Origin: an uncultured bacterium
GTDB lineage: Bacteria > Planctomycetota > Phycisphaerae > Phycisphaerales > SM1A02
Assembly: GCA_903891095.1 (NCBI GenBank)
Contig: CAITDI010000061.1
Span: 1 to 64,000 of the forward strand
Length of the DNA: 64,000 nucleotides
Direction: 5' to 3'
Part shown: positions 1 through 64,000 of the stretch, piece by piece
Position numbering within the stretch: position 1 is the stretch's first letter
How the letters are laid out: every line of letters starts with the position of its first letter
Made by a program: the position numbers and the translations under genes
Notes under the pieces: generated by a model
Told to the model about the DNA's origin: nothing
Databases searched by the model: none
Seen by the model: the letters and a program-made list of their open reading frames with translations, nothing else

Positions 1-2
1 CC

Positions 3-239
3 TACGAGAAGCTCGCGACGGCGAAGCGCATCGCCAAGGATTTCGAGGCGCGCGCGGCCGCCGCCAAGATCGATGCCCCGCGGGTGGTGACCTCCGAAGG
101 CAAGGACGGCAAGCTCCTGTACGTGGTGCAGTTCGGAAGCTTCGCGAACCGCGGCGACGCCGATCGCGCGAAGCAGCGCTTCACGAAGGAAGCACTGGTC
201 GTGCGTCCGTACATCGATGGCGACGATCAGGCTGGCTGA
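3..239 (+). CDS. SPOR-like C-terminal domain protein (5' truncated)
   Basis: Only the last 78 codons lie in the window; the frame is open to the left edge and ends at TGA 237-239. The visible part has a charged Lys/Ala-rich helix followed by a segment reading LYVVQFGSFANRGDADR, which resembles the start of a SPOR (septal peptidoglycan-binding) repeat: V-Q-x-G-S/A-F followed by a helix rich in A/K. SPOR domains bind denuded glycan strands at division sites, so a periplasmic or outer-envelope role is possible. The 3' end overlaps the convergent globin gene by 13 bp. The assignment rests on one short motif. Confidence 0.6.
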   Translation, partial: YEKLATAKRIAKDFEARAAAAKIDAPRVVTSEGKDGKLLYVVQFGSFANRGDADRAKQRFTKEALVVRPYIDGDDQAG

Positions 240-658
240 TTGATCATGAATTCGGACGCGTGGACGAGATAGCCGCGGATCTCCGCGGTGGTGGTCGCGT
301 CGATGGCGAACTCGCTCGCGACGGAGTCGAGCGCGGCAAGCGCGTTCTCCAGCCAGGCGTCGCGCTCGTCGCGGCCGATGCGAAACTTCATGTGGCGCGC
401 GCGGAGTCGCGGATGGCCCTTGCGATCCGAATACGCCGCGGGTCCGCCGAAGAACTGCGTGAGGAACTCGCGCATGTCGCGCACGGACTCGCTCTGCGAC
501 GAGAGGTCGGCGGGAAAGATCGCGCGAATGCGCTGGTCGGAATCGATGTTCGCGTAGAGGCGGACCGCAAGTTGCGCGAGTGGTTCAGGCCCGATGCGGG
601 CGTAGACGGTGGCTGGTTGCGGGGACGGCTGCTCGGCGCCGGGATTGGAGGGCTGCAT
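227..658 (-). CDS. Truncated hemoglobin, group II-like
   Basis: A 143-residue globin of the truncated type, which binds heme and small ligands such as O2 or NO in the cytoplasm. The conserved core is clear: an E-helix segment with F-F-G-G-P, then HPRLRARH containing the probable proximal His, followed by I-G-x-x-E-R-D-A-W-L with the Trp typical of group II (TrHbO) proteins. The longer open frame reaches 799, but its upstream part is Arg-rich and unlike a globin; ATG 656-658 gives a family-sized protein, with ATG 677-679 as an alternative. It is divergent from the HEAT-like gene and convergent with the SPOR gene. Confidence 0.9.
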   Translation of the reverse strand: MQPSNPGAEQPSPQPATVYARIGPEPLAQLAVRLYANIDSDQRIRAIFPADLSSQSESVRDMREFLTQFFGGPAAYSDRKGHPRLRARHMKFRIGRDERDAWLENALAALDSVASEFAIDATTTAEIRGYLVHASEFMINQPA

Positions 659-774
659 CGACGGGGAGCGTACGCGCATCGGCGAATTGCCGCGAAATAC
701 GCACGCGCCCGCGCCTCGCGCGCGGCGGCTCCGTATATTCGATGCGCGTTGCAGTTCCGCAAACGCCCGGACTG

Positions 775-1782
775 ATGATTGCATCCATGAGCACCCCACT
801 GTCGCTTCTCATGATTGTCGCTGCGCTCGGCGCGGGCTCGCCCCCCGCTGGCGAGTCGACGCCGCTTGGGAAGTACGCGCAGAATTCGGGCGCGGCTGCA
901 CTGCTCGACTCCGATGCCGCCTGCGCCGCAATGCGCAATCTCGTTGCACGCGGGATCATGCCGGCGCGCGCGTCGACGCCTGGGACGCCTAACGACGCTA
1001 CTGCCGACGCTATGGCCTCGGAACGCAACGCCGCGTTGCAGGCCCTTGCCGCGCTTCGCTCGCCGATCGAGCTCACTGCGGCCCTCAAGGTGCTGGCTGG
1101 CGAAGGCTCGCGGCCCGACTTCATCGCGTGCGACATGGACGTGCGCCGTGCGCTCTTTGCTGCTCTGGCGAAGGAGCCCACCGTCGGCGAGCCCGCGCTT
1201 GTGCGCTTCGCGCTCGCGGGCAGTGGCAACGTTCGGCAGCGCGCGCTTGATGCGCTCCCGGACAAGCTCTCGCCCAAGGCGCAGGCGGAGCTCGCTGGGT
1301 TTCTCGAATCGCAACGCGAGTTCGAGATCAACCAGGCGGCGAGCATCGCCAGCGCGCATTCCGCTGCGGCGCTGATCCCATCGCTCATCGACGCCCAGTA
1401 CGAACCGCCGCGGGCAAAGCGCGGCGACGAAGCGTGGATCGCACAGGGAACGTCGATCCACTACGTGCAGAACGCGATTCCCGTGGTCGGCGGTTCGTCG
1501 ACGTCGTTCCAGCCGGTGATCGGCACCATCTTCGAAGGAAGCCTGCTGCGCATCATGGAATCGATGGTTGAGATCTACCGCACCGAAGTGCACGAGAGCC
1601 TCGCCATGATCGTCGAGCAGGAGACGGGTAAGCCTGCGCCGCCGTTCGGATACGACCAAGCGCGATGGATGGCGTGGTACCGCACGGAGTATCCGAAGCT
1701 CGCGGCAGCGCATCGCGCGGATGTCGAGCAGGCTGCGACGGCGGCTACGACGCGGACGACGCGATCCACCAAAGACTCCTGA
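775..1782 (+). CDS. Secreted HEAT-repeat-like protein
   Basis: About 335 residues with an N-terminal hydrophobic stretch (MSTPLSLLMIVAALGAG) that looks like a signal peptide. The central part is Ala/Leu-rich paired helices of about 35 residues (for example ALQALAALRSPIELTAAL and VRQRALDALPDKL), which fits HEAT-type armadillo repeats acting as a protein-binding scaffold. The C-terminal third, with aromatic residues (RWMAWYRTEYPKL), is not recognised. Starts at 742, 775 and 787 are possible; a TATATT at 734-739 would place the transcript start near 746, so 775 was chosen. No enzymatic motif is visible. Confidence 0.75.
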   Translation: MIASMSTPLSLLMIVAALGAGSPPAGESTPLGKYAQNSGAAALLDSDAACAAMRNLVARGIMPARASTPGTPNDATADAMASERNAALQALAALRSPIELTAALKVLAGEGSRPDFIACDMDVRRALFAALAKEPTVGEPALVRFALAGSGNVRQRALDALPDKLSPKAQAELAGFLESQREFEINQAASIASAHSAAALIPSLIDAQYEPPRAKRGDEAWIAQGTSIHYVQNAIPVVGGSSTSFQPVIGTIFEGSLLRIMESMVEIYRTEVHESLAMIVEQETGKPAPPFGYDQARWMAWYRTEYPKLAAAHRADVEQAATAATTRTTRSTKDS

Positions 1783-1783
1783 G

Positions 1784-1813
1784 GCGCGCGCCGAATCAGC
1801 GCGCGCCGAATCA
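1784..1813. repeat. 15-nt tandem duplication over a stop codon
   Basis: Two perfect copies of a 15-nt unit (GCGCGCGCCGAATCA) at 1784-1798 and 1799-1813, with a partial third copy of GCGCGCG. The second unit contains the TGA stop of the minus-strand lipoprotein gene; the first repeats that TGA 15 nt further on, in frame. Confidence 0.9.
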
Positions 1814-2284
1814 GCGCGCGACGATCTCGAGAAACGACACGCGGCCTTCGTCGATCGGCGTGCGTACGCCGTCTTGGCCGATGCGCTCGATCTTGACGCT
1901 CGTCGTGTTGCCGATGGCGAAGTTCGTGGTCATGCCCGCGGGTACGCCGAGGCGACCGGCGACCATGTCCTCGAGCTTCTTCGCGATCACGTCGTTGGTG
2001 GTCGTGATCACGACGGTCGAGTTCGGCGCAAAGTAGTACTTGCGCTCCTTCGGACCGTCGACAACGAGCATGCCGTGCGTGATGGTCGATTGCGGGCGCT
2101 TGTCGACCCACTTGCCGAACGACGCATCGTTGGCGAAGAACTCGCGCGGCGCGGTGTCGCGCCCCGCCGAGGACTCGACCGGTTCCTGATCCCAGGGAGA
2201 CTGCAGGCCGCAGGATGCAAGGCAGGTCACCGCCGCCAGGGTGGCTGCGAAGTGCGCGAGGTTGCGGAGTTCGCGTGGAATCAC
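1811..2284 (-). CDS. Lipoprotein of unknown function
   Basis: A 157-residue protein starting MIPRELRNLAHFAATLAAV and continuing to the lipobox L-A-S-C, so it should be a diacylglyceryl-modified envelope lipoprotein with the mature protein beginning at Cys25. The rest is a soluble domain with alternating beta-strand and helix character (STVVITTTNDVIAKKLEDM, MTTNFAIGNTTSVKIERIG) and no motif that I recognise. It lies downstream of, and on the same strand as, the class V aminotransferase (73 bp gap). Its stop lies inside a 15-nt tandem duplication. Confidence 0.8.
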   Translation of the reverse strand: MIPRELRNLAHFAATLAAVTCLASCGLQSPWDQEPVESSAGRDTAPREFFANDASFGKWVDKRPQSTITHGMLVVDGPKERKYYFAPNSTVVITTTNDVIAKKLEDMVAGRLGVPAGMTTNFAIGNTTSVKIERIGQDGVRTPIDEGRVSFLEIVAR

Positions 2285-2356
2285 CGCACCATCGTCGGTC
2301 GGATCCGCAGCGGAATGAAGCAGCCTCCGTCGATCGAGCGGAGTCCAACCGGTCGG

Positions 2357-3550
2357 TCAGCCGCCGATTCCGAGAACCACCTCGGCGAGTCGTTCGAGGA
2401 GCGCGGGAGTCGTGTGCAGATGGCACGACGTGCGCACGTGCCAGCGCCCCTTCCAGTCGATCACGGGGATCTCGATCCGATGCGCGTCGTAGAGGTGCGC
2501 TTGGAGCGCCGTCACGCTCTCGAACTTCGCGCACACCTGCGAAGGAACGGGAACGGCGGCCATGGATGCGAGCATTGTTCCGTCGACCGGCGAAAGCGGC
2601 TCGACCTTCCATGCGTCCGTGAGGAACGCCTGCGACCAGGCCGCGAGCTGGTGGTTGTGCGCACGAACGCGATCCCAGCCGAACCGCGCAAAGAACGCGA
2701 TCGCCGCGGGCGCCGTGAGCCACGGCGACATGTCGCGCGTGCCCTGCCAGTCGAACTCCTTGGCGTAGCCCTCGCCAAACGGATGGCTGGTCGCCAGCGG
2801 ATGCACGAGCGGCTCCCACCCGGCGCTCACGGCAAGAAACGCGCAGCCTTTCGGCGCGCAAACCCACTTGTGCAGGTTCGCGGTGTAGGCATCGGCGCCG
2901 ATGGAATCGACGTCGAGCGCGATCGAGCCGGGCGCGTGCGCGCCGTCGACGAGCACGCGGATTCCGCGCGCTTTCGCAGCAACGACAAGCTCGCGCACCG
3001 GCACGATCAGCGCCGTCGGGCTGGTGATGTGGTCGATGAGCAGCAGCTTGGTTCGATCGTTGAATGCGCCGATCGCGGCATCGACAAAGCGCGACGGCCG
3101 ATCGATGGGCAGCGGCACGTCCACCTCGCGGACCACGATGCCAAACTCCCCGACCAGCCGCTTGAGCGACTGGCGCATGGCGTTGTAGACCTGGTCGATC
3201 ACGACGACTTCATCGCCGCGTTCCCAGTGCATCGAGCGGAGGACGGCGTTGATGCCTTCGGTGGCGTTGGCGACGAAACCGATGCGGCTCGCGTCGGTGC
3301 CGACGAAGCGCGCGACCGATTCGCGCGCGTTGGCCAGGAGGCCGTTCATGTTGCGCGCGAGCATCTCGATCGGGCGCGCCTCGATCTCCATGCGGATCGC
3401 GTGCTGCGCCGCGAGAACCTCGTGCGGCACCGAGCCGAAGCTGCCGTGATTGAGGAATGTGTACGACCGGTCGAGCGGGAACAACGACGCGAGGTCCCCC
3501 TCGGCGACGGGTGCGGGCGGGGAGAATCGGGCGGCGGACAGCGTGGCCAT
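2357..3550 (-). CDS. Class V aminotransferase, isopenicillin-N-epimerase-like
   Basis: A 397-residue PLP enzyme of fold type I. N-terminal FLNHGSFGSVP, the substrate/PLP contact region VANATEGINAVLRS, the cofactor Asp in VDGAHAPG, and the PLP Lys in TANLHKWVCAPKG are in the usual order for the class V (NifS/CefD/Egt2) family. CefD-like members act as epimerases, cysteine desulfurases or C-S lyases; the sequence does not separate these. Catalytic residues are intact and the length is normal. Start ATG 3548-3550. No sulfur-carrier or antibiotic genes are nearby, so the substrate is unknown. Confidence 0.88.
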   Translation of the reverse strand: MATLSAARFSPPAPVAEGDLASLFPLDRSYTFLNHGSFGSVPHEVLAAQHAIRMEIEARPIEMLARNMNGLLANARESVARFVGTDASRIGFVANATEGINAVLRSMHWERGDEVVVIDQVYNAMRQSLKRLVGEFGIVVREVDVPLPIDRPSRFVDAAIGAFNDRTKLLLIDHITSPTALIVPVRELVVAAKARGIRVLVDGAHAPGSIALDVDSIGADAYTANLHKWVCAPKGCAFLAVSAGWEPLVHPLATSHPFGEGYAKEFDWQGTRDMSPWLTAPAAIAFFARFGWDRVRAHNHQLAAWSQAFLTDAWKVEPLSPVDGTMLASMAAVPVPSQVCAKFESVTALQAHLYDAHRIEIPVIDWKGRWHVRTSCHLHTTPALLERLAEVVLGIGG

Positions 3551-3978
3551 TCGGGCAACCTAACCGAGCCGAACCGCCCCGCCCGCCAACGCCCAAGTCG
3601 GGGTTTCGGAACGATTTGCGAGCCCGCGGCGCTCCTGCCCTTGCGGACGGAACCTGTTTGGGCGAACATCTCCCGAACAAAATGTGTTGGGCGACCCGAA
3701 CGGGAGCCGAATACCTGAATGCCATGCAGCACCCCGCACGCAACACCGCAAACACCCTGGCCCAGCGCAATCGCGCCGGACGAGCAGTTGCCAGGCTGAC
3801 TGCGACGAGCGCGCGTGTGATGCACGGCACAACTTGTGCGATCGATGGAGAGTCGATCGCGATGGCACATTTCGATCGTCCAACGCCGCGGGGGAATCGC
3901 GAGCTCTGGACCAGCACTTCGCGCAGCGAATCAAGCACCGGCAACGCCGGCAATGGTTCGCGAGAAAGAGACACGTCC
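3551..3978. other. Intergenic region upstream of the lexA locus
   Basis: About 430 bp without a confident gene. It holds the GAAC-N7-GAAC motifs described separately at 3664-3712. The reading frame of the following hypothetical gene stays open back to 3457, with an in-frame ATG at 3724, but third-position GC over 3724-3978 is lower (about two thirds by my count) than inside typical genes here, so coding is doubtful. A TACCTG at 3712-3717 could be a -10 element. Confidence 0.5.
3664..3712 (+). promoter_or_regulatory. Candidate LexA operator (GAAC-N7-GAAC)
   Basis: GAAC at 3664-3667 and again at 3675-3678 are separated by 7 nt, which is the reverse complement of GTTC-N7-GTTC, the direct-repeat LexA box known from alphaproteobacteria. 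A second copy with one mismatch, GAAC 3698-3701 and GAAT 3709-3712, follows with the same spacing. Both lie upstream of the gene pair that ends with lexA, as expected for autoregulation of the SOS repressor. The motif match is direct; the function is inferred. Confidence 0.5.
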
Positions 3979-4560
3979 ATGACCAGCATGAAGACGAACG
4001 TCGGCACCGCCGCTCACCGCTCGCACCTCTCGACCAGCACGTCGCCGCACAGCGACAACCGCGCCAGCATCTGCGATTGGCCGCTGGTGCTCCTCGGCCC
4101 CGGCGGCGACTACGCGCGCCGCTACGTCGCCGTCGGCGACGTGATCGAGTGCGTTCCCTCGCCCTGCTTTGCGGCGCGTACCGACGCGCTCGACGCGCTC
4201 GACTCGAGCGCCCCGGCCGGAATCGTCGGTCGCGCGCTCTCCGCCATCGCCCGCTCCTTCGAGAGCCTCGCGATCGAGATCTTCTCGGTTCGCGATGCCG
4301 AAATCGACCCCACCACTGCGTCGGACGCCGACGCCAATCTCAGCGAGAACAACGATGAATCTGACACCGAAGCAACTGCGCGTCCTCAAGCTTGTCCGCG
4401 AATCCAGGCGGAGGAACGGCTACTCGCCGACCATGCAAGAGCTCGCGGACGAGCTCGGGGTCAGCAAGGTCACGGTGTTCGAGCACGTCGAGTCGCTCAT
4501 CAAGAAGGGCGCGCTGGAGCGGGAGTCGAACAAGGCTCGCTCTTTGACCGTGTCGGCTGA
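3979..4560 (+). CDS. Hypothetical protein overlapping lexA
   Basis: A 193-residue frame with ATG 3979 preceded by a purine-rich GAGAAAGAGAC. Residues of the first two thirds (for example WPLVLLGPGGDYARRYVAVG and SAIARSFESLAIEIFSV) show strong third-position GC and look coding. From about 4355 the frame runs 206 nt into lexA in a different frame, where codon usage becomes poor and Arg-rich. Either the C-terminal tail is simply a read-out of lexA, or the true gene ends earlier through a frameshift. I recognise no domain. Its position between the LexA-box region and lexA suggests co-transcription and possible SOS control. Confidence 0.5.
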   Translation: MTSMKTNVGTAAHRSHLSTSTSPHSDNRASICDWPLVLLGPGGDYARRYVAVGDVIECVPSPCFAARTDALDALDSSAPAGIVGRALSAIARSFESLAIEIFSVRDAEIDPTTASDADANLSENNDESDTEATARPQACPRIQAEERLLADHARARGRARGQQGHGVRARRVAHQEGRAGAGVEQGSLFDRVG

Positions 4561-5011
4561 CATCGTCCTCCCCGACGAGGAAGACGAAGTGCCGGCGCGC
4601 CAGCTGCACGAGAGCGCGGCGAATTCGCTCGCGTTCCCGCTGGTTGGTCGCGTGGCGGCCGGCATGCCTATCGAGAAGTTCGAGCAGCGCGAGTCGCTCG
4701 CGCTCGAGGATCTCTTCGGCGCGCGCACGGGCCGTTCGGGCACGACGTTCGCACTGCAGGTCGACGGCATGTCGATGCGCGACGAGGGCATCTTCGACGG
4801 CGACTATGTCCTGGTGGACCAGCGCAACACCGCACGCAACGGCGAGCGCGTCGTCGCCCTGCTGCCCAACGGCGAGACCACGCTCAAGTCGTACTACAAG
4901 GAGAAGGACGGCCGCATTCGCCTGCAGCCGGCGAACCCTGAGTTCAAGCCGATCATCGTCGATGACTGCTCGATCCAGGGCGTCGTGATTGGCGTGCTTC
5001 GTCGTTACTGA
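4355..5011 (+). CDS. lexA: LexA repressor
   Basis: A 218-residue SOS repressor. The N-terminal winged helix (MNLTPKQLRVLKLVRES, then YSPTMQELADELGVSKVTVFEHV) binds DNA. The C-terminal S24 peptidase-like domain contains the self-cleavage site Ala102-Gly103 (VAAGMP), the nucleophile Ser140 (VDGMSMRDEG) and the general base Lys178 (TTLKSYY). On RecA filaments it cleaves itself and derepresses repair genes. Start ATG 4355 matches the family N-terminus; the longer frame upstream is a shadow. It ends 6 bp from the trpA stop, convergent, with its terminator inside the trpA 3' end. Confidence 0.97.
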   Translation: MNLTPKQLRVLKLVRESRRRNGYSPTMQELADELGVSKVTVFEHVESLIKKGALERESNKARSLTVSADIVLPDEEDEVPARQLHESAANSLAFPLVGRVAAGMPIEKFEQRESLALEDLFGARTGRSGTTFALQVDGMSMRDEGIFDGDYVLVDQRNTARNGERVVALLPNGETTLKSYYKEKDGRIRLQPANPEFKPIIVDDCSIQGVVIGVLRRY

Positions 5012-5017
5012 GCGCGT

Positions 5018-5809
5018 TCAGCGATACGAACGAACAAGCGAGAGCGCTGCAGCCGCGGCGCTCTCGCCGTTTTTGCACGCGTCGGTCATCTTGCGGACGA
5101 TCGCGCTGCCGACGATCGCGCCGTCTGCGCCCGCGGCGCCGACTGCAGCGATGTGCTCCTTGGTCGCGATGCCGAAGCCCGCCGCGATCGGCGCGGAGGT
5201 GATGGCGCGCAGGCGGGAGACGCGCTCGGTGATCTCAGGCGCGTCGGTTCGCTCCCCGGTCACGCCAACGCGCGCGAGCAGGTAGATGAAGCCCGTTGAA
5301 TGGCGCGCGAGGCTCGCAAGGCGCGCGTCGGCCGTGGTCGGCGAGATCAGCGCACAGAAGCCCGCACCGTGGCGGCCGGCTTCGACCGACAGCGCTTCAG
5401 CCGTCGCGGGATCGGCGTCCGGCACGATGAAGCCACTGAAGCCGCTCTGCACGGCGCGCGCGATGAACGCCTCGCGTCCCATGCGCTCGACGATCGAGAT
5501 CGACACCATCGCAAGCACCGGCACGGTGGGCTTGGCGCGCGCGACGAGATCGAAGATCGCGTCAGGCGTGATTCCCGCCAGCAGCGCGAGGTGCATCGAC
5601 TCGGCAATCACCGGCCCGTCCGCGATCGGATCGGAGAACGGAAAGCCGATCTCGATCAGATCGGCGCCCGCTGCGGGCAGTTCGCGCAGCAGTTGCTCCG
5701 TGGTCGCGACGTCGGGGTAGCCCGCGGTGACGAAGGGCAGCACCGCGCAGCGCCCTGCGGCGCGTGCCTTGGCGAACGCTGCGTGGATCTGCTGCTGGCC
5801 GTTGGTCAT
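5018..5809 (-). CDS. trpA: Tryptophan synthase alpha subunit
   Basis: A TIM-barrel enzyme of about 263 residues that cleaves indole-3-glycerol phosphate to indole and glyceraldehyde-3-phosphate, passing indole to TrpB. The catalytic Glu is in LIEIGFPFSDP and the catalytic Asp in PIADGP; phosphate-binding segments LARVGVTGERT and AAGFGIATKEH are present. ATG 5807-5809 (MTNGQQQIHAAF) gives the family length; GTG at 5840-5842, directly after the HIT stop, is an alternative. No other trp gene is in the window, so the pathway is scattered. It is the last gene of a mazG-like/HIT/trpA run, which suggests co-transcription. Confidence 0.96.
   Translation of the reverse strand: MTNGQQQIHAAFAKARAAGRCAVLPFVTAGYPDVATTEQLLRELPAAGADLIEIGFPFSDPIADGPVIAESMHLALLAGITPDAIFDLVARAKPTVPVLAMVSISIVERMGREAFIARAVQSGFSGFIVPDADPATAEALSVEAGRHGAGFCALISPTTADARLASLARHSTGFIYLLARVGVTGERTDAPEITERVSRLRAITSAPIAAGFGIATKEHIAAVGAAGADGAIVGSAIVRKMTDACKNGESAAAAALSLVRSYR
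5038..5074 (+). terminator. lexA rho-independent terminator
   Basis: GCGAGAGCGC at 5038-5047 pairs with GCGCTCTCGC at 5058-5067 (10 bp, 10-nt loop), followed by a run of five T at 5070-5074. It sits 27 bp after the lexA stop and wholly inside the 3' coding end of the convergent trpA. Confidence 0.8.
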
Positions 5810-5843
5810 GGTCGCGTGCATCGCCGCAGGATAGGCGAACACA

Positions 5844-6311
5844 TCACGGTGCGCGGAAGCCGAGCGCCGCGAGTGGATCAGCGCATCGCGCGGCCACGGC
5901 CCGGGCGGTCGCTTCGGCGTCGGCAGAATCTGCGGGCGCGCGTTCCTTGCGGGCAGTCGCGCGATAGCGGTCGGCGAGCGCCCAGCTCGTGGTCGAGTCG
6001 TCGGACGCGTGGCGCGGAATCACGTGCAGATGCAGATGCTTGACCGCCTCGTTGAAGGTGATCGAGTAGGTGCGCTCGCAGCCCGTCTCGGCGCGCACGG
6101 CGCGGGCGACTTCGGCGAGGATCACCCCTGCCTCGCGCTGCTCGGCATCGCTCATCTCGTCGAGGCCGCCGCGGTGCTCGCGCGCGGCGATCATCATCCA
6201 GCCGGCAAGCGGCACGGGGTCGGCGTGGCGCAAGAGCCACCAGCGCGGGCTCTCGAGGTAGATCGTCTGCTTGCGGGTGCAGAACGGGCATTCGGTGCTT
6301 GGCGCGCTCAT
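5844..6311 (-). CDS. HIT-family nucleotide-binding protein
   Basis: A 155-residue histidine-triad protein. The signature HLHLHVIPR (H-x-H-x-H) that forms the nucleotide phosphate site is near the middle, and the N-terminal C-P-F-C pair (ECPFCTRK) is the zinc-binding start seen in bacterial HIT hydrolases. Such enzymes hydrolyse or transfer nucleoside monophosphates from mixed substrates. The start ATG overlaps the stop of the mazG-like gene as ATGA, so the two are translationally coupled. The C-terminal 40 residues are Ala/Asp-rich and variable. Confidence 0.9.
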   Translation of the reverse strand: MSAPSTECPFCTRKQTIYLESPRWWLLRHADPVPLAGWMMIAAREHRGGLDEMSDAEQREAGVILAEVARAVRAETGCERTYSITFNEAVKHLHLHVIPRHASDDSTTSWALADRYRATARKERAPADSADAEATARAVAARCADPLAALGFRAP

Positions 6312-6595
6312 GTCTTGAAGCCCTCGGGACCGCCGTCCTTGATGTACTTGTCCTTGATGGCCTTGGTCAGGTCGACGTCGCAGATGTTCGCGAGCGTCGC
6401 GAGCCAGGCCATGACGTCGGCGAACTCCTCCTCGAGGTTGGCGCGGTCGAGCTTGCCGCGCTCGCGGTTGGCGATCGCGTGCGCGAGCTCGCCGACCTCC
6501 TCGACAAACCACAGGTAGGTGCCGGGCGCGCCGCGCGCGCTGTCGGTCGCGTAGTACTTGTCGCGGATGAGCTGCTGGAACTCGTCGATCTTCAT
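6308..6595 (-). CDS. MazG-like nucleotide pyrophosphohydrolase
   Basis: A 95-residue single-domain all-alpha NTP pyrophosphatase. The metal-binding motif EExxE...ExxD is present as EEVGELAHAI and EEEFADVMAWLA, followed by a short Lys-rich tail. Length fits the MazG-like/iMazG group rather than the two-domain MazG. It should convert (possibly damaged) NTPs to NMP and PPi. It overlaps the HIT gene by 4 bp; pairing a house-cleaning pyrophosphatase with a HIT hydrolase suggests a nucleotide sanitation unit. Confidence 0.9.
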   Translation of the reverse strand: MKIDEFQQLIRDKYYATDSARGAPGTYLWFVEEVGELAHAIANRERGKLDRANLEEEFADVMAWLATLANICDVDLTKAIKDKYIKDGGPEGFKT

Positions 6596-6627
6596 GGGCG
6601 CAACGCAGTGAGATGGGTCCTATGAAA

Positions 6628-6651
6628 CGGGCCCCGAACTCTCGGGGCCCG
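6628..6651 (-). terminator. tRNA-Arg terminator
   Basis: CGGGCCCCGA at 6628-6637 pairs with TCGGGGCCCG at 6642-6651 (10 bp, 4-nt loop). On the minus strand it follows the tRNA-Arg by 12 nt and is itself followed by TTTCAT, so it should end the tRNA transcript before the mazG-like gene. Confidence 0.75.
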
Positions 6652-6663
6652 ATCTCTGACAAG

Positions 6664-6737
6664 CGTCCATGGCGGGGCTCGAACCTGCAACCTTTGCCTT
6701 CGGAGGGCAACGCTCTATCCAATTGAGCTACACGGAC
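6664..6737 (-). tRNA. tRNA-Arg (anticodon CCG)
   Basis: A 74-nt cloverleaf on the minus strand. Acceptor GTCCGTG pairs with CATGGAC, the D stem is GCTC/GAGC, and the anticodon stem TTGCC/GGCAA encloses loop CTCCGAA with anticodon CCG, reading the CGG codon. The T arm is GCAGG-TTCGAGC-CCCGC with one A-C mismatch. The discriminator is G and no CCA is encoded. The anticodon and folding are unambiguous; the T-stem mismatch is unusual. Confidence 0.95.
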
Positions 6738-6746
6738 GGGGCGCGA

Positions 6747-6774
6747 AGTGTAGCACGGGGCGATTTCCTACACT
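6747..6774. promoter_or_regulatory. Divergent -10 elements, tRNA-Arg and MFS gene
   Basis: On the minus strand an extended -10 TGCTACACT (6747-6755) lies 9 nt from the tRNA-Arg 5' end. On the plus strand TACACT (6769-6774) lies 7 nt before the GTG start of the permease gene. The two hexamers are inverted copies 16 bp apart, so the two transcripts start back to back. No convincing -35 boxes were found. Confidence 0.5.
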
Positions 6775-6781
6775 CGCGCCC

Positions 6782-7990
6782 GTGAACGGCAGCGCCATGA
6801 CCCCTGATCTCCGAGGTCGCCACGACGGACCGGTCCGCGGCATCCCCATTGGTGGCCTCACTTTCCTGTGCTCGCTCGGAACGGGCGTGCTGTGGAACGC
6901 GCTCTACTTCATCGCCGAGAGCCAGTACGGATTCACGCGGAACGACAGCCTTCTGCTGGCGTTCTTCAACGGCTTGCTCTACACGATCGTCGCCGTCAAC
7001 GCGGGGCGCATCGTGCGCGCGGTCGAGCGGAGGTTCTCGCCGAGGACGACGCTCGGGCTGGTTCTCCTCGCGCAGGCGCTGATCGCGCCGCTGGTGATGG
7101 TGTTTCCGAACGTCAAAGTCCTTTGGGTCTGCGCCGTGGTGCTGACCGGCTTTGGCGCGCTGCAGTGGCCGATCGTCCAGAGCTACCTCGCTTCGGGCCG
7201 GCATGGCGCGGCGATGCGCAACGCGATCGGGTGGTGGAACGCATCATGGATGGCCGCGACGGCGATCGGACTCGCCGCTGCGGGCCCGCTCAAGGAACAC
7301 GACCTGATGCAGTGGGCGATCCCCGCGCTGCTGCCGGTCAATCTGCTGGCGCTGCTGTTTCTCGCGGCGTTTCCCAAGCACCCGGCGGAGCATGACGCCG
7401 AGCAGAGCGCGAAGCATGTCCCCGCGAGCTACCGATCGTTGCTTGCGGCGTCGCGCGTGCTGCATCCGATGGGCTATCTCGTGATCGGCGCGCTGACGCC
7501 GATCCTGCCGTACCTGTTTGCAGCGCTTGAGACGGCGCCTGGGCGTCAAGCGCCGATCGGATCGATCTGGCACGTCGCGCGCCTCGTTGCGGTGCTGGTG
7601 CTCTGGCGTACGGCGTTCTGGCACGGGCGCGGCGCGAGCCTGGTGATCGCGGGCGCGCTGCTCGCGCTCGGCTTTACGCTCGCCGTTGCGGCGCCAAACG
7701 AAACGGTGCTCATCGCCGGACTCGTCGCGCTCGGAGTCGGACAAGGAACCATCTACTACAGCGCGATCTACTACGGACTTTCCGTCGGCGGCGCCGAAGT
7801 CGACGCGGGCGGCATCCACGAAGCGCTCGTCGGCGCGGGCTACTGCCTCGGTCCCGCGCTGGGACTCGCGTCCTTCTCTGCGGGTGCGGGCGAGCCCGTC
7901 TTCATCGGGCTCGTGCTTGGCGTGCTGGCTGTCGGCTTCGTGGTCGCGGTCGTGCGCGCGGGCCGCGCGAGAAGCCAGTCGATCGCCTGA
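6782..7990 (+). CDS. Major facilitator superfamily transporter
   Basis: About 402 residues with some 11-12 hydrophobic segments, beginning at IGGLTFLCSLGTGVLWNAL and ending at VFIGLVLGVLAVGFVVAVV, split by a polar central loop around residues 200-215 (PKHPAEHDAEQSAK) as in MFS permeases. A short basic loop (VRAVERRFSPRTTLG) follows TM2, matching the usual 2-3 loop. Substrate is unknown. GTG 6782 fits the -10 hexamer at 6769 and would give a leaderless mRNA; ATG 6797 is an alternative. Its last 151 bp overlap the convergent hydrolase gene. Confidence 0.85.
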   Translation: MNGSAMTPDLRGRHDGPVRGIPIGGLTFLCSLGTGVLWNALYFIAESQYGFTRNDSLLLAFFNGLLYTIVAVNAGRIVRAVERRFSPRTTLGLVLLAQALIAPLVMVFPNVKVLWVCAVVLTGFGALQWPIVQSYLASGRHGAAMRNAIGWWNASWMAATAIGLAAAGPLKEHDLMQWAIPALLPVNLLALLFLAAFPKHPAEHDAEQSAKHVPASYRSLLAASRVLHPMGYLVIGALTPILPYLFAALETAPGRQAPIGSIWHVARLVAVLVLWRTAFWHGRGASLVIAGALLALGFTLAVAAPNETVLIAGLVALGVGQGTIYYSAIYYGLSVGGAEVDAGGIHEALVGAGYCLGPALGLASFSAGAGEPVFIGLVLGVLAVGFVVAVVRAGRARSQSIA

Positions 7991-9369
7991 GGCAACACGC
8001 GGTCGACGACGAGGGTGTGGCCTTCGTGCGGAACCACGGTCAGTTCGATGGATCCGCCCTGCCTTTGTGCTGCCTCGACGGTCGCGCGCGTCTGCTCAAG
8101 CGGGAACAGCGGATCGAGCTCCGCGAGAAACACCCTGCGCGGCGGAAGCTGTTCGGCGTGGCGTTCGGGCTCGGAGAATCCCGCGATGCAGGCCGCACCC
8201 GCAACCAGCGTCGGCTTGAGCGCTGCGAGCCGCGACGCGGTGATCGCGCCCATCGAGTGACCGACGAGCAGCACGCGCGATCGATCGAAGGGAATCGACT
8301 TGGCGACCTCATCGAGAAATCGGTCGAGCACGTTCGGACTCACGCCGAACGGAACGGTTGGCGGGCAGACGACGGCGACGCACCGTGACTTCGCAAGCTT
8401 GAGAAGCGCGCCTTCGCCGTAGCCGTCGAAGAACATGTTCTCGTCGGCCCCCGCGCCGTGGAACGCGATCACGAGCGGGAACGGCCCGTCGCCTTCGGGC
8501 ACGTACTGGCGCACGGGCAGTTCGGTTCCGAGCACGCGGTACATGCGCCAGAGTTCGCCGCGCACCGCGTACGGACTCTTGCCGGCCTCGGCGAGATCGA
8601 GTTCGCGAGCGATGGCAACGGAGAGCGCGGAGAGGTCCGCCAGCAGCGTGACGCTGCGCGTGCGGTCCATGTCCGGCGAAAGCAGCGCAGCGCGCGCCTT
8701 CAGCGACGCGAGATCCGACGCGCCGAGCGTGCCATTCGCCTCAAGCGCCTTGATGCGCGCGTCGAACTTTGCCTGCGTGTCGGCGAGCGGCTCGTCGAGC
8801 GCGAACACGCGCGCAACCTTGTGGTCGCCGATGATTCCGTACGCAGCCCAGACCTGCACGGGGCCAGACTTGGCGATCGCGGGGAGCTCGATGGTCTGGT
8901 CGTGCGCAAAGGGCACCTCGACGCGCATGTCGCCGGCGGTCACGACGATCGACACGGGCGACGATCCAGGCGCGACGCCGTCGAGCTCATCGACACGAAG
9001 CGTGAGCGTCGACGGCTTGCCGACCACCACTGTGCGCGGCGAAACGACGAATCGCTGTCCCGCCAGCGCGCGCATTTCCGCCTGCTCGTCGTCGCCGTAC
9101 TGACGCAGCGAAGACTCGATCGACGCGAGGCGCTGCAGCGCAGCCCCGAAACGCCCGCTGAAAAACTCCGCTGTGAGCCCGTCAAAGCCCCGGCTGAGCA
9201 TCTCGCGCGTGGCGGGATCCTTGGGCGTCGTCGACGCGACGTGATCGAATCGCTGGTACGCAGCCGCGAGATCGCCGCGATCGGGCGGCACGGCCGCGGC
9301 GAACGAAGCGACGAGCAACACGGGCGCGATCGCGAAGAACAAAGCTCGGGGGGAATTCATCACTCGCAT
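7840..9369 (-). CDS. Secreted alpha/beta hydrolase
   Basis: About 509 residues: a signal peptide (SPRALFFAIAPVLLVASFAAA), an N-terminal region of about 250 residues with a beta-rich part, then an alpha/beta hydrolase domain. Visible are the oxyanion loop FHGAGADENMFFDGYG, the nucleophile Ser in GHSMGA, a probable acid in FLAELDPLF and the catalytic His in HEGHTL. It resembles PHB-depolymerase/dienelactone-type esterases. The C-terminal 50 residues are a Thr/Ser/Pro/Ala tail encoded entirely antisense to the MFS gene. Start 9369 or ATG 9360. It lies 42 bp downstream of photolyase on the same strand. Confidence 0.85.
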   Translation of the reverse strand: MRVMNSPRALFFAIAPVLLVASFAAAVPPDRGDLAAAYQRFDHVASTTPKDPATREMLSRGFDGLTAEFFSGRFGAALQRLASIESSLRQYGDDEQAEMRALAGQRFVVSPRTVVVGKPSTLTLRVDELDGVAPGSSPVSIVVTAGDMRVEVPFAHDQTIELPAIAKSGPVQVWAAYGIIGDHKVARVFALDEPLADTQAKFDARIKALEANGTLGASDLASLKARAALLSPDMDRTRSVTLLADLSALSVAIARELDLAEAGKSPYAVRGELWRMYRVLGTELPVRQYVPEGDGPFPLVIAFHGAGADENMFFDGYGEGALLKLAKSRCVAVVCPPTVPFGVSPNVLDRFLDEVAKSIPFDRSRVLLVGHSMGAITASRLAALKPTLVAGAACIAGFSEPERHAEQLPPRRVFLAELDPLFPLEQTRATVEAAQRQGGSIELTVVPHEGHTLVVDRVLPQAIDWLLARPARTTATTKPTASTPSTSPMKTGSPAPAEKDASPSAGPRQ

Positions 9370-9411
9370 TGTGGGGCGTTCAGCGTGCGATGCAAGCGCA
9401 CGCGGCCATGT

Positions 9412-10872
9412 TCACGCGTCGCGCGCTGCGCCGCCCTTGCTCACCGTGGCGAGCGCCTTGAGCGCGCGATCGCGGGCAAACGCGTGATCGACGATCGGAC
9501 GCGGATACTCGACACCGAGCGTCACGCCCGCCGACGCGAGCGCGAGCGGCGGAGCGTCCCAAGGCTCGATCGCATGCTCCGGCGACACGCGCGCGAGTTC
9601 GGGAACCCACCGCTTGATGTACGCAGCTTGCGCGTCGAACTTCTCCGCCTGCGAGGTCGGATTGAAGATGCGGAAGTACGGCGCCGCATCCGCGCCGCAG
9701 CCGGCCGCCCACTGCCAACCAAGCGAGTTGTTGGCGAGATCCGCGTCGACGAGCGTATCCCAGAACCACTTCGCGCCGTCCTGCCACGGAAGCAGCAGGT
9801 GCTTGACGAGAAAGCTCGCGACCACCATGCGCACGCGGTTGTGCATCCAGCCCGTATGCCAGAGCTGGCGCATGCCTGCGTCGACGAGGGGATAGCCGGT
9901 CCGGCCGCGCTTCCACGCCTCGAGTGCCGCGCGGTCGTCGCGCCACGGGAACTTGGCGTAATCCGCGCGCAGCGGCTTGAGGTCGGTCTGCTTGAAATGG
10001 AACAGCACGTGCGTCGCGAACTCGCGCCAGAGCAGTTCGGCGAGGTACTTGTCGATGCTCTCGGCCGGCGAATTCTTGGCCGGAGAGCTTTTGGCCGCCA
10101 GCGAAGCGTGCCACACGCGGCGAATGCCGATCTCTCCGAACGCGAGATGCGGCGAGAGCAGGCTCGATCCGTCGCTCGACGGCTCGTCGCGCCCAGTGGG
10201 ATAGCGATCGATCACACCCGCGGCGAACGTCTTGAGACGCTCCTGAGCGCCTGCCTCGCCCGGCTTCCACATGGCGCGAATGCCGCCGGCCCAGTCGGGC
10301 TTGGGCTCGAGATCGAGTGCGCTGATCGCGACACCCTTCGGCGCGCCGTCGCACGCGGGGAGCGCCTGCGGGGCAGACTTGGCCTGCGCGGGCGCGGGGC
10401 GCGCGCGGCAATTCTTCGCAAAGGGCGTGTAGACCTGATACGGATTTCCCGTCTGCGTGATGATCTCGTCGGGGTCGAAGAGATGGTTCGAGAGGAACGA
10501 ACTCCACTTGACGCCCTGCGCGTCGAGCGCGGCCTCGACGCGATGCTCCTGCGCGAGACCCGCGGGATCAAAGCGTCGCGACCACACGACCTCCGTGGCG
10601 CCGAACTTCCGCGCGAGATCGCTCAGCGTCTTCGCCGCCTCGCCTTCGAGGATGACGAGCCGCGAGCCAACCGCCTCGAGCGCCGCCGAGTGCGCGGCGA
10701 GGCTGCGCGCAAGCCACCACTTCTGCGCGCCGCCGAGCTGCCAGGCGCCCTCTTCAGCGGGCGAATGCACGTAGACCGGCAGCAGCGCGTCGGACTTGAG
10801 CGCACGCTGCAGCGTGGGATTGTCGTCGAGCCGCATATCGCGGCGAATCCACCAGATCGCGCGGGTCGTCAC
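9412..10872 (-). CDS. phr: Deoxyribodipyrimidine photo-lyase
   Basis: A 486-residue FAD-dependent enzyme that splits cyclobutane pyrimidine dimers with blue light. The N-terminal antenna domain starts AIWWIRRDMRLDDNPTL; the C-terminal FAD/DNA domain includes GRTGYPLVDAGMRQLWHTGWMHNRVRM as two overlapping blocks, WFWDTLVDADLANNSLGWQWAAG, and YFRIFNP, all diagnostic of class I photolyases. The active-site Trp positions appear kept. GTG start 10870-10872 overlaps the TGA of the upstream TIGR01777-like gene by 3 nt (GTGA), a coupling often seen between these two families. Confidence 0.97.
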   Translation of the reverse strand: MTTRAIWWIRRDMRLDDNPTLQRALKSDALLPVYVHSPAEEGAWQLGGAQKWWLARSLAAHSAALEAVGSRLVILEGEAAKTLSDLARKFGATEVVWSRRFDPAGLAQEHRVEAALDAQGVKWSSFLSNHLFDPDEIITQTGNPYQVYTPFAKNCRARPAPAQAKSAPQALPACDGAPKGVAISALDLEPKPDWAGGIRAMWKPGEAGAQERLKTFAAGVIDRYPTGRDEPSSDGSSLLSPHLAFGEIGIRRVWHASLAAKSSPAKNSPAESIDKYLAELLWREFATHVLFHFKQTDLKPLRADYAKFPWRDDRAALEAWKRGRTGYPLVDAGMRQLWHTGWMHNRVRMVVASFLVKHLLLPWQDGAKWFWDTLVDADLANNSLGWQWAAGCGADAAPYFRIFNPTSQAEKFDAQAAYIKRWVPELARVSPEHAIEPWDAPPLALASAGVTLGVEYPRPIVDHAFARDRALKALATVSKGGAARDA

Positions 10873-12287
10873 GGCTGAACTCCGTCCGCGTGCAGCATGC
10901 CGAGCTCGAGGCGCAACGCTTCCTCAAGCGATGGATGTGCGAAGCGAAAGCCCTCGCGCTCGAGTACGGTCGGACGGACGAATGCGCCCTCGAGCAGCAG
11001 CCGTTGACCGAGTTCGCCGAAGATCGCGCGGACGACGAACGCCGGCAGCGGCGCGAACGACGGCCGGTGCAGCACGCGACCGAGCACGCGCGCGAATCCG
11101 CGCTGCGGCAGCGGATTGGGCGCGACGGCGTTGACGGGACCTTCGAGCACAGGATTGCGCGCCGCGAAGAGAATCGCACCGAGGATGTCATCGAGCGAGA
11201 TCCAGCTCATCCCCTGCTGGCCACTGCCGATCGGCCCGCCGGCGCCGAGCAGGAACGGGGTGCGCATCTTGGCCAGCGCGCCGCCTGCAGCGCTCAGCAC
11301 CACGCCCAAGCGCAGGTGCACCGTGCGCACGCCCGCGTCGCGTGCGGCGACCGTTGAGTCCTCCCACGCGCGCACGACGTCGGGCAGGAAGCCCTCGCCC
11401 GGGGCGCTTCGCTCATCGACCCACTTCTCGCCGCGATTGCCGTAGAAGCCGATCGCACTCGCGCAGATGAACGCCGACGGCTTGCGGTCCGCGCGTGCAA
11501 TCGCGCGCGAGATCGTCGAGGTGCCGAGCACGCGGCTGTCGCGGATCGCGCGCTTGCGCGCTTCGGTCCAGCGACCTTCGGCGATCGGCTCGCCCGCGAG
11601 ATGCACGATCACATCGAGGTCATCGAGCGCGCCCGCAGCGACGCCGTTGTCGGGATCGGCGGGATTCCATCGGCGCTCGGTGGCGTCGCGCGGTTCTCCG
11701 CGGACGAAACGCACGACATCGTGCCCACCGGTCGACAGGAACGCGCAGAGCTGCCGACCGACGAGGCCGTTGGCACCCGTCACGCCGAAGCGCAGCGGCC
11801 GGTCGCCAAAGCGCGCCGCGATCTCCGCGTGGCGTCGGAGATCGCCCGCCGTGCGAGCATGCCGGAATGCGAACTGCCGCGCGAGTTCGCGCTGCATGAG
11901 CGCGCTCGGGATCAGCCGGCCGAGCAATCCGAATGGCGGATCGAAGGCGATCGCATCGTCGAGCGTCGCGCGGCCGTCGGCCTCGGCGATGAATCGGTGC
12001 ACGTGCCGCCAGGAACCAAACGGGCCGCGCTCCTGCGTGTCGACGAACTGCCGCGGCGGATCGACCTCGCTATGGACCGCGATGAGCGTGGTGCCGACGG
12101 GGCCCTTCTGGATCCGAATCTCCGCGCGCGCGCCATCGACGAGGGGCGCGGCCTCGCGGACGACCTTGATCGTTTCCCAGGGCGGAATCAGGCGGTGGAT
12201 GGCGCCCGCCCGAAAGTGCCATCGGCCGAGTTCCTCGGCGGAGACGTCGATCACCGACGACCTGTGGAAGGTGCATCTTGCGCTCAT
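10869..12287 (-). CDS. TIGR01777-type SDR epimerase with N-terminal SRPBCC domain
   Basis: About 472 residues. Residues 1-145 form a START/SRPBCC-like ligand-binding fold (FHRSSVIDVSAEELGRWH, VHRFIAEADGRATLDDAI); from about 150 comes a Rossmann fold with the nucleotide motif GVTGANGLVG, then VIVHLAGEPI and ICASAIGFYGNRGEKW with the SDR Tyr. This is the SDR39U1/YfcH family, whose substrate is not known. A fused SRPBCC domain is common in bacteria and may shuttle a hydrophobic ligand. ATG 12285-12287; a longer Arg-rich extension was rejected. It is first in an operon with photolyase and the hydrolase. Confidence 0.9.
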   Translation of the reverse strand: MSARCTFHRSSVIDVSAEELGRWHFRAGAIHRLIPPWETIKVVREAAPLVDGARAEIRIQKGPVGTTLIAVHSEVDPPRQFVDTQERGPFGSWRHVHRFIAEADGRATLDDAIAFDPPFGLLGRLIPSALMQRELARQFAFRHARTAGDLRRHAEIAARFGDRPLRFGVTGANGLVGRQLCAFLSTGGHDVVRFVRGEPRDATERRWNPADPDNGVAAGALDDLDVIVHLAGEPIAEGRWTEARKRAIRDSRVLGTSTISRAIARADRKPSAFICASAIGFYGNRGEKWVDERSAPGEGFLPDVVRAWEDSTVAARDAGVRTVHLRLGVVLSAAGGALAKMRTPFLLGAGGPIGSGQQGMSWISLDDILGAILFAARNPVLEGPVNAVAPNPLPQRGFARVLGRVLHRPSFAPLPAFVVRAIFGELGQRLLLEGAFVRPTVLEREGFRFAHPSLEEALRLELGMLHADGVQP

Positions 12288-12558
12288 CGGCTGGGGATCC
12301 CTGCGGGTTGGCTGCGAACGGGCATGCGCCGATTGTTGCACAACGCGGCGGTCCCACACCCGTGGATACCGCCCCTGATGTTGGCAAACTCGTCGGCAAT
12401 GTCGTCGGTCGATTCGTCGGCAGCCTTCAGGCGCGCGACGGCGGCAGGACCTGGCTGGGCGGGAAGGCGCGGGCTGATCATTGCCCGCCGTTCGCGACCC
12501 CAAGCGGTCTGGATGCGGAACCGACTCGCCGCCCGCGAATAGAATCGCAGCCCCTTCC

Positions 12559-12582
12559 GCCCCTCAAGCCGCCCCTCAAGCC
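12559..12582. repeat. 12-nt tandem duplication
   Basis: Two perfect copies of GCCCCTCAAGCC at 12559-12570 and 12571-12582, ending 12 nt before the start of the MauE/thioredoxin gene. It may influence the leader, but no function is evident. Confidence 0.85.
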
Positions 12583-12594
12583 GATGAACCGCCC

Positions 12595-14202
12595 ATGACC
12601 GCAACCGACGCCGCCCCGACGACGACCGCCACTCGCTCCCCGCGCCAGACCGCGGGCCTCGTGATGCTCCACGGTGTGACCGCGGCCTGGATTGGCTACG
12701 GCGCAGCGGTCAAGGCGATCGAGTTCAACCCGTTGCTGCTGCCGCCGCCGATCCTGAAGGCGCTGCAGTGGGTCGCCCAGAACACCTCGGTGGACGGCAC
12801 GGCCTTTCTCGAGTGGTCGCTGCGCACGATCGTGGGCGTCGAGACGTTTATCGTCATCGCCCTGCTGTTCTCGCGGCGATTTGCGCGGCCGATCGCGATC
12901 GCGGTGCTGTCGCTGTTCTGCGTGATCCTGCTGACGGCGATGGTGCAAGCGGGCTTGAAGGACGGACTCACGGCCGCGATCGCTGGCAGTTGCGGTTGCT
13001 TTGGCAAGGCTGGTCTGCCAGCGAGCGTGATGCTCGGCGTCGACGGGTTGCTGTTGGCTTCGGCGATCTTCCTGGCGCCGCGTGGCAGGACTGGTGGACT
13101 TGCGCCGCTCGGCGCGGCGCTCGTCGTGGGCGCGATCACCGTGTTTGCGATTCCGCAGCCGACCGTCGAGGGCGGCGCGTCGAACTCCACGCCCCCCGTC
13201 GCTCCTGTGACGACGACGGATCCCGCAGGCAGCACCCCGCCGGCCATCGCCAGCGCCTGGCCCGACGCGCCCGCGAACTACGAGAAGAACTACTTCCCCA
13301 AGTGGGACGAGTGGGTCGGCAAGCCCTTCCGCTCGCAGAAGCTCGCGCTGGCAATCGAGCGCCCGATTCCGAGCGATTTCGAGCGCGGCGACTGGCTCGT
13401 CGTGTTTTCGCGCGCGGACTGCGATCATTGCCAGGCGTTCTATCGCGAGCATTTCGCGGCGCCGCGCAAGGAGCGCGTGCTCAAGATCACGATCCCCGAC
13501 ACGACGGGTACGCCACTCGCGATGCCGTGCGAGGGATGCGACACGCGACTCCTCTACCGCGTGCGCGCGGGCGAGAAGGGAACGTCGCCGAACTATCTCA
13601 TCCAGACGCCCGTGGTGCTTCGCCTGAAGGACGGCGTCGTCACGGCCGTGTGCAAGGACGTGGACAAGGCCGAGGATGTCGCCAAGGTGCTTGATGCGCC
13701 GGCAAGCGCGAATCAAGCGCAGGCGGCGCCCGCAGCGAACGCGAAGCCCGCGCCTGCGACTGCGGCCGCGTGGCCAGGCCCGCCGGCGAAGCTCAATCCG
13801 TTCTACGTTGCGGAGTTCGGCAACATCATCGGGAAGCCACTTGCTGACATGGCGTTTGCGCGCATGATCGCGGGCCCGTTGCCGGCGGACTTCCTGTCTG
13901 GCCGTTGGATCGTGGTGTTCTATCGCGAGGACTGCGACCACTGCCATGAGCTGCTGTCGACGTTCTTCACGGGGACGCTGCCGGTGCGCACGCTGCTCGT
14001 GGCGATTCCGGATGCGGATCCGAACAACCTGCTCGACAATCCCTGCGATGCGTGCGCGAAGACGGCGCTGGTCAAGGGACCGAACTATGTGATCGGCACG
14101 CCGGTCGTGCTCGCGATCCAGGACGGTGTGGTCGAGTGCGTCGTCGAGAACGCGGAGGATGTCCCCGCGCTCGAGGCATGCCTGAAGTTCCCGAAGAAGT
14201 GA
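12595..14202 (+). CDS. MauE/DoxX-like membrane protein with two double-CxxC thioredoxin-like domains
   Basis: 535 residues. The first 220 hold about four transmembrane helices with the motif SCGCFG (Cys133, Cys135) between helices, as in MauE-type proteins that support disulfide chemistry. Two related extracytoplasmic domains follow, near residues 225-360 and 395-535. Each has a thioredoxin-like CDHC (276/279 and 447/450) and, 36-37 residues later, a second pair, CEGC (312/315) and CDAC (484/487). Both continue NY-x-I-x-TPVVL, the cis-Pro region of thioredoxins. This suggests a membrane relay passing electrons or disulfides to substrates outside the cytoplasm. ATG 12595 was chosen because the preceding part is non-hydrophobic. 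The exact role is unknown. Confidence 0.75.
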   Translation: MTATDAAPTTTATRSPRQTAGLVMLHGVTAAWIGYGAAVKAIEFNPLLLPPPILKALQWVAQNTSVDGTAFLEWSLRTIVGVETFIVIALLFSRRFARPIAIAVLSLFCVILLTAMVQAGLKDGLTAAIAGSCGCFGKAGLPASVMLGVDGLLLASAIFLAPRGRTGGLAPLGAALVVGAITVFAIPQPTVEGGASNSTPPVAPVTTTDPAGSTPPAIASAWPDAPANYEKNYFPKWDEWVGKPFRSQKLALAIERPIPSDFERGDWLVVFSRADCDHCQAFYREHFAAPRKERVLKITIPDTTGTPLAMPCEGCDTRLLYRVRAGEKGTSPNYLIQTPVVLRLKDGVVTAVCKDVDKAEDVAKVLDAPASANQAQAAPAANAKPAPATAAAWPGPPAKLNPFYVAEFGNIIGKPLADMAFARMIAGPLPADFLSGRWIVVFYREDCDHCHELLSTFFTGTLPVRTLLVAIPDADPNNLLDNPCDACAKTALVKGPNYVIGTPVVLAIQDGVVECVVENAEDVPALEACLKFPKK

Positions 14203-14231
14203 GCGCGAGCCACGCGGCCGATGGCGCCAAC

Positions 14232-15170
14232 ATGCAATCGATCCTGAAGCAACTCTCTCGCCCGCGCGTCGCCGCCACGCTTGTCGCGGCGTTCGTTGCG
14301 GCGTGCGCGGCGACGCAGGTGCTGCGCGGGGTTGAGTCGACGCCGGGCCCAGTCCGCGAGATGCTCGTGCAGTCGTTCGGCTACAGCGCCGACACCGCCG
14401 GCAAGCTGGTCATCGCGGGTGAGATCGGCGCGGCAGCGGCGATCGTCGTCGGCGGAACGCGGTTGCTCGCGGTCTCAGGAGCGGTGGCGGGCGCGTTCCT
14501 CTCGCTTGCCTGTGTTTCGGCGGCGTTTCGCCAGGGCGGCCTGCTGCTGCCGCTGGTTGCGGTGGCGATCTCGCTAGGGCTGACGAGGATGTCGACGATG
14601 TCGACGATCTCGACAATGGGCACCCCCGCAGCTGCACAGCGGCCGCGACACGGCCTGTCGGCGGCGTGGACTGCGTTTGCCGCGCTCGCGGCAGCGACCA
14701 CCGCCGCGCACCTGAGCGCCGCGATCTGGGCTCCACACGCGGTGGTCGAGCCGATCTCAAAGTCCGGCACCCAGGCCATCGACTTCGACATGAAGCCGTT
14801 CGTCGGGAAGCTGCTCTCGGAGTCGCCGGTCGGGACGTACATGCCACAGCTCGTCGCGCGCATCGGCGCGGAGGACGCTGTGATCGTGTTCTACAACCCG
14901 TATTGCGATGCGTGCCACACGCTGTTCGCCGAGAATTTCTCGACGCCGCGCACGGAGCTCTCTGTTGCCGTTGAAATCCCGATCGCGGCAGGCGCCACGC
15001 TGGCGACCGACCAGCCGCCGGAGCCGATCGTCTGCGCGCTTTGCGAGAAGACGTCGCTTCCTCCGGGCCCCGCGTGGATGATCGCGGCGCCGATGACCGT
15101 GCGTGTCGAGAAGGGCGTGATTCGCTGCGTTTCCGATCGATTCGGCGGCGACTGCTTTACGCACGAGTGA
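14232..15170 (+). CDS. Membrane protein with one double-CxxC thioredoxin-like domain
   Basis: 312 residues, a shorter paralogue of the upstream gene. The N-terminal half has about four hydrophobic helices (VAATLVAAFVAACAAT, GEIGAAAAIVVGGTRLLAV and others) but lacks the CGCFG motif. The C-terminal domain has CDAC (225/228) and CALC (268/271) and a late Cys (VIRCVSD), the same layout as the two upstream domains. A short repeat MSTMSTISTMG marks the loop between the halves. ATG 14178, overlapping the previous gene by 25 bp, is an alternative start. Adjacency and shared architecture imply a joint complex. The 3' end overlaps tilS by 14 bp. Confidence 0.72.
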   Translation: MQSILKQLSRPRVAATLVAAFVAACAATQVLRGVESTPGPVREMLVQSFGYSADTAGKLVIAGEIGAAAAIVVGGTRLLAVSGAVAGAFLSLACVSAAFRQGGLLLPLVAVAISLGLTRMSTMSTISTMGTPAAAQRPRHGLSAAWTAFAALAAATTAAHLSAAIWAPHAVVEPISKSGTQAIDFDMKPFVGKLLSESPVGTYMPQLVARIGAEDAVIVFYNPYCDACHTLFAENFSTPRTELSVAVEIPIAAGATLATDQPPEPIVCALCEKTSLPPGPAWMIAAPMTVRVEKGVIRCVSDRFGGDCFTHE

Positions 15171-16203
15171 CTGCGCGTACTTCGCGTGCGTCGATCATGA
15201 GCACCACGCCACCGCTGCAGTCGAACGACCTCGGTGCGCGCATCGGATCTTGTGCTGCGCGGAGAGCCTGTACGAGCGTGGCACGCGTCACATCGCCTCC
15301 AGCAGCGCGAACGATGCGATGGATCGCCGCGCCCCTGAGTGCATGATGCAAGCCCTCGAACGCTGCGCGCGAAATTGCTGACGCGCCCGATGCGATCTGG
15401 GCGTCGAGCGACTGTTCACGCAGCGCAATCAATTCTCCAGCTTCATCGCAAAGCGTGTCGGCGCCATGTGCGATGCGATCCGCGAGCGCGGCAAGCGATG
15501 GATCGCTACGGATCTCACCGCGCGCGCGGCGATTGTTCGACGGGTCGTCGCGCCACGCAACATCGAGTTCCAAGAGGAACGACCGAAGCTCCTCGCGGCG
15601 CGCACCGAGCAGCGGACGGCAGAGCGTCATGCCGCCCTCGAAATCACGCCTCGGGAGCAAGGACGCCAGCGCATCGATGCCGACGCCACGCGCGAGCGCG
15701 AGGAGCAGGCCTTCCGCGCGATCGTCGGCCTGGTGTGCAAGCAACACGGCGCTGGCGCCCGTTTCGGCGGCCATCGCGCGTGCTGCGTCAAGACGCGCAG
15801 TGCGCGCGGCGTCCAGGATGTTCCCGACGCTCGGCATGACGACCGCGCGAGACGACGCGCGCGCAATGCCAAGATGCTGCGCAAACGCCACGGCGTGCGC
15901 GGCTTCGCCTGCACCCTCGGATCGAAGGCCATGATCGATCGCGAGCACCGAAAGCGATTGCAGCGATGGATCGTCCCGCTCCCGCAGAGCCGCGACCAGC
16001 AGCAGCATCGCCATGGAGTCGCCGCCCCCGCTCACTAGGAGCAGCACGCGCTCCGAATCGCCGACACCTGCCCGAGCGAGCCCGCGTCGAACGACCGAAG
16101 CGAGCGGGTGGCGTGAGGCACGCAGCAGGAGCTCTGCCCGCGGTGGAAACAGCGTCTCGATGATCGTGGTCTCCGCTGGCAGTGGCAATTCTTGTCGCTG
16201 CAT
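15157..16203 (-). CDS. tilS: tRNA(Ile)-lysidine synthase
   Basis: 348 residues of the N-type ATP pyrophosphatase family. The PP-loop is VSGGGDSMAM, then AIDHGLR, and the helix with HQADDRAEGLLL matches the family HHxDDxxET region, here with small changes. TilS ligates lysine to C34 of tRNA-Ile(CAU) so that it reads AUA instead of AUG. The protein is close to the short single-domain forms, with a C-terminal helical part and no clear extra substrate-binding domain. ATG 16201-16203 is 9 bp after the upstream gene, suggesting co-transcription with the sigma operon. Confidence 0.93.
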   Translation of the reverse strand: MQRQELPLPAETTIIETLFPPRAELLLRASRHPLASVVRRGLARAGVGDSERVLLLVSGGGDSMAMLLLVAALRERDDPSLQSLSVLAIDHGLRSEGAGEAAHAVAFAQHLGIARASSRAVVMPSVGNILDAARTARLDAARAMAAETGASAVLLAHQADDRAEGLLLALARGVGIDALASLLPRRDFEGGMTLCRPLLGARREELRSFLLELDVAWRDDPSNNRRARGEIRSDPSLAALADRIAHGADTLCDEAGELIALREQSLDAQIASGASAISRAAFEGLHHALRGAAIHRIVRAAGGDVTRATLVQALRAAQDPMRAPRSFDCSGGVVLMIDAREVRAVTRA

Positions 16204-16212
16204 GGGCGGGGT

Positions 16213-17820
16213 TCAGCGCGGCTTGGCGCTGCCGGCGTCGCGGACGGTTTCGACGGCTCGGGCTGGCTGCCCTGTGAGCCGACCAAGCGGCTCGATCTCC
16301 ACGGTCGCGCGGATCGTGCTCGGCGTCGGAAGTTCGTACTGGAACCGCACGCGCCCCAGCCGCTCCATCGTGTCGGAGAGCGCAGCGAGGCCGAGCGCGA
16401 CGCGGTCCTTGTCGCCTGCGGCAGCAAGCGGCTGCCAGCGCCGCAGGAGCGTCGCCGCACGAGGGCCATCACAGAAGCCGACGCCGCCGGCCTTTGGTCG
16501 CTCATCAACCTGATCGCAGGACGCAGTGCTGAGCCGCTCGGACACCACCGCGAGCCAGGACGGATCGCTTGAGTACACCTGCCAACCGCCGCATGGCGTC
16601 GCGACCGTTCCCCAGCACAGCACCGACTTGCCGAGCTTGAACGGGGCGCCGAGGTAGCGGTCCGCGAACGGACCGAGTTCAGCGCAACGATGCGCCGCGA
16701 GGTCCGCCTGCTCGCCTGCATGCGAGTGGGCTGGTTCCCCAACATCGGTCTCCGCGGCGCTCGCTCCGCCCGGCTTCGGCCGTGTCCGCTCGATCGCGCG
16801 CGTGAGACCGCAGCAGAGCCCGCGCATGTAGTGCTCCTGATCGGCCTCAGCCTGCTCGGCATCCTCGACGCGCCAGGCGAACGCCATGGCGGGCATGTCG
16901 CGCGAACCCGCAGTCCCGACGGCGAACACGCGCTCGCCGGAGAAGTTCGCGCGCATCGCGGGCGACGGCGCGATTTCGGGCAGCAGCGCCATCCAGAACG
17001 CGTCCGAAGTCCCGGGCTTTCCGTCTGCGGGATTCGCAACCATCATCACCGCGCGATCCTCGAAAGCGCGCACGAGGTGCGCATCGAGCGCACCACGCTG
17101 CGTGGTCATGCTGAAGGGCAGACGCTCGTAGTTGCCGGTCACCTCGGCGCGGATCGAACTCGCTCCTCCGCGCAGCGCGATCGTGGTCGCACCACCCATC
17201 GGTGCGCCGTGACGCATGAACACACGCACGGGCGCCTCAACGGCGAGGAGGTTCTGCAGGAGTGGTTCGCCGAGCAGCGAATTCGCAGCGTCCTCGACGG
17301 GTACGCGCGCGGCGGATGCGGCGATGAGCTTCTCGCCGACTGGCCCGGACGGCGCGATCAGCAGCCATCCACCGACACGACGAAGCGCGAGACGCTCGGT
17401 CGGACTCTCAAAGCGACCAGGCGCAAGCATCTTGGCGCCCAGCAGACGCGTGACGCGCAGGCAGCGCGCATCATCGCCCTCGATACCGAAGACCCATGTC
17501 GGGCCGTCCTGCATGTCGACGAGGAAGAACGCCATTCGGCCCGCGAACACCTCGCGCGCGACGAGGTCACCGTGCGCATCGCAGCGCCGCGCGAGAAAGT
17601 CAAAGGTCGCGAGTGCTTCCTTGCCCGCAAGCGCTTCGATCATCGGGCGCACGGCGGCGCCCTTCTCGCCTTCGAGCATGTCGGCGATGGCGTAGGCGTC
17701 GATCGCGAACCGAGCGTTCTTGGGCGCAATGGCAAAGCCCGCGTTGTCCGCGCGCACGAGCGACGCACAGACAACGATCGCACAACAGGTCATGGCGATG
17801 AACCGCTGGAGCGGGCGCAT
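16213..17820 (-). CDS. Secreted protein of unknown function
   Basis: 535 residues beginning with a signal peptide (MRPLQRFIAMTCCAIVVCASL, cleavage near VRA-DN). The mature part alternates short hydrophobic strands and helices and contains several Cys. The pattern resembles large planctomycete DUF3352-type periplasmic proteins that carry repeated beta-strand modules (VFGIEGDDARCLRVTRLLG, WLLIAPSGPVGEKLI), but I cannot assign a family with confidence. It is the third gene after the ECF sigma factor (12 bp gap), so it could be part of the regulon or an envelope sensor. Confidence 0.75.
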   Translation of the reverse strand: MRPLQRFIAMTCCAIVVCASLVRADNAGFAIAPKNARFAIDAYAIADMLEGEKGAAVRPMIEALAGKEALATFDFLARRCDAHGDLVAREVFAGRMAFFLVDMQDGPTWVFGIEGDDARCLRVTRLLGAKMLAPGRFESPTERLALRRVGGWLLIAPSGPVGEKLIAASAARVPVEDAANSLLGEPLLQNLLAVEAPVRVFMRHGAPMGGATTIALRGGASSIRAEVTGNYERLPFSMTTQRGALDAHLVRAFEDRAVMMVANPADGKPGTSDAFWMALLPEIAPSPAMRANFSGERVFAVGTAGSRDMPAMAFAWRVEDAEQAEADQEHYMRGLCCGLTRAIERTRPKPGGASAAETDVGEPAHSHAGEQADLAAHRCAELGPFADRYLGAPFKLGKSVLCWGTVATPCGGWQVYSSDPSWLAVVSERLSTASCDQVDERPKAGGVGFCDGPRAATLLRRWQPLAAAGDKDRVALGLAALSDTMERLGRVRFQYELPTPSTIRATVEIEPLGRLTGQPARAVETVRDAGSAKPR

Positions 17821-17832
17821 GGCTTGGGAACC

Positions 17833-18300
17833 TTACGACTTCTTGAACGGCGCTGCAGCGTCGCACGGAGGCGCGGGGCGCTCGGGCTCCGCGGGAGCGC
17901 TGTCGCTGGCGAACGGCTGCAGGACGGCCTGCATCGTCTGGATGCCATCGCTGACGGCGGCCGTGCGGGTGCGAAGGCCAGCCTCGACCACATCCGCGAC
18001 CGGAGCGCTGGAAGCCTGCAAGTCCGTGGCAGGAATCGCGTCGTGCACGAGCGGCACGGCGCAGAAGATCGCAATCGCCACGAGCGCCGCCATGCCGAGC
18101 GGCAGGATGCGGCGCGGGAAGTCGGCGAGGATGCGGTCGGCGAGTTCCTCGGCGCGACGGGCGTCGCGGGCGGGATTCGCCGAACGGCGCGCCTCGGAGC
18201 GCAGCGCGAGCAGGACACGCACGAGCAGACGCTGCGCGCGCTGCGAGAAGCAGCCGCGGTCCGCGTCAAAGTCGCTCGGGTTCTGCTCGAACGTACTCAA
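17833..18300 (-). CDS. Single-pass membrane protein, possible anti-sigma partner
   Basis: 155 residues with a TTG start overlapping the sigma factor stop (TTGA), so translation is coupled. A cytoplasmic, Arg-rich N-terminal half of about 60 residues precedes one transmembrane helix (ILPLGMAALVAIAIFCAVPLV); about 70 extracytoplasmic residues follow, ending in a Pro-rich tail. Position and topology match membrane anti-sigma factors. The zinc-binding HxxxCxxC of ZAS-type anti-sigmas is absent and I see no catalytic motif, so the role is inferred from context only. Confidence 0.65.
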   Translation of the reverse strand: MSTFEQNPSDFDADRGCFSQRAQRLLVRVLLALRSEARRSANPARDARRAEELADRILADFPRRILPLGMAALVAIAIFCAVPLVHDAIPATDLQASSAPVADVVEAGLRTRTAAVSDGIQTMQAVLQPFASDSAPAEPERPAPPCDAAAPFKKS

Positions 18301-18878
18301 CGGAAGATCTCCTCGGGGCGGGCGGCGCCGGTCTGCTCGATTGCCTCAAGCATGCGGCGACGCGCGCGGAACAGGTGGCTCTTGACCGTGCCCTCGGGCA
18401 TCTTGAGTTCCTCGGCGATCTGCTGCACCGACCAGGCCTGCTGGTGGAAGAAGAGCACGATCTCGCGCTGAGGAGAGACGAGCGACGCAAGGGCGACCTC
18501 GACGAGCTTGGAGACGTTCTGCGTGCGCTCGGCCTCGACGTTCTCGAGGTACGGCGTGCTGCCGTTACCCGCTCGGTACTCGACGACCTCGCTGTCGGGC
18601 GTCGGCTTCATCTTCTGCTGGTGGTTGACCAGCAGGCGCTTGCCGATCGTGAAGAGCCAGGTCGAGAAACGGAAGCGCTCGTCGAAACGGTCGAGCGACC
18701 GGATGACGCGAACGAAGGACTCCTGGGCCAGGTCCTCGGCCAGATCGCTCTTGCCGCACATGCGGAAGAGGAACGCCTCGAGCGGACGCTGGTACGAACG
18801 GATCAATTCAGCGATCGCTTCGCGGTCTCCGCGGCGCGCTCGCTGGATGATGGCTCGTTCGGTCTTCGGGTCGAGCAT
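18297..18878 (-). CDS. ECF-family RNA polymerase sigma factor
   Basis: 193 residues. Region 2 is evident (LAEDLAQESFVRVIRSLDRFDERFRFSTWLFTIGKRLL) and so is the region 4 helix-turn-helix (QQIAEELKMPEGTVKSHLFRARRRM); regions 1.1 and 3 are missing, as in extracytoplasmic-function sigmas. ATG 18876-18878 is preceded by AGGAATTG, a reasonable ribosome site. It heads an operon with a membrane protein, a secreted protein and tilS, and has its own ECF-type promoter motif upstream, suggesting autoregulation. Confidence 0.95.
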   Translation of the reverse strand: MLDPKTERAIIQRARRGDREAIAELIRSYQRPLEAFLFRMCGKSDLAEDLAQESFVRVIRSLDRFDERFRFSTWLFTIGKRLLVNHQQKMKPTPDSEVVEYRAGNGSTPYLENVEAERTQNVSKLVEVALASLVSPQREIVLFFHQQAWSVQQIAEELKMPEGTVKSHLFRARRRMLEAIEQTGAARPEEIFR

Positions 18879-18913
18879 GGCAATTCCTATCTGTCGCCCT
18901 AGGGTCAGGCGAG

Positions 18914-18940
18914 TGTACGGTCGGGTTCAGCGGCCGTTCC
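18914..18940 (-). promoter_or_regulatory. Candidate ECF-type autoregulatory promoter
   Basis: On the minus strand GGAAC (18936-18940) is followed after 16 nt by CGTACA (18914-18919), close to the GGAAC-N16-CGT pattern used by many ECF sigmas. It lies 36 nt upstream of the sigma factor start. TACACT, a hexamer seen at other starts in the window, overlaps the -10 part (18912-18917), so a housekeeping promoter is also possible. Confidence 0.5.
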
Positions 18941-19029
18941 GTTTTTTCGGCATGTCCGCTGAGTTCGGAGAGAAAGACGGTGACCTGCTACTCCGGCGTT
19001 GGGCGACCGGCGTGGCAGTTTGAGAAACG

Positions 19030-19064
19030 CCCCCGCGAACCAGCCCATTGCCGATTCGCGGGGG
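19030..19064 (-). terminator. Terminator after the cobalamin-domain-like gene
   Basis: CCCCCGCGAA at 19030-19039 pairs with TTCGCGGGGG at 19055-19064 (10 bp, 15-nt loop). On the minus strand it lies about 95 nt downstream of the stop at 19159 and is followed by GCGTTTCTC. The long loop lowers confidence. Confidence 0.5.
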
Positions 19065-19158
19065 GAAGTGGAAGAACAGATGCCGATGCGCGGAGATTCC
19101 GACGGGATTCGGACTGCGGATCGTCCCGAAACCGCGATTTCCACATGCGTTGGAGCAG

Positions 19159-19911
19159 TCAGGCTGCCTTGGACCGCGGGATGTTGCGCGGCACAGCGCG
19201 CAGACTGTCCGCGTCGGTCCGAAGCGCGTCGAGCATTTCGAAAGGCGAATCGCCCGAGAAGTGAGCTCCGATCTCGTCGGCCAACCCTGGGACGCGCTCG
19301 AACACACCCCCGCCGACGCCAATGCGAAGACCTGGAACAGGATTGTGGGTCCGCAGCGTGTCGATCAGGCGGCGGATCTTGGGCGCGTCGGCCCCCGCCG
19401 CGGCAAAGCTGACCACGAAGTCCGGACAGCGCTGGCCGACGTAGGCGTAGAGGTCGTCCCATTCGACGCCGCCGCCGAGCAGCACGACGTCGAAGCCGTC
19501 GGCCTCGCAGATCCCTGCAAAGACCTCGGCCGCGAGTTCCTCGCTGCGTGTGCGGCCGCTGGTGACCAGGACGGTCCTGCAGCGCGCGGGGTGCTTCTCA
19601 AGACCAGGTTCGAGCCGCTGCGTCACCTGACCGAGCAGCAGCAGCGCGCACTGTTCATGGACCGCGGAGATCTGGTCCTTGCGGGACAGCGAATCGATCA
19701 TCGCGCAGGCAGGCCAGACGAAGCGCGTGAGCGCCTCGATCGAGTCGCGGCCATCGCCGAGGAACTCTCGGAGGAAGTCGCGCGAGCCGACGCGGTCGCC
19801 GGCGATGAGCAGTTCGAAGAACCGTTCAAGCGTGGGTTGGGGGCGGTACGGGCAGCGTCCGTGCGCGCCCGTACGGGAATCGAAAAACGAATGGTCGTCG
19901 GCCTGAGGCAT
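19159..19911 (-). CDS. Cobalamin-binding-domain-like protein without the ligand histidines
   Basis: 250 residues. Residues 25-100 resemble the four-helix cap of CarH/methionine-synthase-type B12 modules (FFELLIAGDRVGSRDFLREF, PACAMIDSLSRKDQISAVH). Residues 110-230 follow the Rossmann-like B12 domain (TVLVTSGRTRSEE, GFDVVLLGGGVEWDDLYAYV, PDFVVSFAAAGADAPKI, LRIGVGGGVF). The position of the family DxHxxG/GExHExG motif reads GRTRSEE (119-125), so the lower-ligand His is missing, and the cap reads H-E-Q rather than E-H. There is no DNA-binding domain. It may bind another ligand or be a structural sensor. ATG 19909-19911 chosen; the upstream part of the frame is not domain-like. Confidence 0.7.
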   Translation of the reverse strand: MPQADDHSFFDSRTGAHGRCPYRPQPTLERFFELLIAGDRVGSRDFLREFLGDGRDSIEALTRFVWPACAMIDSLSRKDQISAVHEQCALLLLGQVTQRLEPGLEKHPARCRTVLVTSGRTRSEELAAEVFAGICEADGFDVVLLGGGVEWDDLYAYVGQRCPDFVVSFAAAGADAPKIRRLIDTLRTHNPVPGLRIGVGGGVFERVPGLADEIGAHFSGDSPFEMLDALRTDADSLRAVPRNIPRSKAA

Positions 19912-20094
19912 GGCCAAGCTCCAACTTCGAGACAAAGCGATCGTCCTTTTCGCCCGTCTCATGTGCGTTGGGTCGGATCCTCCGACCGTTTGGTGGGTGC
20001 GGAACGCGGGTGCGAACCGACAACGACAACCCCAGCGACGAGCTGGATTTTCAACGTTCGTCATGCTTCCGTGTTGACGCGCAATCGCTGCGTG

Positions 20095-20853
20095 CTACTT
20101 GGCGACCGTGCCGCAGCTGACGACGCAAGTACCGAACGTGAGCGGCTTCTGCTCAACGGTGGCAAATCCGCACTCGAGGATGGCCTCGCGCAGGCGGTCG
20201 CGGTCGAGGAAGGTCTCCACCGAGCGCGGGAGGTACTTGTACGCACCCGAAGCGTCGCGCGCGATGAGCGACGCGGTGAAGGGCATCACGCGATGGGTGT
20301 AGAAGCGGTTGAGCGAGCGGATCACGGGATTCTGCGGCTCGTCGAACTCGAGGACGACGAGGCGCCCACCCGGCCGGAGAACGCGGCGGAACTCGCGCAG
20401 TGCGCGCTTCGGATCGCCGACATTGCGGAGGCCGAACGCGATCGAGATCACATCAGCGCTCGCGTCGGCGAGCGACAGCGACGTCGCGTCGCCATGCTCG
20501 TAGCGCGGGATGGCGCGGGGGTGCTTGCGGCGCGCGCTCTTCTGCCGGGCGACGTCGAGCATCGCGGGCGTGAAGTCGAGGCCGATCACGCTGCGCGCGG
20601 GCGACTGCGCGAAGAGTTCGGTCAGGTCGCCGGTACCGCACGCGATGTCGACGACGTCGTCGGTCGGCGTGACCTTGGCGATGCGGATTGCCGCGCGGCG
20701 CCAGGCCTGGTCGAGCCCGAACGAGTGAAGCCGGTTGTTGAGGTCGTATGCGCCCGCGATCGCGGAGAACATCGCCTGCACCTTCTGGGGCTTGTCGCCC
20801 CGCTGGTGCGGATCGTTCGCGAGTTCCTTCTCTTGCCAGACGGCCTTCGACAT
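20095..20853 (-). CDS. ubiE: Demethylmenaquinone/ubiquinone methyltransferase
   Basis: 252 residues of the UbiE/MenG SAM-dependent methyltransferase family, which C-methylates demethylmenaquinone in the last step of menaquinone synthesis. Visible are the N-terminal signature (QAMFSAIAGAYDLNNRLHSFGLDQAWRR read in parts), the SAM motif VDIACGTGDLTE, the IAFGLRNVGDPKRALREF block and the C-terminal FGTCVVSCGTV. In a planctomycete menaquinone is the likely substrate. ATG 20851-20853 is 7 nt from a TATACT hexamer on the same strand. The gene is divergent from the amidohydrolase. Confidence 0.94.
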   Translation of the reverse strand: MSKAVWQEKELANDPHQRGDKPQKVQAMFSAIAGAYDLNNRLHSFGLDQAWRRAAIRIAKVTPTDDVVDIACGTGDLTELFAQSPARSVIGLDFTPAMLDVARQKSARRKHPRAIPRYEHGDATSLSLADASADVISIAFGLRNVGDPKRALREFRRVLRPGGRLVVLEFDEPQNPVIRSLNRFYTHRVMPFTASLIARDASGAYKYLPRSVETFLDRDRLREAILECGFATVEQKPLTFGTCVVSCGTVAK

Positions 20854-20860
20854 GGCGGCG

Positions 20861-20924
20861 AGTATAGGGAACGGCTTCGCAACGCCGCGGCGCAACTCCA
20901 GATCCGAGCGATCTCGGGTACATT
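20861..20924. promoter_or_regulatory. Divergent promoter region, ubiE and amidohydrolase
   Basis: The 79-bp gap between the divergent starts has TATACT on the minus strand (20861-20866), 7 nt before the ubiE ATG, and TACATT on the plus strand (20919-20924), 8 nt before the amidohydrolase ATG. Both spacings leave room for almost no leader. -35 boxes are not clear. Confidence 0.4.
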
Positions 20925-20932
20925 TCGGCGCG

Positions 20933-21853
20933 ATGATCGTCGACCTCGACATGCGACTTTGGCTCCGGAACGAGGAGCTCGGCGACGAGCTTGCCTCGGC
21001 CGTCCGACGCCTCGGGTCAGGTCGGTGGGTCCAGCCCGATGCCACGCCGGAATCGCACGCAGCCGCACTACGGTGCGTGGACGCTTGCGTGCTGCTCGGT
21101 ACGGAGAGCGCCCTGCTGCGCGCGTCCGCGTCTGAGAAGGCGATGCATGCTGCGGCCGCACGCGATCCAGGTCGGGTGTTCCTCGCCCGCGCCGTCGACC
21201 CCGCTGCCGCGAACTCCGCGGCGCTCGTGGACTCGGCGCGAAAGGACGGCTTCGCGGCGATCTGGATGGATCCGGGGCTGCAGGGCTTCCATCCGACCGA
21301 TACCCGCGCGATGCGCGTGTTTGATCGCGCCGAAGGCAACCAGCTCCCCGTGTTCGTCGGTTGGAGCGGTCCGATGCCGCCGTCGGCGCGCATGGAGTTC
21401 GCACGCCCCTACCTGCTTGATGAAGTCGCCCGCGCGTTCCCGCGCCTGTCGATCGTCATCTCGGGCTTTGGCGCGCCGTTTCAGCAAGAGACCATCGCGC
21501 TCATGGCCAAGCACGATCGTGTGTTCGCCACCACGGCAGGCGTCGCGGCGCGACCGTGGGAACTGCTCCACACGCTGCAGCTGAGCCGCGACTACGGAGT
21601 CGATCAGAAGATCCTGTTCGGCTCTGGCTTTCCATTCGACGCCCCCAACCGCGCGATCGAGGCGATCTACAGCGTCAACGGGCTCGTCTCGACGACTCCG
21701 CTGCCCAACATCTCGCGCTCGATCCTGCGCGAGATCGTCGAGCGGGATTCGCTGAGCCTGCTCGGGCTCGGCGTGCCCCCCGTTCGAACCGAGCGCGAAT
21801 CCACGCGCGCGCTGGCGACCGAGACACTGCGACTGACAGGAGAGACCGGATGA
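20933..21853 (+). CDS. Amidohydrolase-family (Amidohydro_2-like) protein
   Basis: 306 residues with the TIM-barrel layout of the amidohydrolase-2 family: GFAAIWMDPGLQGFHPTD, the strand LPVFVGWSGPMP, AFPRLSIVISGFGAPFQQET, and ILFGSGFPFDAPNRAI near the end, where the family normally places the Asp metal ligand (G-S/T-D-x-P). Here this reads GSGFPFD, and the usual N-terminal H-x-H is not seen after MIVDLDMRLW, so metal binding and catalysis are doubtful. ATG 20933 was chosen over the long upstream frame. The stop overlaps the next start as ATGA. Confidence 0.75.
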   Translation: MIVDLDMRLWLRNEELGDELASAVRRLGSGRWVQPDATPESHAAALRCVDACVLLGTESALLRASASEKAMHAAAARDPGRVFLARAVDPAAANSAALVDSARKDGFAAIWMDPGLQGFHPTDTRAMRVFDRAEGNQLPVFVGWSGPMPPSARMEFARPYLLDEVARAFPRLSIVISGFGAPFQQETIALMAKHDRVFATTAGVAARPWELLHTLQLSRDYGVDQKILFGSGFPFDAPNRAIEAIYSVNGLVSTTPLPNISRSILREIVERDSLSLLGLGVPPVRTERESTRALATETLRLTGETG

Positions 21854-22494
21854 AGACGACCCGTCGGATCGCAATGCTCGCTGCGCTCGCCTGCAGCCTG
21901 TGCGCATGCTCGAGCGACACCATCGTGAGCACCATCAAGGTGAAGTCGCTCGGATCGAAACTGCTTGTGTTCGAGCGCGACTTCGTGTCGAGCGCGTACG
22001 GGCCGCTTGATTCGGAGCACTCGTTCTGGTTCTCCGACATGCCGCTCGAGCGGCTCCTGGCGTCGGATCGCGGCGAGCCGATCACGGACGGCGTGTTTCT
22101 CCACGCGCAGCTGATGTGGATCCCGGAGCCTGGCAAGACGCCGCTCGACGATACGGCGACCAACCTGGTCACGCGCTTGCTTGTCGTGTCGGGTGGCGAG
22201 GTCGGCCTCTATGGCGGAGCTGGCTTCGCGCGCCCAACGGGTGTGCCTGGCAAGGAGACGGTCGAACTGCGGATCGAGGGAGGATCGCTCTCGCTGCTGG
22301 CGAAGACCAGCGGTTTCCGCGACCTGCTGAGCCCTGCCGATCTCTCGGGAACCTTTGAGGCGCCCCTCGCGCCCGATGTCGCGGGCCGCTGGCGCCGCGC
22401 CGTGTCGCAGTTCGCGACCAACAAGCTGGGCCGATCGATGTGGGTGATGAAGGACGCTGGTCTCGAAGCAGGCGAGATTCTCACGCTTCGCTGA
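21850..22494 (+). CDS. Lipoprotein of unknown function
   Basis: 214 residues. MKTTRRIAMLAALACSLCAC gives a lipobox (L-C-A-C) with lipidated Cys20. The mature part starts SSDTIVSTIKVKSLGSKLLVFE and is mixed alpha/beta with a conserved-looking WFSDMPLERLL and a beta-rich C-terminal half. No known domain recognised. The start overlaps the amidohydrolase stop by 4 bp (ATGA), so both are one transcription unit; the pair might act on an envelope-associated substrate. Confidence 0.8.
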   Translation: MKTTRRIAMLAALACSLCACSSDTIVSTIKVKSLGSKLLVFERDFVSSAYGPLDSEHSFWFSDMPLERLLASDRGEPITDGVFLHAQLMWIPEPGKTPLDDTATNLVTRLLVVSGGEVGLYGGAGFARPTGVPGKETVELRIEGGSLSLLAKTSGFRDLLSPADLSGTFEAPLAPDVAGRWRRAVSQFATNKLGRSMWVMKDAGLEAGEILTLR

Positions 22495-22546
22495 CGTGCT
22501 CTCGCGCTTCGGCTCTCGCGCTTCGCTCGCGTGCTCTCACGCTTCG
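22480..22546. repeat. Four-copy CTC(A/G)CGCTTCG direct repeat
   Basis: The 11-nt unit occurs at 22480, 22501, 22515 and 22536 with a symmetric 21/14/21-nt spacing. The outer two copies read CTCACGCTTCG and the inner two CTCGCGCTTCG. The array bridges the stops of the plus-strand lipoprotein (22494) and the convergent pseudouridine synthase (22537). Confidence 0.85.
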
Positions 22547-23274
22547 CTCAGTTGGGCGGCCGCGCGAGCGAGTGCTTCATCGAGCGACGCTTCGATCGCA
22601 GGGCTCACGCCGCGACGCGCGGGATGCGCGCGCAACCGGTGCGCGGCGAGCTGACCTGGGCGCGCGATCAACAGCGCTGCCGATTCGAGGTCGAGCGCGC
22701 CCGCCGAACGCGATCCGTAGTCCACGTCGCCAATCAGCGGAAAGCCGAGGTGGGCCATCATCACGCGGATCTGGTGGTAGCGCCCCGTATCGAGGCGGAT
22801 CAGCAGGTGCGCATGCGAGGGGTCATCCGTCGCACGCGCCGTCGCAAGCACGGCCAGCCGCGAAGGATCGCCGCCTGAGCGAACGACCGAGGCGACGCGA
22901 CCGACACGCTTGAGAAACGCCTTGTGCTCGCCGACGAGCGACGCGGCATCTCCCCGTGCGACTACGTGGGCGGGAACGCGCGCCATGTACCACTTCCGCC
23001 ACGCGTGGGACTGGATCTCCGCGCCGTGCCGCGCGGCAGCGGCGGCGTCGGCCGAGATCATCATGAGCCCGCGCGTGGGACGGTCGAGTCGATGCGGGAG
23101 CCGGCACTCTGGCCAGCGCAGCGCGCGTTGCGCGCGCACGAGAAGGCAATCGCCAACGTCTCCAGCGCCGCGTTCGCTCGAAAGTCCCGCGGGCTTGAAC
23201 ACGACCGCCTCGTCGGCGCCTTGCCAGACGATCTCCAGCTTGCTGTTTGGCTGATCCGCCATCGCGCGCGTCAC
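22537..23274 (-). CDS. RluA-family RNA pseudouridine synthase
   Basis: 245 residues. The catalytic block PHRLDRPTRGLMM contains the Asp nucleophile of the RluA class, and the C-terminal RLDTGRYHQIRVMMAHLGFPLIGDVDYG is the second family signature. It converts uridine to pseudouridine in rRNA or tRNA; the target site cannot be told. No S4 domain precedes the catalytic part. GTG 23272-23274 overlaps the response regulator stop (GTGA); ATG 23260-23262 is an alternative. The catalytic domain lacks some of the length of RluC/RluD, so it is closer to compact RluA/TruC types. Confidence 0.92.
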   Translation of the reverse strand: MTRAMADQPNSKLEIVWQGADEAVVFKPAGLSSERGAGDVGDCLLVRAQRALRWPECRLPHRLDRPTRGLMMISADAAAAARHGAEIQSHAWRKWYMARVPAHVVARGDAASLVGEHKAFLKRVGRVASVVRSGGDPSRLAVLATARATDDPSHAHLLIRLDTGRYHQIRVMMAHLGFPLIGDVDYGSRSAGALDLESAALLIARPGQLAAHRLRAHPARRGVSPAIEASLDEALARAAAQLSEA

Positions 23275-23933
23275 GCGGAGATGAACTTCTCACGCACCGC
23301 ATAGAGCGCGAGCTCGACGCGGTCGTGGATGTCGAGCTTCTCCATCACGCTGGTGACGTGCTTGTCGACGGTCTTGACCGAGATGCCGAGCATCTCGGCG
23401 ATCTGCTTCTTCGCGAAGCCCTTGCCGACGTAGCGGAGCACCTCGACCTCGCGCTCCGAAAGCGACGCGCCGCGGGTGCCGGTCACCTTGCGCTTGCGGA
23501 TCTCGGCCGCCGTGCCGCGCACGCGGTCGGCCACCGTCGGCGAGAAGTACTGCTCGCCGTGCGAGACCGCGCGGATCGCCGCAGGAATGCCGCTCGGATC
23601 ATCGCCCTTCACGACGAAGCCGAGCGCGCCGACCTTGAGCGCCTGTTCGATCGCGCGATCATGCGCATGACCGGTGAGGAACATGATCGCGGTGTTCGGC
23701 TTGAGCTGGAGGATGTGGCTGGCCGCGTGGAAGGCGTCAACGCCGGGCATCTCGACATCGAGCACGACGACTGCGGGGCTGTGCTTGTGCGCGAGCTCTA
23801 CGGCATCCGCCCCATTCGACGCCTCGGCGACCACCTTGATGTCGTCGGTCGAGTTGAGCACGGTGACGAGCGCCGCGCGGATGAGCGCGTGGTCGTCCAC
23901 GACGAGAACGGTGATCGACTTCGAGGGTGCCAT
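23271..23933 (-). CDS. NarL/FixJ-type response regulator
   Basis: About 220 residues. Receiver domain with acidic pair D13-D14 (VLVVDDH), phosphoacceptor Asp59 (VVVLDVEMPG), Thr in FLTGHAHD and Lys in FVVKGDDP. The C-terminal LuxR-type helix-turn-helix reads LSEREVEVLRYVGKGFAKKQIAEMLGISVKTVDKH. It should be a phosphorylation-dependent transcription regulator. ATG 23931-23933 (MAPSKSITV) was chosen over ATG 23957. No histidine kinase is adjacent; the only close neighbour in the operon is the pseudouridine synthase. Confidence 0.94.
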   Translation of the reverse strand: MAPSKSITVLVVDDHALIRAALVTVLNSTDDIKVVAEASNGADAVELAHKHSPAVVVLDVEMPGVDAFHAASHILQLKPNTAIMFLTGHAHDRAIEQALKVGALGFVVKGDDPSGIPAAIRAVSHGEQYFSPTVADRVRGTAAEIRKRKVTGTRGASLSEREVEVLRYVGKGFAKKQIAEMLGISVKTVDKHVTSVMEKLDIHDRVELALYAVREKFISA

Positions 23934-24223
23934 GGGTTGGATTGCAGCAGAAAGCATGAGGTTTTACAACGACTTTCGTTCGGTATCCGAGCAAAACACG
24001 CGAAGCGCTCAACCTGCTCTCGCGCACCACGGATTGTCGGCTGCATGCCGCAAACTTCCCTAGCGAAGCGAGGCCCGTTTGGTCAGTTGGGGAATTGTCC
24101 TCATGGAACGAACCGTGGGGCTGCGTATCTTCCTGACTGAGAGTTTGCGATGCACCGGCTGTCGCCGAATGGGTCGCGCTGTGGACGACGGAGGCTGAGC
24201 CCCACTTTCCAGGAGTCCCTGAG

Positions 24224-24910
24224 ATGGCAGCGACCAACCAGCGTGCAACCCTCGTGCTCGATCTGTTCGACAACTACTACGACCGCGTGTACGCGTTCCT
24301 GCGGAAGTCGACCACCCCCGATGTTGCCGAGGACCTCGCCCAAGAGGTGTTCGTCCGCCTGCTCCAGCACCCCGACCTGGAGCGGCTCACGATCTCGATC
24401 AGCTACCTGCTCAAGATCGCGCACAACCTGCTCCGTCGCCGCTACGCGCGTGCCAGCCGGCTTCGCGAGCTGCTCGAGGAGCGCGCGGCAGGCGATCACT
24501 CCGACGTCATGCCAGGGACGGACATCCGCCCGATCGAGGGCGAGCGCGAGATCGGCACCGACATCCTCGAAACGGCCCTCGGCCTGCTTGGCAAGGACGA
24601 ACAGGACGCGATCCGCATGATCGTCTGCGAGGGAAAGAGCTACCAGCACGCCGCAGAGGCGCTCGGCGTCTCGGTGACCACGATCAACAACTGGAAACAC
24701 CGCGGCATCGTCAAGCTCCGCGCGCTCATCGCGGAATCCAATCCGGATGGCGGCGAGCCGAAGTCGGCGGCGGTCGAGATCACGACCAGTGCGTTCCGCC
24801 CTGCTTCGCTGCGCAACTCGAGCACCACCTCGGACGATCCGTTGGCCGACTCGCCGAGCATGCGTCGTCGCAGCGCGCTGCGCGTCCCTCGCCGCGGCGA
24901 GGTCGCCTGA
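24224..24910 (+). CDS. ECF-family RNA polymerase sigma factor
   Basis: 228 residues. Region 2 core FDNYYDRVYAFLRKST then PDVAEDLAQEVFVRLL and ISYLLKIAHNLLRRRY; region 4 reads EGKSYQHAAEALGVSVTTINNWKHRGIVKLR. The last 45 residues form a Ser/Thr/Arg-rich tail beyond region 4, as in some planctomycete ECF groups with C-terminal extensions. A good ribosome site (AGGAG) precedes ATG 24224. No anti-sigma gene is adjacent on the same strand, so control may lie in the tail or elsewhere. Confidence 0.92.
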   Translation: MAATNQRATLVLDLFDNYYDRVYAFLRKSTTPDVAEDLAQEVFVRLLQHPDLERLTISISYLLKIAHNLLRRRYARASRLRELLEERAAGDHSDVMPGTDIRPIEGEREIGTDILETALGLLGKDEQDAIRMIVCEGKSYQHAAEALGVSVTTINNWKHRGIVKLRALIAESNPDGGEPKSAAVEITTSAFRPASLRNSSTTSDDPLADSPSMRRRSALRVPRRGEVA

Positions 24911-24944
24911 CCGAGCAGCAGCTCGCCGCTCGTCTGCAACACCA

Positions 24945-25280
24945 TCACGAGAAGAACTGCAAGAAGCTCAGTACGCCCGCACCGATTGCGAGCGCGGCGA
25001 TGAGCAGCCAGACCACGAGCTGCGTGCGCCAACTGGCCGCACGACGCCCGCGCGGTCCGTGGCGCGACGTATCGCCGTCGACCCATGCAAAGCACTTGGG
25101 GCAGATGTCGGCGGCGTCGTAGATCTCCGCGCCGCACTCGGGGCAGAAGGCGGTCTCGGACGAGAATCGCGCCTGGTCCGCCGCGTCCGCTTCGTCCTCG
25201 TCCGACTCCCACGGGGCATCGCTGCCTTCGCTGAAATCGTCGGGCTCGAACTCGTCGTCGGATGGTTTGCGTTTCGCCAA
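24945..25280 (-). CDS. Zinc-ribbon membrane protein
   Basis: 111 residues: an acidic N-terminal stretch (DDEFEPDDFSEGS, DEDEADAADQ), a zinc ribbon with two CxxC knuckles (CPECG...CPKC), then a basic segment and one C-terminal transmembrane helix (TQLVVWLLIAALAIGAGVLSFL). It is likely tail-anchored with the ribbon in the cytoplasm. No ATG fits; TTG 25278-25280 is preceded by GGAG at a workable distance and starts the low-complexity region. Function unknown. Divergent from the thioredoxin-family gene by 30 bp. Confidence 0.7.
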   Translation of the reverse strand: MAKRKPSDDEFEPDDFSEGSDAPWESDEDEADAADQARFSSETAFCPECGAEIYDAADICPKCFAWVDGDTSRHGPRGRRAASWRTQLVVWLLIAALAIGAGVLSFLQFFS

Positions 25281-25310
25281 GGAGAGTCTCGCTCCGTACG
25301 ATAGCGAGCC

Positions 25311-25862
25311 ATGCCACCGCTCCAAAGCACCATGGTTCCGCTTGGAACCCCCTGCCCGGCCTTCGATCTCGCCGACCCCCGTGGGTTTCGCATGTCGGAT
25401 CGCGACGCCGCTGGGCGTCCGCTGCTCGTCCTGTTCATCTGCAACCACTGCCCGTTCGTCAAGCACATCCGCGCTGAGCTTGCGGCCATCGGCCGCGACT
25501 TCATCCCGCGCGGGATCGCCATTGCTGCGATCAGCTCGAACGATCCCGCGAAGTACGCCGACGACGGCCCCGAGCACATGGCGCGCGAGGCGTGCGATGC
25601 TGGCTATTGCTTTCCCTACCTGTACGACGCGACGCAGGACGTGGCGCGCGCGTTTGATGCGCAGTGCACGCCGGACATCTTTCTCTTCGACGCCAACCAC
25701 AAGCTCGTGTACCGCGGACAGCTCGATGACAGCCGTCCGAAGTCAGAGATACCCGTGACGGGCCGCGACCTCAGGGCCGCCCTGCAGGCGGTTCTGGCGG
25801 GACAGGCGGTCTCGAGTGACCAGCGTCCGTCCGTTGGCTGCAGCATCAAGTGGCGCGCGTGA
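25311..25862 (+). CDS. Thioredoxin-family protein (AhpC/TSA-like)
   Basis: 183 residues with the thioredoxin fold. The active site FICNHCPFVKHI has Cys44 and Cys47, typical of a widespread bacterial family of alkyl-hydroperoxide-reductase-like thioredoxins; SSNDPAKYADDGPEHM and the cis-Pro region AQCTPDIFLFD follow in the expected order. Probably a cytoplasmic disulfide reductase; no signal peptide is seen. The last 25 residues are a variable tail. A strong hairpin lies about 70 bp after the stop. Confidence 0.9.
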   Translation: MPPLQSTMVPLGTPCPAFDLADPRGFRMSDRDAAGRPLLVLFICNHCPFVKHIRAELAAIGRDFIPRGIAIAAISSNDPAKYADDGPEHMAREACDAGYCFPYLYDATQDVARAFDAQCTPDIFLFDANHKLVYRGQLDDSRPKSEIPVTGRDLRAALQAVLAGQAVSSDQRPSVGCSIKWRA

Positions 25863-25933
25863 CGACGCGGCTCCGACGGATGGATCGGGCAACAGATCAC
25901 ACAGACCCAAAAACAGAAACCCTCCAAAAACAG

Positions 25934-25960
25934 AAACCCCCCAGGTGCCCTGGGGGGTTT
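25934..25960. terminator. Bidirectional terminator between thioredoxin gene and tRNA-Asp
   Basis: AAACCCCCCAG at 25934-25944 pairs with CTGGGGGGTTT at 25950-25960 (11-12 bp, 3-5 nt loop). A-rich sequence on the left and TTTCG on the right make it usable in both directions. An imperfect direct repeat (CCAAAAACAGAAACCC) covers the left flank. Confidence 0.8.
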
Positions 25961-25972
25961 CGTACATACAGG

Positions 25973-26046
25973 CGAGGCGGACGGGAATCGAACCCGCAAC
26001 CACCGGCGTGACAAGCCGGTACTCTAACCAATTGAGCTACCGCCCC
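25973..26046 (-). tRNA. tRNA-Asp (anticodon GTC)
   Basis: A 74-nt cloverleaf on the minus strand. Acceptor GGGGCGG pairs with CCGCCTC (one G-T), the D stem is GCTC/GAGT, and the anticodon stem CCGGC/GCCGG encloses TTGTCAC with anticodon GTC. The T arm is GCGGG-TTCGATT-CCCGT. Discriminator G; no CCA encoded. It has its own promoter 26078-26105 and a terminator at 25934-25960. Confidence 0.96.
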
Positions 26047-26077
26047 AACACCCCGCGGTCACCCGCGAGGGACGGAG

Positions 26078-26105
26078 AGAGTAGCAGAAGTTTATGGCTC
26101 GTCAA
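26078..26105 (-). promoter_or_regulatory. tRNA-Asp promoter
   Basis: On the minus strand TTGACG (26100-26105), a 16-nt spacer and TACTCT (26078-26083), extended as TGCTACTCT. It lies 31 nt before the tRNA 5' end. This is the clearest housekeeping promoter in this part of the window. Confidence 0.75.
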
Positions 26106-26201
26106 GCAGCTTGGAAGCCCGGGGAAAGCAGCGTTCGCGGGTGGTTCTGTCTGCGACGGCGCTCGGAGCTGTTCTCAGACATGCGAGGGTTGGCAGTCGG
26201 C

Positions 26202-29195
26202 TCACACGTCCGACCAGCGGCGGCCCGTGGCGGACGAAACCTCGAGCGGAACGCTGAGCTCCATCGCGCCTCGCATGACCTCCGCGAGGAGCTCACCCAC
26301 CGCCTGCGCATCGCCCTCAGGCGCCTCGACGAGGAGTTCGTCGTGGATCTGAAGCAACAGCCGCGCGCGCGGGAAACGCTCAGCGAGCGCGGCATCCAGC
26401 CGGATCATGGCGATCTTGATGAGATCCGCCGCCGAGCCCTGCACGACGGTGTTCACGGCGATGCGCTCGCCGAAGGCGCGCTCCGCCGGATTGCGTGACT
26501 CGATCTGCGGGATGGGACGCCACCGCCCGAGGATGGTCCGCGCGTGGCCCGTGCGCTTGGCGTCGGCGACCGCGGATTCGAGGAACGCATCGATGCCGCG
26601 GAACCGCGCGCGGTAGCTCTCCATGATCTCCTTGGCCCGCGCGATCGTGTAACCGGGGCCCAGTCTTCGGGCGAGGCCCGAGGCCGTGATGCCGTACACG
26701 ATGCCGAAGTTGACCATCTTCGCGGCCGACCGCTGCGCGTCGGTGACCTCGCTGGGCGGGACTTCGAACACCTGCGCCGCGACGGCGCGGTGGATGTCTT
26801 CTCCGCGCGCGAACGCGTCGCAAAGGCCGGGGTCCTTCGAGAGGTGGGCGAGAAAGCGCAGCTCGATCTGCGAGTAGTCGGCGCTCACGAAGGTCATGCC
26901 GTCGCTGGCGATGAACGCCTTGCGGATCGCGGCGCCGACCTCGGTGCGGATCGGGATGTTCTGCAGGTTCGGGTCGCTCGAGGAGAGGCGGCCAGTCGCG
27001 GTGCCCGTCTGGTGGAACGAACAGTGGATGCGGCCCGTTTCGGGGAGGATCGCCTCATCGAGCGCCTTGAGGTAGGTCCCGACAAGCTTGGCGAACTGAC
27101 GGTACTCGAGGATCTGCTCGGGGAGCCGCGAGGTGCAGTTGGGGTCTTCGGCGAGCTTCTCGAGGACCTCGCTGTCGGTGCTTGCGCCCGTCGTGGTGCG
27201 CTTGATCACGCGCAGCCCGAGCCCCGGCGGCTCGGCATCGGGCGCGTTGAAGAGCACCTGCGAGAGCTGCTTCGGGCTGTCGGGGTTGAAGCCCCACGGG
27301 GCGTCCGCCGCGATCGAGGCGCGGAGCTTTGCGAGACGCACCTCAAGCTCGCGGCGCTGGGCTGCGAGCTCATCGCGGTCGAGGCGAATGCCCGCGCGCT
27401 CCATCTTGGAGAGGACGGGAACGAGCGGAACCTCGACCTCGCGGTACACCGCGAGCTGCTCGCGCTCGGCGAGAACGGATTCGAGTCGCGAGGCGAGCGC
27501 CCAGGCGATCTCCGCGTCCTCGGCGGCGTACGGCGCGGCACGGTCAAGCGGTGCCTGATCGAAGCGTCGCTGCCCCATACCCCGCGGTCCAATCACGGCC
27601 TCGATCGGAATCGGCTGCACGCCGAGCACGTGCTCGCTGGTCGCGTCGAGCCCGTGCGAGGGTCGCGTCGGATCGACGAGCCAGCTCGCGAGCATCGAAT
27701 CGCCGGCAATGCCACGAAGCGTGACGCCGTGATTCGCGAGGACGGCGCAGTCGTACTTGAGGTTGTGGCCGACCTTCTGGAGCGCGGGGTTCTCGAGGAT
27801 CGGCTTGAGGACCGCGAGCACCTCGTCGGTCGTCAGGTGCGTCGCCGGCTCGGGCGAGCGCACGGGCACGTAGAAGCCCTCGCCCTCGCGCGTGGCGAAG
27901 GACAGGCCCACGAGGCGCGCGAGCGGCATCACGAGTGAGTCGGTCTCGGTGTCGAAGGCAAAGCGCCCTGCTTCAGTCAGGCGCGCGGCGAGCGCGGCGA
28001 GTTCCGCGTGCGTGCGCACGGTCGTCGTGGTCATCGCGCGCGCGGAAACCAGCGGTTGGTCTGCGGTTTCGTGGCCCTCGAAGAGTGTTCCGAACGCACC
28101 GTGGTCGGCACGCGCGGGCTTGGAGGCGGGCGGCGTGGATGCGGCGCTCGACGGCGCAGACTGCGCGAACAACGAGCCCGCGTCGTGATCGAGCGAAGCC
28201 TGCGGCTTCTTGCGCGAAGACGAGGATGTCGACGAGGACGTCGACGAGGACGTCGACGAGGCTGTAGACACGGACGAGGACGCCGCAGCCGGCGACGCTC
28301 CCCCGCCAAAGATCTCTTGCGCCTCGCCACGGAGCCGGTGGAAGCCGAGCACGCGGAGCAGCTCGAGCAACTGCGCGAGATCGCAACGCGACGGCTCGAA
28401 CTTCGCGTTCGCGAGCTCGAACGGCACGTCGCAATCGTCCTTCAGCGTGACGAGCTTGCGCGAAAGCGCGACGAGGTCGCGGCTCGCCGCGAGCGACTCG
28501 TGCCGCTTGCCCTTGATCTTGTCGAGGTTCTCGTAGATGCCCTCGATCGAGCCGTACTCGGCGAGAAGCGCGGACGCGGTCTTGGGCCCGACGCCGGGGA
28601 CGCCTGGCACGTTGTCCGATGCGTCGCCCATCAACGCAAGCAGATCGATCACCTGCTCGGGCCGAACGCCCTTCCAGTCGAAGAGCTGCTCGAGGCCGAG
28701 GTCGGTGTTCTTCTGCGGATCGAAGAGCGTGGTGTGCGCGTCGACGAGCTGGCCGAGATCCTTGTCGCGGCTCACCATGCGGATGTGCGCGTCGGGACGC
28801 GCGGCACGCATGCGGCGCACGAGCGTCGCGATGACGTCGTCGGCCTCGACGCCGGCGATGCCCAGCACGGGAATCCCCATGAGCTTGAGCGCCTCGAGAC
28901 AGCGCTCGACCTGCGGATGAAAGTCCTCGGGCGCGGGATCGCGGTGCGCCTTGTATTCGGGATAGAGCTCGGAGCGGAACGTCTCGGTGTCGCCCGCCGC
29001 GTCGATGACGACGACGAGGTCCGTCGGCTTCTGCGCGCGGATGTAGGAGAAGAGCGTCGAGATGAAGCCGAAGACGAGATTCGTCGGCTCGCCGGTGACC
29101 GGGCTCGAGAGGCCGCCGCGAATGGCGTAGTACGCGCGGAAGAACTGCGCGTGACCGTCGATGATCGCCGTGTGCGCGCCGACCGGATCGATCAT
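26202..29195 (-). CDS. polA: DNA polymerase I
   Basis: 997 residues with all three Pol I parts. The N-terminal 5' nuclease (IDGHAQFFRAYYAIRG, metal Asp in VVIDAAGDTE, GDASDNVPGVPGVG) is followed by a Ser/Thr linker near 310-340, the 3'-5' exonuclease with intact D415-x-E417 (FDTETDSL), and the polymerase (motif A FVSADYSQIELRFLAHLS; motif C QIHDELLVEAPE). It removes primers, fills gaps and should proofread. ATG 29193-29195 shares one base with the stop of the GlmU-like gene; the longer frame upstream is a shadow. Length exceeds E. coli Pol I (928) mostly because of the linker. Confidence 0.97.
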   Translation of the reverse strand: MIDPVGAHTAIIDGHAQFFRAYYAIRGGLSSPVTGEPTNLVFGFISTLFSYIRAQKPTDLVVVIDAAGDTETFRSELYPEYKAHRDPAPEDFHPQVERCLEALKLMGIPVLGIAGVEADDVIATLVRRMRAARPDAHIRMVSRDKDLGQLVDAHTTLFDPQKNTDLGLEQLFDWKGVRPEQVIDLLALMGDASDNVPGVPGVGPKTASALLAEYGSIEGIYENLDKIKGKRHESLAASRDLVALSRKLVTLKDDCDVPFELANAKFEPSRCDLAQLLELLRVLGFHRLRGEAQEIFGGGASPAAASSSVSTASSTSSSTSSSTSSSSRKKPQASLDHDAGSLFAQSAPSSAASTPPASKPARADHGAFGTLFEGHETADQPLVSARAMTTTTVRTHAELAALAARLTEAGRFAFDTETDSLVMPLARLVGLSFATREGEGFYVPVRSPEPATHLTTDEVLAVLKPILENPALQKVGHNLKYDCAVLANHGVTLRGIAGDSMLASWLVDPTRPSHGLDATSEHVLGVQPIPIEAVIGPRGMGQRRFDQAPLDRAAPYAAEDAEIAWALASRLESVLAEREQLAVYREVEVPLVPVLSKMERAGIRLDRDELAAQRRELEVRLAKLRASIAADAPWGFNPDSPKQLSQVLFNAPDAEPPGLGLRVIKRTTTGASTDSEVLEKLAEDPNCTSRLPEQILEYRQFAKLVGTYLKALDEAILPETGRIHCSFHQTGTATGRLSSSDPNLQNIPIRTEVGAAIRKAFIASDGMTFVSADYSQIELRFLAHLSKDPGLCDAFARGEDIHRAVAAQVFEVPPSEVTDAQRSAAKMVNFGIVYGITASGLARRLGPGYTIARAKEIMESYRARFRGIDAFLESAVADAKRTGHARTILGRWRPIPQIESRNPAERAFGERIAVNTVVQGSAADLIKIAMIRLDAALAERFPRARLLLQIHDELLVEAPEGDAQAVGELLAEVMRGAMELSVPLEVSSATGRRWSDV
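28219..28266. repeat. 12-nt repeat encoding the PolA Ser/Thr linker
   Basis: Four units of GACGAGGACGTC or near copies (28219, 28231, 28243, 28255) inside polA; on the coding strand they give a run of Ser with a Thr every fourth residue. The units are out of register with no reading frame change. Confidence 0.9.
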
Positions 29196-30418
29196 CACGC
29201 CCCCGTCGCCTTCGCATGCAGCGCGCGGATCGCAGCTTCGACGGCGGGCGTCGGCGACTTGCCGCGACGCGACATCATCGCGCGCGCGGTCTCGAGGAAC
29301 TTGTCGATGCGGAACGACTTCGGTCCGTCGGCCGAATCGGTCAGCCACGAGAAGCGCGGCACCAGCGTCGCGGGCGAGCGCGAGCACGCGATCATCGCGC
29401 CGGTGCCGATCGTGGTGCCGGTCATCAGCCGTGTGCCGATCGCGAGCTTGACGTGGTCGCCGATCACGGCGCCCCAGAACTGCCGGCCAGTGCGCGTCAG
29501 GCCACCGTCGGCCTCGAGGCGCACGATCACCTCGCCGTAGGTGTTGAGCAGGTTCGAGTTGTCGCTGCCCGCGCCGATGTTGACCCACTCGCCGACAAAG
29601 CTGTCGCCGAGGTGGCCGTCATGCGACTTGTTGGAGTACGCCTGAAAGATCGTGCCGCCGATCTCGCCGCCCGCGCGGCAATGCGGGCCGATCACCGTGC
29701 TCGCCTTGATCAGCGAGCGCTCGGCGACGGTGCTGCCGTCGAGGATCGCACATGGACCGACGAGCACCGCGAACGGGCGCACCACGACGCCCGCGCCGAT
29801 CACGACGGGGCCCTTCGAGGCGTCGATCACGCAGAGCGGACCGACGGTCGCGGTGCGATCGATCAGGATCGGATGCGTGCCGAACGACTGCCCCTCGTCG
29901 GGGCGCAGCGCGCGACGCTCGCAGTTGGCGAGCACGGGCGCGTTGCGGAAGAGTTCGATGTCCTCGGCAAGCGTGGTCGCGATGCGCGTGGTGATGTCCC
30001 AAGGCGCGTTGGCGAGCTGTGCCTTGAACGTCGCGGCGCCCGGCTGGGCCGCTGCTGGCGCCGTGCCCGTGGGAACGCGCGCGGCGAGGAACGCACCGTC
30101 GTCGGCGTAGCGCGCCTCGCCCGCATGCAGACCGTCGAGGACGTCGAGCGAGAGCAGGCGCGCGTTGACGACGAGTTGCTCGGTGCTGGCGGTCGCGCCA
30201 TGCGCGCTGGTCTGGAGTTCTTCCTGCGCGATGTCACGGACCGCTGCGGGAACGTCGACGGCCACGACCTTGGATCCGACCTTGGCCTCGATGCGCTCGA
30301 CGATCGTGCCGAGCCCTGCGCGCAGCGCGTAGACGGGGCGGAGGTCGGTCAGCGGACCGAAGGTTCCACGACCATCGTCGATGAGGCGGATCGGCAGCGA
30401 AGGCAGCGAGGAAGACAT
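29195..30418 (-). CDS. GlmU-like sugar-nucleotidyltransferase/acyltransferase
   Basis: About 407 residues. The N-terminal half starts IRLIDDGRGTFGPLTDLRPVYALRAG, matching the alternative bacterial GlmU-like family in which the usual nucleotidyltransferase G-x-G-T-R-M loop is changed. The C-terminal half is a left-handed beta helix with hexapeptide repeats (TVGPLCVIDASKGPVVIGAGVVVRP, TVIGPHCRAGGEIGG) and the acyltransferase segment FVGEWVNIGAGSDNSNLLNTYGEV. A role in UDP-GlcNAc supply for peptidoglycan or LPS fits its place after mreD. ATG 30416-30418 chosen; 37 bp separates it from mreD. Confidence 0.85.
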   Translation of the reverse strand: MSSSLPSLPIRLIDDGRGTFGPLTDLRPVYALRAGLGTIVERIEAKVGSKVVAVDVPAAVRDIAQEELQTSAHGATASTEQLVVNARLLSLDVLDGLHAGEARYADDGAFLAARVPTGTAPAAAQPGAATFKAQLANAPWDITTRIATTLAEDIELFRNAPVLANCERRALRPDEGQSFGTHPILIDRTATVGPLCVIDASKGPVVIGAGVVVRPFAVLVGPCAILDGSTVAERSLIKASTVIGPHCRAGGEIGGTIFQAYSNKSHDGHLGDSFVGEWVNIGAGSDNSNLLNTYGEVIVRLEADGGLTRTGRQFWGAVIGDHVKLAIGTRLMTGTTIGTGAMIACSRSPATLVPRFSWLTDSADGPKSFRIDKFLETARAMMSRRGKSPTPAVEAAIRALHAKATGA

Positions 30419-30455
30419 CCCCGCAATGTAACCCGTCACCTGTGAGAACGCCCGC

Positions 30456-31040
30456 TCAGGCCGTCTCGCGCGCGGCGCCTGGGACGAGCTTCTTGGCGGA
30501 CGAGAAGCCCCACGCCACGCGGGTCTTCTCCAAGAGCCAAAGCGCGGGCAACGCGAGGACCGCGCTCGCCATCGCGGACTTGGTCTGGATCCACACTTCG
30601 CCGGCGCCTGATCCTGGCCACCACGCGGGGCTGTCGTCGCGCGTGAGGAGAATCCGCAGCACCCACACCATGACGAACGCGACCGCCGCCAGCATGCAGA
30701 ACACCAGCGTGGCGAACCCGCCCGCGATCGCGTTGCGGCGATAGAGCAGCGAGCGCAACGGAACGACTGCGAGCGAGCCGAGCGCGAAGCCCAGCACCCA
30801 CGGGCCGATCACGACGAGCTGCGTACCGTCGGCGCGCACTGCGGGCGACAGCAGGTCTGCCACCAGTCCCGCGAGCATCGCAGCGCGGACCGCGATGCCG
30901 CGGGGCGCGGCGAGCAGCGCGAACACCACGACACAGGGCAGCAATCGCGGCTGCGCGCCCGAGACTTCGAGCACGGCGCCGAGGCTGGAGTCAAACGCGA
31001 CCGCCAGCAGCACCGCGAGGATGTAGACGCTCCACCTCAT
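30456..31040 (-). CDS. mreD: MreD-like rod-shape membrane protein
   Basis: 194 residues with about five hydrophobic segments (MRWSVYILAVLLAVAFDSSLG, LLPCVVVFALLAAPRGIAV, ATLVFCMLAAVAFVMVWVL and others). Direct similarity is weak, as is usual for MreD, but the ATGA overlap with mreC and the order mreB-mreC-mreD make the assignment firm. It should sit in the elongasome with MreC, MreB and a SEDS/PBP2 pair. Confidence 0.8.
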   Translation of the reverse strand: MRWSVYILAVLLAVAFDSSLGAVLEVSGAQPRLLPCVVVFALLAAPRGIAVRAAMLAGLVADLLSPAVRADGTQLVVIGPWVLGFALGSLAVVPLRSLLYRRNAIAGGFATLVFCMLAAVAFVMVWVLRILLTRDDSPAWWPGSGAGEVWIQTKSAMASAVLALPALWLLEKTRVAWGFSSAKKLVPGAARETA

Positions 31041-31927
31041 CGCGGAGTCCCCTGCGGCTCCGTCGCGACGACGACGGTCCGCTCGCTTGCCAGATCGACG
31101 AGCGGCTCGACCTCGACCTTGCGGGCGAGCGGAACCTGGTCGTTCATCATCACGCGGCGGACGCGGCCGACGCGCATTCCGAGCGCAGCAGCGCCGAAGC
31201 GCGGGTCGTCGATGCGGGCGATCTGGCCTTCGCGGAGATCGGCGTTGGAGGCGATGTCGCCGACCCAGCGGCCGCCCTCGACCGGCTTGAGCACGGTGCC
31301 TGGATAGTCGGCGGGGTTTCGATTGGCGTCGGCGGGGTCATCGGGATAGAGCCGCACGCTCACCGACCGACGGCTGACGGGGATGACCTCCGCGAAGAGC
31401 TCGCCGATGTCCGACGAGACGATGCCGACGAGCACATCGCCGCGCGCGATCACCGCGGCGTCCGCGCGGATGCCGTTGCGGGCGCCGGCGTTGATGCGCA
31501 CCGTGCCGTCGCGGCGGGTCGGGTCGATGCCGACGACGGTTGCGGTCGAGAGTTCGGCGCCATTGGGCCCAAGCCGCGCTCGAACGCCCTTGAGCTCCGC
31601 GGCCTCGCGCTCCAGCGCCTCGCTGCGAAGCCGGGCCTGCTCATAGAGGGAACGGAATCGCTCCGCCGCCATCTCAAGCGACACGACCTCGGGCGCGCGC
31701 GGATCGAAGACGTCGCGCGCGGGTCGCACGCGGTCGCGCACGACCATGCCCATGTGCATCATGGGGACGATCGGCACGGCGACCACGCGCGAGAGGTCGG
31801 ATGTCCACGGGGCAAGCGCGCGGGCAGGCAGCAATCCCAGGATCAGCGCCACGCACGCGAGCAGCCAGTCGAGACGACGGCCGCTCAGACGCGAGGAGAG
31901 AAACTGGAGGATGCGGGTGACGTTCAT
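31037..31927 (-). CDS. mreC: Rod-shape-determining protein MreC
   Basis: 296 residues: an N-terminal transmembrane anchor (LLACVALILGLLPARAL), a coiled coil (EMAAERFRSLYEQARLRSEALEREAAEL), then the beta-barrel MreC domain (TATVVGIDPTRRDGTVRINAG, NGIRADAAVIARGDVLVGIVS, TVLKPVEGGRWVGDI, and a late V-P-L-A-R-K-V-E-V-E-P). MreC forms filaments that tune the elongasome from the periplasmic side. Start ATG 31925-31927; 97 bp after mreB, the gap being partly filled by a tandem repeat. Confidence 0.93.
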   Translation of the reverse strand: MNVTRILQFLSSRLSGRRLDWLLACVALILGLLPARALAPWTSDLSRVVAVPIVPMMHMGMVVRDRVRPARDVFDPRAPEVVSLEMAAERFRSLYEQARLRSEALEREAAELKGVRARLGPNGAELSTATVVGIDPTRRDGTVRINAGARNGIRADAAVIARGDVLVGIVSSDIGELFAEVIPVSRRSVSVRLYPDDPADANRNPADYPGTVLKPVEGGRWVGDIASNADLREGQIARIDDPRFGAAALGMRVGRVRRVMMNDQVPLARKVEVEPLVDLASERTVVVATEPQGTPR

Positions 31928-31991
31928 GCGCGAGCCGCCGGGATTTCAGCGCGGTTTGGTCGAGCGCGGCATCGCTCCCGACGCGACGCCA

Positions 31992-32033
31992 AACCTGACG
32001 TCAATCCTGACGTCAACCCTGATCTCAACCCTC
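31992..32033. repeat. 12-nt tandem repeat over the mreB stop codon
   Basis: Three units of 12 nt, AACCTGACGTCA, ATCCTGACGTCA and ACCCTGATCTCA (31992-32027), plus a partial ACCCTC. On the mreB strand each unit begins with TGA, giving three in-frame stops, the first being the mreB stop at 32025-32027. Two units contain the palindrome TGACGTCA. Confidence 0.9.
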
Positions 32034-33077
32034 GTCGGCGTCGGTTTCCATCGTGGCCTTCCACTCCTCGAGGTTCTCGAGGTAGATGGCGGTGCCGCGG
32101 GCGACGCAGGTGAGCGGATCTTCGGCGATGCGCACGGAAAGGCCCGTTCGCTCCTCGATCACGCGGCCGATGCCGCGCAGGAGCGCACCGCCGCCAGCGA
32201 GCATGATGCCCGTGTCGACGAGGTCGGCGCTGAGTTCGGCGTCGGCGTGCTCGAGCGTGCGGAGCACGGCCTCGACGATCGCGGTGACGGGCTCGAGGAG
32301 CGCTTCGCGGATTTCCTCGCTGGAAACGACGACCTTGCGCGGGAGGCCCTGCACCATGTCGCGTCCGCGGACGTCCATGGTGAGCTCCTTCTGCAGAGGC
32401 GCGGCGCTGCCGATCTCGATCTTGATGCGCTCGGCGGTCTGCTCGCCGATGAGCAGGCCGTACTGCTTCTTCATGTGGGCGATGATCGCCTCGTCGAACT
32501 CGTCGCCTGCGACGCGGAGCGATTCGCAGGTGACCATGCCGGCCAAGCTGATGATGGCGACATCGGTGGTGCCGCCGCCGATGTCGACGATCATGCTGGC
32601 GCGCGGGTCGCCGACGGGAAGCCCTGCACCCATCGCGGCAGCCATCGGCTCCTCGATCAGGTAGACCTTGCGTGCGCCTGCGCGGGCTGCGCTTTCAAAG
32701 ACGGCCTTGCGCTCGACGGCGGTGATGCCCGACGGAACCGCGATGACCACGCGCGGCGCAAAGAGACGGCTGCGGCCAGTCACCTTGCGGATGAAGTAGG
32801 CGAGCATCGCCTCGGTGATCTCGAAGTCGGAGATGACGCCGTCCTTCATCGGACGGATGGCGCTGATGGTGCCGGGGGTCTTGCCGAGCATCTCCTTGGC
32901 GGCGACGCCGACGGCAGTGCCGTTGTTGAGCACCTTGTTGGTGCCCTTGCGGACAGCGACAACGGACGGCTCGTTGAGAACGATGCCTTCGCCCCGGACG
33001 CACACCAGCGTGTTGCAGGTGCCGAGGTCGATGCCCATGTCAATGCTGAACCAACCAAGGATCTTGTCGAGATTCAC
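32025..33077 (-). CDS. mreB: Rod-shape-determining protein MreB
   Basis: 350 residues of the actin/Hsp70 ATPase fold. Phosphate 1 loop MGIDLGTCNTLV, connect 1/phosphate 2 region (SMIVDIGGGTTDVAIISL) and adenosine motif GIMLAGGGALLRG are intact. It polymerises under the membrane and positions cell-wall synthesis. GTG 33075-33077 (MNLDKILGWFSIDMGIDLG) is preceded by GAGGGAG, the best ribosome site; earlier in-frame residues do not match the family. First gene of mreB-mreC-mreD-glmU-like-polA. Confidence 0.97.
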   Translation of the reverse strand: MNLDKILGWFSIDMGIDLGTCNTLVCVRGEGIVLNEPSVVAVRKGTNKVLNNGTAVGVAAKEMLGKTPGTISAIRPMKDGVISDFEITEAMLAYFIRKVTGRSRLFAPRVVIAVPSGITAVERKAVFESAARAGARKVYLIEEPMAAAMGAGLPVGDPRASMIVDIGGGTTDVAIISLAGMVTCESLRVAGDEFDEAIIAHMKKQYGLLIGEQTAERIKIEIGSAAPLQKELTMDVRGRDMVQGLPRKVVVSSEEIREALLEPVTAIVEAVLRTLEHADAELSADLVDTGIMLAGGGALLRGIGRVIEERTGLSVRIAEDPLTCVARGTAIYLENLEEWKATMETDADEG

Positions 33078-33150
33078 AGTCACTCCCTCGCGGCCCACCG
33101 CCGCAGATTCCCGCCGACGGCGAAGCGCCGATCGGAAGCGGGAAAAACCT

Positions 33151-33159
33151 AGAGTAGCA
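33151..33159 (-). promoter_or_regulatory. Extended -10 element upstream of mreB
   Basis: TGCTACTCT on the minus strand, identical to the extended -10 of tRNA-Asp. It lies about 74 nt before the mreB GTG and just after the terminator of the preceding gene, so mreB probably has its own promoter. No good -35 box is seen because the hairpin occupies that place. Confidence 0.45.
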
Positions 33160-33167
33160 GGAAGAAA

Positions 33168-33193
33168 GCAACGCCGCCCGAAGGCGGCGTTGC
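33168..33193 (-). terminator. Terminator before mreB
   Basis: GCAACGCCGCC at 33168-33178 pairs with GGCGGCGTTGC at 33183-33193 (11 bp, CGAA loop). On the minus strand it follows the 58-residue gene by about 43 nt and is followed by TTTCTTCC. A clear rho-independent terminator. Confidence 0.85.
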
Positions 33194-33235
33194 AGGTTCA
33201 TCTCTGTTGTCCAGCGGATGCTGGGGGGAAGCCTC

Positions 33236-33412
33236 TTAGCGGAGGACTTCGAGCGGCGAGCCCGGGTGACCACCCAGTTCAGCCTGCTTCATATTCGCGG
33301 TCACGAGTGCGAACACGCCGACGCCCAGAACCAGGGCGGCGACCACGAGAAGCGCGGTGTACACGTTCATCTCGCCGGTGCGGGCGTTGCTTGTCTTGTT
33401 CGACTTTGCCAT
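33236..33412 (-). CDS. Small membrane protein (58 residues)
   Basis: ATG 33410-33412 with a ribosome site (AGGAAT) six bases upstream; TAA at 33236-33238. The product has a polar N-terminus (MAKSNKTSNARTGEMN), one transmembrane helix (TALLVVAALVLGVGVFALVTA) and a short C-terminal tail (KQAELGGHPGSPLEVLR). It lies 33 bp after the coiled-coil gene on the same strand and before a strong terminator, so the two form one unit. It is too short for family recognition; coding is supported by the ribosome site, the membrane helix and the flanking terminator. Confidence 0.75.
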   Translation of the reverse strand: MAKSNKTSNARTGEMNVYTALLVVAALVLGVGVFALVTANMKQAELGGHPGSPLEVLR

Positions 33413-33445
33413 GGGATTCCTCGTTTCGTTCGGGAAGTTGGAGGA

Positions 33446-34345
33446 TCACTCGCCGGCGCGCGCGATGGCGCGCTGACCGACCTTGACTTCGCCACGGGAC
33501 GAGGTGTCCTCGAGCTCGACGACGCCGACGGCGCGGTTCACGTCAACCTCGGTGATGCGGAGGTTGCCGACGAACGTGCTGCCGTCGCCGATGGTGAGAA
33601 CCCAACCGGCCTTGAGGCCATCGCGGGAACCCGCGTTGATCTCGGCGAGGGTGGCGTTGCCATCGCGGCGGACGCTGATGATGGTCGAGGAGACGTTGCG
33701 GCTTGCGACGACGCGGGTGCTGTCGCTGACAGCGCCAGCGCGGGCCTTCGGGAGCTCGCCGACATTGGCGACGTACTCAGCGATGGTCGCGACGGCGCGA
33801 TCCTTCTCGTCGCCAAGGCGCTTGACTTCTTCCTGAAGGGCGCGACGGGCGGCGTCGGCGACCTCGAGGCTCGACTGCGAGGCGTCGAACGCCTCCTGGA
33901 GCTCGACGAGTTGCTTCTCCGACTCCATCGTGCGGGTACGGAGACCGCGGAGTTCGGCGACGAGGCTCTCGGCGAGTTCGCCGTGGGCCTTGCCGTTCTG
34001 GGCGAGGATCTCGAGGCTCGCGGCGACCGAGGCCTGAGCGGCCTTCGTGCCGGCGAGTTCCTGCTCAGCCTTGCGGGCGAGCGCGGACTTGGAGTCGGCC
34101 TGCTTCTGCAGGTCGGCAACCTTGGACTCCATCGCGCGCAGGTCGCTCTCGAGCTTCTGCTGCGAGGCGAGCCAAGCGGCGCGCTCGGTGTTCAGGGTCG
34201 CCTCGGCGACCGCTGCGGCGGCCTGGGCTTCCTTGAACTTCTTCTGGAACGCGGACTCGTTGTTCGCATTGACAGCGACGAGCGGCACGATCGCGACGGT
34301 GAGGAGCGCAACCAGCACGATGAAGATCTTGGTCAGGACATGCAC
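33446..34345 (-). CDS. Coiled-coil membrane protein with MreC-like tail
   Basis: 299 residues: an N-terminal anchor (MHVLTKIFIVLVALLTVAIVPL), a long coiled coil over about 30-200 (AFQKKFKEAQAAAAVAEATL ... LQEEVKRLGDEKDRAVATI), then a beta-rich end (ATLAEINAGSRDGLKAGWVLTIGDG, GNLRITEVDVNRAVGVVEL, VKVGQRAIA). This anchor/coil/beta-barrel order is that of MreC, and the NAGSRDGLKAG phrase resembles the MreC NAG-x-x-D-G-I segment. It is separate from the true mreC and has its own promoter. A structural periplasmic partner of the elongasome is a reasonable guess. Confidence 0.75.
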   Translation of the reverse strand: MHVLTKIFIVLVALLTVAIVPLVAVNANNESAFQKKFKEAQAAAAVAEATLNTERAAWLASQQKLESDLRAMESKVADLQKQADSKSALARKAEQELAGTKAAQASVAASLEILAQNGKAHGELAESLVAELRGLRTRTMESEKQLVELQEAFDASQSSLEVADAARRALQEEVKRLGDEKDRAVATIAEYVANVGELPKARAGAVSDSTRVVASRNVSSTIISVRRDGNATLAEINAGSRDGLKAGWVLTIGDGSTFVGNLRITEVDVNRAVGVVELEDTSSRGEVKVGQRAIARAGE

Positions 34346-34548
34346 TGCGGGATTCCTTCTTCGGATTTCGAATGGTCACCGGATCTCGATGACCTCCGTT
34401 TGTTCTGTCTTCTCTCTCTGCTCGCGGAGTTTCGTGTGCGATGCGTGCCTTACGACGGGTCGAGTCGGAAGGATGCGCATGCACGCAAACTTTCGCGTGC
34501 GCTTCCGGTCGTTCTCGGTCACTACCGACAGAACTTGGGAAGTGGGAT

Positions 34549-34577
34549 TTTGTACCGATCCACGCGGACCCTGTCAA
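34549..34577 (-). promoter_or_regulatory. Housekeeping promoter of the coiled-coil gene
   Basis: On the minus strand a perfect TTGACA (34572-34577), 17-nt spacer and TACAAA (34549-34554). Transcription would start near 34541, leaving a leader of about 195 nt before the ATG at 34345. Confidence 0.75.
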
Positions 34578-34635
34578 TCGCCTCGGCACTATGGAGCGCG
34601 CAATCTGTCGCGATTCCGTGCGAGGCTGCTCGGGC

Positions 34636-35880
34636 TCAGTCGACCGCGTCGATGCCGGCTGCTGCGGCGACCTGGACGGCGGGATTCTCGTCGGCAAGCA
34701 GCGCGCGAAGCGCGGTGGTTGCTTCGGAACCCCCGATTTCACCGAGCAAAGTGGCAGCAAGTGTGCGGATGCGCGGATCGGCGTGCTTGACATATTCACG
34801 CGCGATGGCCGCGGGCCCCTGCTTGGCGCCGAGCTTGGCGAGGGCTCGGGCGGCGGAGAGGCGGATCTCGGGACTGCGTTCGGCGTTGGGGCCGGTGCCG
34901 AGCAGACGCTCGAGCATCGGGCGGGCGACCTCGTCGTGGAGGCGGCCGATGGAGTCGCAGGCGACGATCGTGAGTTCGGACTGCTCGGGCGGCGCGAAGA
35001 GCGCGGCGCGGATCGGCTCGATCTCGGCGTCATCGCCGAGCTTGACCAGCGCTTCGGCTGCGGCAAGGTCGACGAGGCGCACGCGCATCGGATTGACCAG
35101 GCGCATGCCTTTGCCGAGCGACTCGCGGATCATCGGGACGGCGGAGCGTTCGCCAAGTTCGCCGAGGACGAGGTACGCGTTGGCGCGGATCTCGGGGTCG
35201 TTGTCACCGATCATCGCGGCGAGCGGCGTGGGGTTGACCTTCCGACCGCAGCGCGAAAGCGCAAGCATCGCCGCGGCCTGAACCGACCGGCTTTCGTCGC
35301 GCAGCAGCGGTTCGACGCGATCGGCGAGCGCGGAGAGCTTTGCTTCCGAGATCGCCATGCAGGCGACGAAGCGGACGCCGCGGTTTTCATCGGTGAGCGC
35401 AGCGGGAGCGAGCTCTGCGAGCAACTTGGGATTGCGGATCGAGGCCTCGATGGCATGCGCACGCAGCGCGGCCCACGGGCTGACAGACGCGGCGCGGAGG
35501 AGCTGCGTTGCATCGGCCTGCGCTTGCGCGTTTGCCGGCGCAGCGAGCGTGATCGGCTTGGTTGCGGTGGTCGCGGCGGACGCGGCTGCGGGAGTTGCTG
35601 CGGGAGTTGCTGCGGGAGTTGCTGTCGGCGCAGCGGCGGGCGCAGCCGGCGCAGGCGTACGCGAGGCGACGGCCAGCGACGGCGCCGACGGCGGCGACGG
35701 CGGCGCGTTTGCAGCGGCGTGCTCGGCCTGGATCGACCGATCCTTCGAGGTGAACGCGGCGCGCGCGGCCTTGGGATCGGTGGTCCCCACCGCACGCGGC
35801 CCGCAGGATGCGTTTGCCAGCACCACCGCGGTGGCCAGCGACATCGCGATCGTGCTCGGGAAAGACTCGTGGTTGCTCAT
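34636..35880 (-). CDS. HEAT-repeat lipoprotein
   Basis: 414 residues. An N-terminal lipobox (A-N-A-S-C) follows a hydrophobic run (IAMSLATAVVLANA), then a Pro/Ala/Thr-rich linker with repeated T-P-A-A units (about 75-105). From about 130 to the end come some eight HEAT-type helix pairs (AALRAHAIEASIRNPKLLAEL, VQAAAMLALSRCGRK, IRANAYLVLGELGERSAV, IRTLAATLLGEIGGSEATT). It is likely an envelope scaffold. Downstream of lnt by 127 bp on the same strand, which itself acylates lipoproteins. Confidence 0.85.
   Translation of the reverse strand: MSNHESFPSTIAMSLATAVVLANASCGPRAVGTTDPKAARAAFTSKDRSIQAEHAAANAPPSPPSAPSLAVASRTPAPAAPAAAPTATPAATPAATPAAASAATTATKPITLAAPANAQAQADATQLLRAASVSPWAALRAHAIEASIRNPKLLAELAPAALTDENRGVRFVACMAISEAKLSALADRVEPLLRDESRSVQAAAMLALSRCGRKVNPTPLAAMIGDNDPEIRANAYLVLGELGERSAVPMIRESLGKGMRLVNPMRVRLVDLAAAEALVKLGDDAEIEPIRAALFAPPEQSELTIVACDSIGRLHDEVARPMLERLLGTGPNAERSPEIRLSAARALAKLGAKQGPAAIAREYVKHADPRIRTLAATLLGEIGGSEATTALRALLADENPAVQVAAAAGIDAVD
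35588..35623. repeat. 12-nt repeat in the HEAT lipoprotein linker
   Basis: Three tandem units of GCGGGAGTTGCT or near copies, encoding the T-P-A-A repeats of the linker on the minus strand. Confidence 0.85.
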
Positions 35881-36007
35881 CGTTCAACTCCATTCGAACG
35901 GACGGCGGGCGTGTGCCCGGAAGTAGCAAATCAGCACCGCGCTCCGCACGGTAGGAGCGCCTTATCGGCGGGACGCGTCGGTTTCGTTGAGCGAACGCGG
36001 GCGGAAG

Positions 36008-37681
36008 TCAGCTCAAGCGACGGCGAAGCAGTCCGAACGCCACCGCCGCGATCGAGAGGAACCCGATGCCGTCCGCCACAACCACGGCGAGCGGCGTGGA
36101 CACAGAAGGCTGCGGCTGCGCGAGCAACGCACCGCCCTGCTCTGGGGCGAGCGACGACTTGATCCGTCCGCAAGCGTCGATCCAGGCGGACATTCCCGTG
36201 TTCGCGCAGCGGATGACCGGCGTGTCGAGCTCGATCGCGCGGAGCTGGGAGACCTGCAGGTGCTGTCGTCGACCAGCCCGCGAGGGGCCGAACCAGCCGT
36301 CGTTCGAAAGGTTGAGGATCACCCCCGCCGCGCGCTTTCCGTTGGGGAACGCGATTCGGCGGGAAGCCCACGGCTCGGTGATCTCGAAGCAGATCGGAAC
36401 GCCGACGTCGACGTGGGCGGTGGAACCATCGGCCGCGCGGACGGGCACGGTGAAGTTGCGCGGCTCCTTTGCCGTGTCGAGATCGAACGTCATGCCTTCG
36501 GCGCCGAGCGCGAGAAGCTGTTCCTCGAGCCAATCCCAGTTGGAGATGATCGGCATCATCTCGCCGAAAGGCGTGAGGTAGATCTTGTCGGTGCGGCCTT
36601 GCTGGCCCCGCGCGTCGACGAGGTAGGCGCTGTTGAACTGGTTTTTCCAGCGGAATCGGTTGCCCTCGATGCGCAGATCGAGGAACGCGGGCGAGCCCAC
36701 GATCAGCGGCGCGTCGATGCGCTTGGAGATGTCGCGCAGCCCTTCCTCGAATCGATTGCCCGGGTAGACGTTGCTGTCGACGAGGGTCTTGATCGACTCG
36801 GGCTCGAGGCCCATGCCGGGTACGGTCGTCTCGGGCCAGAGCGCGAGGTCGATCGGCGCGCCCTGCTCCTTGGCGCTGCGCGCACCGTCGATGGTCAGGC
36901 GCGCGAACGCGATGAAATCCTCGACCTGCGCGCTTGGCTCCCAGGCGAGCTTGTTCGACATCGGCAGGTTGGTCTGCACGGCGAGGATGCGCGGCGCGGA
37001 AGGCGCCGTCGAGGATGGCGCGTCATGCGCCGCGAGGCGCGCGCTGCCGTACGCGAACGCGGCGGCCAGGAGCAGCGCGGCGACGATTGGCGATGCGATG
37101 CGCGTGGATCCGCGGCGCACGATCGCGTCGAGCACCGCGCCGGAAACGCACGCGACCAGCGCGGTCAGCAGCCAGCCTCCGCCGAGCGCGGCGATCTGCG
37201 CGACCTCGGTCCACTCGACCATCGGATGCGCGATGAAGAACCACGCGTAGCCGCTGCACACGAGGTCGCCGCGCAGGATCTCGACCGCAACGATCACGAT
37301 GGGCAGCGTGAGTGCGAACGGCCAGCGCGGGGCTTCCGCCGTGCCGCCGATGCGGCGCACGAGCAGCGCGAGGATGACCGTCCAGCCGGCGAGATACGCC
37401 GCGAGAAACGGCATTCCCAGCTCGGTGATGTGGCGCATCCACCACTCTTGCGCGAGGAACGCGGCGAGGAACGGGATGAACACGACCGCTGCGAGCTCGC
37501 GCTTGCGCGGCGCAACGCGCGCAGCCGCCGCGAGCAGCGCAGGCCACGCGAACGACAGCGGCCAACCCGCGACGAATGTGTCGGAAAGCGGAAACGAAAG
37601 CGCGAAGCAAAGCGCGGAGAGCGCGGCGAACAGCGCGGAAAGCCCGAGCCCCCGCTGCCGAGACGCGTCAGCGTCCCGCAT
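36008..37681 (-). CDS. lnt: Apolipoprotein N-acyltransferase
   Basis: 557 residues: about seven transmembrane helices, then a nitrilase-like domain with the catalytic triad Glu (ALWPETTVPG), Lys (DKIYLTPFGE) and Cys (GVPICFEIT), ending in a last helix (LAVVVADGIGFLSIAAVAFGLL). Lnt adds the third acyl chain to the lipidated Cys of lipoproteins, usually before Lol export, implying a diderm envelope. Several lipoproteins in this window are candidate substrates. ATG 37679-37681 overlaps the accD 3' end by 14 bp. Confidence 0.95.
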   Translation of the reverse strand: MRDADASRQRGLGLSALFAALSALCFALSFPLSDTFVAGWPLSFAWPALLAAAARVAPRKRELAAVVFIPFLAAFLAQEWWMRHITELGMPFLAAYLAGWTVILALLVRRIGGTAEAPRWPFALTLPIVIVAVEILRGDLVCSGYAWFFIAHPMVEWTEVAQIAALGGGWLLTALVACVSGAVLDAIVRRGSTRIASPIVAALLLAAAFAYGSARLAAHDAPSSTAPSAPRILAVQTNLPMSNKLAWEPSAQVEDFIAFARLTIDGARSAKEQGAPIDLALWPETTVPGMGLEPESIKTLVDSNVYPGNRFEEGLRDISKRIDAPLIVGSPAFLDLRIEGNRFRWKNQFNSAYLVDARGQQGRTDKIYLTPFGEMMPIISNWDWLEEQLLALGAEGMTFDLDTAKEPRNFTVPVRAADGSTAHVDVGVPICFEITEPWASRRIAFPNGKRAAGVILNLSNDGWFGPSRAGRRQHLQVSQLRAIELDTPVIRCANTGMSAWIDACGRIKSSLAPEQGGALLAQPQPSVSTPLAVVVADGIGFLSIAAVAFGLLRRRLS

Positions 37682-38507
37682 AGTCGATCACGCGGCCGAT
37701 CTCCGAGCGGAGATCCTTGCGGTGCACGATCCGGTCGAGGAAGCCAGATTCCAGCAGGAACTCCGAGGTCTGGAAGCCTTCAGGGAGATCCTGGCGGATC
37801 GTCTGCTTGATCACGCGCGGACCGGCGAAGCCGATGAGCGCCTTCGGCTCGGCGAAGATCACGTCGCCGAGCATCGCGAAGCTCGCGGTCACGCCGCCCG
37901 TGGTCGGATCGGCGAGGACGGAGATGTACAGGCCGCCGGCTTCATCGAGGCGCGCGAGTGCGGCGCTCGTCTTGGCCATCTGCATGAGCGAGAAGCCCGA
38001 CTCGTGCATGCGCGCGCCGCCCGAGCAGGCGACGGTCACGACGGGCAGGTTGTGGTCGATGCCACGCTCGATCGCGCGGGTGATCTTCTCGCCGACCACG
38101 GAGCCCATCGAGCCGCCGAGAAAGGTGAAGTCCATCACGGCGACCACGACGCGGCGACCCTTGACGAAGCCGAAGCCCGAGAGGAGAGCGTCCTTCTCGC
38201 CGGTCTTCTTCTGTGCGTCGGCGATGCGGACGCCGTACGGGCGCTGATCAACGAACTTGAGCGGGTCGACGGCGACGAGACCGTCGTCGAACGGCTCGAA
38301 GGTGCCGGGGTCGAGCATCTGCTCGACGCGGGTGCGGGCGCCGACACGCATGTGGTGCTGGCACTTCGGGCACACCCAAAGGTTCGACTCCACCGCCTTC
38401 TTGAAGAGGGACTCTTCGCAGGAGGGGCACTTCATCCAAAGACCCTCGGGCACGCCCTTCTTGGGAGCCTGCGCGAGGTCGGTCTGTGTCCAGGTCGTTT
38501 CAGCCAC
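37668..38507 (-). CDS. accD: Acetyl-CoA carboxylase carboxyltransferase subunit beta
   Basis: 279 residues. The N-terminal zinc ribbon is CPSCEESLFKK...WVCPKCQHHM, followed by the crotonase-type carboxyltransferase fold (DALLSGFGFVKGRRVVVAVMDFTFLGGSMGSVVGEK read in parts, ACSGGARMHESGFSLMQM, DPTTGGVTASFAMLGD). With AccA it transfers CO2 from biotin to acetyl-CoA to give malonyl-CoA, the first step of fatty acid synthesis. GTG start 38505-38507 lies in a normal position. Coupled to lnt by overlap. Confidence 0.97.
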   Translation of the reverse strand: MAETTWTQTDLAQAPKKGVPEGLWMKCPSCEESLFKKAVESNLWVCPKCQHHMRVGARTRVEQMLDPGTFEPFDDGLVAVDPLKFVDQRPYGVRIADAQKKTGEKDALLSGFGFVKGRRVVVAVMDFTFLGGSMGSVVGEKITRAIERGIDHNLPVVTVACSGGARMHESGFSLMQMAKTSAALARLDEAGGLYISVLADPTTGGVTASFAMLGDVIFAEPKALIGFAGPRVIKQTIRQDLPEGFQTSEFLLESGFLDRIVHRKDLRSEIGRVIDYAGR

Positions 38508-38543
38508 GGGGTGAGTCTACAGGAAACCGCCCCATCCGCACCA

Positions 38544-38585
38544 GTCCTCGATGGACGAAGCAGTCGTGGACCATCCATCGAGGAC
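38544..38585. repeat. Inverted repeat between rpe and accD
   Basis: GTCCTCGATGGA (38544-38555) and TCCATCGAGGAC (38574-38585) can form a 12-bp stem with an 18-nt loop. It might terminate or stabilise the rpe transcript or regulate accD, but no T tract follows. Confidence 0.6.
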
Positions 38586-38605
38586 CATCAACGTCGATCC
38601 CACCA

Positions 38606-38655
38606 CAGGAAGCGGCCGCAGCCGCGACCGCTCAAAGTACGCCGCGACCGCTCAA
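38606..38655. repeat. Dispersed 3'-end module, copy A
   Basis: About 50 bp just after and including the rpe stop. On the minus strand it reads TTGAGCGGTCGCGG twice, 20 nt apart, then CTGCGGCCGCTTCCT. A closely similar block lies at the 3' end of the GspK-like gene (60354-60404). Confidence 0.65.
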
Positions 38656-39299
38656 CGGAGTAGGCGAATCGCCGCCGCATAGTCGCCACGCCCGAATATC
38701 GCGCTTGCCGCGACGATCACGTCGCAGCCGTGCTCGCGACAGGCAGGCGCAGTCTCGGGCGCGACTCCGCCGTCCATCTGCACGCGCATTGATTTCGGAC
38801 CTGCGTCGCGCAGCGCGCGCGTCTTGGGCAGCACGCGGCTGATGAACGACTGACCCGAGAAGCCCGGGTACACGCTCATCACCAGCGCGAGCTCGATCTC
38901 GCCGACGAACGGCACGATCGCCTCGGCCGGCGTGTCGGGGTTGATCGCGAGACCCGCCGACATGCCGAGCGCGTGGATCGACGCGATCAGCGGGCGCGGA
39001 TCCTTGACGACCTCGATGTGGAACGTGACGTGCGACGCCCCCGCCTTCGCAAACGGCTCGATGTACGCCGCGGGGTCGGTGACCATCAGGTGCACGTCGA
39101 GCATCGCGTCGGGGAGCGCCTTGTGCACCGACGCGCAGATCGCGGGACCCATCGAGAGATTCGGGACGAAGTGCCCGTCCATCACGTCGACGTGCAGCAG
39201 ATCGCCGCCAGCCGCGAGCGCGGCCTTGCACTCTTCGCCGAGCCGCGCGAAGTCCGCGGAGAGGATCGACGGCGCGATCAGCAACGCGGGCGCGGACAG
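38652..39299 (-). CDS. rpe: Ribulose-phosphate 3-epimerase
   Basis: About 210-215 residues of TIM-barrel epimerase converting ribulose-5-phosphate and xylulose-5-phosphate (pentose phosphate pathway, and the Calvin cycle where present). LLIAPSILSADFARLG, HVDVMDGHFVPNLSMGP, MLDVHLMVTDP, SVYPGFSGQSF and VQMDGGV give all metal and phosphate sites (His, Asp and the second His in HLMV). No ATG precedes the domain in frame; CTG 39297-39299 or TTG 39282-39284 is likely, since a hairpin at 39312-39341 seems to separate it from the preceding gene. The start is uncertain, the gene is not. Confidence 0.93.
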   Translation of the reverse strand: MSAPALLIAPSILSADFARLGEECKAALAAGGDLLHVDVMDGHFVPNLSMGPAICASVHKALPDAMLDVHLMVTDPAAYIEPFAKAGASHVTFHIEVVKDPRPLIASIHALGMSAGLAINPDTPAEAIVPFVGEIELALVMSVYPGFSGQSFISRVLPKTRALRDAGPKSMRVQMDGGVAPETAPACREHGCDVIVAASAIFGRGDYAAAIRLLR

Positions 39300-39311
39300 A
39301 CGCTGGAAATG

Positions 39312-39341
39312 ACGACGTCCCCCGAAACCGGGGGACGTCGT
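39312..39341 (-). terminator. Perfect hairpin after the TlpA-like gene
   Basis: ACGACGTCCCCCG at 39312-39324 pairs with CGGGGGACGTCGT at 39329-39341 (13 bp, loop AAAC). It lies 55 nt after the TlpA-like stop and 13 nt or more before rpe. T tract after it on the minus strand is weak (TCATTTCC), so attenuation or mRNA stabilisation is also possible. Confidence 0.65.
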
Positions 39342-39396
39342 GGAAACTTGCGGAGCGTTGGCGGGATGCACTGGATTTCTCAGTGGAAACCGTGCG

Positions 39397-40443
39397 TCAG
39401 GCGCCGGCCTTGGCCTTGGCCGCGACCTTCTTATAGTTCTCGAGGACGCGGAGGTAGTCGGCCTTCTCGGTCGGATCGGCAGCCATCCACGCCTCGTACT
39501 GGAGTTCCTTGGCGTCGTTGAACTTGCCGGCGGCGTAGAGGATCTCGGCGCGGAGCGCGAGGCTCGGCGCGTCGCCCGCCTTGGAGAGCTTGCCGGCAGC
39601 GTCGGCGGCCTGGATCGCAAGATCAAAGTCGCGCGGAGTGACGCCATCCGAGATCGCGATGGTCTTGGCGAGCTGGGCGAGCGTCACCGTGTCGGTCGAG
39701 TACTTCTTGATGACTTCCTCGCCCCACGCGCGGGCGCCGACGGTGTCCTTGGCATCGACGAGCATGACCTTGTACTTGCGGACGGCGATGTCGCCGAACA
39801 CCTGCGGGTCGATGGCGATGACGGTGTCGAAGTGCTTCCACGCGTCCTTGAAGTTCTTGACGCGAACCGCCTCGTTGGCGGCGCGGATCGTCGGCTGCGC
39901 CTGCTTGGTGAGCTCGGGGTTGTAGCGGCCGGTGAGCGAGCCCTCGAGGACGTTCTCGAACTCCTTGTCCATCGGATGGCCGATCCAGAGGATCTTGCCC
40001 TTGCGGACGACGAAGGCGCACGGGATGCCGTTCTGCTTGGCAGCCTGCATCCAGTCCTGGCTGGTCCGCTTGTCCTGGTCGCACGCGACGTTGTAGGACA
40101 TCTCGCTGCCCATCTTGGTGACGAACGGCTTGACGGTGCCGACGGGCTCGTCGCTCACGCCGACGACGATGAGGCCGCGGCTGTGGAGCTTCTTGTAGAG
40201 CGCGTTGATGTGCGGGATCGACTGCTTGCACGGTCCGCACCAAGTCGCCCAGAACTCGACGACGTAGGTCTTGTTCGGATCGTTGAGGTCCTTGACCTCG
40301 CCCTGCACCCAGTTGGCGATGGAGAGCGCCGGTGCGTTCGAGCCGACCTTGAGCGTCTGCTCCTGCGCGACGGCGGGAGACGCAACGGTGGCGACGGCGA
40401 CGATGGCGGGAACGACGAGATTGCGGAGGTTGAACAGGCTCAT
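39397..40443 (-). CDS. Secreted TlpA-like thioredoxin with helical C-terminus
   Basis: 348 residues: signal peptide (VVPAIVAVATVASPAVA), then a TlpA/ResA-type thioredoxin with WCGPC (Cys69/Cys72; FWATWCGPCKQSIPHINAL) and the cis-Pro region NGIPCAFVV. From about 185 a helical part with TPR-like pairs (AVRVKNFKDAWKHFDTVIAI, LRAEILYAAGKFNDAKELQYEAWM) follows. It should reduce or exchange disulfides outside the cytoplasm. The helical part could bind a client. ATG 40441-40443. First gene of the long minus-strand block. Confidence 0.87.
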   Translation of the reverse strand: MSLFNLRNLVVPAIVAVATVASPAVAQEQTLKVGSNAPALSIANWVQGEVKDLNDPNKTYVVEFWATWCGPCKQSIPHINALYKKLHSRGLIVVGVSDEPVGTVKPFVTKMGSEMSYNVACDQDKRTSQDWMQAAKQNGIPCAFVVRKGKILWIGHPMDKEFENVLEGSLTGRYNPELTKQAQPTIRAANEAVRVKNFKDAWKHFDTVIAIDPQVFGDIAVRKYKVMLVDAKDTVGARAWGEEVIKKYSTDTVTLAQLAKTIAISDGVTPRDFDLAIQAADAAGKLSKAGDAPSLALRAEILYAAGKFNDAKELQYEAWMAADPTEKADYLRVLENYKKVAAKAKAGA

Positions 40444-40651
40444 GGTTGTTCCTTCGCGAAGTGTTCGCGGGTCAGGCAGTTTCTGGGCGGACGCCCGAAG
40501 GCGGCGATCATAGCGGACGGTCGCGGGGGAAAGAACCCCTCGGAAGCGCGACGATCCGAATCAAGCATTCGCCCCATCGGCGGAGGTTTGGCGCGGCGCA
40601 TGGACGGCGGTCCGCGGGCACTGCATTCCGAGCGAACCGACCGATTCGACC

Positions 40652-40657
40652 TATAGT
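40652..40657 (+). promoter_or_regulatory. pgk -10 element
   Basis: TATAGT nine nt before the pgk ATG. The transcript would start within a few bases of the initiation codon. No convincing -35 box. Confidence 0.45.
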
Positions 40658-40666
40658 GCGCCCCCT

Positions 40667-41899
40667 ATGCAGAAGAAGCGAATCGACTCGGTGGATGTGG
40701 CCGGCAAGCGGGTGTTCGTGCGCGTGGATTTCAACGTCCCGATGGACGGCGGAGCCATAACCGACGACCGCCGGATCAAGGCGAGCCTGCCGACGATTCG
40801 CTCGGTCCTCTCCAGAGGCGGACGGGCCGTGCTCGCCAGCCACCTGGGACGGCCGGAGGGCAAGGGCTTTGAGGCCGAGTTCTCGCTCGCGCCCGTCGCG
40901 AAGCGCCTGGCCGAACTGCTCGGCGCCGACGCGCCGCACGGCGTGGCGTTCCCGTCGAACGACTGCACCGACGACGCGTCGCGTGCGGCGGTTGCCGCGA
41001 TGCCCGAACGCGGCGTGGTGCTGCTCGACAACCTGCGCTTTGCCAAGGGCGAGAAGAAGGGCGACGCTGCGTTCGCCGACAAGCTCGCTGGGCTCTGCGA
41101 CATCTACGTCAACGATGCGTTCGGCACGAGCCACCGCGCGGACGCGTCGATGTACGCGCTTCCGATGGCGATGCGCGCGCAGGGCAAGCGGTGCGTGAGC
41201 GGATTCCTGCTGAGCGCGGAGCTCGAATACCTGATCGCGCGCATTGCCGCGGCAAAGAAGCCGTTCCTCGCGATCCTCGGCGGCGCGAAGGTGTCCGACA
41301 AGATCATGGCCATCGAGAACCTGATGGCGAAGGTCGATCGACTGATCATCGGCGGCGCGATGGCGTACACGTTCCTCCGCGCGCAGGGCGTCGCGACCGG
41401 CAACAGCCTGGTCGAGGCGGATCGCGTCGAGCTCGCGAAGGAGATCCTCGCGAAGGCAAAGGCCAAGGGCTGCGAGATCCTGCTGCCGAGCGATCACGCG
41501 TGCGGCCGCGAGTTCAAGGCGGGCACGGAGACGATGACCGCGGTTGGCGCGATTCCCGACGGATGGATGGGTCTCGACATCGGCCCCGCGACGCGCGCGG
41601 CGTTTGGCGCGGCGATCCGCTCGTCGAAGACGGTCGTTTGGAACGGCCCGATGGGCGTGTTCGAAATGCCGCCGTTTGACGCGGGAACGCGTGCGGTGGC
41701 GGCCGCTGTTGTCGACGCAACGGCATCGGGCGCGATCACGATCGCAGGCGGCGGCGACACCGCGGCGGCGGTCGAGGAGTTCGGGCTCGCCGAGAAGCTC
41801 TCGCACGTTTCGACGGGCGGCGGCGCGAGCCTCGAGGTGCTTGAGGGCAAGCACCTTGTTTGCCTCGATGCGATTGATGATGCGATTGATGATGCGTGA
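40667..41899 (+). CDS. pgk: Phosphoglycerate kinase
   Basis: 410 residues. N-domain VFVRVDFNVPMDGGAITDDRRIKASLPTI and the basic-patch loop ASHLGRPEGKG, C-domain ILGGAKVSDKIMAIENLM, GGAMAYTF, VVWNGPMGVFE and the C-terminal GGGDTAAA/THVSTGGGASLE region, all intact. It transfers phosphate from 1,3-bisphosphoglycerate to ADP in glycolysis. The protein ends DAIDDAIDDA, encoded by a 12-nt tandem repeat that continues past the stop. It lies 25 bp before miaA. Confidence 0.97.
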   Translation: MQKKRIDSVDVAGKRVFVRVDFNVPMDGGAITDDRRIKASLPTIRSVLSRGGRAVLASHLGRPEGKGFEAEFSLAPVAKRLAELLGADAPHGVAFPSNDCTDDASRAAVAAMPERGVVLLDNLRFAKGEKKGDAAFADKLAGLCDIYVNDAFGTSHRADASMYALPMAMRAQGKRCVSGFLLSAELEYLIARIAAAKKPFLAILGGAKVSDKIMAIENLMAKVDRLIIGGAMAYTFLRAQGVATGNSLVEADRVELAKEILAKAKAKGCEILLPSDHACGREFKAGTETMTAVGAIPDGWMGLDIGPATRAAFGAAIRSSKTVVWNGPMGVFEMPPFDAGTRAVAAAVVDATASGAITIAGGGDTAAAVEEFGLAEKLSHVSTGGGASLEVLEGKHLVCLDAIDDAIDDA

Positions 41900-41923
41900 G
41901 TCGCGCGTGAATCGCGCATGAAT
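41867..41923. repeat. 12-nt and 11-nt tandem repeats over the pgk stop codon
   Basis: GATGCGATTGAT occurs twice (41867-41890) plus GATGCG, followed by TGA stop 41897-41899. Then an 11-nt unit beginning TGA(G/A)TCGCGC repeats at 41897, 41908 and 41919, putting a TGA in each of the three frames. Confidence 0.9.
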
Positions 41924-41924
41924 C

Positions 41925-42932
41925 ATGACCAATGACGCCAACAGCGCCGAAGGACTGCGCGAGCGCGCACGCGCCGCGGCGTTGCGTCGCGTGATCGTCG
42001 TGCTCGGTCCGACAGCGGGCGGCAAGAGCGATCTCGCGATGGAGCTCGCGCGGAGATTTGGCGGCGAGCTGATTTCGGCGGATTCGATGCAGGTCTACCG
42101 CGGCATGGACATCGGCACCGCCAAGCCGACGGTGGCGGAGCAGGCCGAGATCCCCCACCACGCGATCGATCTGGTCGCGGCGAGCGAGGAAGGCTTCACG
42201 GTCGCGAAGTGGCTCGCCATCGCGGACCGCGCGATCGACGAGATCCGCGCGCGCGGCCGCGTGCCGATCGTCGTCGGTGGAACGAACCTCTACATCCGCG
42301 CGTTTCTCGAGGGGCTCGACGAGGCGCCCGCCGCGGACTCGGCGTTTCGCACGGCGCTCGACGCGGTGTCGAGCGAGGAACTCCACGCGCGCCTCGCTGC
42401 GAGCGACCCCACCGCTGCCGCGCGACTGCATGTGAACGACCGACGCCGCGTGATCCGCGCGCTCGAGATCGCGCACACCACCGGCGAGACCGCGACCGCG
42501 CGCCGCACCACGTGGGACGACGCAGGCATCGCGCCGCGCCGCGACGACCTCTTCACGGTGATCCTCGACTGGCCGGTCGAGACGATCAACAGGCGCATCA
42601 ATGCGCGCGTGCGGCGGATGTTCGAGGCGGGATTCGTCGAGGAAGTCGACGCGCTGGTCGCTGCGGGCGGGCTCTGCCAGCAGGCGCGCGCGGCGTGCGG
42701 CTACGAGGAGCTCATCCACGCGATCGGCGACCGAACGCGCGCGCCGCGCCAGAAGGATCTCGATGAAGCGGCCGAGCAGACCAAGATCCGCTCGCGTCGC
42801 CTGGCGAAGCAGCAGCGCACGTGGCTCAAGCGTTTCCGCGGGCTCAAGCCGGTGATCGCGATCGATTGCGACGACTCCACGACCTCGCGCGCGCTCGCCG
42901 ACGCTTGCGAAGCCGCGCTCGCGCATGCGTGA
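41925..42932 (+). CDS. miaA: tRNA dimethylallyltransferase
   Basis: 335 residues. P-loop VLGPTAGGKSDLAMELA, then GELISADSMQVYRGMDIGTAKPT (catalytic Asp and substrate Thr/Ser region), VVGGTNLYIRAFLEG, and the R-x-x-R-R/Q motif near RLAKQQRTWLKRF. It attaches dimethylallyl to N6 of A37 in tRNAs reading U-starting codons, using DMAPP. The C-terminal half matches the insertion seen in E. coli MiaA. Start ATG 41925. Confidence 0.97.
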   Translation: MTNDANSAEGLRERARAAALRRVIVVLGPTAGGKSDLAMELARRFGGELISADSMQVYRGMDIGTAKPTVAEQAEIPHHAIDLVAASEEGFTVAKWLAIADRAIDEIRARGRVPIVVGGTNLYIRAFLEGLDEAPAADSAFRTALDAVSSEELHARLAASDPTAAARLHVNDRRRVIRALEIAHTTGETATARRTTWDDAGIAPRRDDLFTVILDWPVETINRRINARVRRMFEAGFVEEVDALVAAGGLCQQARAACGYEELIHAIGDRTRAPRQKDLDEAAEQTKIRSRRLAKQQRTWLKRFRGLKPVIAIDCDDSTTSRALADACEAALAHA

Positions 42933-43015
42933 GCGCGTGCGCGCCGCGCGCGTGTACACGCGGATCCGCGCGCACGCAAGTCGAGCGCCGAAATCAGAAA
43001 CTCGTCGGGTGGCGC

Positions 43016-43043
43016 TTGACTCCGCAGGGTGCTCTCCTTTATT
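43016..43043 (+). promoter_or_regulatory. topA promoter
   Basis: TTGACT (43016-43021), 16-nt spacer, TTTATT (43038-43043). It lies about 80 nt before the topA ATG, in the 192-bp gap after miaA. Confidence 0.6.
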
Positions 43044-43124
43044 CCCCGCCCCAACGGTTCATCGCTCGGGGCCTTCTCGGCCGATGCACGCCGCGCACAA
43101 CATGGGGAGGAGACGAGAACCACG

Positions 43125-46046
43125 ATGGCTGCCAAGAAGACTACATCCGCGAAGTCCCCCGCCGCGAAAACCACCGCCGCGAAACCCGCCTCGAAGCGAA
43201 CCTCCGCACGCTCCTCTGCCGCTGCGGACGGCGCGGGCGCTGGCTTCGCCGATACCGATGCGCCCGTCGCAGCCGGATCCGCGCTGGTCATCGTCGAGAG
43301 CCCCGCGAAGGCCAAGACCATCGAGAAGTACCTCAAGGACCTCGGCAAGTTCGTGGTCGAGGCGAGCAAGGGCCACATTCGCGACCTGCCCGAGAAGGCG
43401 GACAAGAAGACCGCAGACGGCGAGGCGGCGCCCAAGAAGCCGCGCGCGAAGAAGGGTGAGGCCAAGAAGGGTGAGAAGACGCCTGCTGAGCCGAAGCCGA
43501 TGGACATCCCCGGCGTCGACATGCAGTCGTTCGCCACGACGTATGTGATCACGCCTGACCGGCGCGAGCTCGTGTCGAAGCTCCGCAGGCTCAAGAAGGG
43601 CGCGACCGACGTCTGGTTCGCGACAGACTTGGACCGCGAGGGAGAGGCGATCTCGTGGCACATCGCCGAAGTGCTCGGCGTCGAGCCGGCGGACGCGAAG
43701 CGCGTCGTGTTCAACGCGATCACCAAGACCGCGATCCGCGAGGCGTTCGAGCATCCGCGGGCGATCAACATGCCGCGCGTCAACGCGCAGAACTCGCGCC
43801 GCATCCTCGACCGCATCGTGGGCTACGGCATCTCGCCCCTGCTTTGGCGCATCATGCGCCAGGGCGGACTGAGCGCGGGCCGCGTGCAGACCGTCGCGGC
43901 GCGCCTCGTGGTCGAGCGCGAGCAGGAGATCCGCGAGTTCATCCCGCAGGAATCGTGGGATGTGCTCGTGCGCCTCACGCCGGACATGGCCAAGCGCAGC
44001 GCGGTTGCGAAGGCGCTCGCCGAGTTCCTCGCGCGGCGCGACGACAAGAACAAGTCGCCGTCGAACAAGGACCGCCTCGCGTTCCTCGCCAAGCAAGGCG
44101 CGCTCGAGGCGAAGCTCGTGGAAGTCGGCGGCAAGGAGTTCAAGCTCGAGGCCGCGGCCGATGCCGACGCGCCGAAGGATCTCTCGAGCGCTGTTCGCGC
44201 CGCCGTCGAGGCAGCGGGCCTCGAGGGCGTGAAGATCGACCTGCGCCAGGATCCGCGCGGCAAGGGCGCGGCGAAGTTCGTGCGCACCGTGTCGGGAACC
44301 GTGGGCGCAGGCGTCACCTATCGCGTCGCCAGCGTCGACACCGAGCGCAAGTCGCGCCGGCCGATGCCGCCGTTCAAGACCAGCACCATGCAGATGGCGG
44401 CGTCGAGCGAGCTCGGCTTCTCGACCGACCGCACGATGCGCATCGCGCAGCAGCTCTACGAAGGCGTGGATATCGGTGGCGACCGCGTGGGTCTCATCAC
44501 CTACATGCGTACCGACTCGACGCACATCGCTGGCGAAGCGCTGCACTCGGCGCGCGACCTGATCAAGCGCAACTACGGCGAGAAGTACCTGCCGGAGAAG
44601 CCCAACTTCTTCGCATCGAACGCGAACGCGCAGGAAGCGCACGAAGCGATCCGCCCGACCGATCCGTTCCGCATGCCCGACTCGGTGCGCGGCGCGCTCT
44701 CGGGCGAGCAGTACGCGCTGTACGAGCTGATCTGGCGGCGTTTCGTCGCGTGCCAGATGGCGCCCAAGCAGTACGACCTCACCACCGTTCGCTTCGAGCG
44801 CAGCGACAAGCCGACTGGCGCCGTGGTGCGCGCGTCGGGCAGCGTGATCGTGTTCGACGGCTACCTCAAGCTCGTCGAGGACATCGTCGAGGACGACGAG
44901 GAAGCGACCTTCCCCAAGCTCGAGAAGCAGCAGGAGCTCGCGGGCGTTTCCGTCGATGCGCTGCAGCGCTTCAGCTCGCCGCCCGCGCGCTACTCGGAAG
45001 CCTCGCTCGTCAAGGAACTCGAGTCGCGCGGCATCGGCCGCCCCAGCACGTACGCGTCGATCGTCAACACGATCGAGACGCGCGGCTACGTCGAGCAGAA
45101 GGCGCGGCGCTTCTACGCGACGCCGCTCGGCGAGGCGGTCGTGTCGATGCTGATCGCGGGATTCCCGCTGCTGTTCGACTACGAGTACACGCGGCTCATG
45201 GAGGCGCGCCTCGACAAGGTCGAGGCCGATGAGGAGGACTGGCGCAACATCCTGCGCGAGGTCAAGGGCATGCTCGAGGGCGTGACGCTCGAGGACTGCT
45301 TCAAGCGGATGCGCGAGGTCCCGCTCTGGCGCTGGTCGAAGTACGCGTGCCCCAAGTGCGGCAAGCGCACGAAGTCGCGCCTCGGCGGCGGACGCTGGTT
45401 CCTCTCGTGCTCGGGCTATCCCGACTGCGAGTTCGCATCGCGCCTCAACGACGACGGCGAGCCGGTGAGCGATGTCGGACTCGACATGGTGTGCCCGGTC
45501 GACGGCTCGGCGATGGTGCTGCGCAGCGGCAAGTTCGGCAAGTACATCTCGAGCGTGAACTACCCCGCGGTCAAGTTCGTGGTGCGCCTCGACAAGAAGG
45601 ACAAGATCGTCCTCCCGAGCGCCCCCCCGCTGCAGGATCCCGAGGTCGTGTGCTCGAAGTGCGGCAAGGCATGCAATGTGCGCGACGGCAAGCGCGGTCC
45701 GTGGCTTGGCTGCAGCGGATTCCCCAAGTGCCGCGGCCGCGCGGACTGGAAGGCGCTGGGCGAGGTCAAGCAGAAAGCCCTGCTCGCCGCGCTTGCGGCG
45801 CATGCGTCGGCCAATGCGCCGGCGACGCTCTGCCACCGCGACGGCACGCCCGTGATCGGCGGCACGCCGGCCGCGGACCTGATCCTGCCGGAGAGCGTGG
45901 TCACGCTGCCTGTGCACGCGGATTTCCGCGAGGACCAGCCGCAGCCCAAGACGGGCGAGGGATTCATCGCGCCGTATCGCGCGGCAGAGATCATCGCGGC
46001 GCGCGCCATGAAGGCCGCCGCCACGCCCAAACAGAAGTCCGCGTGA
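43125..46046 (+). CDS. topA: DNA topoisomerase I
   Basis: 973 residues of the type IA family. A Lys/Ala-rich extension (residues 1-45) precedes the TOPRIM domain (ALVIVESPAKAKTIEKYL; DLDREGEAI). The active Tyr460 is in GLITYMRTDS. The C-terminus has three zinc/ribbon-like repeats (CPKCGKRTKSRL...CSGYPDCEF; CPVDGSAMVLR; CSKCGKACNVRD...CSGFPKC). It relaxes negatively supercoiled DNA. A strong ribosome site (GGGGAGGAG, 43104-43112) supports ATG 43125. Internal insertions of Lys-rich sequence around 105-125 (KKPRAKKGEAKKG) are lineage-specific. Followed 45 bp later by the FtsK-like gene. Confidence 0.97.
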   Translation: MAAKKTTSAKSPAAKTTAAKPASKRTSARSSAAADGAGAGFADTDAPVAAGSALVIVESPAKAKTIEKYLKDLGKFVVEASKGHIRDLPEKADKKTADGEAAPKKPRAKKGEAKKGEKTPAEPKPMDIPGVDMQSFATTYVITPDRRELVSKLRRLKKGATDVWFATDLDREGEAISWHIAEVLGVEPADAKRVVFNAITKTAIREAFEHPRAINMPRVNAQNSRRILDRIVGYGISPLLWRIMRQGGLSAGRVQTVAARLVVEREQEIREFIPQESWDVLVRLTPDMAKRSAVAKALAEFLARRDDKNKSPSNKDRLAFLAKQGALEAKLVEVGGKEFKLEAAADADAPKDLSSAVRAAVEAAGLEGVKIDLRQDPRGKGAAKFVRTVSGTVGAGVTYRVASVDTERKSRRPMPPFKTSTMQMAASSELGFSTDRTMRIAQQLYEGVDIGGDRVGLITYMRTDSTHIAGEALHSARDLIKRNYGEKYLPEKPNFFASNANAQEAHEAIRPTDPFRMPDSVRGALSGEQYALYELIWRRFVACQMAPKQYDLTTVRFERSDKPTGAVVRASGSVIVFDGYLKLVEDIVEDDEEATFPKLEKQQELAGVSVDALQRFSSPPARYSEASLVKELESRGIGRPSTYASIVNTIETRGYVEQKARRFYATPLGEAVVSMLIAGFPLLFDYEYTRLMEARLDKVEADEEDWRNILREVKGMLEGVTLEDCFKRMREVPLWRWSKYACPKCGKRTKSRLGGGRWFLSCSGYPDCEFASRLNDDGEPVSDVGLDMVCPVDGSAMVLRSGKFGKYISSVNYPAVKFVVRLDKKDKIVLPSAPPLQDPEVVCSKCGKACNVRDGKRGPWLGCSGFPKCRGRADWKALGEVKQKALLAALAAHASANAPATLCHRDGTPVIGGTPAADLILPESVVTLPVHADFREDQPQPKTGEGFIAPYRAAEIIAARAMKAAATPKQKSA

Positions 46047-46091
46047 TGCGCGAGCGCTCCTCCGCCAACGGCTGAGTGGTACTCTCCGCGA

Positions 46092-49000
46092 ATGAGTTCC
46101 CCGGACCCGTCCGCGCCGACCGCATCAGCCTCCGACCGCAACGCGGCGATTGCTGCCTTGCGCGCGGAGGGCAAGGGCGACGCCGCGCTCGGCATCGAGC
46201 GGAGCGCGGGCGGAATGCTCCAAGCGATGGTCGCGCGGCAGCGTGCGTTCGAGGAGGTCGCCGCCGACGTCAAGGGCAAGCGCGATCGCGCGCGGATCGC
46301 GCATGACCGCAACCTCGCGATCATCCGAACCAAGCGCACGAACGACACCACCGCTGCGCACGATGCGCGCACCAATGCCATCGAGACCGCGGAGTCCGAT
46401 TTCGCAACCCGCGACCAGCTCGCGACCGAGACGCTCAAGCAGAAGACCGACGAACTCACCGCACAGCACGAGGAGGAACTCGCGCGCCTCAAGGGCAAGC
46501 TCGAGGAGAACATCCTCATGGCCGAGGCCTGGCGCGAGGCCGGCGAGGAGAGCGAGCGCAAGCGCACCAAGGAAACCATCGACCGCCTCGCCAAGCAGCT
46601 GGTCGAGGCGGGCGAGCTCGAGTCGCGTGCGCGTGCGTACCTCAAGGGTTGCAGGCTGGCGATTCCGCGCATCACCGCGCAGGAAACCTCTGGCGAAGGC
46701 ACGGCGGCGCCGCGGCCCGCCGAGCAGGAGATCGCGGAGCGCCTCGCGCGCGCGAGCGAGCACCTCGAGGTGATCCTGCAGACGCGCGCGGCGCGCTTGC
46801 TTTCGGGCGCGGCGCCGTTTGTGCTCGGCGCGGCGCTGATCGTTGGCGCGGCGGTGATCGGCGGCGCGACGACGAACTTCAACAAGGCCGCGTGGCAGCT
46901 GCGCGCGATGTACTCGGCGGGCGGCGCGCTCGTCGTGGTGGTGATCACGGTGCTCGTGCTGCGCGCGATCGCGGCAGGCGCGATGCGCAGCGTGTGGACG
47001 CCGTTCCAGGCTGATCTCGCGGCGATCCGCGGTGCGAAGGAACGCGCGGAACGCGAAGGAGCCGCGCAGCGCGAGGCGACGCTCGCCAAACTGCTCGCGA
47101 AGGAACAGGCGGAGGAAGCCGACGCGCACGCGAAGTACGACGCGCCGATCGCGGAGATTCCGCGTGCGCTCGAGCGGCGCACCAAGCGCGCGCGCGACGC
47201 GGCCGAGGCCGAGCAGTCGGCGGCGCGCGCGGAGCGCAAGGCGCGGCTCGCCGCGGCGGACAACGCGCTCGCCGATCGCCTGGATGCGATCGATGAAGCG
47301 GCGCAGGACGGGGAACGCGCGGAGATCGCGCGCGCGGAGAACGAGCGCGCCGACATCGCGACCGAGGAGCGCAACCGCCTCGCCGAGTCGAAGCGCAACT
47401 GGCTCGACCGCGCGACCGCGTGCCGCGACCAGCTCGCGGCGGCTGAACGCGAGGACCCCATGCTGCACCCGGCGTGGAACACGATGACCGCGGAGCGTTG
47501 CATCGCGCCCGCACGCGCGCCGTGGTTCCGCTTTGGGTCGCTCACGCTCGATCCGCGCAAGCATCCGGGCGGCTTGCCGAGCGAGCCCGATCTCCATGTC
47601 GAGATGCCGGAGCGCTTCGACGTGCCCGCAGCGCTTGGCTTCCCGGGCCGCGGCAACCTCGTGTTCGAGACCACGCCGCAGACGCGCGTGCACGCGCTAC
47701 GCGCCGTGCAGTCGCTGATCGGCCGCATCCTCGTGTCGATTCCGCCGTCGAAGGTGCGGTTCACGTTCGTCGATCCGGTCGCGCTCGGCGAGAGCTTTGC
47801 GGCGTTCATGCATCTTGGCGACGAGTTCGAGCTGCTCGTCGGCGAACGCATCTGGACCGACCCGCGCGCGATCGAGCAGCGGCTGGTCGACATCTCCGAG
47901 CACATGGAGACGGTGATCCAGAAGTACCTGCGCAACGAGTTCGAGGACATCGACGCGTACAACGACGCCGCGGGCGAGATCGCGGAGCCGTATCGATTCC
48001 TGGTGTGCGCGGATTTTCCCGCGAATTTCAGCGAGCAGGCTGCGGCGCGCATGGTGTCGATCCTGCGCGCGGGCCAGCGTTGCGGCGTGCATGTGATCCT
48101 GCTGCGCGACCAGAAGTCGCCGCTGCCTGACGGCGTGCGCGCCGACGAGATCGCCGAGAGCTGCATCGTCGTGCGCCCGAACGACAAGGATGGCGGGCAG
48201 TTCCGCATCGCCAACGGCCCGCTTGCCGCGCTGCCGCTGTCGCTCGATGCGCCGCTGCCGGACGACAAGCTGATCCCGCTGCTCACGACCATCGGCCGCG
48301 CCGCGAAGAGCGCATCGCGCGTCGAAGTGCCGTTCGACGCGATCGCGCCGAAGCCGGACACGTTCTGGTCGCTGTCGAGCGCGAAGGGCCTGCGGGTCCC
48401 CGTCGGCCGCGCGGGCGCGACGCGCCTGCAGCAGTTCGCGCTCGGCGAGGGCACAAGCCAGCACGCGCTGATCGCAGGCAAGACGGGCTCGGGTAAGTCG
48501 ACGCTGCTCCACGCGATCATCACGGGGCTCGCGACCTGGTATTCGCCTGATGAAGTCGAGCTCTGGCTCGTCGACTTCAAGAAGGGCGTCGAGTTCAAGA
48601 CCTACGCGGAGAATGGCCTCCCGCACGCGCGCGCGGTCGCGATCGAGTCGGACCGCGAGTTCGGACTGAGCGTGCTCGAAGGCCTCGATGCGGAGCTTTC
48701 ACGGCGCGGCGAGCTGTTCCGCGACGCGGGCGTGCAGGACATCGCGAGTTTCCGCAAGGCGCGGCCGGACGTGCGCATGCCGCGCGTGCTGCTGGTGATC
48801 GACGAGTTCCAGGAGTTCTTCCTCGACGACGACCGCGTGGCGCAGGGCGCGTCGATGCTGCTCGACCGGCTGGTGCGCCAGGGCCGTGCGTTCGGCATGC
48901 ATGCGCTGCTCGGCTCGCAGACGCTCGGCGGCGCGTACTCGCTCGCGCGCAGCACGATGGGCCAGATGGGCGTGCGCATCGCGCTGCAGTGCAACGAGGC

Positions 49001-49994
49001 GGATTCGCAGCTGATTCTGTCCGACGAGAACCTCGCGGCGCGCCTGCTCTCCCGACCAGGCGAAGCGATCTACAACGACGCAGGCGGACGCGTCGAGGGC
49101 AACTCGCCATTCCAGGTGGCGTTCCTCCCCGACGAGAAGCGCGACACGTGGCTCGGCGAAACGGCGCGTCGCTCGAAGGGCGTGTACGACGCGCTTCCGC
49201 GCATCGTGTTCGAGGGCGACGCGCGTGCGCCGATGAAGCTGCATCCCAAGAACCGCGGTGGAATCGCTGCGGATCCGCGCGGAAACGTGCGCCTCTGGCT
49301 CGGCGAGGCCGTCGCGATCAAGGATCCGACGTGCGCGAAGCTCGCGCGCGCGGCCGGCGCGAACGTCGCTGCGATCAGCCCGCGCGACGACCAGGCGGTG
49401 TCGACGACGGCGGCGTTCCTGCTGTCGCTCGCGAAGGAAGCGCCCAACGCGACGATCGACGTGTTCGACGGAACCCCTGCCGATGCGCCTGAATTCGGCG
49501 TGCTCGAGCGCGTGGTGCGCGAGAACGGCATCAACGCGTCGTTCACGCCCTACCGCGAGATCGACGCGAAGCTCGTCGAGATCGCCGAGGACGTGACCAA
49601 GCGCGCGGACGATCCGACGCAGTCGCGGCGGTTCCTCGTCGTGCACCAGCTGCAGCGGTATCGCTCGCTGCGCCGCAACGAGGACGACTTCAGCTTCGGC
49701 GGCAGCGGCGATGCGCCACCGTCCCCCGACAAGCTGCTCGCGGGCATCGTGCGCGAAGGCCCTGTGTCGGGCGTGCATGTGCTGGTCATGTGCGACACGC
49801 TCGCTTCGCTGCAGCGGTCGTTCGACCGCAACGCGCTGCGCGAGTTCGACTGGAAGGTGCTGTTCCAGATGTCGCCGTCGGACTCGAGCACGCTGATCGA
49901 TTCGCCAGCGGCGAGCCGGCTGGGAACGAACCGCGGGTTGCTGCACTCGGAAGAGCTGGGTCTGCTCGAGAAGTTCCGGCCGTACGTCGTTTGA
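46092..49994 (+). CDS. FtsK/SpoIIIE (EccC-like) multidomain ATPase
   Basis: 1300 residues. Residues 50-215 and 310-450 are long charged coiled coils, separated by two transmembrane helices (about 236-260 and 273-297). From about 470 there are three FtsK-like modules. The first (NLVFETTPQTRVHALRAV) lacks a P-loop. The second has Walker A GKTGSGKST (796-804) and Walker B VLLVIDEF (Asp904). The third (NVAAISPRDDQAVSTTA; FLVVHQLQRY) has lost both motifs. The three-module layout recalls EccC/YukBA of type VII secretion and the FtsK/HerA translocases. It stands alone, without WXG100 or other T7SS genes, so a pore or DNA/protein pump role is inferred. Confidence 0.85.
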   Translation: MSSPDPSAPTASASDRNAAIAALRAEGKGDAALGIERSAGGMLQAMVARQRAFEEVAADVKGKRDRARIAHDRNLAIIRTKRTNDTTAAHDARTNAIETAESDFATRDQLATETLKQKTDELTAQHEEELARLKGKLEENILMAEAWREAGEESERKRTKETIDRLAKQLVEAGELESRARAYLKGCRLAIPRITAQETSGEGTAAPRPAEQEIAERLARASEHLEVILQTRAARLLSGAAPFVLGAALIVGAAVIGGATTNFNKAAWQLRAMYSAGGALVVVVITVLVLRAIAAGAMRSVWTPFQADLAAIRGAKERAEREGAAQREATLAKLLAKEQAEEADAHAKYDAPIAEIPRALERRTKRARDAAEAEQSAARAERKARLAAADNALADRLDAIDEAAQDGERAEIARAENERADIATEERNRLAESKRNWLDRATACRDQLAAAEREDPMLHPAWNTMTAERCIAPARAPWFRFGSLTLDPRKHPGGLPSEPDLHVEMPERFDVPAALGFPGRGNLVFETTPQTRVHALRAVQSLIGRILVSIPPSKVRFTFVDPVALGESFAAFMHLGDEFELLVGERIWTDPRAIEQRLVDISEHMETVIQKYLRNEFEDIDAYNDAAGEIAEPYRFLVCADFPANFSEQAAARMVSILRAGQRCGVHVILLRDQKSPLPDGVRADEIAESCIVVRPNDKDGGQFRIANGPLAALPLSLDAPLPDDKLIPLLTTIGRAAKSASRVEVPFDAIAPKPDTFWSLSSAKGLRVPVGRAGATRLQQFALGEGTSQHALIAGKTGSGKSTLLHAIITGLATWYSPDEVELWLVDFKKGVEFKTYAENGLPHARAVAIESDREFGLSVLEGLDAELSRRGELFRDAGVQDIASFRKARPDVRMPRVLLVIDEFQEFFLDDDRVAQGASMLLDRLVRQGRAFGMHALLGSQTLGGAYSLARSTMGQMGVRIALQCNEADSQLILSDENLAARLLSRPGEAIYNDAGGRVEGNSPFQVAFLPDEKRDTWLGETARRSKGVYDALPRIVFEGDARAPMKLHPKNRGGIAADPRGNVRLWLGEAVAIKDPTCAKLARAAGANVAAISPRDDQAVSTTAAFLLSLAKEAPNATIDVFDGTPADAPEFGVLERVVRENGINASFTPYREIDAKLVEIAEDVTKRADDPTQSRRFLVVHQLQRYRSLRRNEDDFSFGGSGDAPPSPDKLLAGIVREGPVSGVHVLVMCDTLASLQRSFDRNALREFDWKVLFQMSPSDSSTLIDSPAASRLGTNRGLLHSEELGLLEKFRPYVV

Positions 49995-50064
49995 GTGCTC
50001 GCGGCGTGCGCCCGCGAATGACTGCGCTCGCTCGCCTTGGCGGGGGCGGTGGGTTGTTGCGCGC

Positions 50065-53000
50065 TCAACCGTCGAGCAACTGCTCGAGGCGACGCTCCGT
50101 TGCCGGGAACGCGCGCGGGAGTTTGGGCGCGTAGCGGCTGATCTCGATCTCCTCGAACATCCGCTCGATGGAGACGAGCTGCTCGATGGAACGCGAGCGT
50201 TCGGCGCGCGCTTCGGCGACGCGTGCGCGCAGCGGCGCGAGTTCATCGTCGATGGCGCGGTCGCGCGCAGGACCGATCTCGCGCAGCCGCTCGAGTCGAC
50301 CAACGAGCATCGACACCAGCCGCAACCGCTGCGCGAGCTCCTCGCGGCTGCACGCCGCGAGCGTATCGAGCGAATCGAAGCCGACGACTTCCTCGAGGCG
50401 AGCCGACACGCGTGCGCGCGGCTCGCCGTTGGCGTCAGGCTTGACATTGCGCGTGCGGTCGATGACCTCGGACGCCGCCGCGAGAATCGCGTGCACCGTG
50501 CGCACGACCCACGACACGCGGTCGTGCGTCTCGCGCCCGGCGAGACGCTGCGCGTCGATGAACTCCTTCGCGCAACGCGGCGCACGCGGTAGCTCCGCGA
50601 TCACCTGTGCAGCCACGGCGCGCGCGGTGAACAGCACGCCGTCGGTCTCGCCGAATCGCACCAATGACGCAAGAAACGCCTCGCACAGCGGGTCGTACGC
50701 AAGGTGATGCTCGACGACCTCGCGCTGGTCGCGCGCGAGGAAGAGCCCCACCGCCGCAGCCTGCGCGGCCTTGGCGGCGCGCGGAGCGTCGAACACGCGA
50801 AGCGCCACGCGGCGCTCCTCGCGCGCGCGGCCGCCTTCGACCGAAAGCGCTGGATAGCCCGTGAGCCCGATGCCGGCGCGCACATAGGCGAGCGTCTCGG
50901 GGATCGCGTCGTCGGGCACGGCGTCGACCTTGTCGCGCTCGAGCAGCGCCACGGGATCGCGCGCGCGATCGACCGACGCGCGCAGCCGGTCGCGCGCGAC
51001 GCCGGCGAACTTCGCGCGCAACGCCGCGAGATCGCGCCCTTCGCCGAGCGTCTTGCCGTCGGCGTCGACGACCTCGAAGCGCATCGACAGATGCGGCGCC
51101 AGCATCTCCTCGCGGAAATCGCCCGGCTCGACCGCCATCTGCGCGAGCGCCGAGAGATGCCGCGCGAGCTTGGCCTTGAGCGAGCCCTTGCCGAACTCGA
51201 GCGACTCGACCGCGCCTTGCACGACCTCCTCGATCGGGAACAGGCGCACGCGCAGATGCTTGGGCAGCGAGCGCACGAGGGCCTCGACCTTCTCGGCGAG
51301 CAGCCCAGGGACCATCCACTCGAACGACGCGGGATCGAGCAGCGCGAGCGCCTCGACAGGCACGCGCGCGGTCACGCCGTCGTCGGCATGGGCGGGATCG
51401 TGCGAGTAGTCGAGCGGAAGCCGCAGCGCGTCGACGCTGATCTGGCGCGGGAAATCCAGCACATCGACGCGCATGGCGCCGTCGCGCAGGAGGTCGTCGT
51501 CGGTCATCACGAGGAGCGTGGGATTCACCGCCTCGGCGGTGCGGCGCCAGCGTTCGAACGACGGCGTCGAGTGCACGTCCTTGGGAACGCGCTCGTCGTA
51601 GAACGCGAACGCCGCCTCCTCCTCGAGAAGCAGGCCACTGCGACGACCGCGTTCTTCCTCGCGCTCGAGTTCCTCGCGGAGCGCGCGGTTCTCGGCGAGG
51701 AACGATCCCTCCGTGCGCGCGCGATACGAGACGAGACCCTCCTGGATGAACACGTGGCGCGCGCTCACCGGATCGATGGGTCCCCAGGGCACGCGCTTCT
51801 TGGGCACGATGACGAGCTCGCCGAAACTCGTGCGTTCCCACGCCGCGACCTGCCCGCTTTCATCGACGAAATGCGGCTCGAACTGCGTGCGCGTGCAGAG
51901 ATGCGGCGCGACGCGCACGATCCACTCGGGCTGCACGCGCGCGCAGATGCGCGCGAAGCGCTTGGTGGTCTCGACGATCTCGACCGCGACGATCCAGTTG
52001 GGCGTGCGCCGCGCGAGCGTGCTCGACGGATGCAACGAGAAGAGCGCGCCGCTCGGACCGCGGTACTCGCCCTTGGGATCGCCCTTGCCGTCGGCCTTGC
52101 CCTCGGCCTTCGCGCCGACATGCGATGCGAACCCCGCGAGCACCGCGCGGTGGAACGCGCCCTGGTCCGTCTCGGCCGACGGCTCGCCGACCTTGATCTC
52201 GAAGTGTTCGACGAACAGCTCGCGCAGCTGCGACACCGTGTCGCCCCACTCGCGCATGCGCTGGTGCGAGAGGTAGTTCTTCTCGCACCACTTGCGGCGC
52301 GCGCTCGAGCCGAGCTCCTTGCCGGACTCGTCCTTGAGCTCGCGCCGCCACACCGCCCACAGCCGAAGGAACGACACGAAGTCGCTCATCGGATCGCGAA
52401 AGCGCGCGTGCGCGAGATCGGCTGCGTCGCGCTTCTCCTGCGGGCGGACGCGCGGATCCTGCACCGCGAGCGCCGCTGCGACGACGAGCGCGTCGTTGGT
52501 GCAGCGCTCGTCGATCGACGCGAGCAGCATGCGCGAAAGCCGCGGATCGAGCGGCAGCAGGCTCATCGCGCGGCCCATCTTGGTGAGCTTGCCTTCGGCG
52601 GTGGATGCGCCGAGCTCGACGAGCGTCGCGCGGCCGTCGGCGAGCAGGCGCGCCGACGGTGGATCGACGAACGGGAAATCCTCGGCCTTTCCCAGCGAAA
52701 GCGCCTCCATCTGCAGGATCACGCTCGCGAGGTTCGTGCGAAGGATCTCAGGCTGCGTAAACGGCGGACGGTGGTTGAAGTCGATCTCGTCGTAGAGCCG
52801 GATCGCGATGCCCGGGCCGAGTCGACCGGCGCGGCCCGCACGCTGGCGCGCGCTCGCTTGCGAGATCGCCTCGACGGGCAGCCGCTGCACGCGCGACTTG
52901 GCGCTGTAGCGGAGCAGTCGCGCGAAGCCCGGATCGATCACCGCGTGGATGCGCGGAACGGTGAGCGAGGTCTCGGCGACGTTCGTCGCGAGCACGATGC

Positions 53001-54072
53001 GGCGCTTGGGTCCCGGCGCGAAGATGCGCTCCTGCTCCTCGAGCCCCTGGCGCGCGAAGAGCGGAAGGATCTCGGTTTCCCGCGCCGCAGCGGTGCCCGC
53101 CTCGCCCTTCTCGCGCGACTTGAGATGGCCCGCGAGGTACGCCTCGCTCTCGCGGATCTCACGCTCGCCCGAGTGAAACACCAGGATGTCGGGCAGGATC
53201 TTGCGCTCCGCGAACGATGCGTCGATCTCGTCGACCGCGCTCGCGAGGAGTTCGAGCATGCGCGGGTCTTCTTCGTCGAGACCGCCGACTTCGGGCGGGC
53301 GGTAGCGGATGTCGATCGGATGCGCGCGACCGGCGATCTCGATCACGGGGCATCCGCCGAAATGCGTGGAAAGCCGCTCGACATCGATGGTCGCGCTGGT
53401 GAGGATCAGCTTGAGATCAGGCCGCCGCGACAGCAAGCGCCGCAGGTAGCCGAGCAGGAAGTCGATGTTGAGGCTGCGCTCGTGCGCCTCGTCGACGATG
53501 ATCGTGTCGTACTCGTCGAGGCGAGAATCGCCGCGGGTTTCGGCGAGCAGCATGCCGTCGGTGAGCACCTTGACCAGCGTGTCGCGGCCCGACTCGTCGC
53601 CAAAGCGCACCTTGACGCCGACCACGCCGCCGAGCTTGACGCCGAGTTCGTCGGCCACGCGCCGCGCGACGCTGCGTGCGGCGATGCGCCGTGGCTGCGT
53701 GTGCGCGATGCGGCCAGCGACGCCGCGGCCGAGCTCGAGGCACAACTTCGGAAGTTGCGTGCTCTTGCCCGAGCCCGTCTCGCCGGCGACGACGACGACT
53801 TGGTTCTCGATGATCGCCTTGCGGAGCTCGTCGAGCGCGGCGGTGACGGGGAGCTCAGGCGGGTAGGTGACCGCAGGAACGAGCCCCGCGCGGCGCGTGC
53901 GTTCGGCCGCCGATCGCTCGATCGCCTCCTCGACGGCGCGGATCGCGCGTTCGTCGGGCGTGCCACGGTCCCGAAACCGCTTCTCGAGCCCGCCGATGCG
54001 CGCGCGGAGGTCGCGGCGGTCGGCTGGCAGCGCGGAATCGAGTTTCGAAAGCAGTTCGCGGAGCGGAAGCAC
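50065..54072 (-). CDS. hrpA: ATP-dependent RNA helicase HrpA
   Basis: 1335 residues. DEAH-box superfamily 2 core: Walker A GETGSGKST (97-105), Q-P-R-R-I-A-A-R-S motif Ia, DEAH at 194-197 (IIVDEAHERS), SAT motif III (LILTSATID) and motif VI (QRAGRAGR). The HA2/OB region and a long C-terminal HrpA-specific domain (DUF3418-like) follow, giving the typical bacterial HrpA length. HrpA is an RNA helicase that rescues stalled ribosomes or handles mRNA structure. Start ATG 54070-54072. It is convergent with the FtsK-like gene, with a 70-bp gap. Confidence 0.96.
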   Translation of the reverse strand: MLPLRELLSKLDSALPADRRDLRARIGGLEKRFRDRGTPDERAIRAVEEAIERSAAERTRRAGLVPAVTYPPELPVTAALDELRKAIIENQVVVVAGETGSGKSTQLPKLCLELGRGVAGRIAHTQPRRIAARSVARRVADELGVKLGGVVGVKVRFGDESGRDTLVKVLTDGMLLAETRGDSRLDEYDTIIVDEAHERSLNIDFLLGYLRRLLSRRPDLKLILTSATIDVERLSTHFGGCPVIEIAGRAHPIDIRYRPPEVGGLDEEDPRMLELLASAVDEIDASFAERKILPDILVFHSGEREIRESEAYLAGHLKSREKGEAGTAAARETEILPLFARQGLEEQERIFAPGPKRRIVLATNVAETSLTVPRIHAVIDPGFARLLRYSAKSRVQRLPVEAISQASARQRAGRAGRLGPGIAIRLYDEIDFNHRPPFTQPEILRTNLASVILQMEALSLGKAEDFPFVDPPSARLLADGRATLVELGASTAEGKLTKMGRAMSLLPLDPRLSRMLLASIDERCTNDALVVAAALAVQDPRVRPQEKRDAADLAHARFRDPMSDFVSFLRLWAVWRRELKDESGKELGSSARRKWCEKNYLSHQRMREWGDTVSQLRELFVEHFEIKVGEPSAETDQGAFHRAVLAGFASHVGAKAEGKADGKGDPKGEYRGPSGALFSLHPSSTLARRTPNWIVAVEIVETTKRFARICARVQPEWIVRVAPHLCTRTQFEPHFVDESGQVAAWERTSFGELVIVPKKRVPWGPIDPVSARHVFIQEGLVSYRARTEGSFLAENRALREELEREEERGRRSGLLLEEEAAFAFYDERVPKDVHSTPSFERWRRTAEAVNPTLLVMTDDDLLRDGAMRVDVLDFPRQISVDALRLPLDYSHDPAHADDGVTARVPVEALALLDPASFEWMVPGLLAEKVEALVRSLPKHLRVRLFPIEEVVQGAVESLEFGKGSLKAKLARHLSALAQMAVEPGDFREEMLAPHLSMRFEVVDADGKTLGEGRDLAALRAKFAGVARDRLRASVDRARDPVALLERDKVDAVPDDAIPETLAYVRAGIGLTGYPALSVEGGRAREERRVALRVFDAPRAAKAAQAAAVGLFLARDQREVVEHHLAYDPLCEAFLASLVRFGETDGVLFTARAVAAQVIAELPRAPRCAKEFIDAQRLAGRETHDRVSWVVRTVHAILAAASEVIDRTRNVKPDANGEPRARVSARLEEVVGFDSLDTLAACSREELAQRLRLVSMLVGRLERLREIGPARDRAIDDELAPLRARVAEARAERSRSIEQLVSIERMFEEIEISRYAPKLPRAFPATERRLEQLLDG

Positions 54073-54182
54073 GGGGTGGCGACGATAGCCGAGACCTCGC
54101 CAGGCCGTGCCGCAAGGGGAAACGCAAGCGTGATTCCTCGCGGAAGTTGGCGCGAACGCGCTACACTCCGCTCCTTGCGCCC

Positions 54183-54256
54183 GGGCGCTTAGCTCAGTTG
54201 GTTAGAGCACCGCCATTACACGGCGGGTGTCGCAGGTTCGAGTCCTGCAGCGCTCA
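54183..54256 (+). tRNA. tRNA-Val (anticodon TAC)
   Basis: A 74-nt cloverleaf. Acceptor GGGCGCT pairs with AGCGCTC (one G-T), D stem GCTC/GAGC, anticodon stem CCGCC/GGCGG with loop ATTACAC (anticodon TAC), T arm GCAGG-TTCGAGT-CCTGC. Discriminator A; no CCA encoded. TACACT at 54162-54167 is a plausible -10, giving a start about 8 nt before the tRNA. Confidence 0.95.
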
Positions 54257-54324
54257 CTTGTCGGGACGAGATCGAAAGAGACCCAGTGACCCAAGAGGCT
54301 CAAGAGATTCACACGGGCAGACCT

Positions 54325-56187
54325 ATGCGACTCCGCACCCCCATCGCCGCGCTCTCGACCGCCGTTCTGCTCCTCGCGAGCAGCGCGCTGCTGGTCGCCT
54401 GCGGCGAGGTCCTCGAGAAGGTCCCCGCCCGCCCCAAGCAGGACCGTGCGGACCCTGCGAACTTCACGCTCGACGTCGATCCGATGATGCGCGGCACCGT
54501 CGCGAGCGAGAGCGCCGTGCGCGGCCTCGACCCCGTGGTGGTCCGTGGCTACGGGCTCGTCGTCGGTCTCGCCGGCACGGGCGGTCGCCTGATGCCCGCC
54601 GAAGTCCGCGCAGTAATGATCCAGGAACTCGCGCGCCGCGGCATCGGCAATCCCGCGACCAGCCCCGAAGGCTGGACGCCCGAGAGCGTGCTCAACAGCG
54701 CCGACACCGCGGTCGTGATCGTCGAGGGCGTCGTTCCGCCCGCGGCAACCAAGGACACCAAGTTCGACCTGCGCGTGACCGCGCTGCCGGGCTCCGATGT
54801 CACGAGCCTCGAGGGCGGTCGCCTCTACACGACGGATCTCCGCCCCGGGCCGCTGCTGATCGGCTCCAAGCAGGCGCAGATCATCGCCGAAGGCAAGGGC
54901 AACATCTTCATCAATCCGTTCGTCGATCCGAAGGCCACGCGCGGCGACGCCGTCAATCGGCTCGTCGGACGCGTGCTCGACGGCGGCAAGGTCGGAAAGG
55001 ATCTTCCGCTCAAGCTCGTGCTCGCGACGTCGAGCCACACGCGTTCGCGCACGATCCAGTCGTCGATCAACTCGATCTTCCCGCGCGAACAGCGGCAGAA
55101 GAGCGACACCGCGCGCGGCGAGAACGCCGACTCGATCGAGCTCTGCATCCCGCCGTCGTACCACGGCAAGAGCGAGGAGTTCATCCAGCTCGTCCGTCAC
55201 GTGCCGCTCGACATCTCGGCGACCGAGGTCACGGCGCTGGCCGTGCGCAAGGCGCTCATCGCCAATCCCGGCAGCGCGAACGACGCGATGTGGCGCTTCC
55301 GCGCGCTGGGCAAGCGCGTGCTGCCCGTGATCCAGGATCTCTACACCTACACCGAGGAAGACCCGCGGATGGCGGCGCTCGAAGCCGGCGCGGCGCTCGA
55401 TGACGCGCTCGCCGCGGCGCCGCTCGTCGAGATGGCCAAGGCGGGCACGGTCTCCAACCGCGTGCGCGCGATCGGACTGCTGTCCAAGATGGGCTTCAAC
55501 CCCGACATCGACGTGGGCCTGCGCCCCCTGCTCGACGACGCGGAGCCCGATGTGCGCCTCGCGACCTACGACTGCCTCTCCAAGCGCAAGGACCGCACCG
55601 TGCGCCTGTTGGACATCGACGGCCGCTTCGACGTCGCGCTGGTGCCCAGCAAGCTGCCGATGATCTACGTCGCCCAGAGCGGCCGCCCGACCATCGCGAT
55701 CTTTGGCGACGAAACCGCCGTCGAGCGCCCGCTCACCCACTCCGCGTGGGGCAACCGATTCATGGTCAAGGGCGACTCGGGCGACGACCAGATCCAGGTC
55801 TACTACCGGGCGACCGCCGAGGCGCGCCCCGAGATCCAGCTGGTCGATCCGCGGCTTTCCGAGTTCGTGCCGTTCCTCGGTCACAAGATCACCGTCGAGA
55901 AGCCGATCCCCGGCCTCGGCCTGACCTACGGCGAGACGATCGGCGCGGTCCACGGGCTCTGGCGCGCGGGTTACATCAAGGCCGACTTCAAGGCCGAGCA
56001 GGACCGAATCCTCGCCGCGATCCTCCGCAACCAGACCGACGAGGACAAGGTCAACCGCCCCGAGTTCGACAGCGAGCAGCCAGCCAAGCCCGAGGAGCCC
56101 GTGGCTCCGACCAGCGATTTGGCCAACCTCGCACCTCCGCCGCCGGTTGATTCTCCGAGCGCGGGACGCGATACTGTGCCCCGCTGA
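54325..56187 (+). CDS. FlgI-like lipoprotein
   Basis: About 620 residues. A signal peptide ends in lipobox L-V-A-C. Residues 65-270 resemble the FlgI (flagellar P-ring) domain: V-R-G-Y-G-L-V-V-G-L-A-G-T-G matches the family VVGYGLVVGLNGTG, with VILVEG-like VVIVEG and the FDLRVTALPGSDVTSLEGG block. A helical HEAT-like part (about 330-430) and a beta-rich tail follow. No flagellar genes are near, the protein is lipidated and longer than FlgI (about 370), so it is probably not a flagellar P-ring. ATG 54325 was chosen because it gives a proper lipoprotein signal; GTG 54286 is possible. Confidence 0.82.
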   Translation: MRLRTPIAALSTAVLLLASSALLVACGEVLEKVPARPKQDRADPANFTLDVDPMMRGTVASESAVRGLDPVVVRGYGLVVGLAGTGGRLMPAEVRAVMIQELARRGIGNPATSPEGWTPESVLNSADTAVVIVEGVVPPAATKDTKFDLRVTALPGSDVTSLEGGRLYTTDLRPGPLLIGSKQAQIIAEGKGNIFINPFVDPKATRGDAVNRLVGRVLDGGKVGKDLPLKLVLATSSHTRSRTIQSSINSIFPREQRQKSDTARGENADSIELCIPPSYHGKSEEFIQLVRHVPLDISATEVTALAVRKALIANPGSANDAMWRFRALGKRVLPVIQDLYTYTEEDPRMAALEAGAALDDALAAAPLVEMAKAGTVSNRVRAIGLLSKMGFNPDIDVGLRPLLDDAEPDVRLATYDCLSKRKDRTVRLLDIDGRFDVALVPSKLPMIYVAQSGRPTIAIFGDETAVERPLTHSAWGNRFMVKGDSGDDQIQVYYRATAEARPEIQLVDPRLSEFVPFLGHKITVEKPIPGLGLTYGETIGAVHGLWRAGYIKADFKAEQDRILAAILRNQTDEDKVNRPEFDSEQPAKPEEPVAPTSDLANLAPPPPVDSPSAGRDTVPR

Positions 56188-56312
56188 TTTTCGGGTTGTT
56201 TCCGCCGATCAGATTGCCTGCCGACTCTTCCCAGGAGGGGACTTCGGCGAAAGATGTTGCGGCTTCGTCCGCGACGGTGTCGTGTCGGTTCAGCGATCGC
56301 TGTCCCGGGACC

Positions 56313-56341
56313 GCATCGAAAGACATGGTCGAAAGACATGG
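56313..56341. repeat. Direct repeat in the smc leader
   Basis: TCGAAAGACATGG occurs twice in tandem about 15-40 bp before the smc start. No function apparent. Confidence 0.8.
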
Positions 56342-56354
56342 AGGTCGTTGAACG

Positions 56355-59300
56355 ATGCGTCTGGCCAAGCTTGTCCTCAGCGGTTTCAAGAGCTTCGCGG
56401 ATCCCACCGAGTTCCGCTTCGATGCGCCCATCACGGGCATCGTCGGGCCGAACGGCTGCGGCAAGTCCAACGTCGTCGACGCGATCAAGTGGGTGCTCGG
56501 CGAGCGCAGCGCGAAGAGCCTTCGCGGCGGCGCGATGCTCGACGTGATCTTCGCCGGTTCCGCCGCGCGCAAGCCGGCCGGCATGGCCAGCGTCACGCTC
56601 TGCTTCGACAATCCCCTGCTGGCGCAGGCCATTGACCTCGGCGAAGACGACACCCCGCTCCTCGACAATGAAGTCGACCCCGAGACCGGCGAGCCGATCG
56701 AGCGCGTCGTCGACCGCCGCGCCGTCCGCAACCGCCGCCTCCCGATCGACGCCGACGTCGTCGAGGTCACGCGCCGCCTGACGAGCGACGCCAAGAGCGA
56801 CTACCTGATCAACGGCAAGAAGGTCCGCCTCAAGGACATCCGCGACCTGTTCCTCGACACCGGCATCGGCAACGACGCCTACTCGATCATCGAGCAGGGC
56901 AAGGTCGATGCGATGCTGCTCGCGAACCCCGTTGAGCGCCGCTCGATCCTCGAGGAGGCCGCCGGCGTCGCGCGTTTCCGCGTGCGCAAGGTCGAGGCCG
57001 CCCGCAAGCTCGAGAGCGCGGAGAAGAACCTCGTCACCACCCGCGAGCAGCTCGCGAACACCGAGCGCCGCCTGCGCATCGTGCGCGGGCAGGCCGACAA
57101 GGCGCGCAAGTTCCAGGAGCTTGACGTGCGCCGGCGCTTCCTGCGCCGCGAGCTCGCGCTCGATGTGTTCCACGAGCTCGAGGAGCGCCTGAAGGGACTC
57201 ACCAGCGAACTCGCCGTGCTCGAGCAGGAGAAGGCCGCGCTGGTCGCCGCGCTCTCGCAGGCCGAGGACGCCAAGCAGGACGCCGAGATCGCCCGTCACG
57301 CGGTCGAGACCGAGCAGCATCGGCTCGAGCAGCGCCGGCTTGAACTCGCGTCCGCCGAGGCGCAGGCCAAGCAGCGCTCGGAGTTCGCGCAGCGCTCGCT
57401 CACCGACGCGCAGGGCTCGCTTGAGGAAGAACGCAAGCAGCTCGCCGCGCTCAGCCAGGAAGGCGCCGCGCTCGCTGAGGAACTCGGCGGCGCCAAGCAG
57501 GCGTTGGAGACCGCGCAGACCGACGCCGTCGAGGTCGAGCAGACCGCGATCCGCGAGAGCGAGCGCCGGCAGAAGGCGCAGCAGACCGCGTTCGACGCGC
57601 AGCGCGCAGCCGATGTCGTGGGCGAGCAGGCGTCGCGGCTCGACCGCGAGCGTGGCGCGCAGGCGCAGCGGCTCGCGTCGATCGAGTCGCGTTCGCGTTC
57701 GCTTGCCGACGAGCTCCGCCGCCTCGAGGCGCGCATCGAGCCGTTTGCCCGCGAACTCGACACGCTCCGCGCGACGCGCCTGACGCACGTCGTGCGCGGC
57801 CTGGTCGCGGCCGACGAGATCGTGCGCATCCAGCGCCAGCTCGATGCGCGCACGCGCGACGCGAGCTCGCTGAGCGAGTCGCAGTCGCAGCTCGCCCGCA
57901 CGCTCGCCAAGGTGCGCGACGAGAAGACCGCCGTCGAAAGCCGCCGCCGCGTGCTCGACGAGATGGGCCGCGCGCACGAGGGCCTCGGCTCCGGCGTGCG
58001 AACCGTCCTCGCCGACCGCGCGCGCTTTGGCGCGGTGATCGGCGTCGTCGCCGACCTGCTCGACACCGACCGCTCGAACGCCGACGCGGTCGAAGCCGCG
58101 CTCGGCGACCTGCTCGAGCTCGTCGTGATCGACGACGCGAGCAAGCTCGCGAGCCATGCCGATACCGCCATGTCGCTGCGCGTGCGCGTGGCGTTTGCGA
58201 GCAACGAGGCGCTGGCGGCGAGTGCGTCGCCGCGTGCCGTCGCTCCCGTTGCGGGCGCGACGCCCCTGCTCGAGCTCGTGCGCATCGATCCGCGCATCCG
58301 TCCGCTGGCCGAGCGCCTGCTGGCGGGGACCTTCGTGGTCGACACCGTCGAGCGCGCGGTCGAACTCGCGCGCGGTCCGCTCGCGGGCTGCCGCATCGCG
58401 ACCCGCTCGGGCGGACTCGTCGATGAGCGCGGCCGCGTGATCGCCAACGCATCGGCCCGCGCTGATGCCGCCGCCGGCGGCTTCCTCGCCCGCCGCGCCG
58501 AACTCGCCGAACTCGTCACCCGCTCCAACGAGCTCGCGACCCAGGTCGCCGTGCTCGAGGAGGAATCGCTCCAGCTCGCCGTCGAGTCGAAGGCCGCGCA
58601 GGAGGCCGCGCGCGCCGCGAACCAGGCGCTCGCCGACGCGCGCCGCAGCGCGCTCGACGCATCGCACCAGACCGAGCGCATCGAGCAGCTCATGCGCCAG
58701 ATCGAGCGCCAGCGCGATTCGGCTTCGGCCGAGCGCGGGCACCTCGTCGAGCGCCACCGCGTGAGCGAGGAAGAGTCGAAGTCCGTGCAGGCGCGTCTCG
58801 ACGCGCTCTCCCGCGAAACCGCCGACGCGGTGGCCAAGCGCGACGCCGCGCGCGCCGCCCTCGACGCGGCCAAGGCCGTCGCCGCCGAAGCCGGCGATGC
58901 GGTTTCCGCCGCCCGTGTGCGCGCCGCCGAGGCGCAGGCCGCCCACGAGGCTGCCAAGCGCGAGCTCCGTCACATCGAGTCCCGCTCGGGTGAGATCGCC
59001 CGCCAGGACGCGGCGCTCCGCGAGAGCACGCAGCGTCGCGTGGGAGCCATCGAGCGCGCCCAGGCGATGCTCGAGGAGAGCCAGGCCGAGCTGGCCGAGG
59101 CCTCCGCGGGCCTCGCATCGCTCACGGGCGAGTTCGCTGCGGTCGCCGAGCGCCTCCGCGCCGCGCAGGTCGCCGTGGAACAGGTCGCCCGCGAGGTCGA
59201 CGCCGCCCGCAGCGACGCGACGCGCGTCGAGCGCAACGCCCACGCGGTCGAGCTTTCCCGTCGCGAGCTCGAGGTGCGCCGCGAGGCGCTCGTCGAGCTC

Positions 59301-60218
59301 ACGCTCACCGAGGTCGAGCTCGACCTCCGCGAGACCTACCCGACCTACCTCGAGGAGCGCGCCGCCGAGGGCTTCGTCGCCATCCAGCGCGACGCCGCGC
59401 AGTCCGAGGCCGACGACCTCAAGGAAGCGATCCGCAAGCTCGGCAACGTCAACCTCGACGCGATCGACGAGCTCTCGCAGCTCGAGGTCCGCAACGACGA
59501 ACTCGTCAAGCAGCTCGCCGACATCGACAGCGCGAAGACCAGCCTCGAGGCGCTCATCACCGAGCTCGACGACGCCAGCCGCACGCGCTTCCAGCAGACC
59601 TTCGAGCGCGTGCGCGAGACGTTCGCGGGACAGACGGGCATGTTCCGTCGTCTGTTCGGCGGCGGCAGCGCCGACATCTACCTGCTCCCGCTTGAGAACG
59701 GCGAGACCGACTGGCTCGAGTCGGGCGTCGAGATCCGCGCCAAGCCGCCGGGCAAGGAGCCGCGCGTCATCAGCCAGCTCTCGGGCGGCGAGAAGACGAT
59801 GACCGCGGTCGCGCTGCTCATGGCGATCTTCCAGTCCAAGCCGTCGCCGTTCTGCATCCTCGACGAGGTCGATGCGGCGCTCGACGAGGCCAATGTCGAG
59901 CGCTTCTGCAAGGCGCTCGAGCCGTTCCTCGACGTGTCGCACTTCATCGTGATCACGCACCACAAGCGCACGATGCAGGCCTGCCACCAGCTCTACGGCG
60001 TCACGATGCCCGAGCGCGGCGTGAGCCGTCGCGTGGCGGTCAAGTTCGACGAGGTCGGCGTGGACGGTCGCCTGAACAAGGCTGCCGCCGAACGCGCCGC
60101 GCTCGAACCGCAGGCTGCGGAAGCGCCGGCCGCGAACCCGCTCGCCGAGGTCGAGATCGAGGTGATCTCCACCAAGACCACGGCGCCGAGCGAGTCGCTG
60201 GCGAAGGCGTGGCAGTGA
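56355..60218 (+). CDS. smc: Chromosome segregation protein SMC
   Basis: 1287 residues. N-terminal head [17 protein letters not shown] with Walker [10 protein letters not shown]; coiled-coil arms of about 330 residues on each side of a hinge (about residues 520-660, [20 protein letters not shown] to [11 protein letters not shown]); C-terminal head with the ABC signature [11 protein letters not shown] and Walker [16 protein letters not shown]. With ScpA/ScpB it folds and segregates the chromosome. It is about 100 residues longer than common SMCs, mainly in the arms. ATG 56355 has GGAG 10 nt upstream. Genes for ScpA/B are not in the window. Confidence 0.97.
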
Positions 60219-60302
60219 GCTGACGACGAGGTCGCGCACGAGCAACCCGCGAGCGACTCACGGGCAACTCACGGGCGACTCGCAACGACAACGCACAAAC
60301 GA

Positions 60303-60340
60303 AACAGGCCGCGGCACTCGCCGCGGCCTGTTGTTTTGTT
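60303..60340. terminator. smc terminator (bidirectional)
   Basis: AACAGGCCGCGGC (60303-60315) pairs with GCCGCGGCCTGTT (60320-60332), 13 bp with a 4-nt loop, then GTTTTGTT. On the other strand TTTCGTTTG follows, so it can also end the GspK-like transcript. Confidence 0.88.
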
Positions 60341-60353
60341 CGCATTGCTCTCG

Positions 60354-60404
60354 CCAAAGGAAGCAGCCGCAGCTGCGCCCGCTCAGATCAGGAGCCCGCT
60401 CAAA
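60354..60404. repeat. Dispersed 3'-end module, copy B
   Basis: On the minus strand, directly after the GspK-like stop: TTTGAGCGGGC, then TGAGCGGGCGCAGCTGCGGC and TGCTTCCTTTGG. It matches the rpe 3' module at most positions, including the doubled TGAGCGG. Confidence 0.65.
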
Positions 60405-63400
60405 TCACGGGCACTTCTGGAAGTACAGGATCTTCGGCTGGTCGTCCGGCGAGTTCACGTTGCTGCGGTCGACGCACATCACGTAGCGCGTGTCGTCCAC
60501 AACCTGGTCGCGGTTCGTGCCGTCCCAGACGCCCGTCGTGTCGTTCTGCTTGACCTGACGGACGCGGAGATAGACGGTGAACACGTCGCTGCGCGTGGTG
60601 ACCAGGTTCGAGATGCCCTTGAAGAGGAGGTTCATGTCCTCGACATCGCCGAGCGCCTCATCGATCGGCTTGGTCGGGATCGCCGTGACCGGCGGCGGCG
60701 TGATCGCGTAGTAGATGTCCGACGGGAGCTGCCGCGGACGCGAGTTGGTGAGGTCGGTCGACCACGAGTAGCCGACCGGGTACTCGCCAAAGTCGCCCGT
60801 GATCAGGTCGTCGTACGGATCGAGGCCGAGGTAGCGCACGCTGTAGCTGTTGCGCGCGCCCTGCTGCGTTCCCGCAGGAGGCGTGCGCGCGAGCAGCATG
60901 AGCTCGCCGATCGAGGCAAAGCCGCGTTCGCCGCGCATCGTCGGGAAGAACCGCGGCATGTCGGTCGGCAGCGTCGATCCAAGCCCGCTCGAGGTGATCT
61001 GGCTCGGGGTGAGTCCGCGATCCTCGTAGGTCGGGAAGTAGAACGGCGTCGCGAACGCAGGCGTCGGCGTGCCGAGGATGCCTCGGTCGCGGTACGAACG
61101 AATCGCGTCGGTCAGGCGCGTGTACGGCGTGACCGTTCCCGCGCGCGACAGACGCGTCATCATCGGCATCGCCTGCATGACTTCAGGCATGGCGGTGTTG
61201 ATGTTGATGAGACCAGGCGTCGCGCGGTTGGCGTAGCGGCCGCCGAGCCCGAAACGACGCTCCTCGGCATGCGCGAGGTCGATGGCTTCGTTGAAGTCGC
61301 CGTCCGAATCGCGGTCGAAGCTGTTGCGGCCCGCTCCATCGATGGTCAGGCCGTCGAGGAATGCGACGCCCGTGGGCAGCGCTGGGATCCACGCGTTGTA
61401 TCCACCCGATGGAGCCGGCGGATTGGTGGTCGACGCGACGTCGAAGCGGCTGTTGATGACCGGCGTTCCCAGGTCGTTCGTTCCCTGTTCGCCCGGCAGG
61501 CGAAGCTGCAGGCGATTGACGTAGAGCCCGGTCCCCGGGAAGAACTCGCTGTCGACATCGTCGTCGAGCATCGTCTCGGAGAACGTGCGGACGCACGTCG
61601 GGTTGCTGCCCCAGCCGCGGTAGACGTGACCCCAGAGGAACACGTCGAGGACCTCGCCGACCTGCTCGAAGTCGGAGTCCTTCTGCGTCATCTGGAACGG
61701 GATCTGCGTGACGGGAACCTGCTTGAAGCGCTGCCAGTCGGTGAGACGGGCGCCCTTGTTGCCGATCATCCACTCGTAGGCCTGGCCGTTGAAGTTGGTG
61801 ATGCCGTGGCAATCCTGCTCGTAGATGTTGCCCGTGCCGGCAGCGAGTCCGAGCTTGGGAAGGAACGGCATCGGCGTGTTGCCGCCAACGGAGGCGATCT
61901 GCTCGGTTCCGCCCGTGGTGGTCACGATGAGGTTGGTGAAGAACGTCGGCTTGCCGCGCATCTGGCGGCCGAACATGTCGACGAACGTGTAGTTCGCCCA
62001 GCGGTTCTGGCCCGAGGCGTCGCCGTCGGGGTCCTGACCGATCTTCCACACATCGCCCTTGAATCCGAGCGCGCCGTCGAGTCGCGAACCGATCGTCGAC
62101 ACCATCGGCTGCTGGCGCTCGCTGCGGACGGGCTCGGTCGCCATGCTGAACACATAGCGCGGCGAGCGTTCGGTCGCGAGGATCTTGCGGCTCGCGATCA
62201 GAACCGTCGGATCATCCCACGAGCTCACATCCCAGCCCCAGATGCGGCTCGCGCGGCACCAGGTCATGAGGAAGTCGTTGTCCTTGATGCGCACGCCCGC
62301 GACGTAGTTGCGCGGCGAGTTCTGCGCCTCGTAGTAGTACTTCTTCTCCGGCGGGATGAACTGCGGGTCGGTGAACAGGCGGTTGAACGCCTCGGTGAAC
62401 TTGACCTTCGGCCCCGTATCTTCGTTGTCAAAGCGATCGACGACGACGGAGATCGGACCGCCGCTCACGCCGACGGGCGGCGTGAGGTTGCGGAGGATCT
62501 GCACGGGCTGCTGGGTGAGGCTCGTGTACGGCGCGTTGGTGGAGTTGGGCTCGCCGGGCGCGTTGAGGTTCACGTTCCACTGGCCGGTCGCGTCGAACAC
62601 CATCGTGCGGTCGAGCGGATCGGCAAAGTCGGGCGACGTCGGCGGGACCGTGAGGTTGCCCTTCGAGTCGTAGAGGGTCGCGTACTCAATGGCGCCGTCG
62701 CCGTCGTTGTCGTTCTGCTGCAGGGTCGTGCCCTGCATCTCGCCCTTCTCGATGTCGAAGAAGTCGAGCACGGCCGCGCGGAAGGCGCCGGTGGCGTAGC
62801 CGCCGACGACGCCGTTGGCGACCGCGTACACGATCGCCGTGGTCGGCTTACCGAGCGTCGCGGGCGCGAGCGTCGGGTTCGGACCGTATCCCGCAGCGAT
62901 GCTGCCGACGGTGAAGTTGAACGTCTGACCAAAGCACTGCAGGCGGAAGTCGCCCAGCGAGATCGGCGTGTCGTACGGGTTGGCGATCTGCACCGCGACG
63001 ATCAGGCTCGGCTTGCTGGACGAGTCAACGTAGTTCTCGCCGCCGTCGTCGACGTCGGGCGGAAGCTCTTCCTGGCCCGCCGGCGGATCCTGGCCCTGCC
63101 ACTCGCTCTCCTTGAACTCGCTCTTCGGATACACGAGGCCCATGAAGACCTCCATGATGAAGGGCTGCTTCTCCATGCCCGTGTAGAACTGGTCCTGGCG
63201 AATCGGGTCCTGCACGACATCGGTGGTCGGCGGGAAGTAGCCCTGCGGATCGGTCTGCGGCGCGCTTGGGTAGAGCGGACGGTCGATCGCGATGCCCGTG
63301 GTGCCAATCGTCTGCGGCTCGTCGCTCGCGCAGTCGAGGTTGGCGACGTAGCTCGCGATCATGCTGCGCGTGCGGTTGAAGTCGCGGTCGCGCGTGCCGA

Positions 63401-64000
63401 GGTACGAAACGTACTTGGTCGCGCCCGTCGAGTCCTGGTAGGTCTGCGTGAGGGTGCGCTCGAGGAGACGCTGGAGGTCGCGGCGCCACTGGAAGGCAGC
63501 GAAGGCGTTGCGATTGAGCGCAGGCTGGCCGTTCGCGTCGACGAAGTTCGGCTCGCGGAGGTCGATCTTGTACTTCTGGCGCGAGTACTCATTGCGATTC
63601 GCCGCCTGGAACGCGTTGTAGGTCGTGTCCGTCGGCGCAGGCACATTCGCGCCTGGGCTCAGGTAGTTGAAGGTCTCGTCGTAGTACGCGCTCGGCCAGA
63701 TGCCGGGGGGCGCCATCTCGTTGCGCGCGCCGCTGAACATGGTCAGCTTGCGGCGGTTGTCGACGAGCAGCTGGCGCGCGTCGAGCTGGTCGAGGTACTC
63801 GTCGGCCTCCTCGCGCTGCGGGGTCGAGCGGAGGAACTGGTAGCTGTTGGCGTTGTCGCCGTTGATCGCAGGGCTGAAGAGATTGACCGCCTGCTCAAAG
63901 CGCGAAAGCACGCCGGGGAAGTTGTTGCCGTGGTACGCGCGAAGCTCGAACTCGTCGGACGTGTCGAACGGCGTAAGTCCCGAGTTCGGATGCTCGGGAT
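60405..64000 (-). CDS. Large GspK-like protein (5' truncated)
   Basis: The frame is open to the right edge, so the N-terminus is outside; about 1198 residues are visible. They include DRDSDGDFNEAIDL and DNDGDGAIEYATLYD, which look like Ca-binding loops; a helix-hairpin-helix-like phrase ININTAMPEVMQAMP near 900, typical of GspK/type II pseudopilin tips (VNVNTAPPEVL); and FASIGELMLLARTP. Much of the rest is beta-rich with Asn/Asp/Gly/Thr. A GspK-type role, or a planctomycete pseudopilin-like surface protein, is the best guess. An in-frame GTG at 63909-63911 is not likely to be the start, because similar sequence continues upstream. Confidence 0.65.
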   Translation of the reverse strand, partial: PEHPNSGLTPFDTSDEFELRAYHGNNFPGVLSRFEQAVNLFSPAINGDNANSYQFLRSTPQREEADEYLDQLDARQLLVDNRRKLTMFSGARNEMAPPGIWPSAYYDETFNYLSPGANVPAPTDTTYNAFQAANRNEYSRQKYKIDLREPNFVDANGQPALNRNAFAAFQWRRDLQRLLERTLTQTYQDSTGATKYVSYLGTRDRDFNRTRSMIASYVANLDCASDEPQTIGTTGIAIDRPLYPSAPQTDPQGYFPPTTDVVQDPIRQDQFYTGMEKQPFIMEVFMGLVYPKSEFKESEWQGQDPPAGQEELPPDVDDGGENYVDSSSKPSLIVAVQIANPYDTPISLGDFRLQCFGQTFNFTVGSIAAGYGPNPTLAPATLGKPTTAIVYAVANGVVGGYATGAFRAAVLDFFDIEKGEMQGTTLQQNDNDGDGAIEYATLYDSKGNLTVPPTSPDFADPLDRTMVFDATGQWNVNLNAPGEPNSTNAPYTSLTQQPVQILRNLTPPVGVSGGPISVVVDRFDNEDTGPKVKFTEAFNRLFTDPQFIPPEKKYYYEAQNSPRNYVAGVRIKDNDFLMTWCRASRIWGWDVSSWDDPTVLIASRKILATERSPRYVFSMATEPVRSERQQPMVSTIGSRLDGALGFKGDVWKIGQDPDGDASGQNRWANYTFVDMFGRQMRGKPTFFTNLIVTTTGGTEQIASVGGNTPMPFLPKLGLAAGTGNIYEQDCHGITNFNGQAYEWMIGNKGARLTDWQRFKQVPVTQIPFQMTQKDSDFEQVGEVLDVFLWGHVYRGWGSNPTCVRTFSETMLDDDVDSEFFPGTGLYVNRLQLRLPGEQGTNDLGTPVINSRFDVASTTNPPAPSGGYNAWIPALPTGVAFLDGLTIDGAGRNSFDRDSDGDFNEAIDLAHAEERRFGLGGRYANRATPGLININTAMPEVMQAMPMMTRLSRAGTVTPYTRLTDAIRSYRDRGILGTPTPAFATPFYFPTYEDRGLTPSQITSSGLGSTLPTDMPRFFPTMRGERGFASIGELMLLARTPPAGTQQGARNSYSVRYLGLDPYDDLITGDFGEYPVGYSWSTDLTNSRPRQLPSDIYYAITPPPVTAIPTKPIDEALGDVEDMNLLFKGISNLVTTRSDVFTVYLRVRQVKQNDTTGVWDGTNRDQVVDDTRYVMCVDRSNVNSPDDQPKILYFQKCP

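What the first reader, a model, noticed from the sequence alone, without database searches (positions are those of the whole stretch)
46092..49994. FtsK/EccC-like protein in which only the middle of three modules keeps a P-loop
The 1300-residue protein has two membrane helices embedded between very long coiled coils, then three FtsK-like modules. Only module 2 keeps Walker A (796-804) and Walker B (Asp904). Module 1 reads ETTPQTRVHALRAV and module 3 SPRDDQAVSTTAAF where the P-loops should be. In type VII secretion EccC proteins several modules are linked in this way, and FtsK/HerA pumps are hexamers of identical motors. A solitary EccC-like motor with degenerate outer modules, next to topA but with no WXG100 or EccB/D/E genes, may be a new translocation or sensing device. 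Degenerate flanking modules could regulate the central one, as shown for EccC.
Basis: partly seen in the sequence, partly recalled or inferred. Interest (0 to 1): 0.65.

Follow-up and report, generated by a model that had tools for sequence, protein, structure and literature searches.

The report
Minimal type VII-like system in planctomycetes
The protein is probably the membrane motor of a stripped-down relative of the ESX/type VII protein exporter, found across planctomycetes and their two-membraned relatives; its small WXG100 partner genes are present but sit elsewhere in this genome, so it is not the solitary motor it first seemed.

Summary
ORF 46092-49994 (+) encodes 1300 aa with three FtsK-like modules, and only module 2 has Walker A (GKTGSGKS, 796-803) and Walker B (D904-E905). 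In 93 homologues from Planctomycetota, Verrucomicrobiota and Lentisphaerota, module 2 is intact in 93/93 and modules 1 and 3 are degenerate in 93/93. This is the EccC/EssC pattern: degenerate D0/DUF, active D1, degenerate D2; the fourth module (D3) is missing. The best structural and sequence matches are EccC/EssC. "Solitary, no WXG100" is only locally true. In most relatives the motor is the last gene of an operon A-B-C-motor: A is a WXG100 protein (Pfam PF06013), B a long helical hairpin, C a 70-aa WXG100-like protein. In the window genome B-C-A lie together on another contig. In 294 planctomycete genomes, 53 of 54 motor carriers have A and no genome has A without the motor, even where the genes are unlinked (at least four changes of linkage on the tree). 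EssB/YukC and YukD are not detected. Best reading: a minimal WXG100 (type VII-like) exporter of diderm PVC bacteria. Export itself is inferred, not shown. An unread 2011 survey may already list parts of it.

The parts
46092..49994 (+). EccC-like membrane motor, 1300 aa
   Evidence: 93 full-length homologues
46224..46787 (+). N-terminal predicted coiled-coil segment (residues 45-232); occupies the place where EssC has FHA domains
   Evidence: composition; EssC layout from PMC10765036; coiled coil inferred
46806..46862 (+). predicted transmembrane helix 1 (about residues 239-257)
   Evidence: hydropathy
46929..46985 (+). predicted transmembrane helix 2 (about residues 280-298)
   Evidence: hydropathy
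46992..47456 (+). second predicted coiled-coil/stalk segment (residues 301-455)
   Evidence: composition
47499..48341 (+). module 1 (residues 470-750), degenerate; counterpart of EccC DUF/D0 by order, with an Arg (R532, 87/93) at the lost P-loop
   Evidence: EccC5 DUF Walker A GEREQVL with Arg227, PMC11154593
48351..49151 (+). module 2 (residues about 754-1020), the only intact motor; counterpart of EccC D1
   Evidence: TIGR03924 754-998 to 410-658
48477..48500 (+). Walker A GKTGSGKS, residues 796-803
   Evidence: 93/93
48789..48806 (+). Walker B, residues 900-905 ending D904-E905
   Evidence: 93/93
49179..49991 (+). module 3 (residues 1030-1300), degenerate; counterpart of EccC D2 and the last module (D3 absent)
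   Evidence: weak profile hit to EccC5 1003-1029; model

Best explanation
The gene encodes the inner-membrane motor of a minimal WXG100 (type VII/ESX-like) export system of diderm PVC bacteria. Proposed mechanism: A (WXG100 hairpin), C (short WXG100-like protein) and B (long helical hairpin) form a small all-helical complex in the cytosol and dock on the C-terminal pseudo-ATPase module 3. Docking releases or assembles module 2 into a working hexamer that hydrolyses ATP, while the degenerate module 1 sits under the membrane as a ring-forming collar. The two transmembrane helices line the channel and the helical complex is pushed into the periplasm. Shown here: module order and degeneracy, EccC/EssC kinship, conserved operon, near-perfect co-occurrence, presence of A, B and C in the window genome. 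Inferred: complex formation, hexamer, docking site, direction and fact of export.
For: EccC is the best hit by NCBIfam (EccCa 4.8e-36), by PDB sequence (4nh0, EccC5, YukB) and by fold (Foldseek top 8 all EccC/EssC, best 3.2e-32). Same order of degenerate-active-degenerate as DUF-D1-D2 (PMC11154593). All 16 A proteins match PF06013, best 2.4e-12; PF06013 over its cut-off in 35 of 61 relatives. A and C profiles align over 60 columns with the W-x-D turn matched. Operon A-B-C-motor in 45 of 65 loci with at least 1 kb upstream, often with overlapping stop/start. Co-occurrence 53 of 54 with 0 A-only in 294 genomes, 16 of the 53 unlinked; at least 4 changes of linkage on the tree; A found elsewhere in the genomes searched whose locus lacked it nearby. 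Window genome: B 7014-7685, C 6799-7017, A 6419-6691 on L133 (-), B and C overlapping by 4 bp.
Against: No secretion data. A has W-x-D rather than W-x-G, and its C-terminal Tyr is not followed by D/E four residues on, so the YxxxD/E signal is not met. NCBIfam EccC cut-off not reached (124.7 against 509 bits). No D3, the module that binds the WXG100 signal in T. curvata EccC (from memory). Module 1 alone finds no EccC sequence hit; its assignment rests on order, fold and the Arg. No EssB/YukD-type partner was found, and no outer-membrane component is known.
Confidence: 0.68

Rival explanations
1. The motor with A, B and C is not an exporter but an envelope-anchored scaffold or regulator (for example of division or membrane shape), in which WXG100-type hairpins serve as cytosolic adaptors.
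For: One WXG100 gene per genome and no WXG100-fused toxins among relatives; no known channel partners; diderm hosts with no known outer-membrane exit; some B proteins carry an Imm33-like domain, a family usually met in cytosolic immunity proteins.
Against: The characterised EccC-plus-WXG100 systems are exporters (established knowledge; PMC4010439, PMC10765036); module 2 is an invariant motor.
Confidence: 0.2
2. A DNA translocase related to FtsK/SpoIIIE (chromosome segregation or DNA transfer), encoded beside topA and near smc.
For: FtsK_SpoIIIE domain; topA neighbour in the window genus and close kin; smc 6 kb away.
Against: topA adjacency is limited to 12 loci near the window genus; elsewhere the neighbours are A-B-C. 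EccC beats FtsK in sequence and fold. Other FtsK-like genes exist in the genome (C28, C43). Two degenerate modules and a WXG100 partner do not fit.
Confidence: 0.05
3. An ordinary T7SS whose further membrane partners (EccB/D/E or EsaA/EssA/EssB-like) are present but too diverged to be found.
For: EccB search had a silent control; EccD, EccE, EsaA, EssA were not searched.
Against: YukC/EssB 0/25 and YukD 1/25 (a bin with 5% contamination), with B. subtilis controls ringing; no further gene recurs beside the operon across families.
Confidence: 0.07

Closest known systems
EccC (ESX/T7SSa motor; T. curvata EccC 4nh0, EccC5 7np7)
   Same: FtsK-type modules in the order degenerate DUF, active D1, degenerate D2; membrane helices before them; WXG100 partner
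   Different: D3 missing; long N-terminal predicted coiled coil before the membrane; below the NCBIfam cut-off; no EccB found, though that search had no working control
EssC/YukB (T7SSb motor)
   Same: cytosolic N-terminal domain, two membrane helices, then D0-D1-D2
   Different: FHA domains replaced by a predicted coiled coil; D3 missing; no YukC/EssB, no YukD/EsaB
WXG100 proteins (PF06013)
   Same: A is about 90 aa, central Trp turn, Pfam over cut-off
   Different: W-x-D turn; C is only about 70 aa; a long helical-hairpin gene B lies between A and C
LXG effector with Lap partners (T7SSb)
   Same: long helical protein co-encoded with two small WXG100-like proteins
   Different: B has no detectable LXG match and no recognisable C-terminal toxin domain; resemblance is of gene layout only
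FtsK/SpoIIIE DNA translocase
   Same: motor fold of each module
   Different: no gamma domain found by Pfam, two degenerate modules, WXG100 partner genes

Membership tests
ESX/WXG100 secretion system, broad sense (PMC4010439: FtsK/SpoIIIE ATPase plus one or more WXG100 substrates) | EccC/EssC-like FtsK/SpoIIIE ATPase | tested here: met
ESX/WXG100 secretion system, broad sense (PMC4010439: FtsK/SpoIIIE ATPase plus one or more WXG100 substrates) | WXG100-family partner gene | tested here: met
   PF06013 over cut-off, operon and co-occurrence:
ESX/WXG100 secretion system, broad sense (PMC4010439: FtsK/SpoIIIE ATPase plus one or more WXG100 substrates) | the WXG100 protein is exported by the motor | not testable with these tools
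   needs experiment
WXG100 protein | central W-x-G motif | tested here: not met
   W-x-D in all 16 A proteins and all 15 C proteins aligned; A still passes the Pfam WXG100 cut-off
WXG100 protein | YxxxD/E C-terminal export signal | tested here: not met
   invariant Tyr86-Leu87 in A, but no D/E four residues after the Tyr
T7SSb (Bacillota) | YukC/EssB and YukD/EsaB | tested here: not met
   0/25 and 1/25 genomes; B. subtilis control positive
T7SSa (mycobacterial ESX) | EccB | tested here: inconclusive
   0/25, but nothing rang in the controls
T7SSa (mycobacterial ESX) | EccD, EccE, MycP | not tested
EccC/EssC equivalog | NCBIfam TIGR03924/TIGR03928 over cut-off | tested here: not met
   124.7 of 509 and 88 of 778 bits
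EccC/EssC equivalog | four ATPase-fold modules D0-D3, D1 active | tested here: not met
   three modules; the middle one active
FtsK DNA translocase | single active motor with gamma domain and FtsK equivalog score | tested here: not met
   FtsK model 19.4 of 1566 bits; no gamma domain hit

The most novel reading that the evidence does not exclude
A third branch of type VII-like secretion, native to two-membraned PVC bacteria, reduced to one membrane motor plus three small helical proteins and working without any of the Ecc or Ess/Esa membrane partners, so that the motor itself forms the whole inner-membrane channel.
Probability: 0.4. Interest if true: 0.8.

Novelty: new variant of a known kind. 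Interest (0 to 1): 0.62.

Why it matters
T7SS has been treated as a system of Actinobacteria, Bacillota and some Chloroflexi; one survey excludes ESX as absent from diderm-LPS bacteria (PMC4793230), and another found WXG100 proteins almost only in two phyla (PMC3935865). A four-gene version in about 18% of sampled planctomycete genomes would be among the smallest known sets of parts for WXG100-linked transport, and makes a question (can an EccC/EssC-type motor alone form the channel?) directly testable without the other membrane subunits. It also raises how WXG100 cargo would cope with a second membrane.

Tried and rejected
Solitary motor: rejected after finding A, B and C in the same genome. 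Chance loss of P-loops: rejected (0/93 and 0/93). Polymorphic-toxin exporter: no WXG100-fused toxins among relatives; only one WXG100 gene per genome in nearly all. LXG identity of B: no Pfam LXG match, and the structure search gave only generic helical hairpins, none with E <= 0.001. Sequence proof that module 1 is EccC DUF: profile search of the PDB found nothing. Viral fold library: only generic FtsK/packaging ATPases. topA and HrpA neighbours as partners: restricted to the window genus and close kin. Sutcliffe 2011, the survey most likely to pre-empt this, is not held.

Full report
Observation. The frame at 46092-49994 (+) is open for 1300 codons. Pfam and NCBIfam match only the middle module: FtsK_SpoIIIE 788-944 (5e-33) and EccCa 754-998 aligned to 410-658 of that model (4.8e-36). 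Walker A GKTGSGKS is at 796-803 and Walker B ends in D904-E905. On the opposite strand, the frame directly antisense to the gene is broken by stops; the other long reverse ORFs are taken as shadows of a G+C-rich gene, since the forward product is conserved over its full length.

Family. A scan of GTDB genomes and of 60 relatives gave full-length homologues of about 1300 aa (38-76% identity) in Planctomycetota, Verrucomicrobiota and Lentisphaerota. In an alignment of 93, module 2 Walker A and B are present in 93/93; no member has GK[ST] or hhhD[DE] in module 1 or module 3. The degeneracy is therefore an old, fixed property. Modules 1 and 3 remain strongly conserved in other motifs (for example HMExVIQKYLRNEF in module 1; LQRFRxLR and EKFRPY in module 3), so they are kept for something other than hydrolysis.

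Kinship. The best PDB matches by sequence are T. curvata EccC 4nh0, EccC5 and B. subtilis YukB. A model of 470-1300 (pLDDT 86, pTM 0.70) finds EccC/EssC in the top eight Foldseek ranks, before FtsK and TcpA. EccC is known to have a degenerate DUF/D0, an active D1 and degenerate D2 and D3, and the DUF of EccC5 has GEREQVL in place of Walker A with an Arg that bridges to the Walker B Asp (PMC11154593). Module 1 here has a conserved Arg (R532, 87/93), typically in GR, and D or N at 641 in 90/93. By order and fold, modules 1-2-3 correspond to D0-D1-D2, with D3 absent. Module 3 has only a weak sequence link to D2 (E 0.016) and module 1 alone has none, so those two assignments rest on order and fold. 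EssC also has a cytosolic N-terminal part, two membrane helices and then D0 (PMC10765036); here a predicted coiled coil stands where EssC has FHA domains.

Partners. Clustering of ORFs around 80 loci showed three upstream genes in about 50 loci. A (about 90 aa) matches PF06013 WXG100 in 16/16 (best 2.4e-12). C (about 70 aa) has the same W-x-D turn and aligns to A by profile (hhalign probability 76%, E 2e-5; Pfam alone is weak). B has a core of about 165 residues predicted as two 72-residue helices (pLDDT 93); some copies end in an Imm33-like domain. Order is A-B-C-motor with short gaps or overlaps in 45 of 65 loci that have at least 1 kb upstream.

Window genome. A and C lie on another contig, G000:C46. 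Reading it shows B-C-A in a row: B 7014-7685, C 6799-7017, A 6419-6691 of L133, all minus, B and C overlapping by 4 bp. The same trio occurs in G004, about 180 kb from its motor. In the window genus and close kin the motor instead follows topA.

Co-occurrence. In 294 planctomycete genomes, A is in 53 and the motor in 54; 53 have both, none has A alone, and the single motor-only genome is fragmented. Fisher p is about 5e-58, which ignores shared ancestry, so the tree matters more: 16 of the 53 are unlinked, and a motor tree forces at least four changes between linked and unlinked. The genomes searched whose locus lacked A nearby have A elsewhere (L106, where no A was found, lies at a contig end). 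Among 61 relatives the five motor carriers without A are mostly incomplete bins.

What is missing. YukC/EssB was not found in 25 genomes and YukD only in one bin with 5% contamination, while the B. subtilis control rang. The EccB search found nothing but its control was silent, so it shows nothing. EccD, EccE, EsaA and EssA were not searched. PF06013 finds a single WXG100 gene per genome in nearly all relatives, so there is no sign of a WXG100 toxin arsenal.

Mechanism. Most likely a minimal WXG100 exporter: A-B-C as helical cargo or targeting complex, module 3 as receptor, module 2 as motor, module 1 as membrane-proximal ring, the two helices as channel. The parts list, order and linkage are shown; complex, hexamer, docking and export are inference. 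The main rival is a non-secretory membrane scaffold using the same parts.

Prior knowledge. Papers held here describe ESX in Actinobacteria, Firmicutes and some Chloroflexi, with sporadic homologues elsewhere (PMC4010439; PMC3935865), and as absent from diderm-LPS bacteria (PMC4793230). Sutcliffe 2011 could not be read and may already mention planctomycete genes; this lowers the novelty claim to a new variant of a known kind.

Noticed in passing
54286-56187 (+): 633-aa predicted lipoprotein with a FlgI P-ring-like domain (PF02119, 2e-21) joined to HEAT-type repeats, with no other flagellar gene recognised beside it; FlgI cut-off not reached in NCBIfam.
   Followed up: no
50065-54072 (-): HrpA-type helicase with DUF3418, convergent to the motor; a conserved neighbour mainly in the window genus and close kin.
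   Followed up: partly
L047:8362-9414, L055:2436-3482, L059:8503-9540, L070:8350-9357: Gene B copies with a C-terminal Imm33-like domain (PF24719) fused to the helical hairpin; unexplained in a system without toxin genes.
   Followed up: partly
L149 (G007:C114:13409-13621): YukD-like hit in one bin with 5% contamination, the only one in 25 genomes; probably a foreign contig.
   Followed up: no
L080: Record titled Alphaproteobacteria whose motor groups inside planctomycete sequences; probably a mislabelled bin.
   Followed up: partly
G114:C138 and G114:C126; G340:C428:9268-9513: A genome with two motor copies, and one (Lentisphaerae bin) with a second, more distant WXG100 gene.
   Followed up: no
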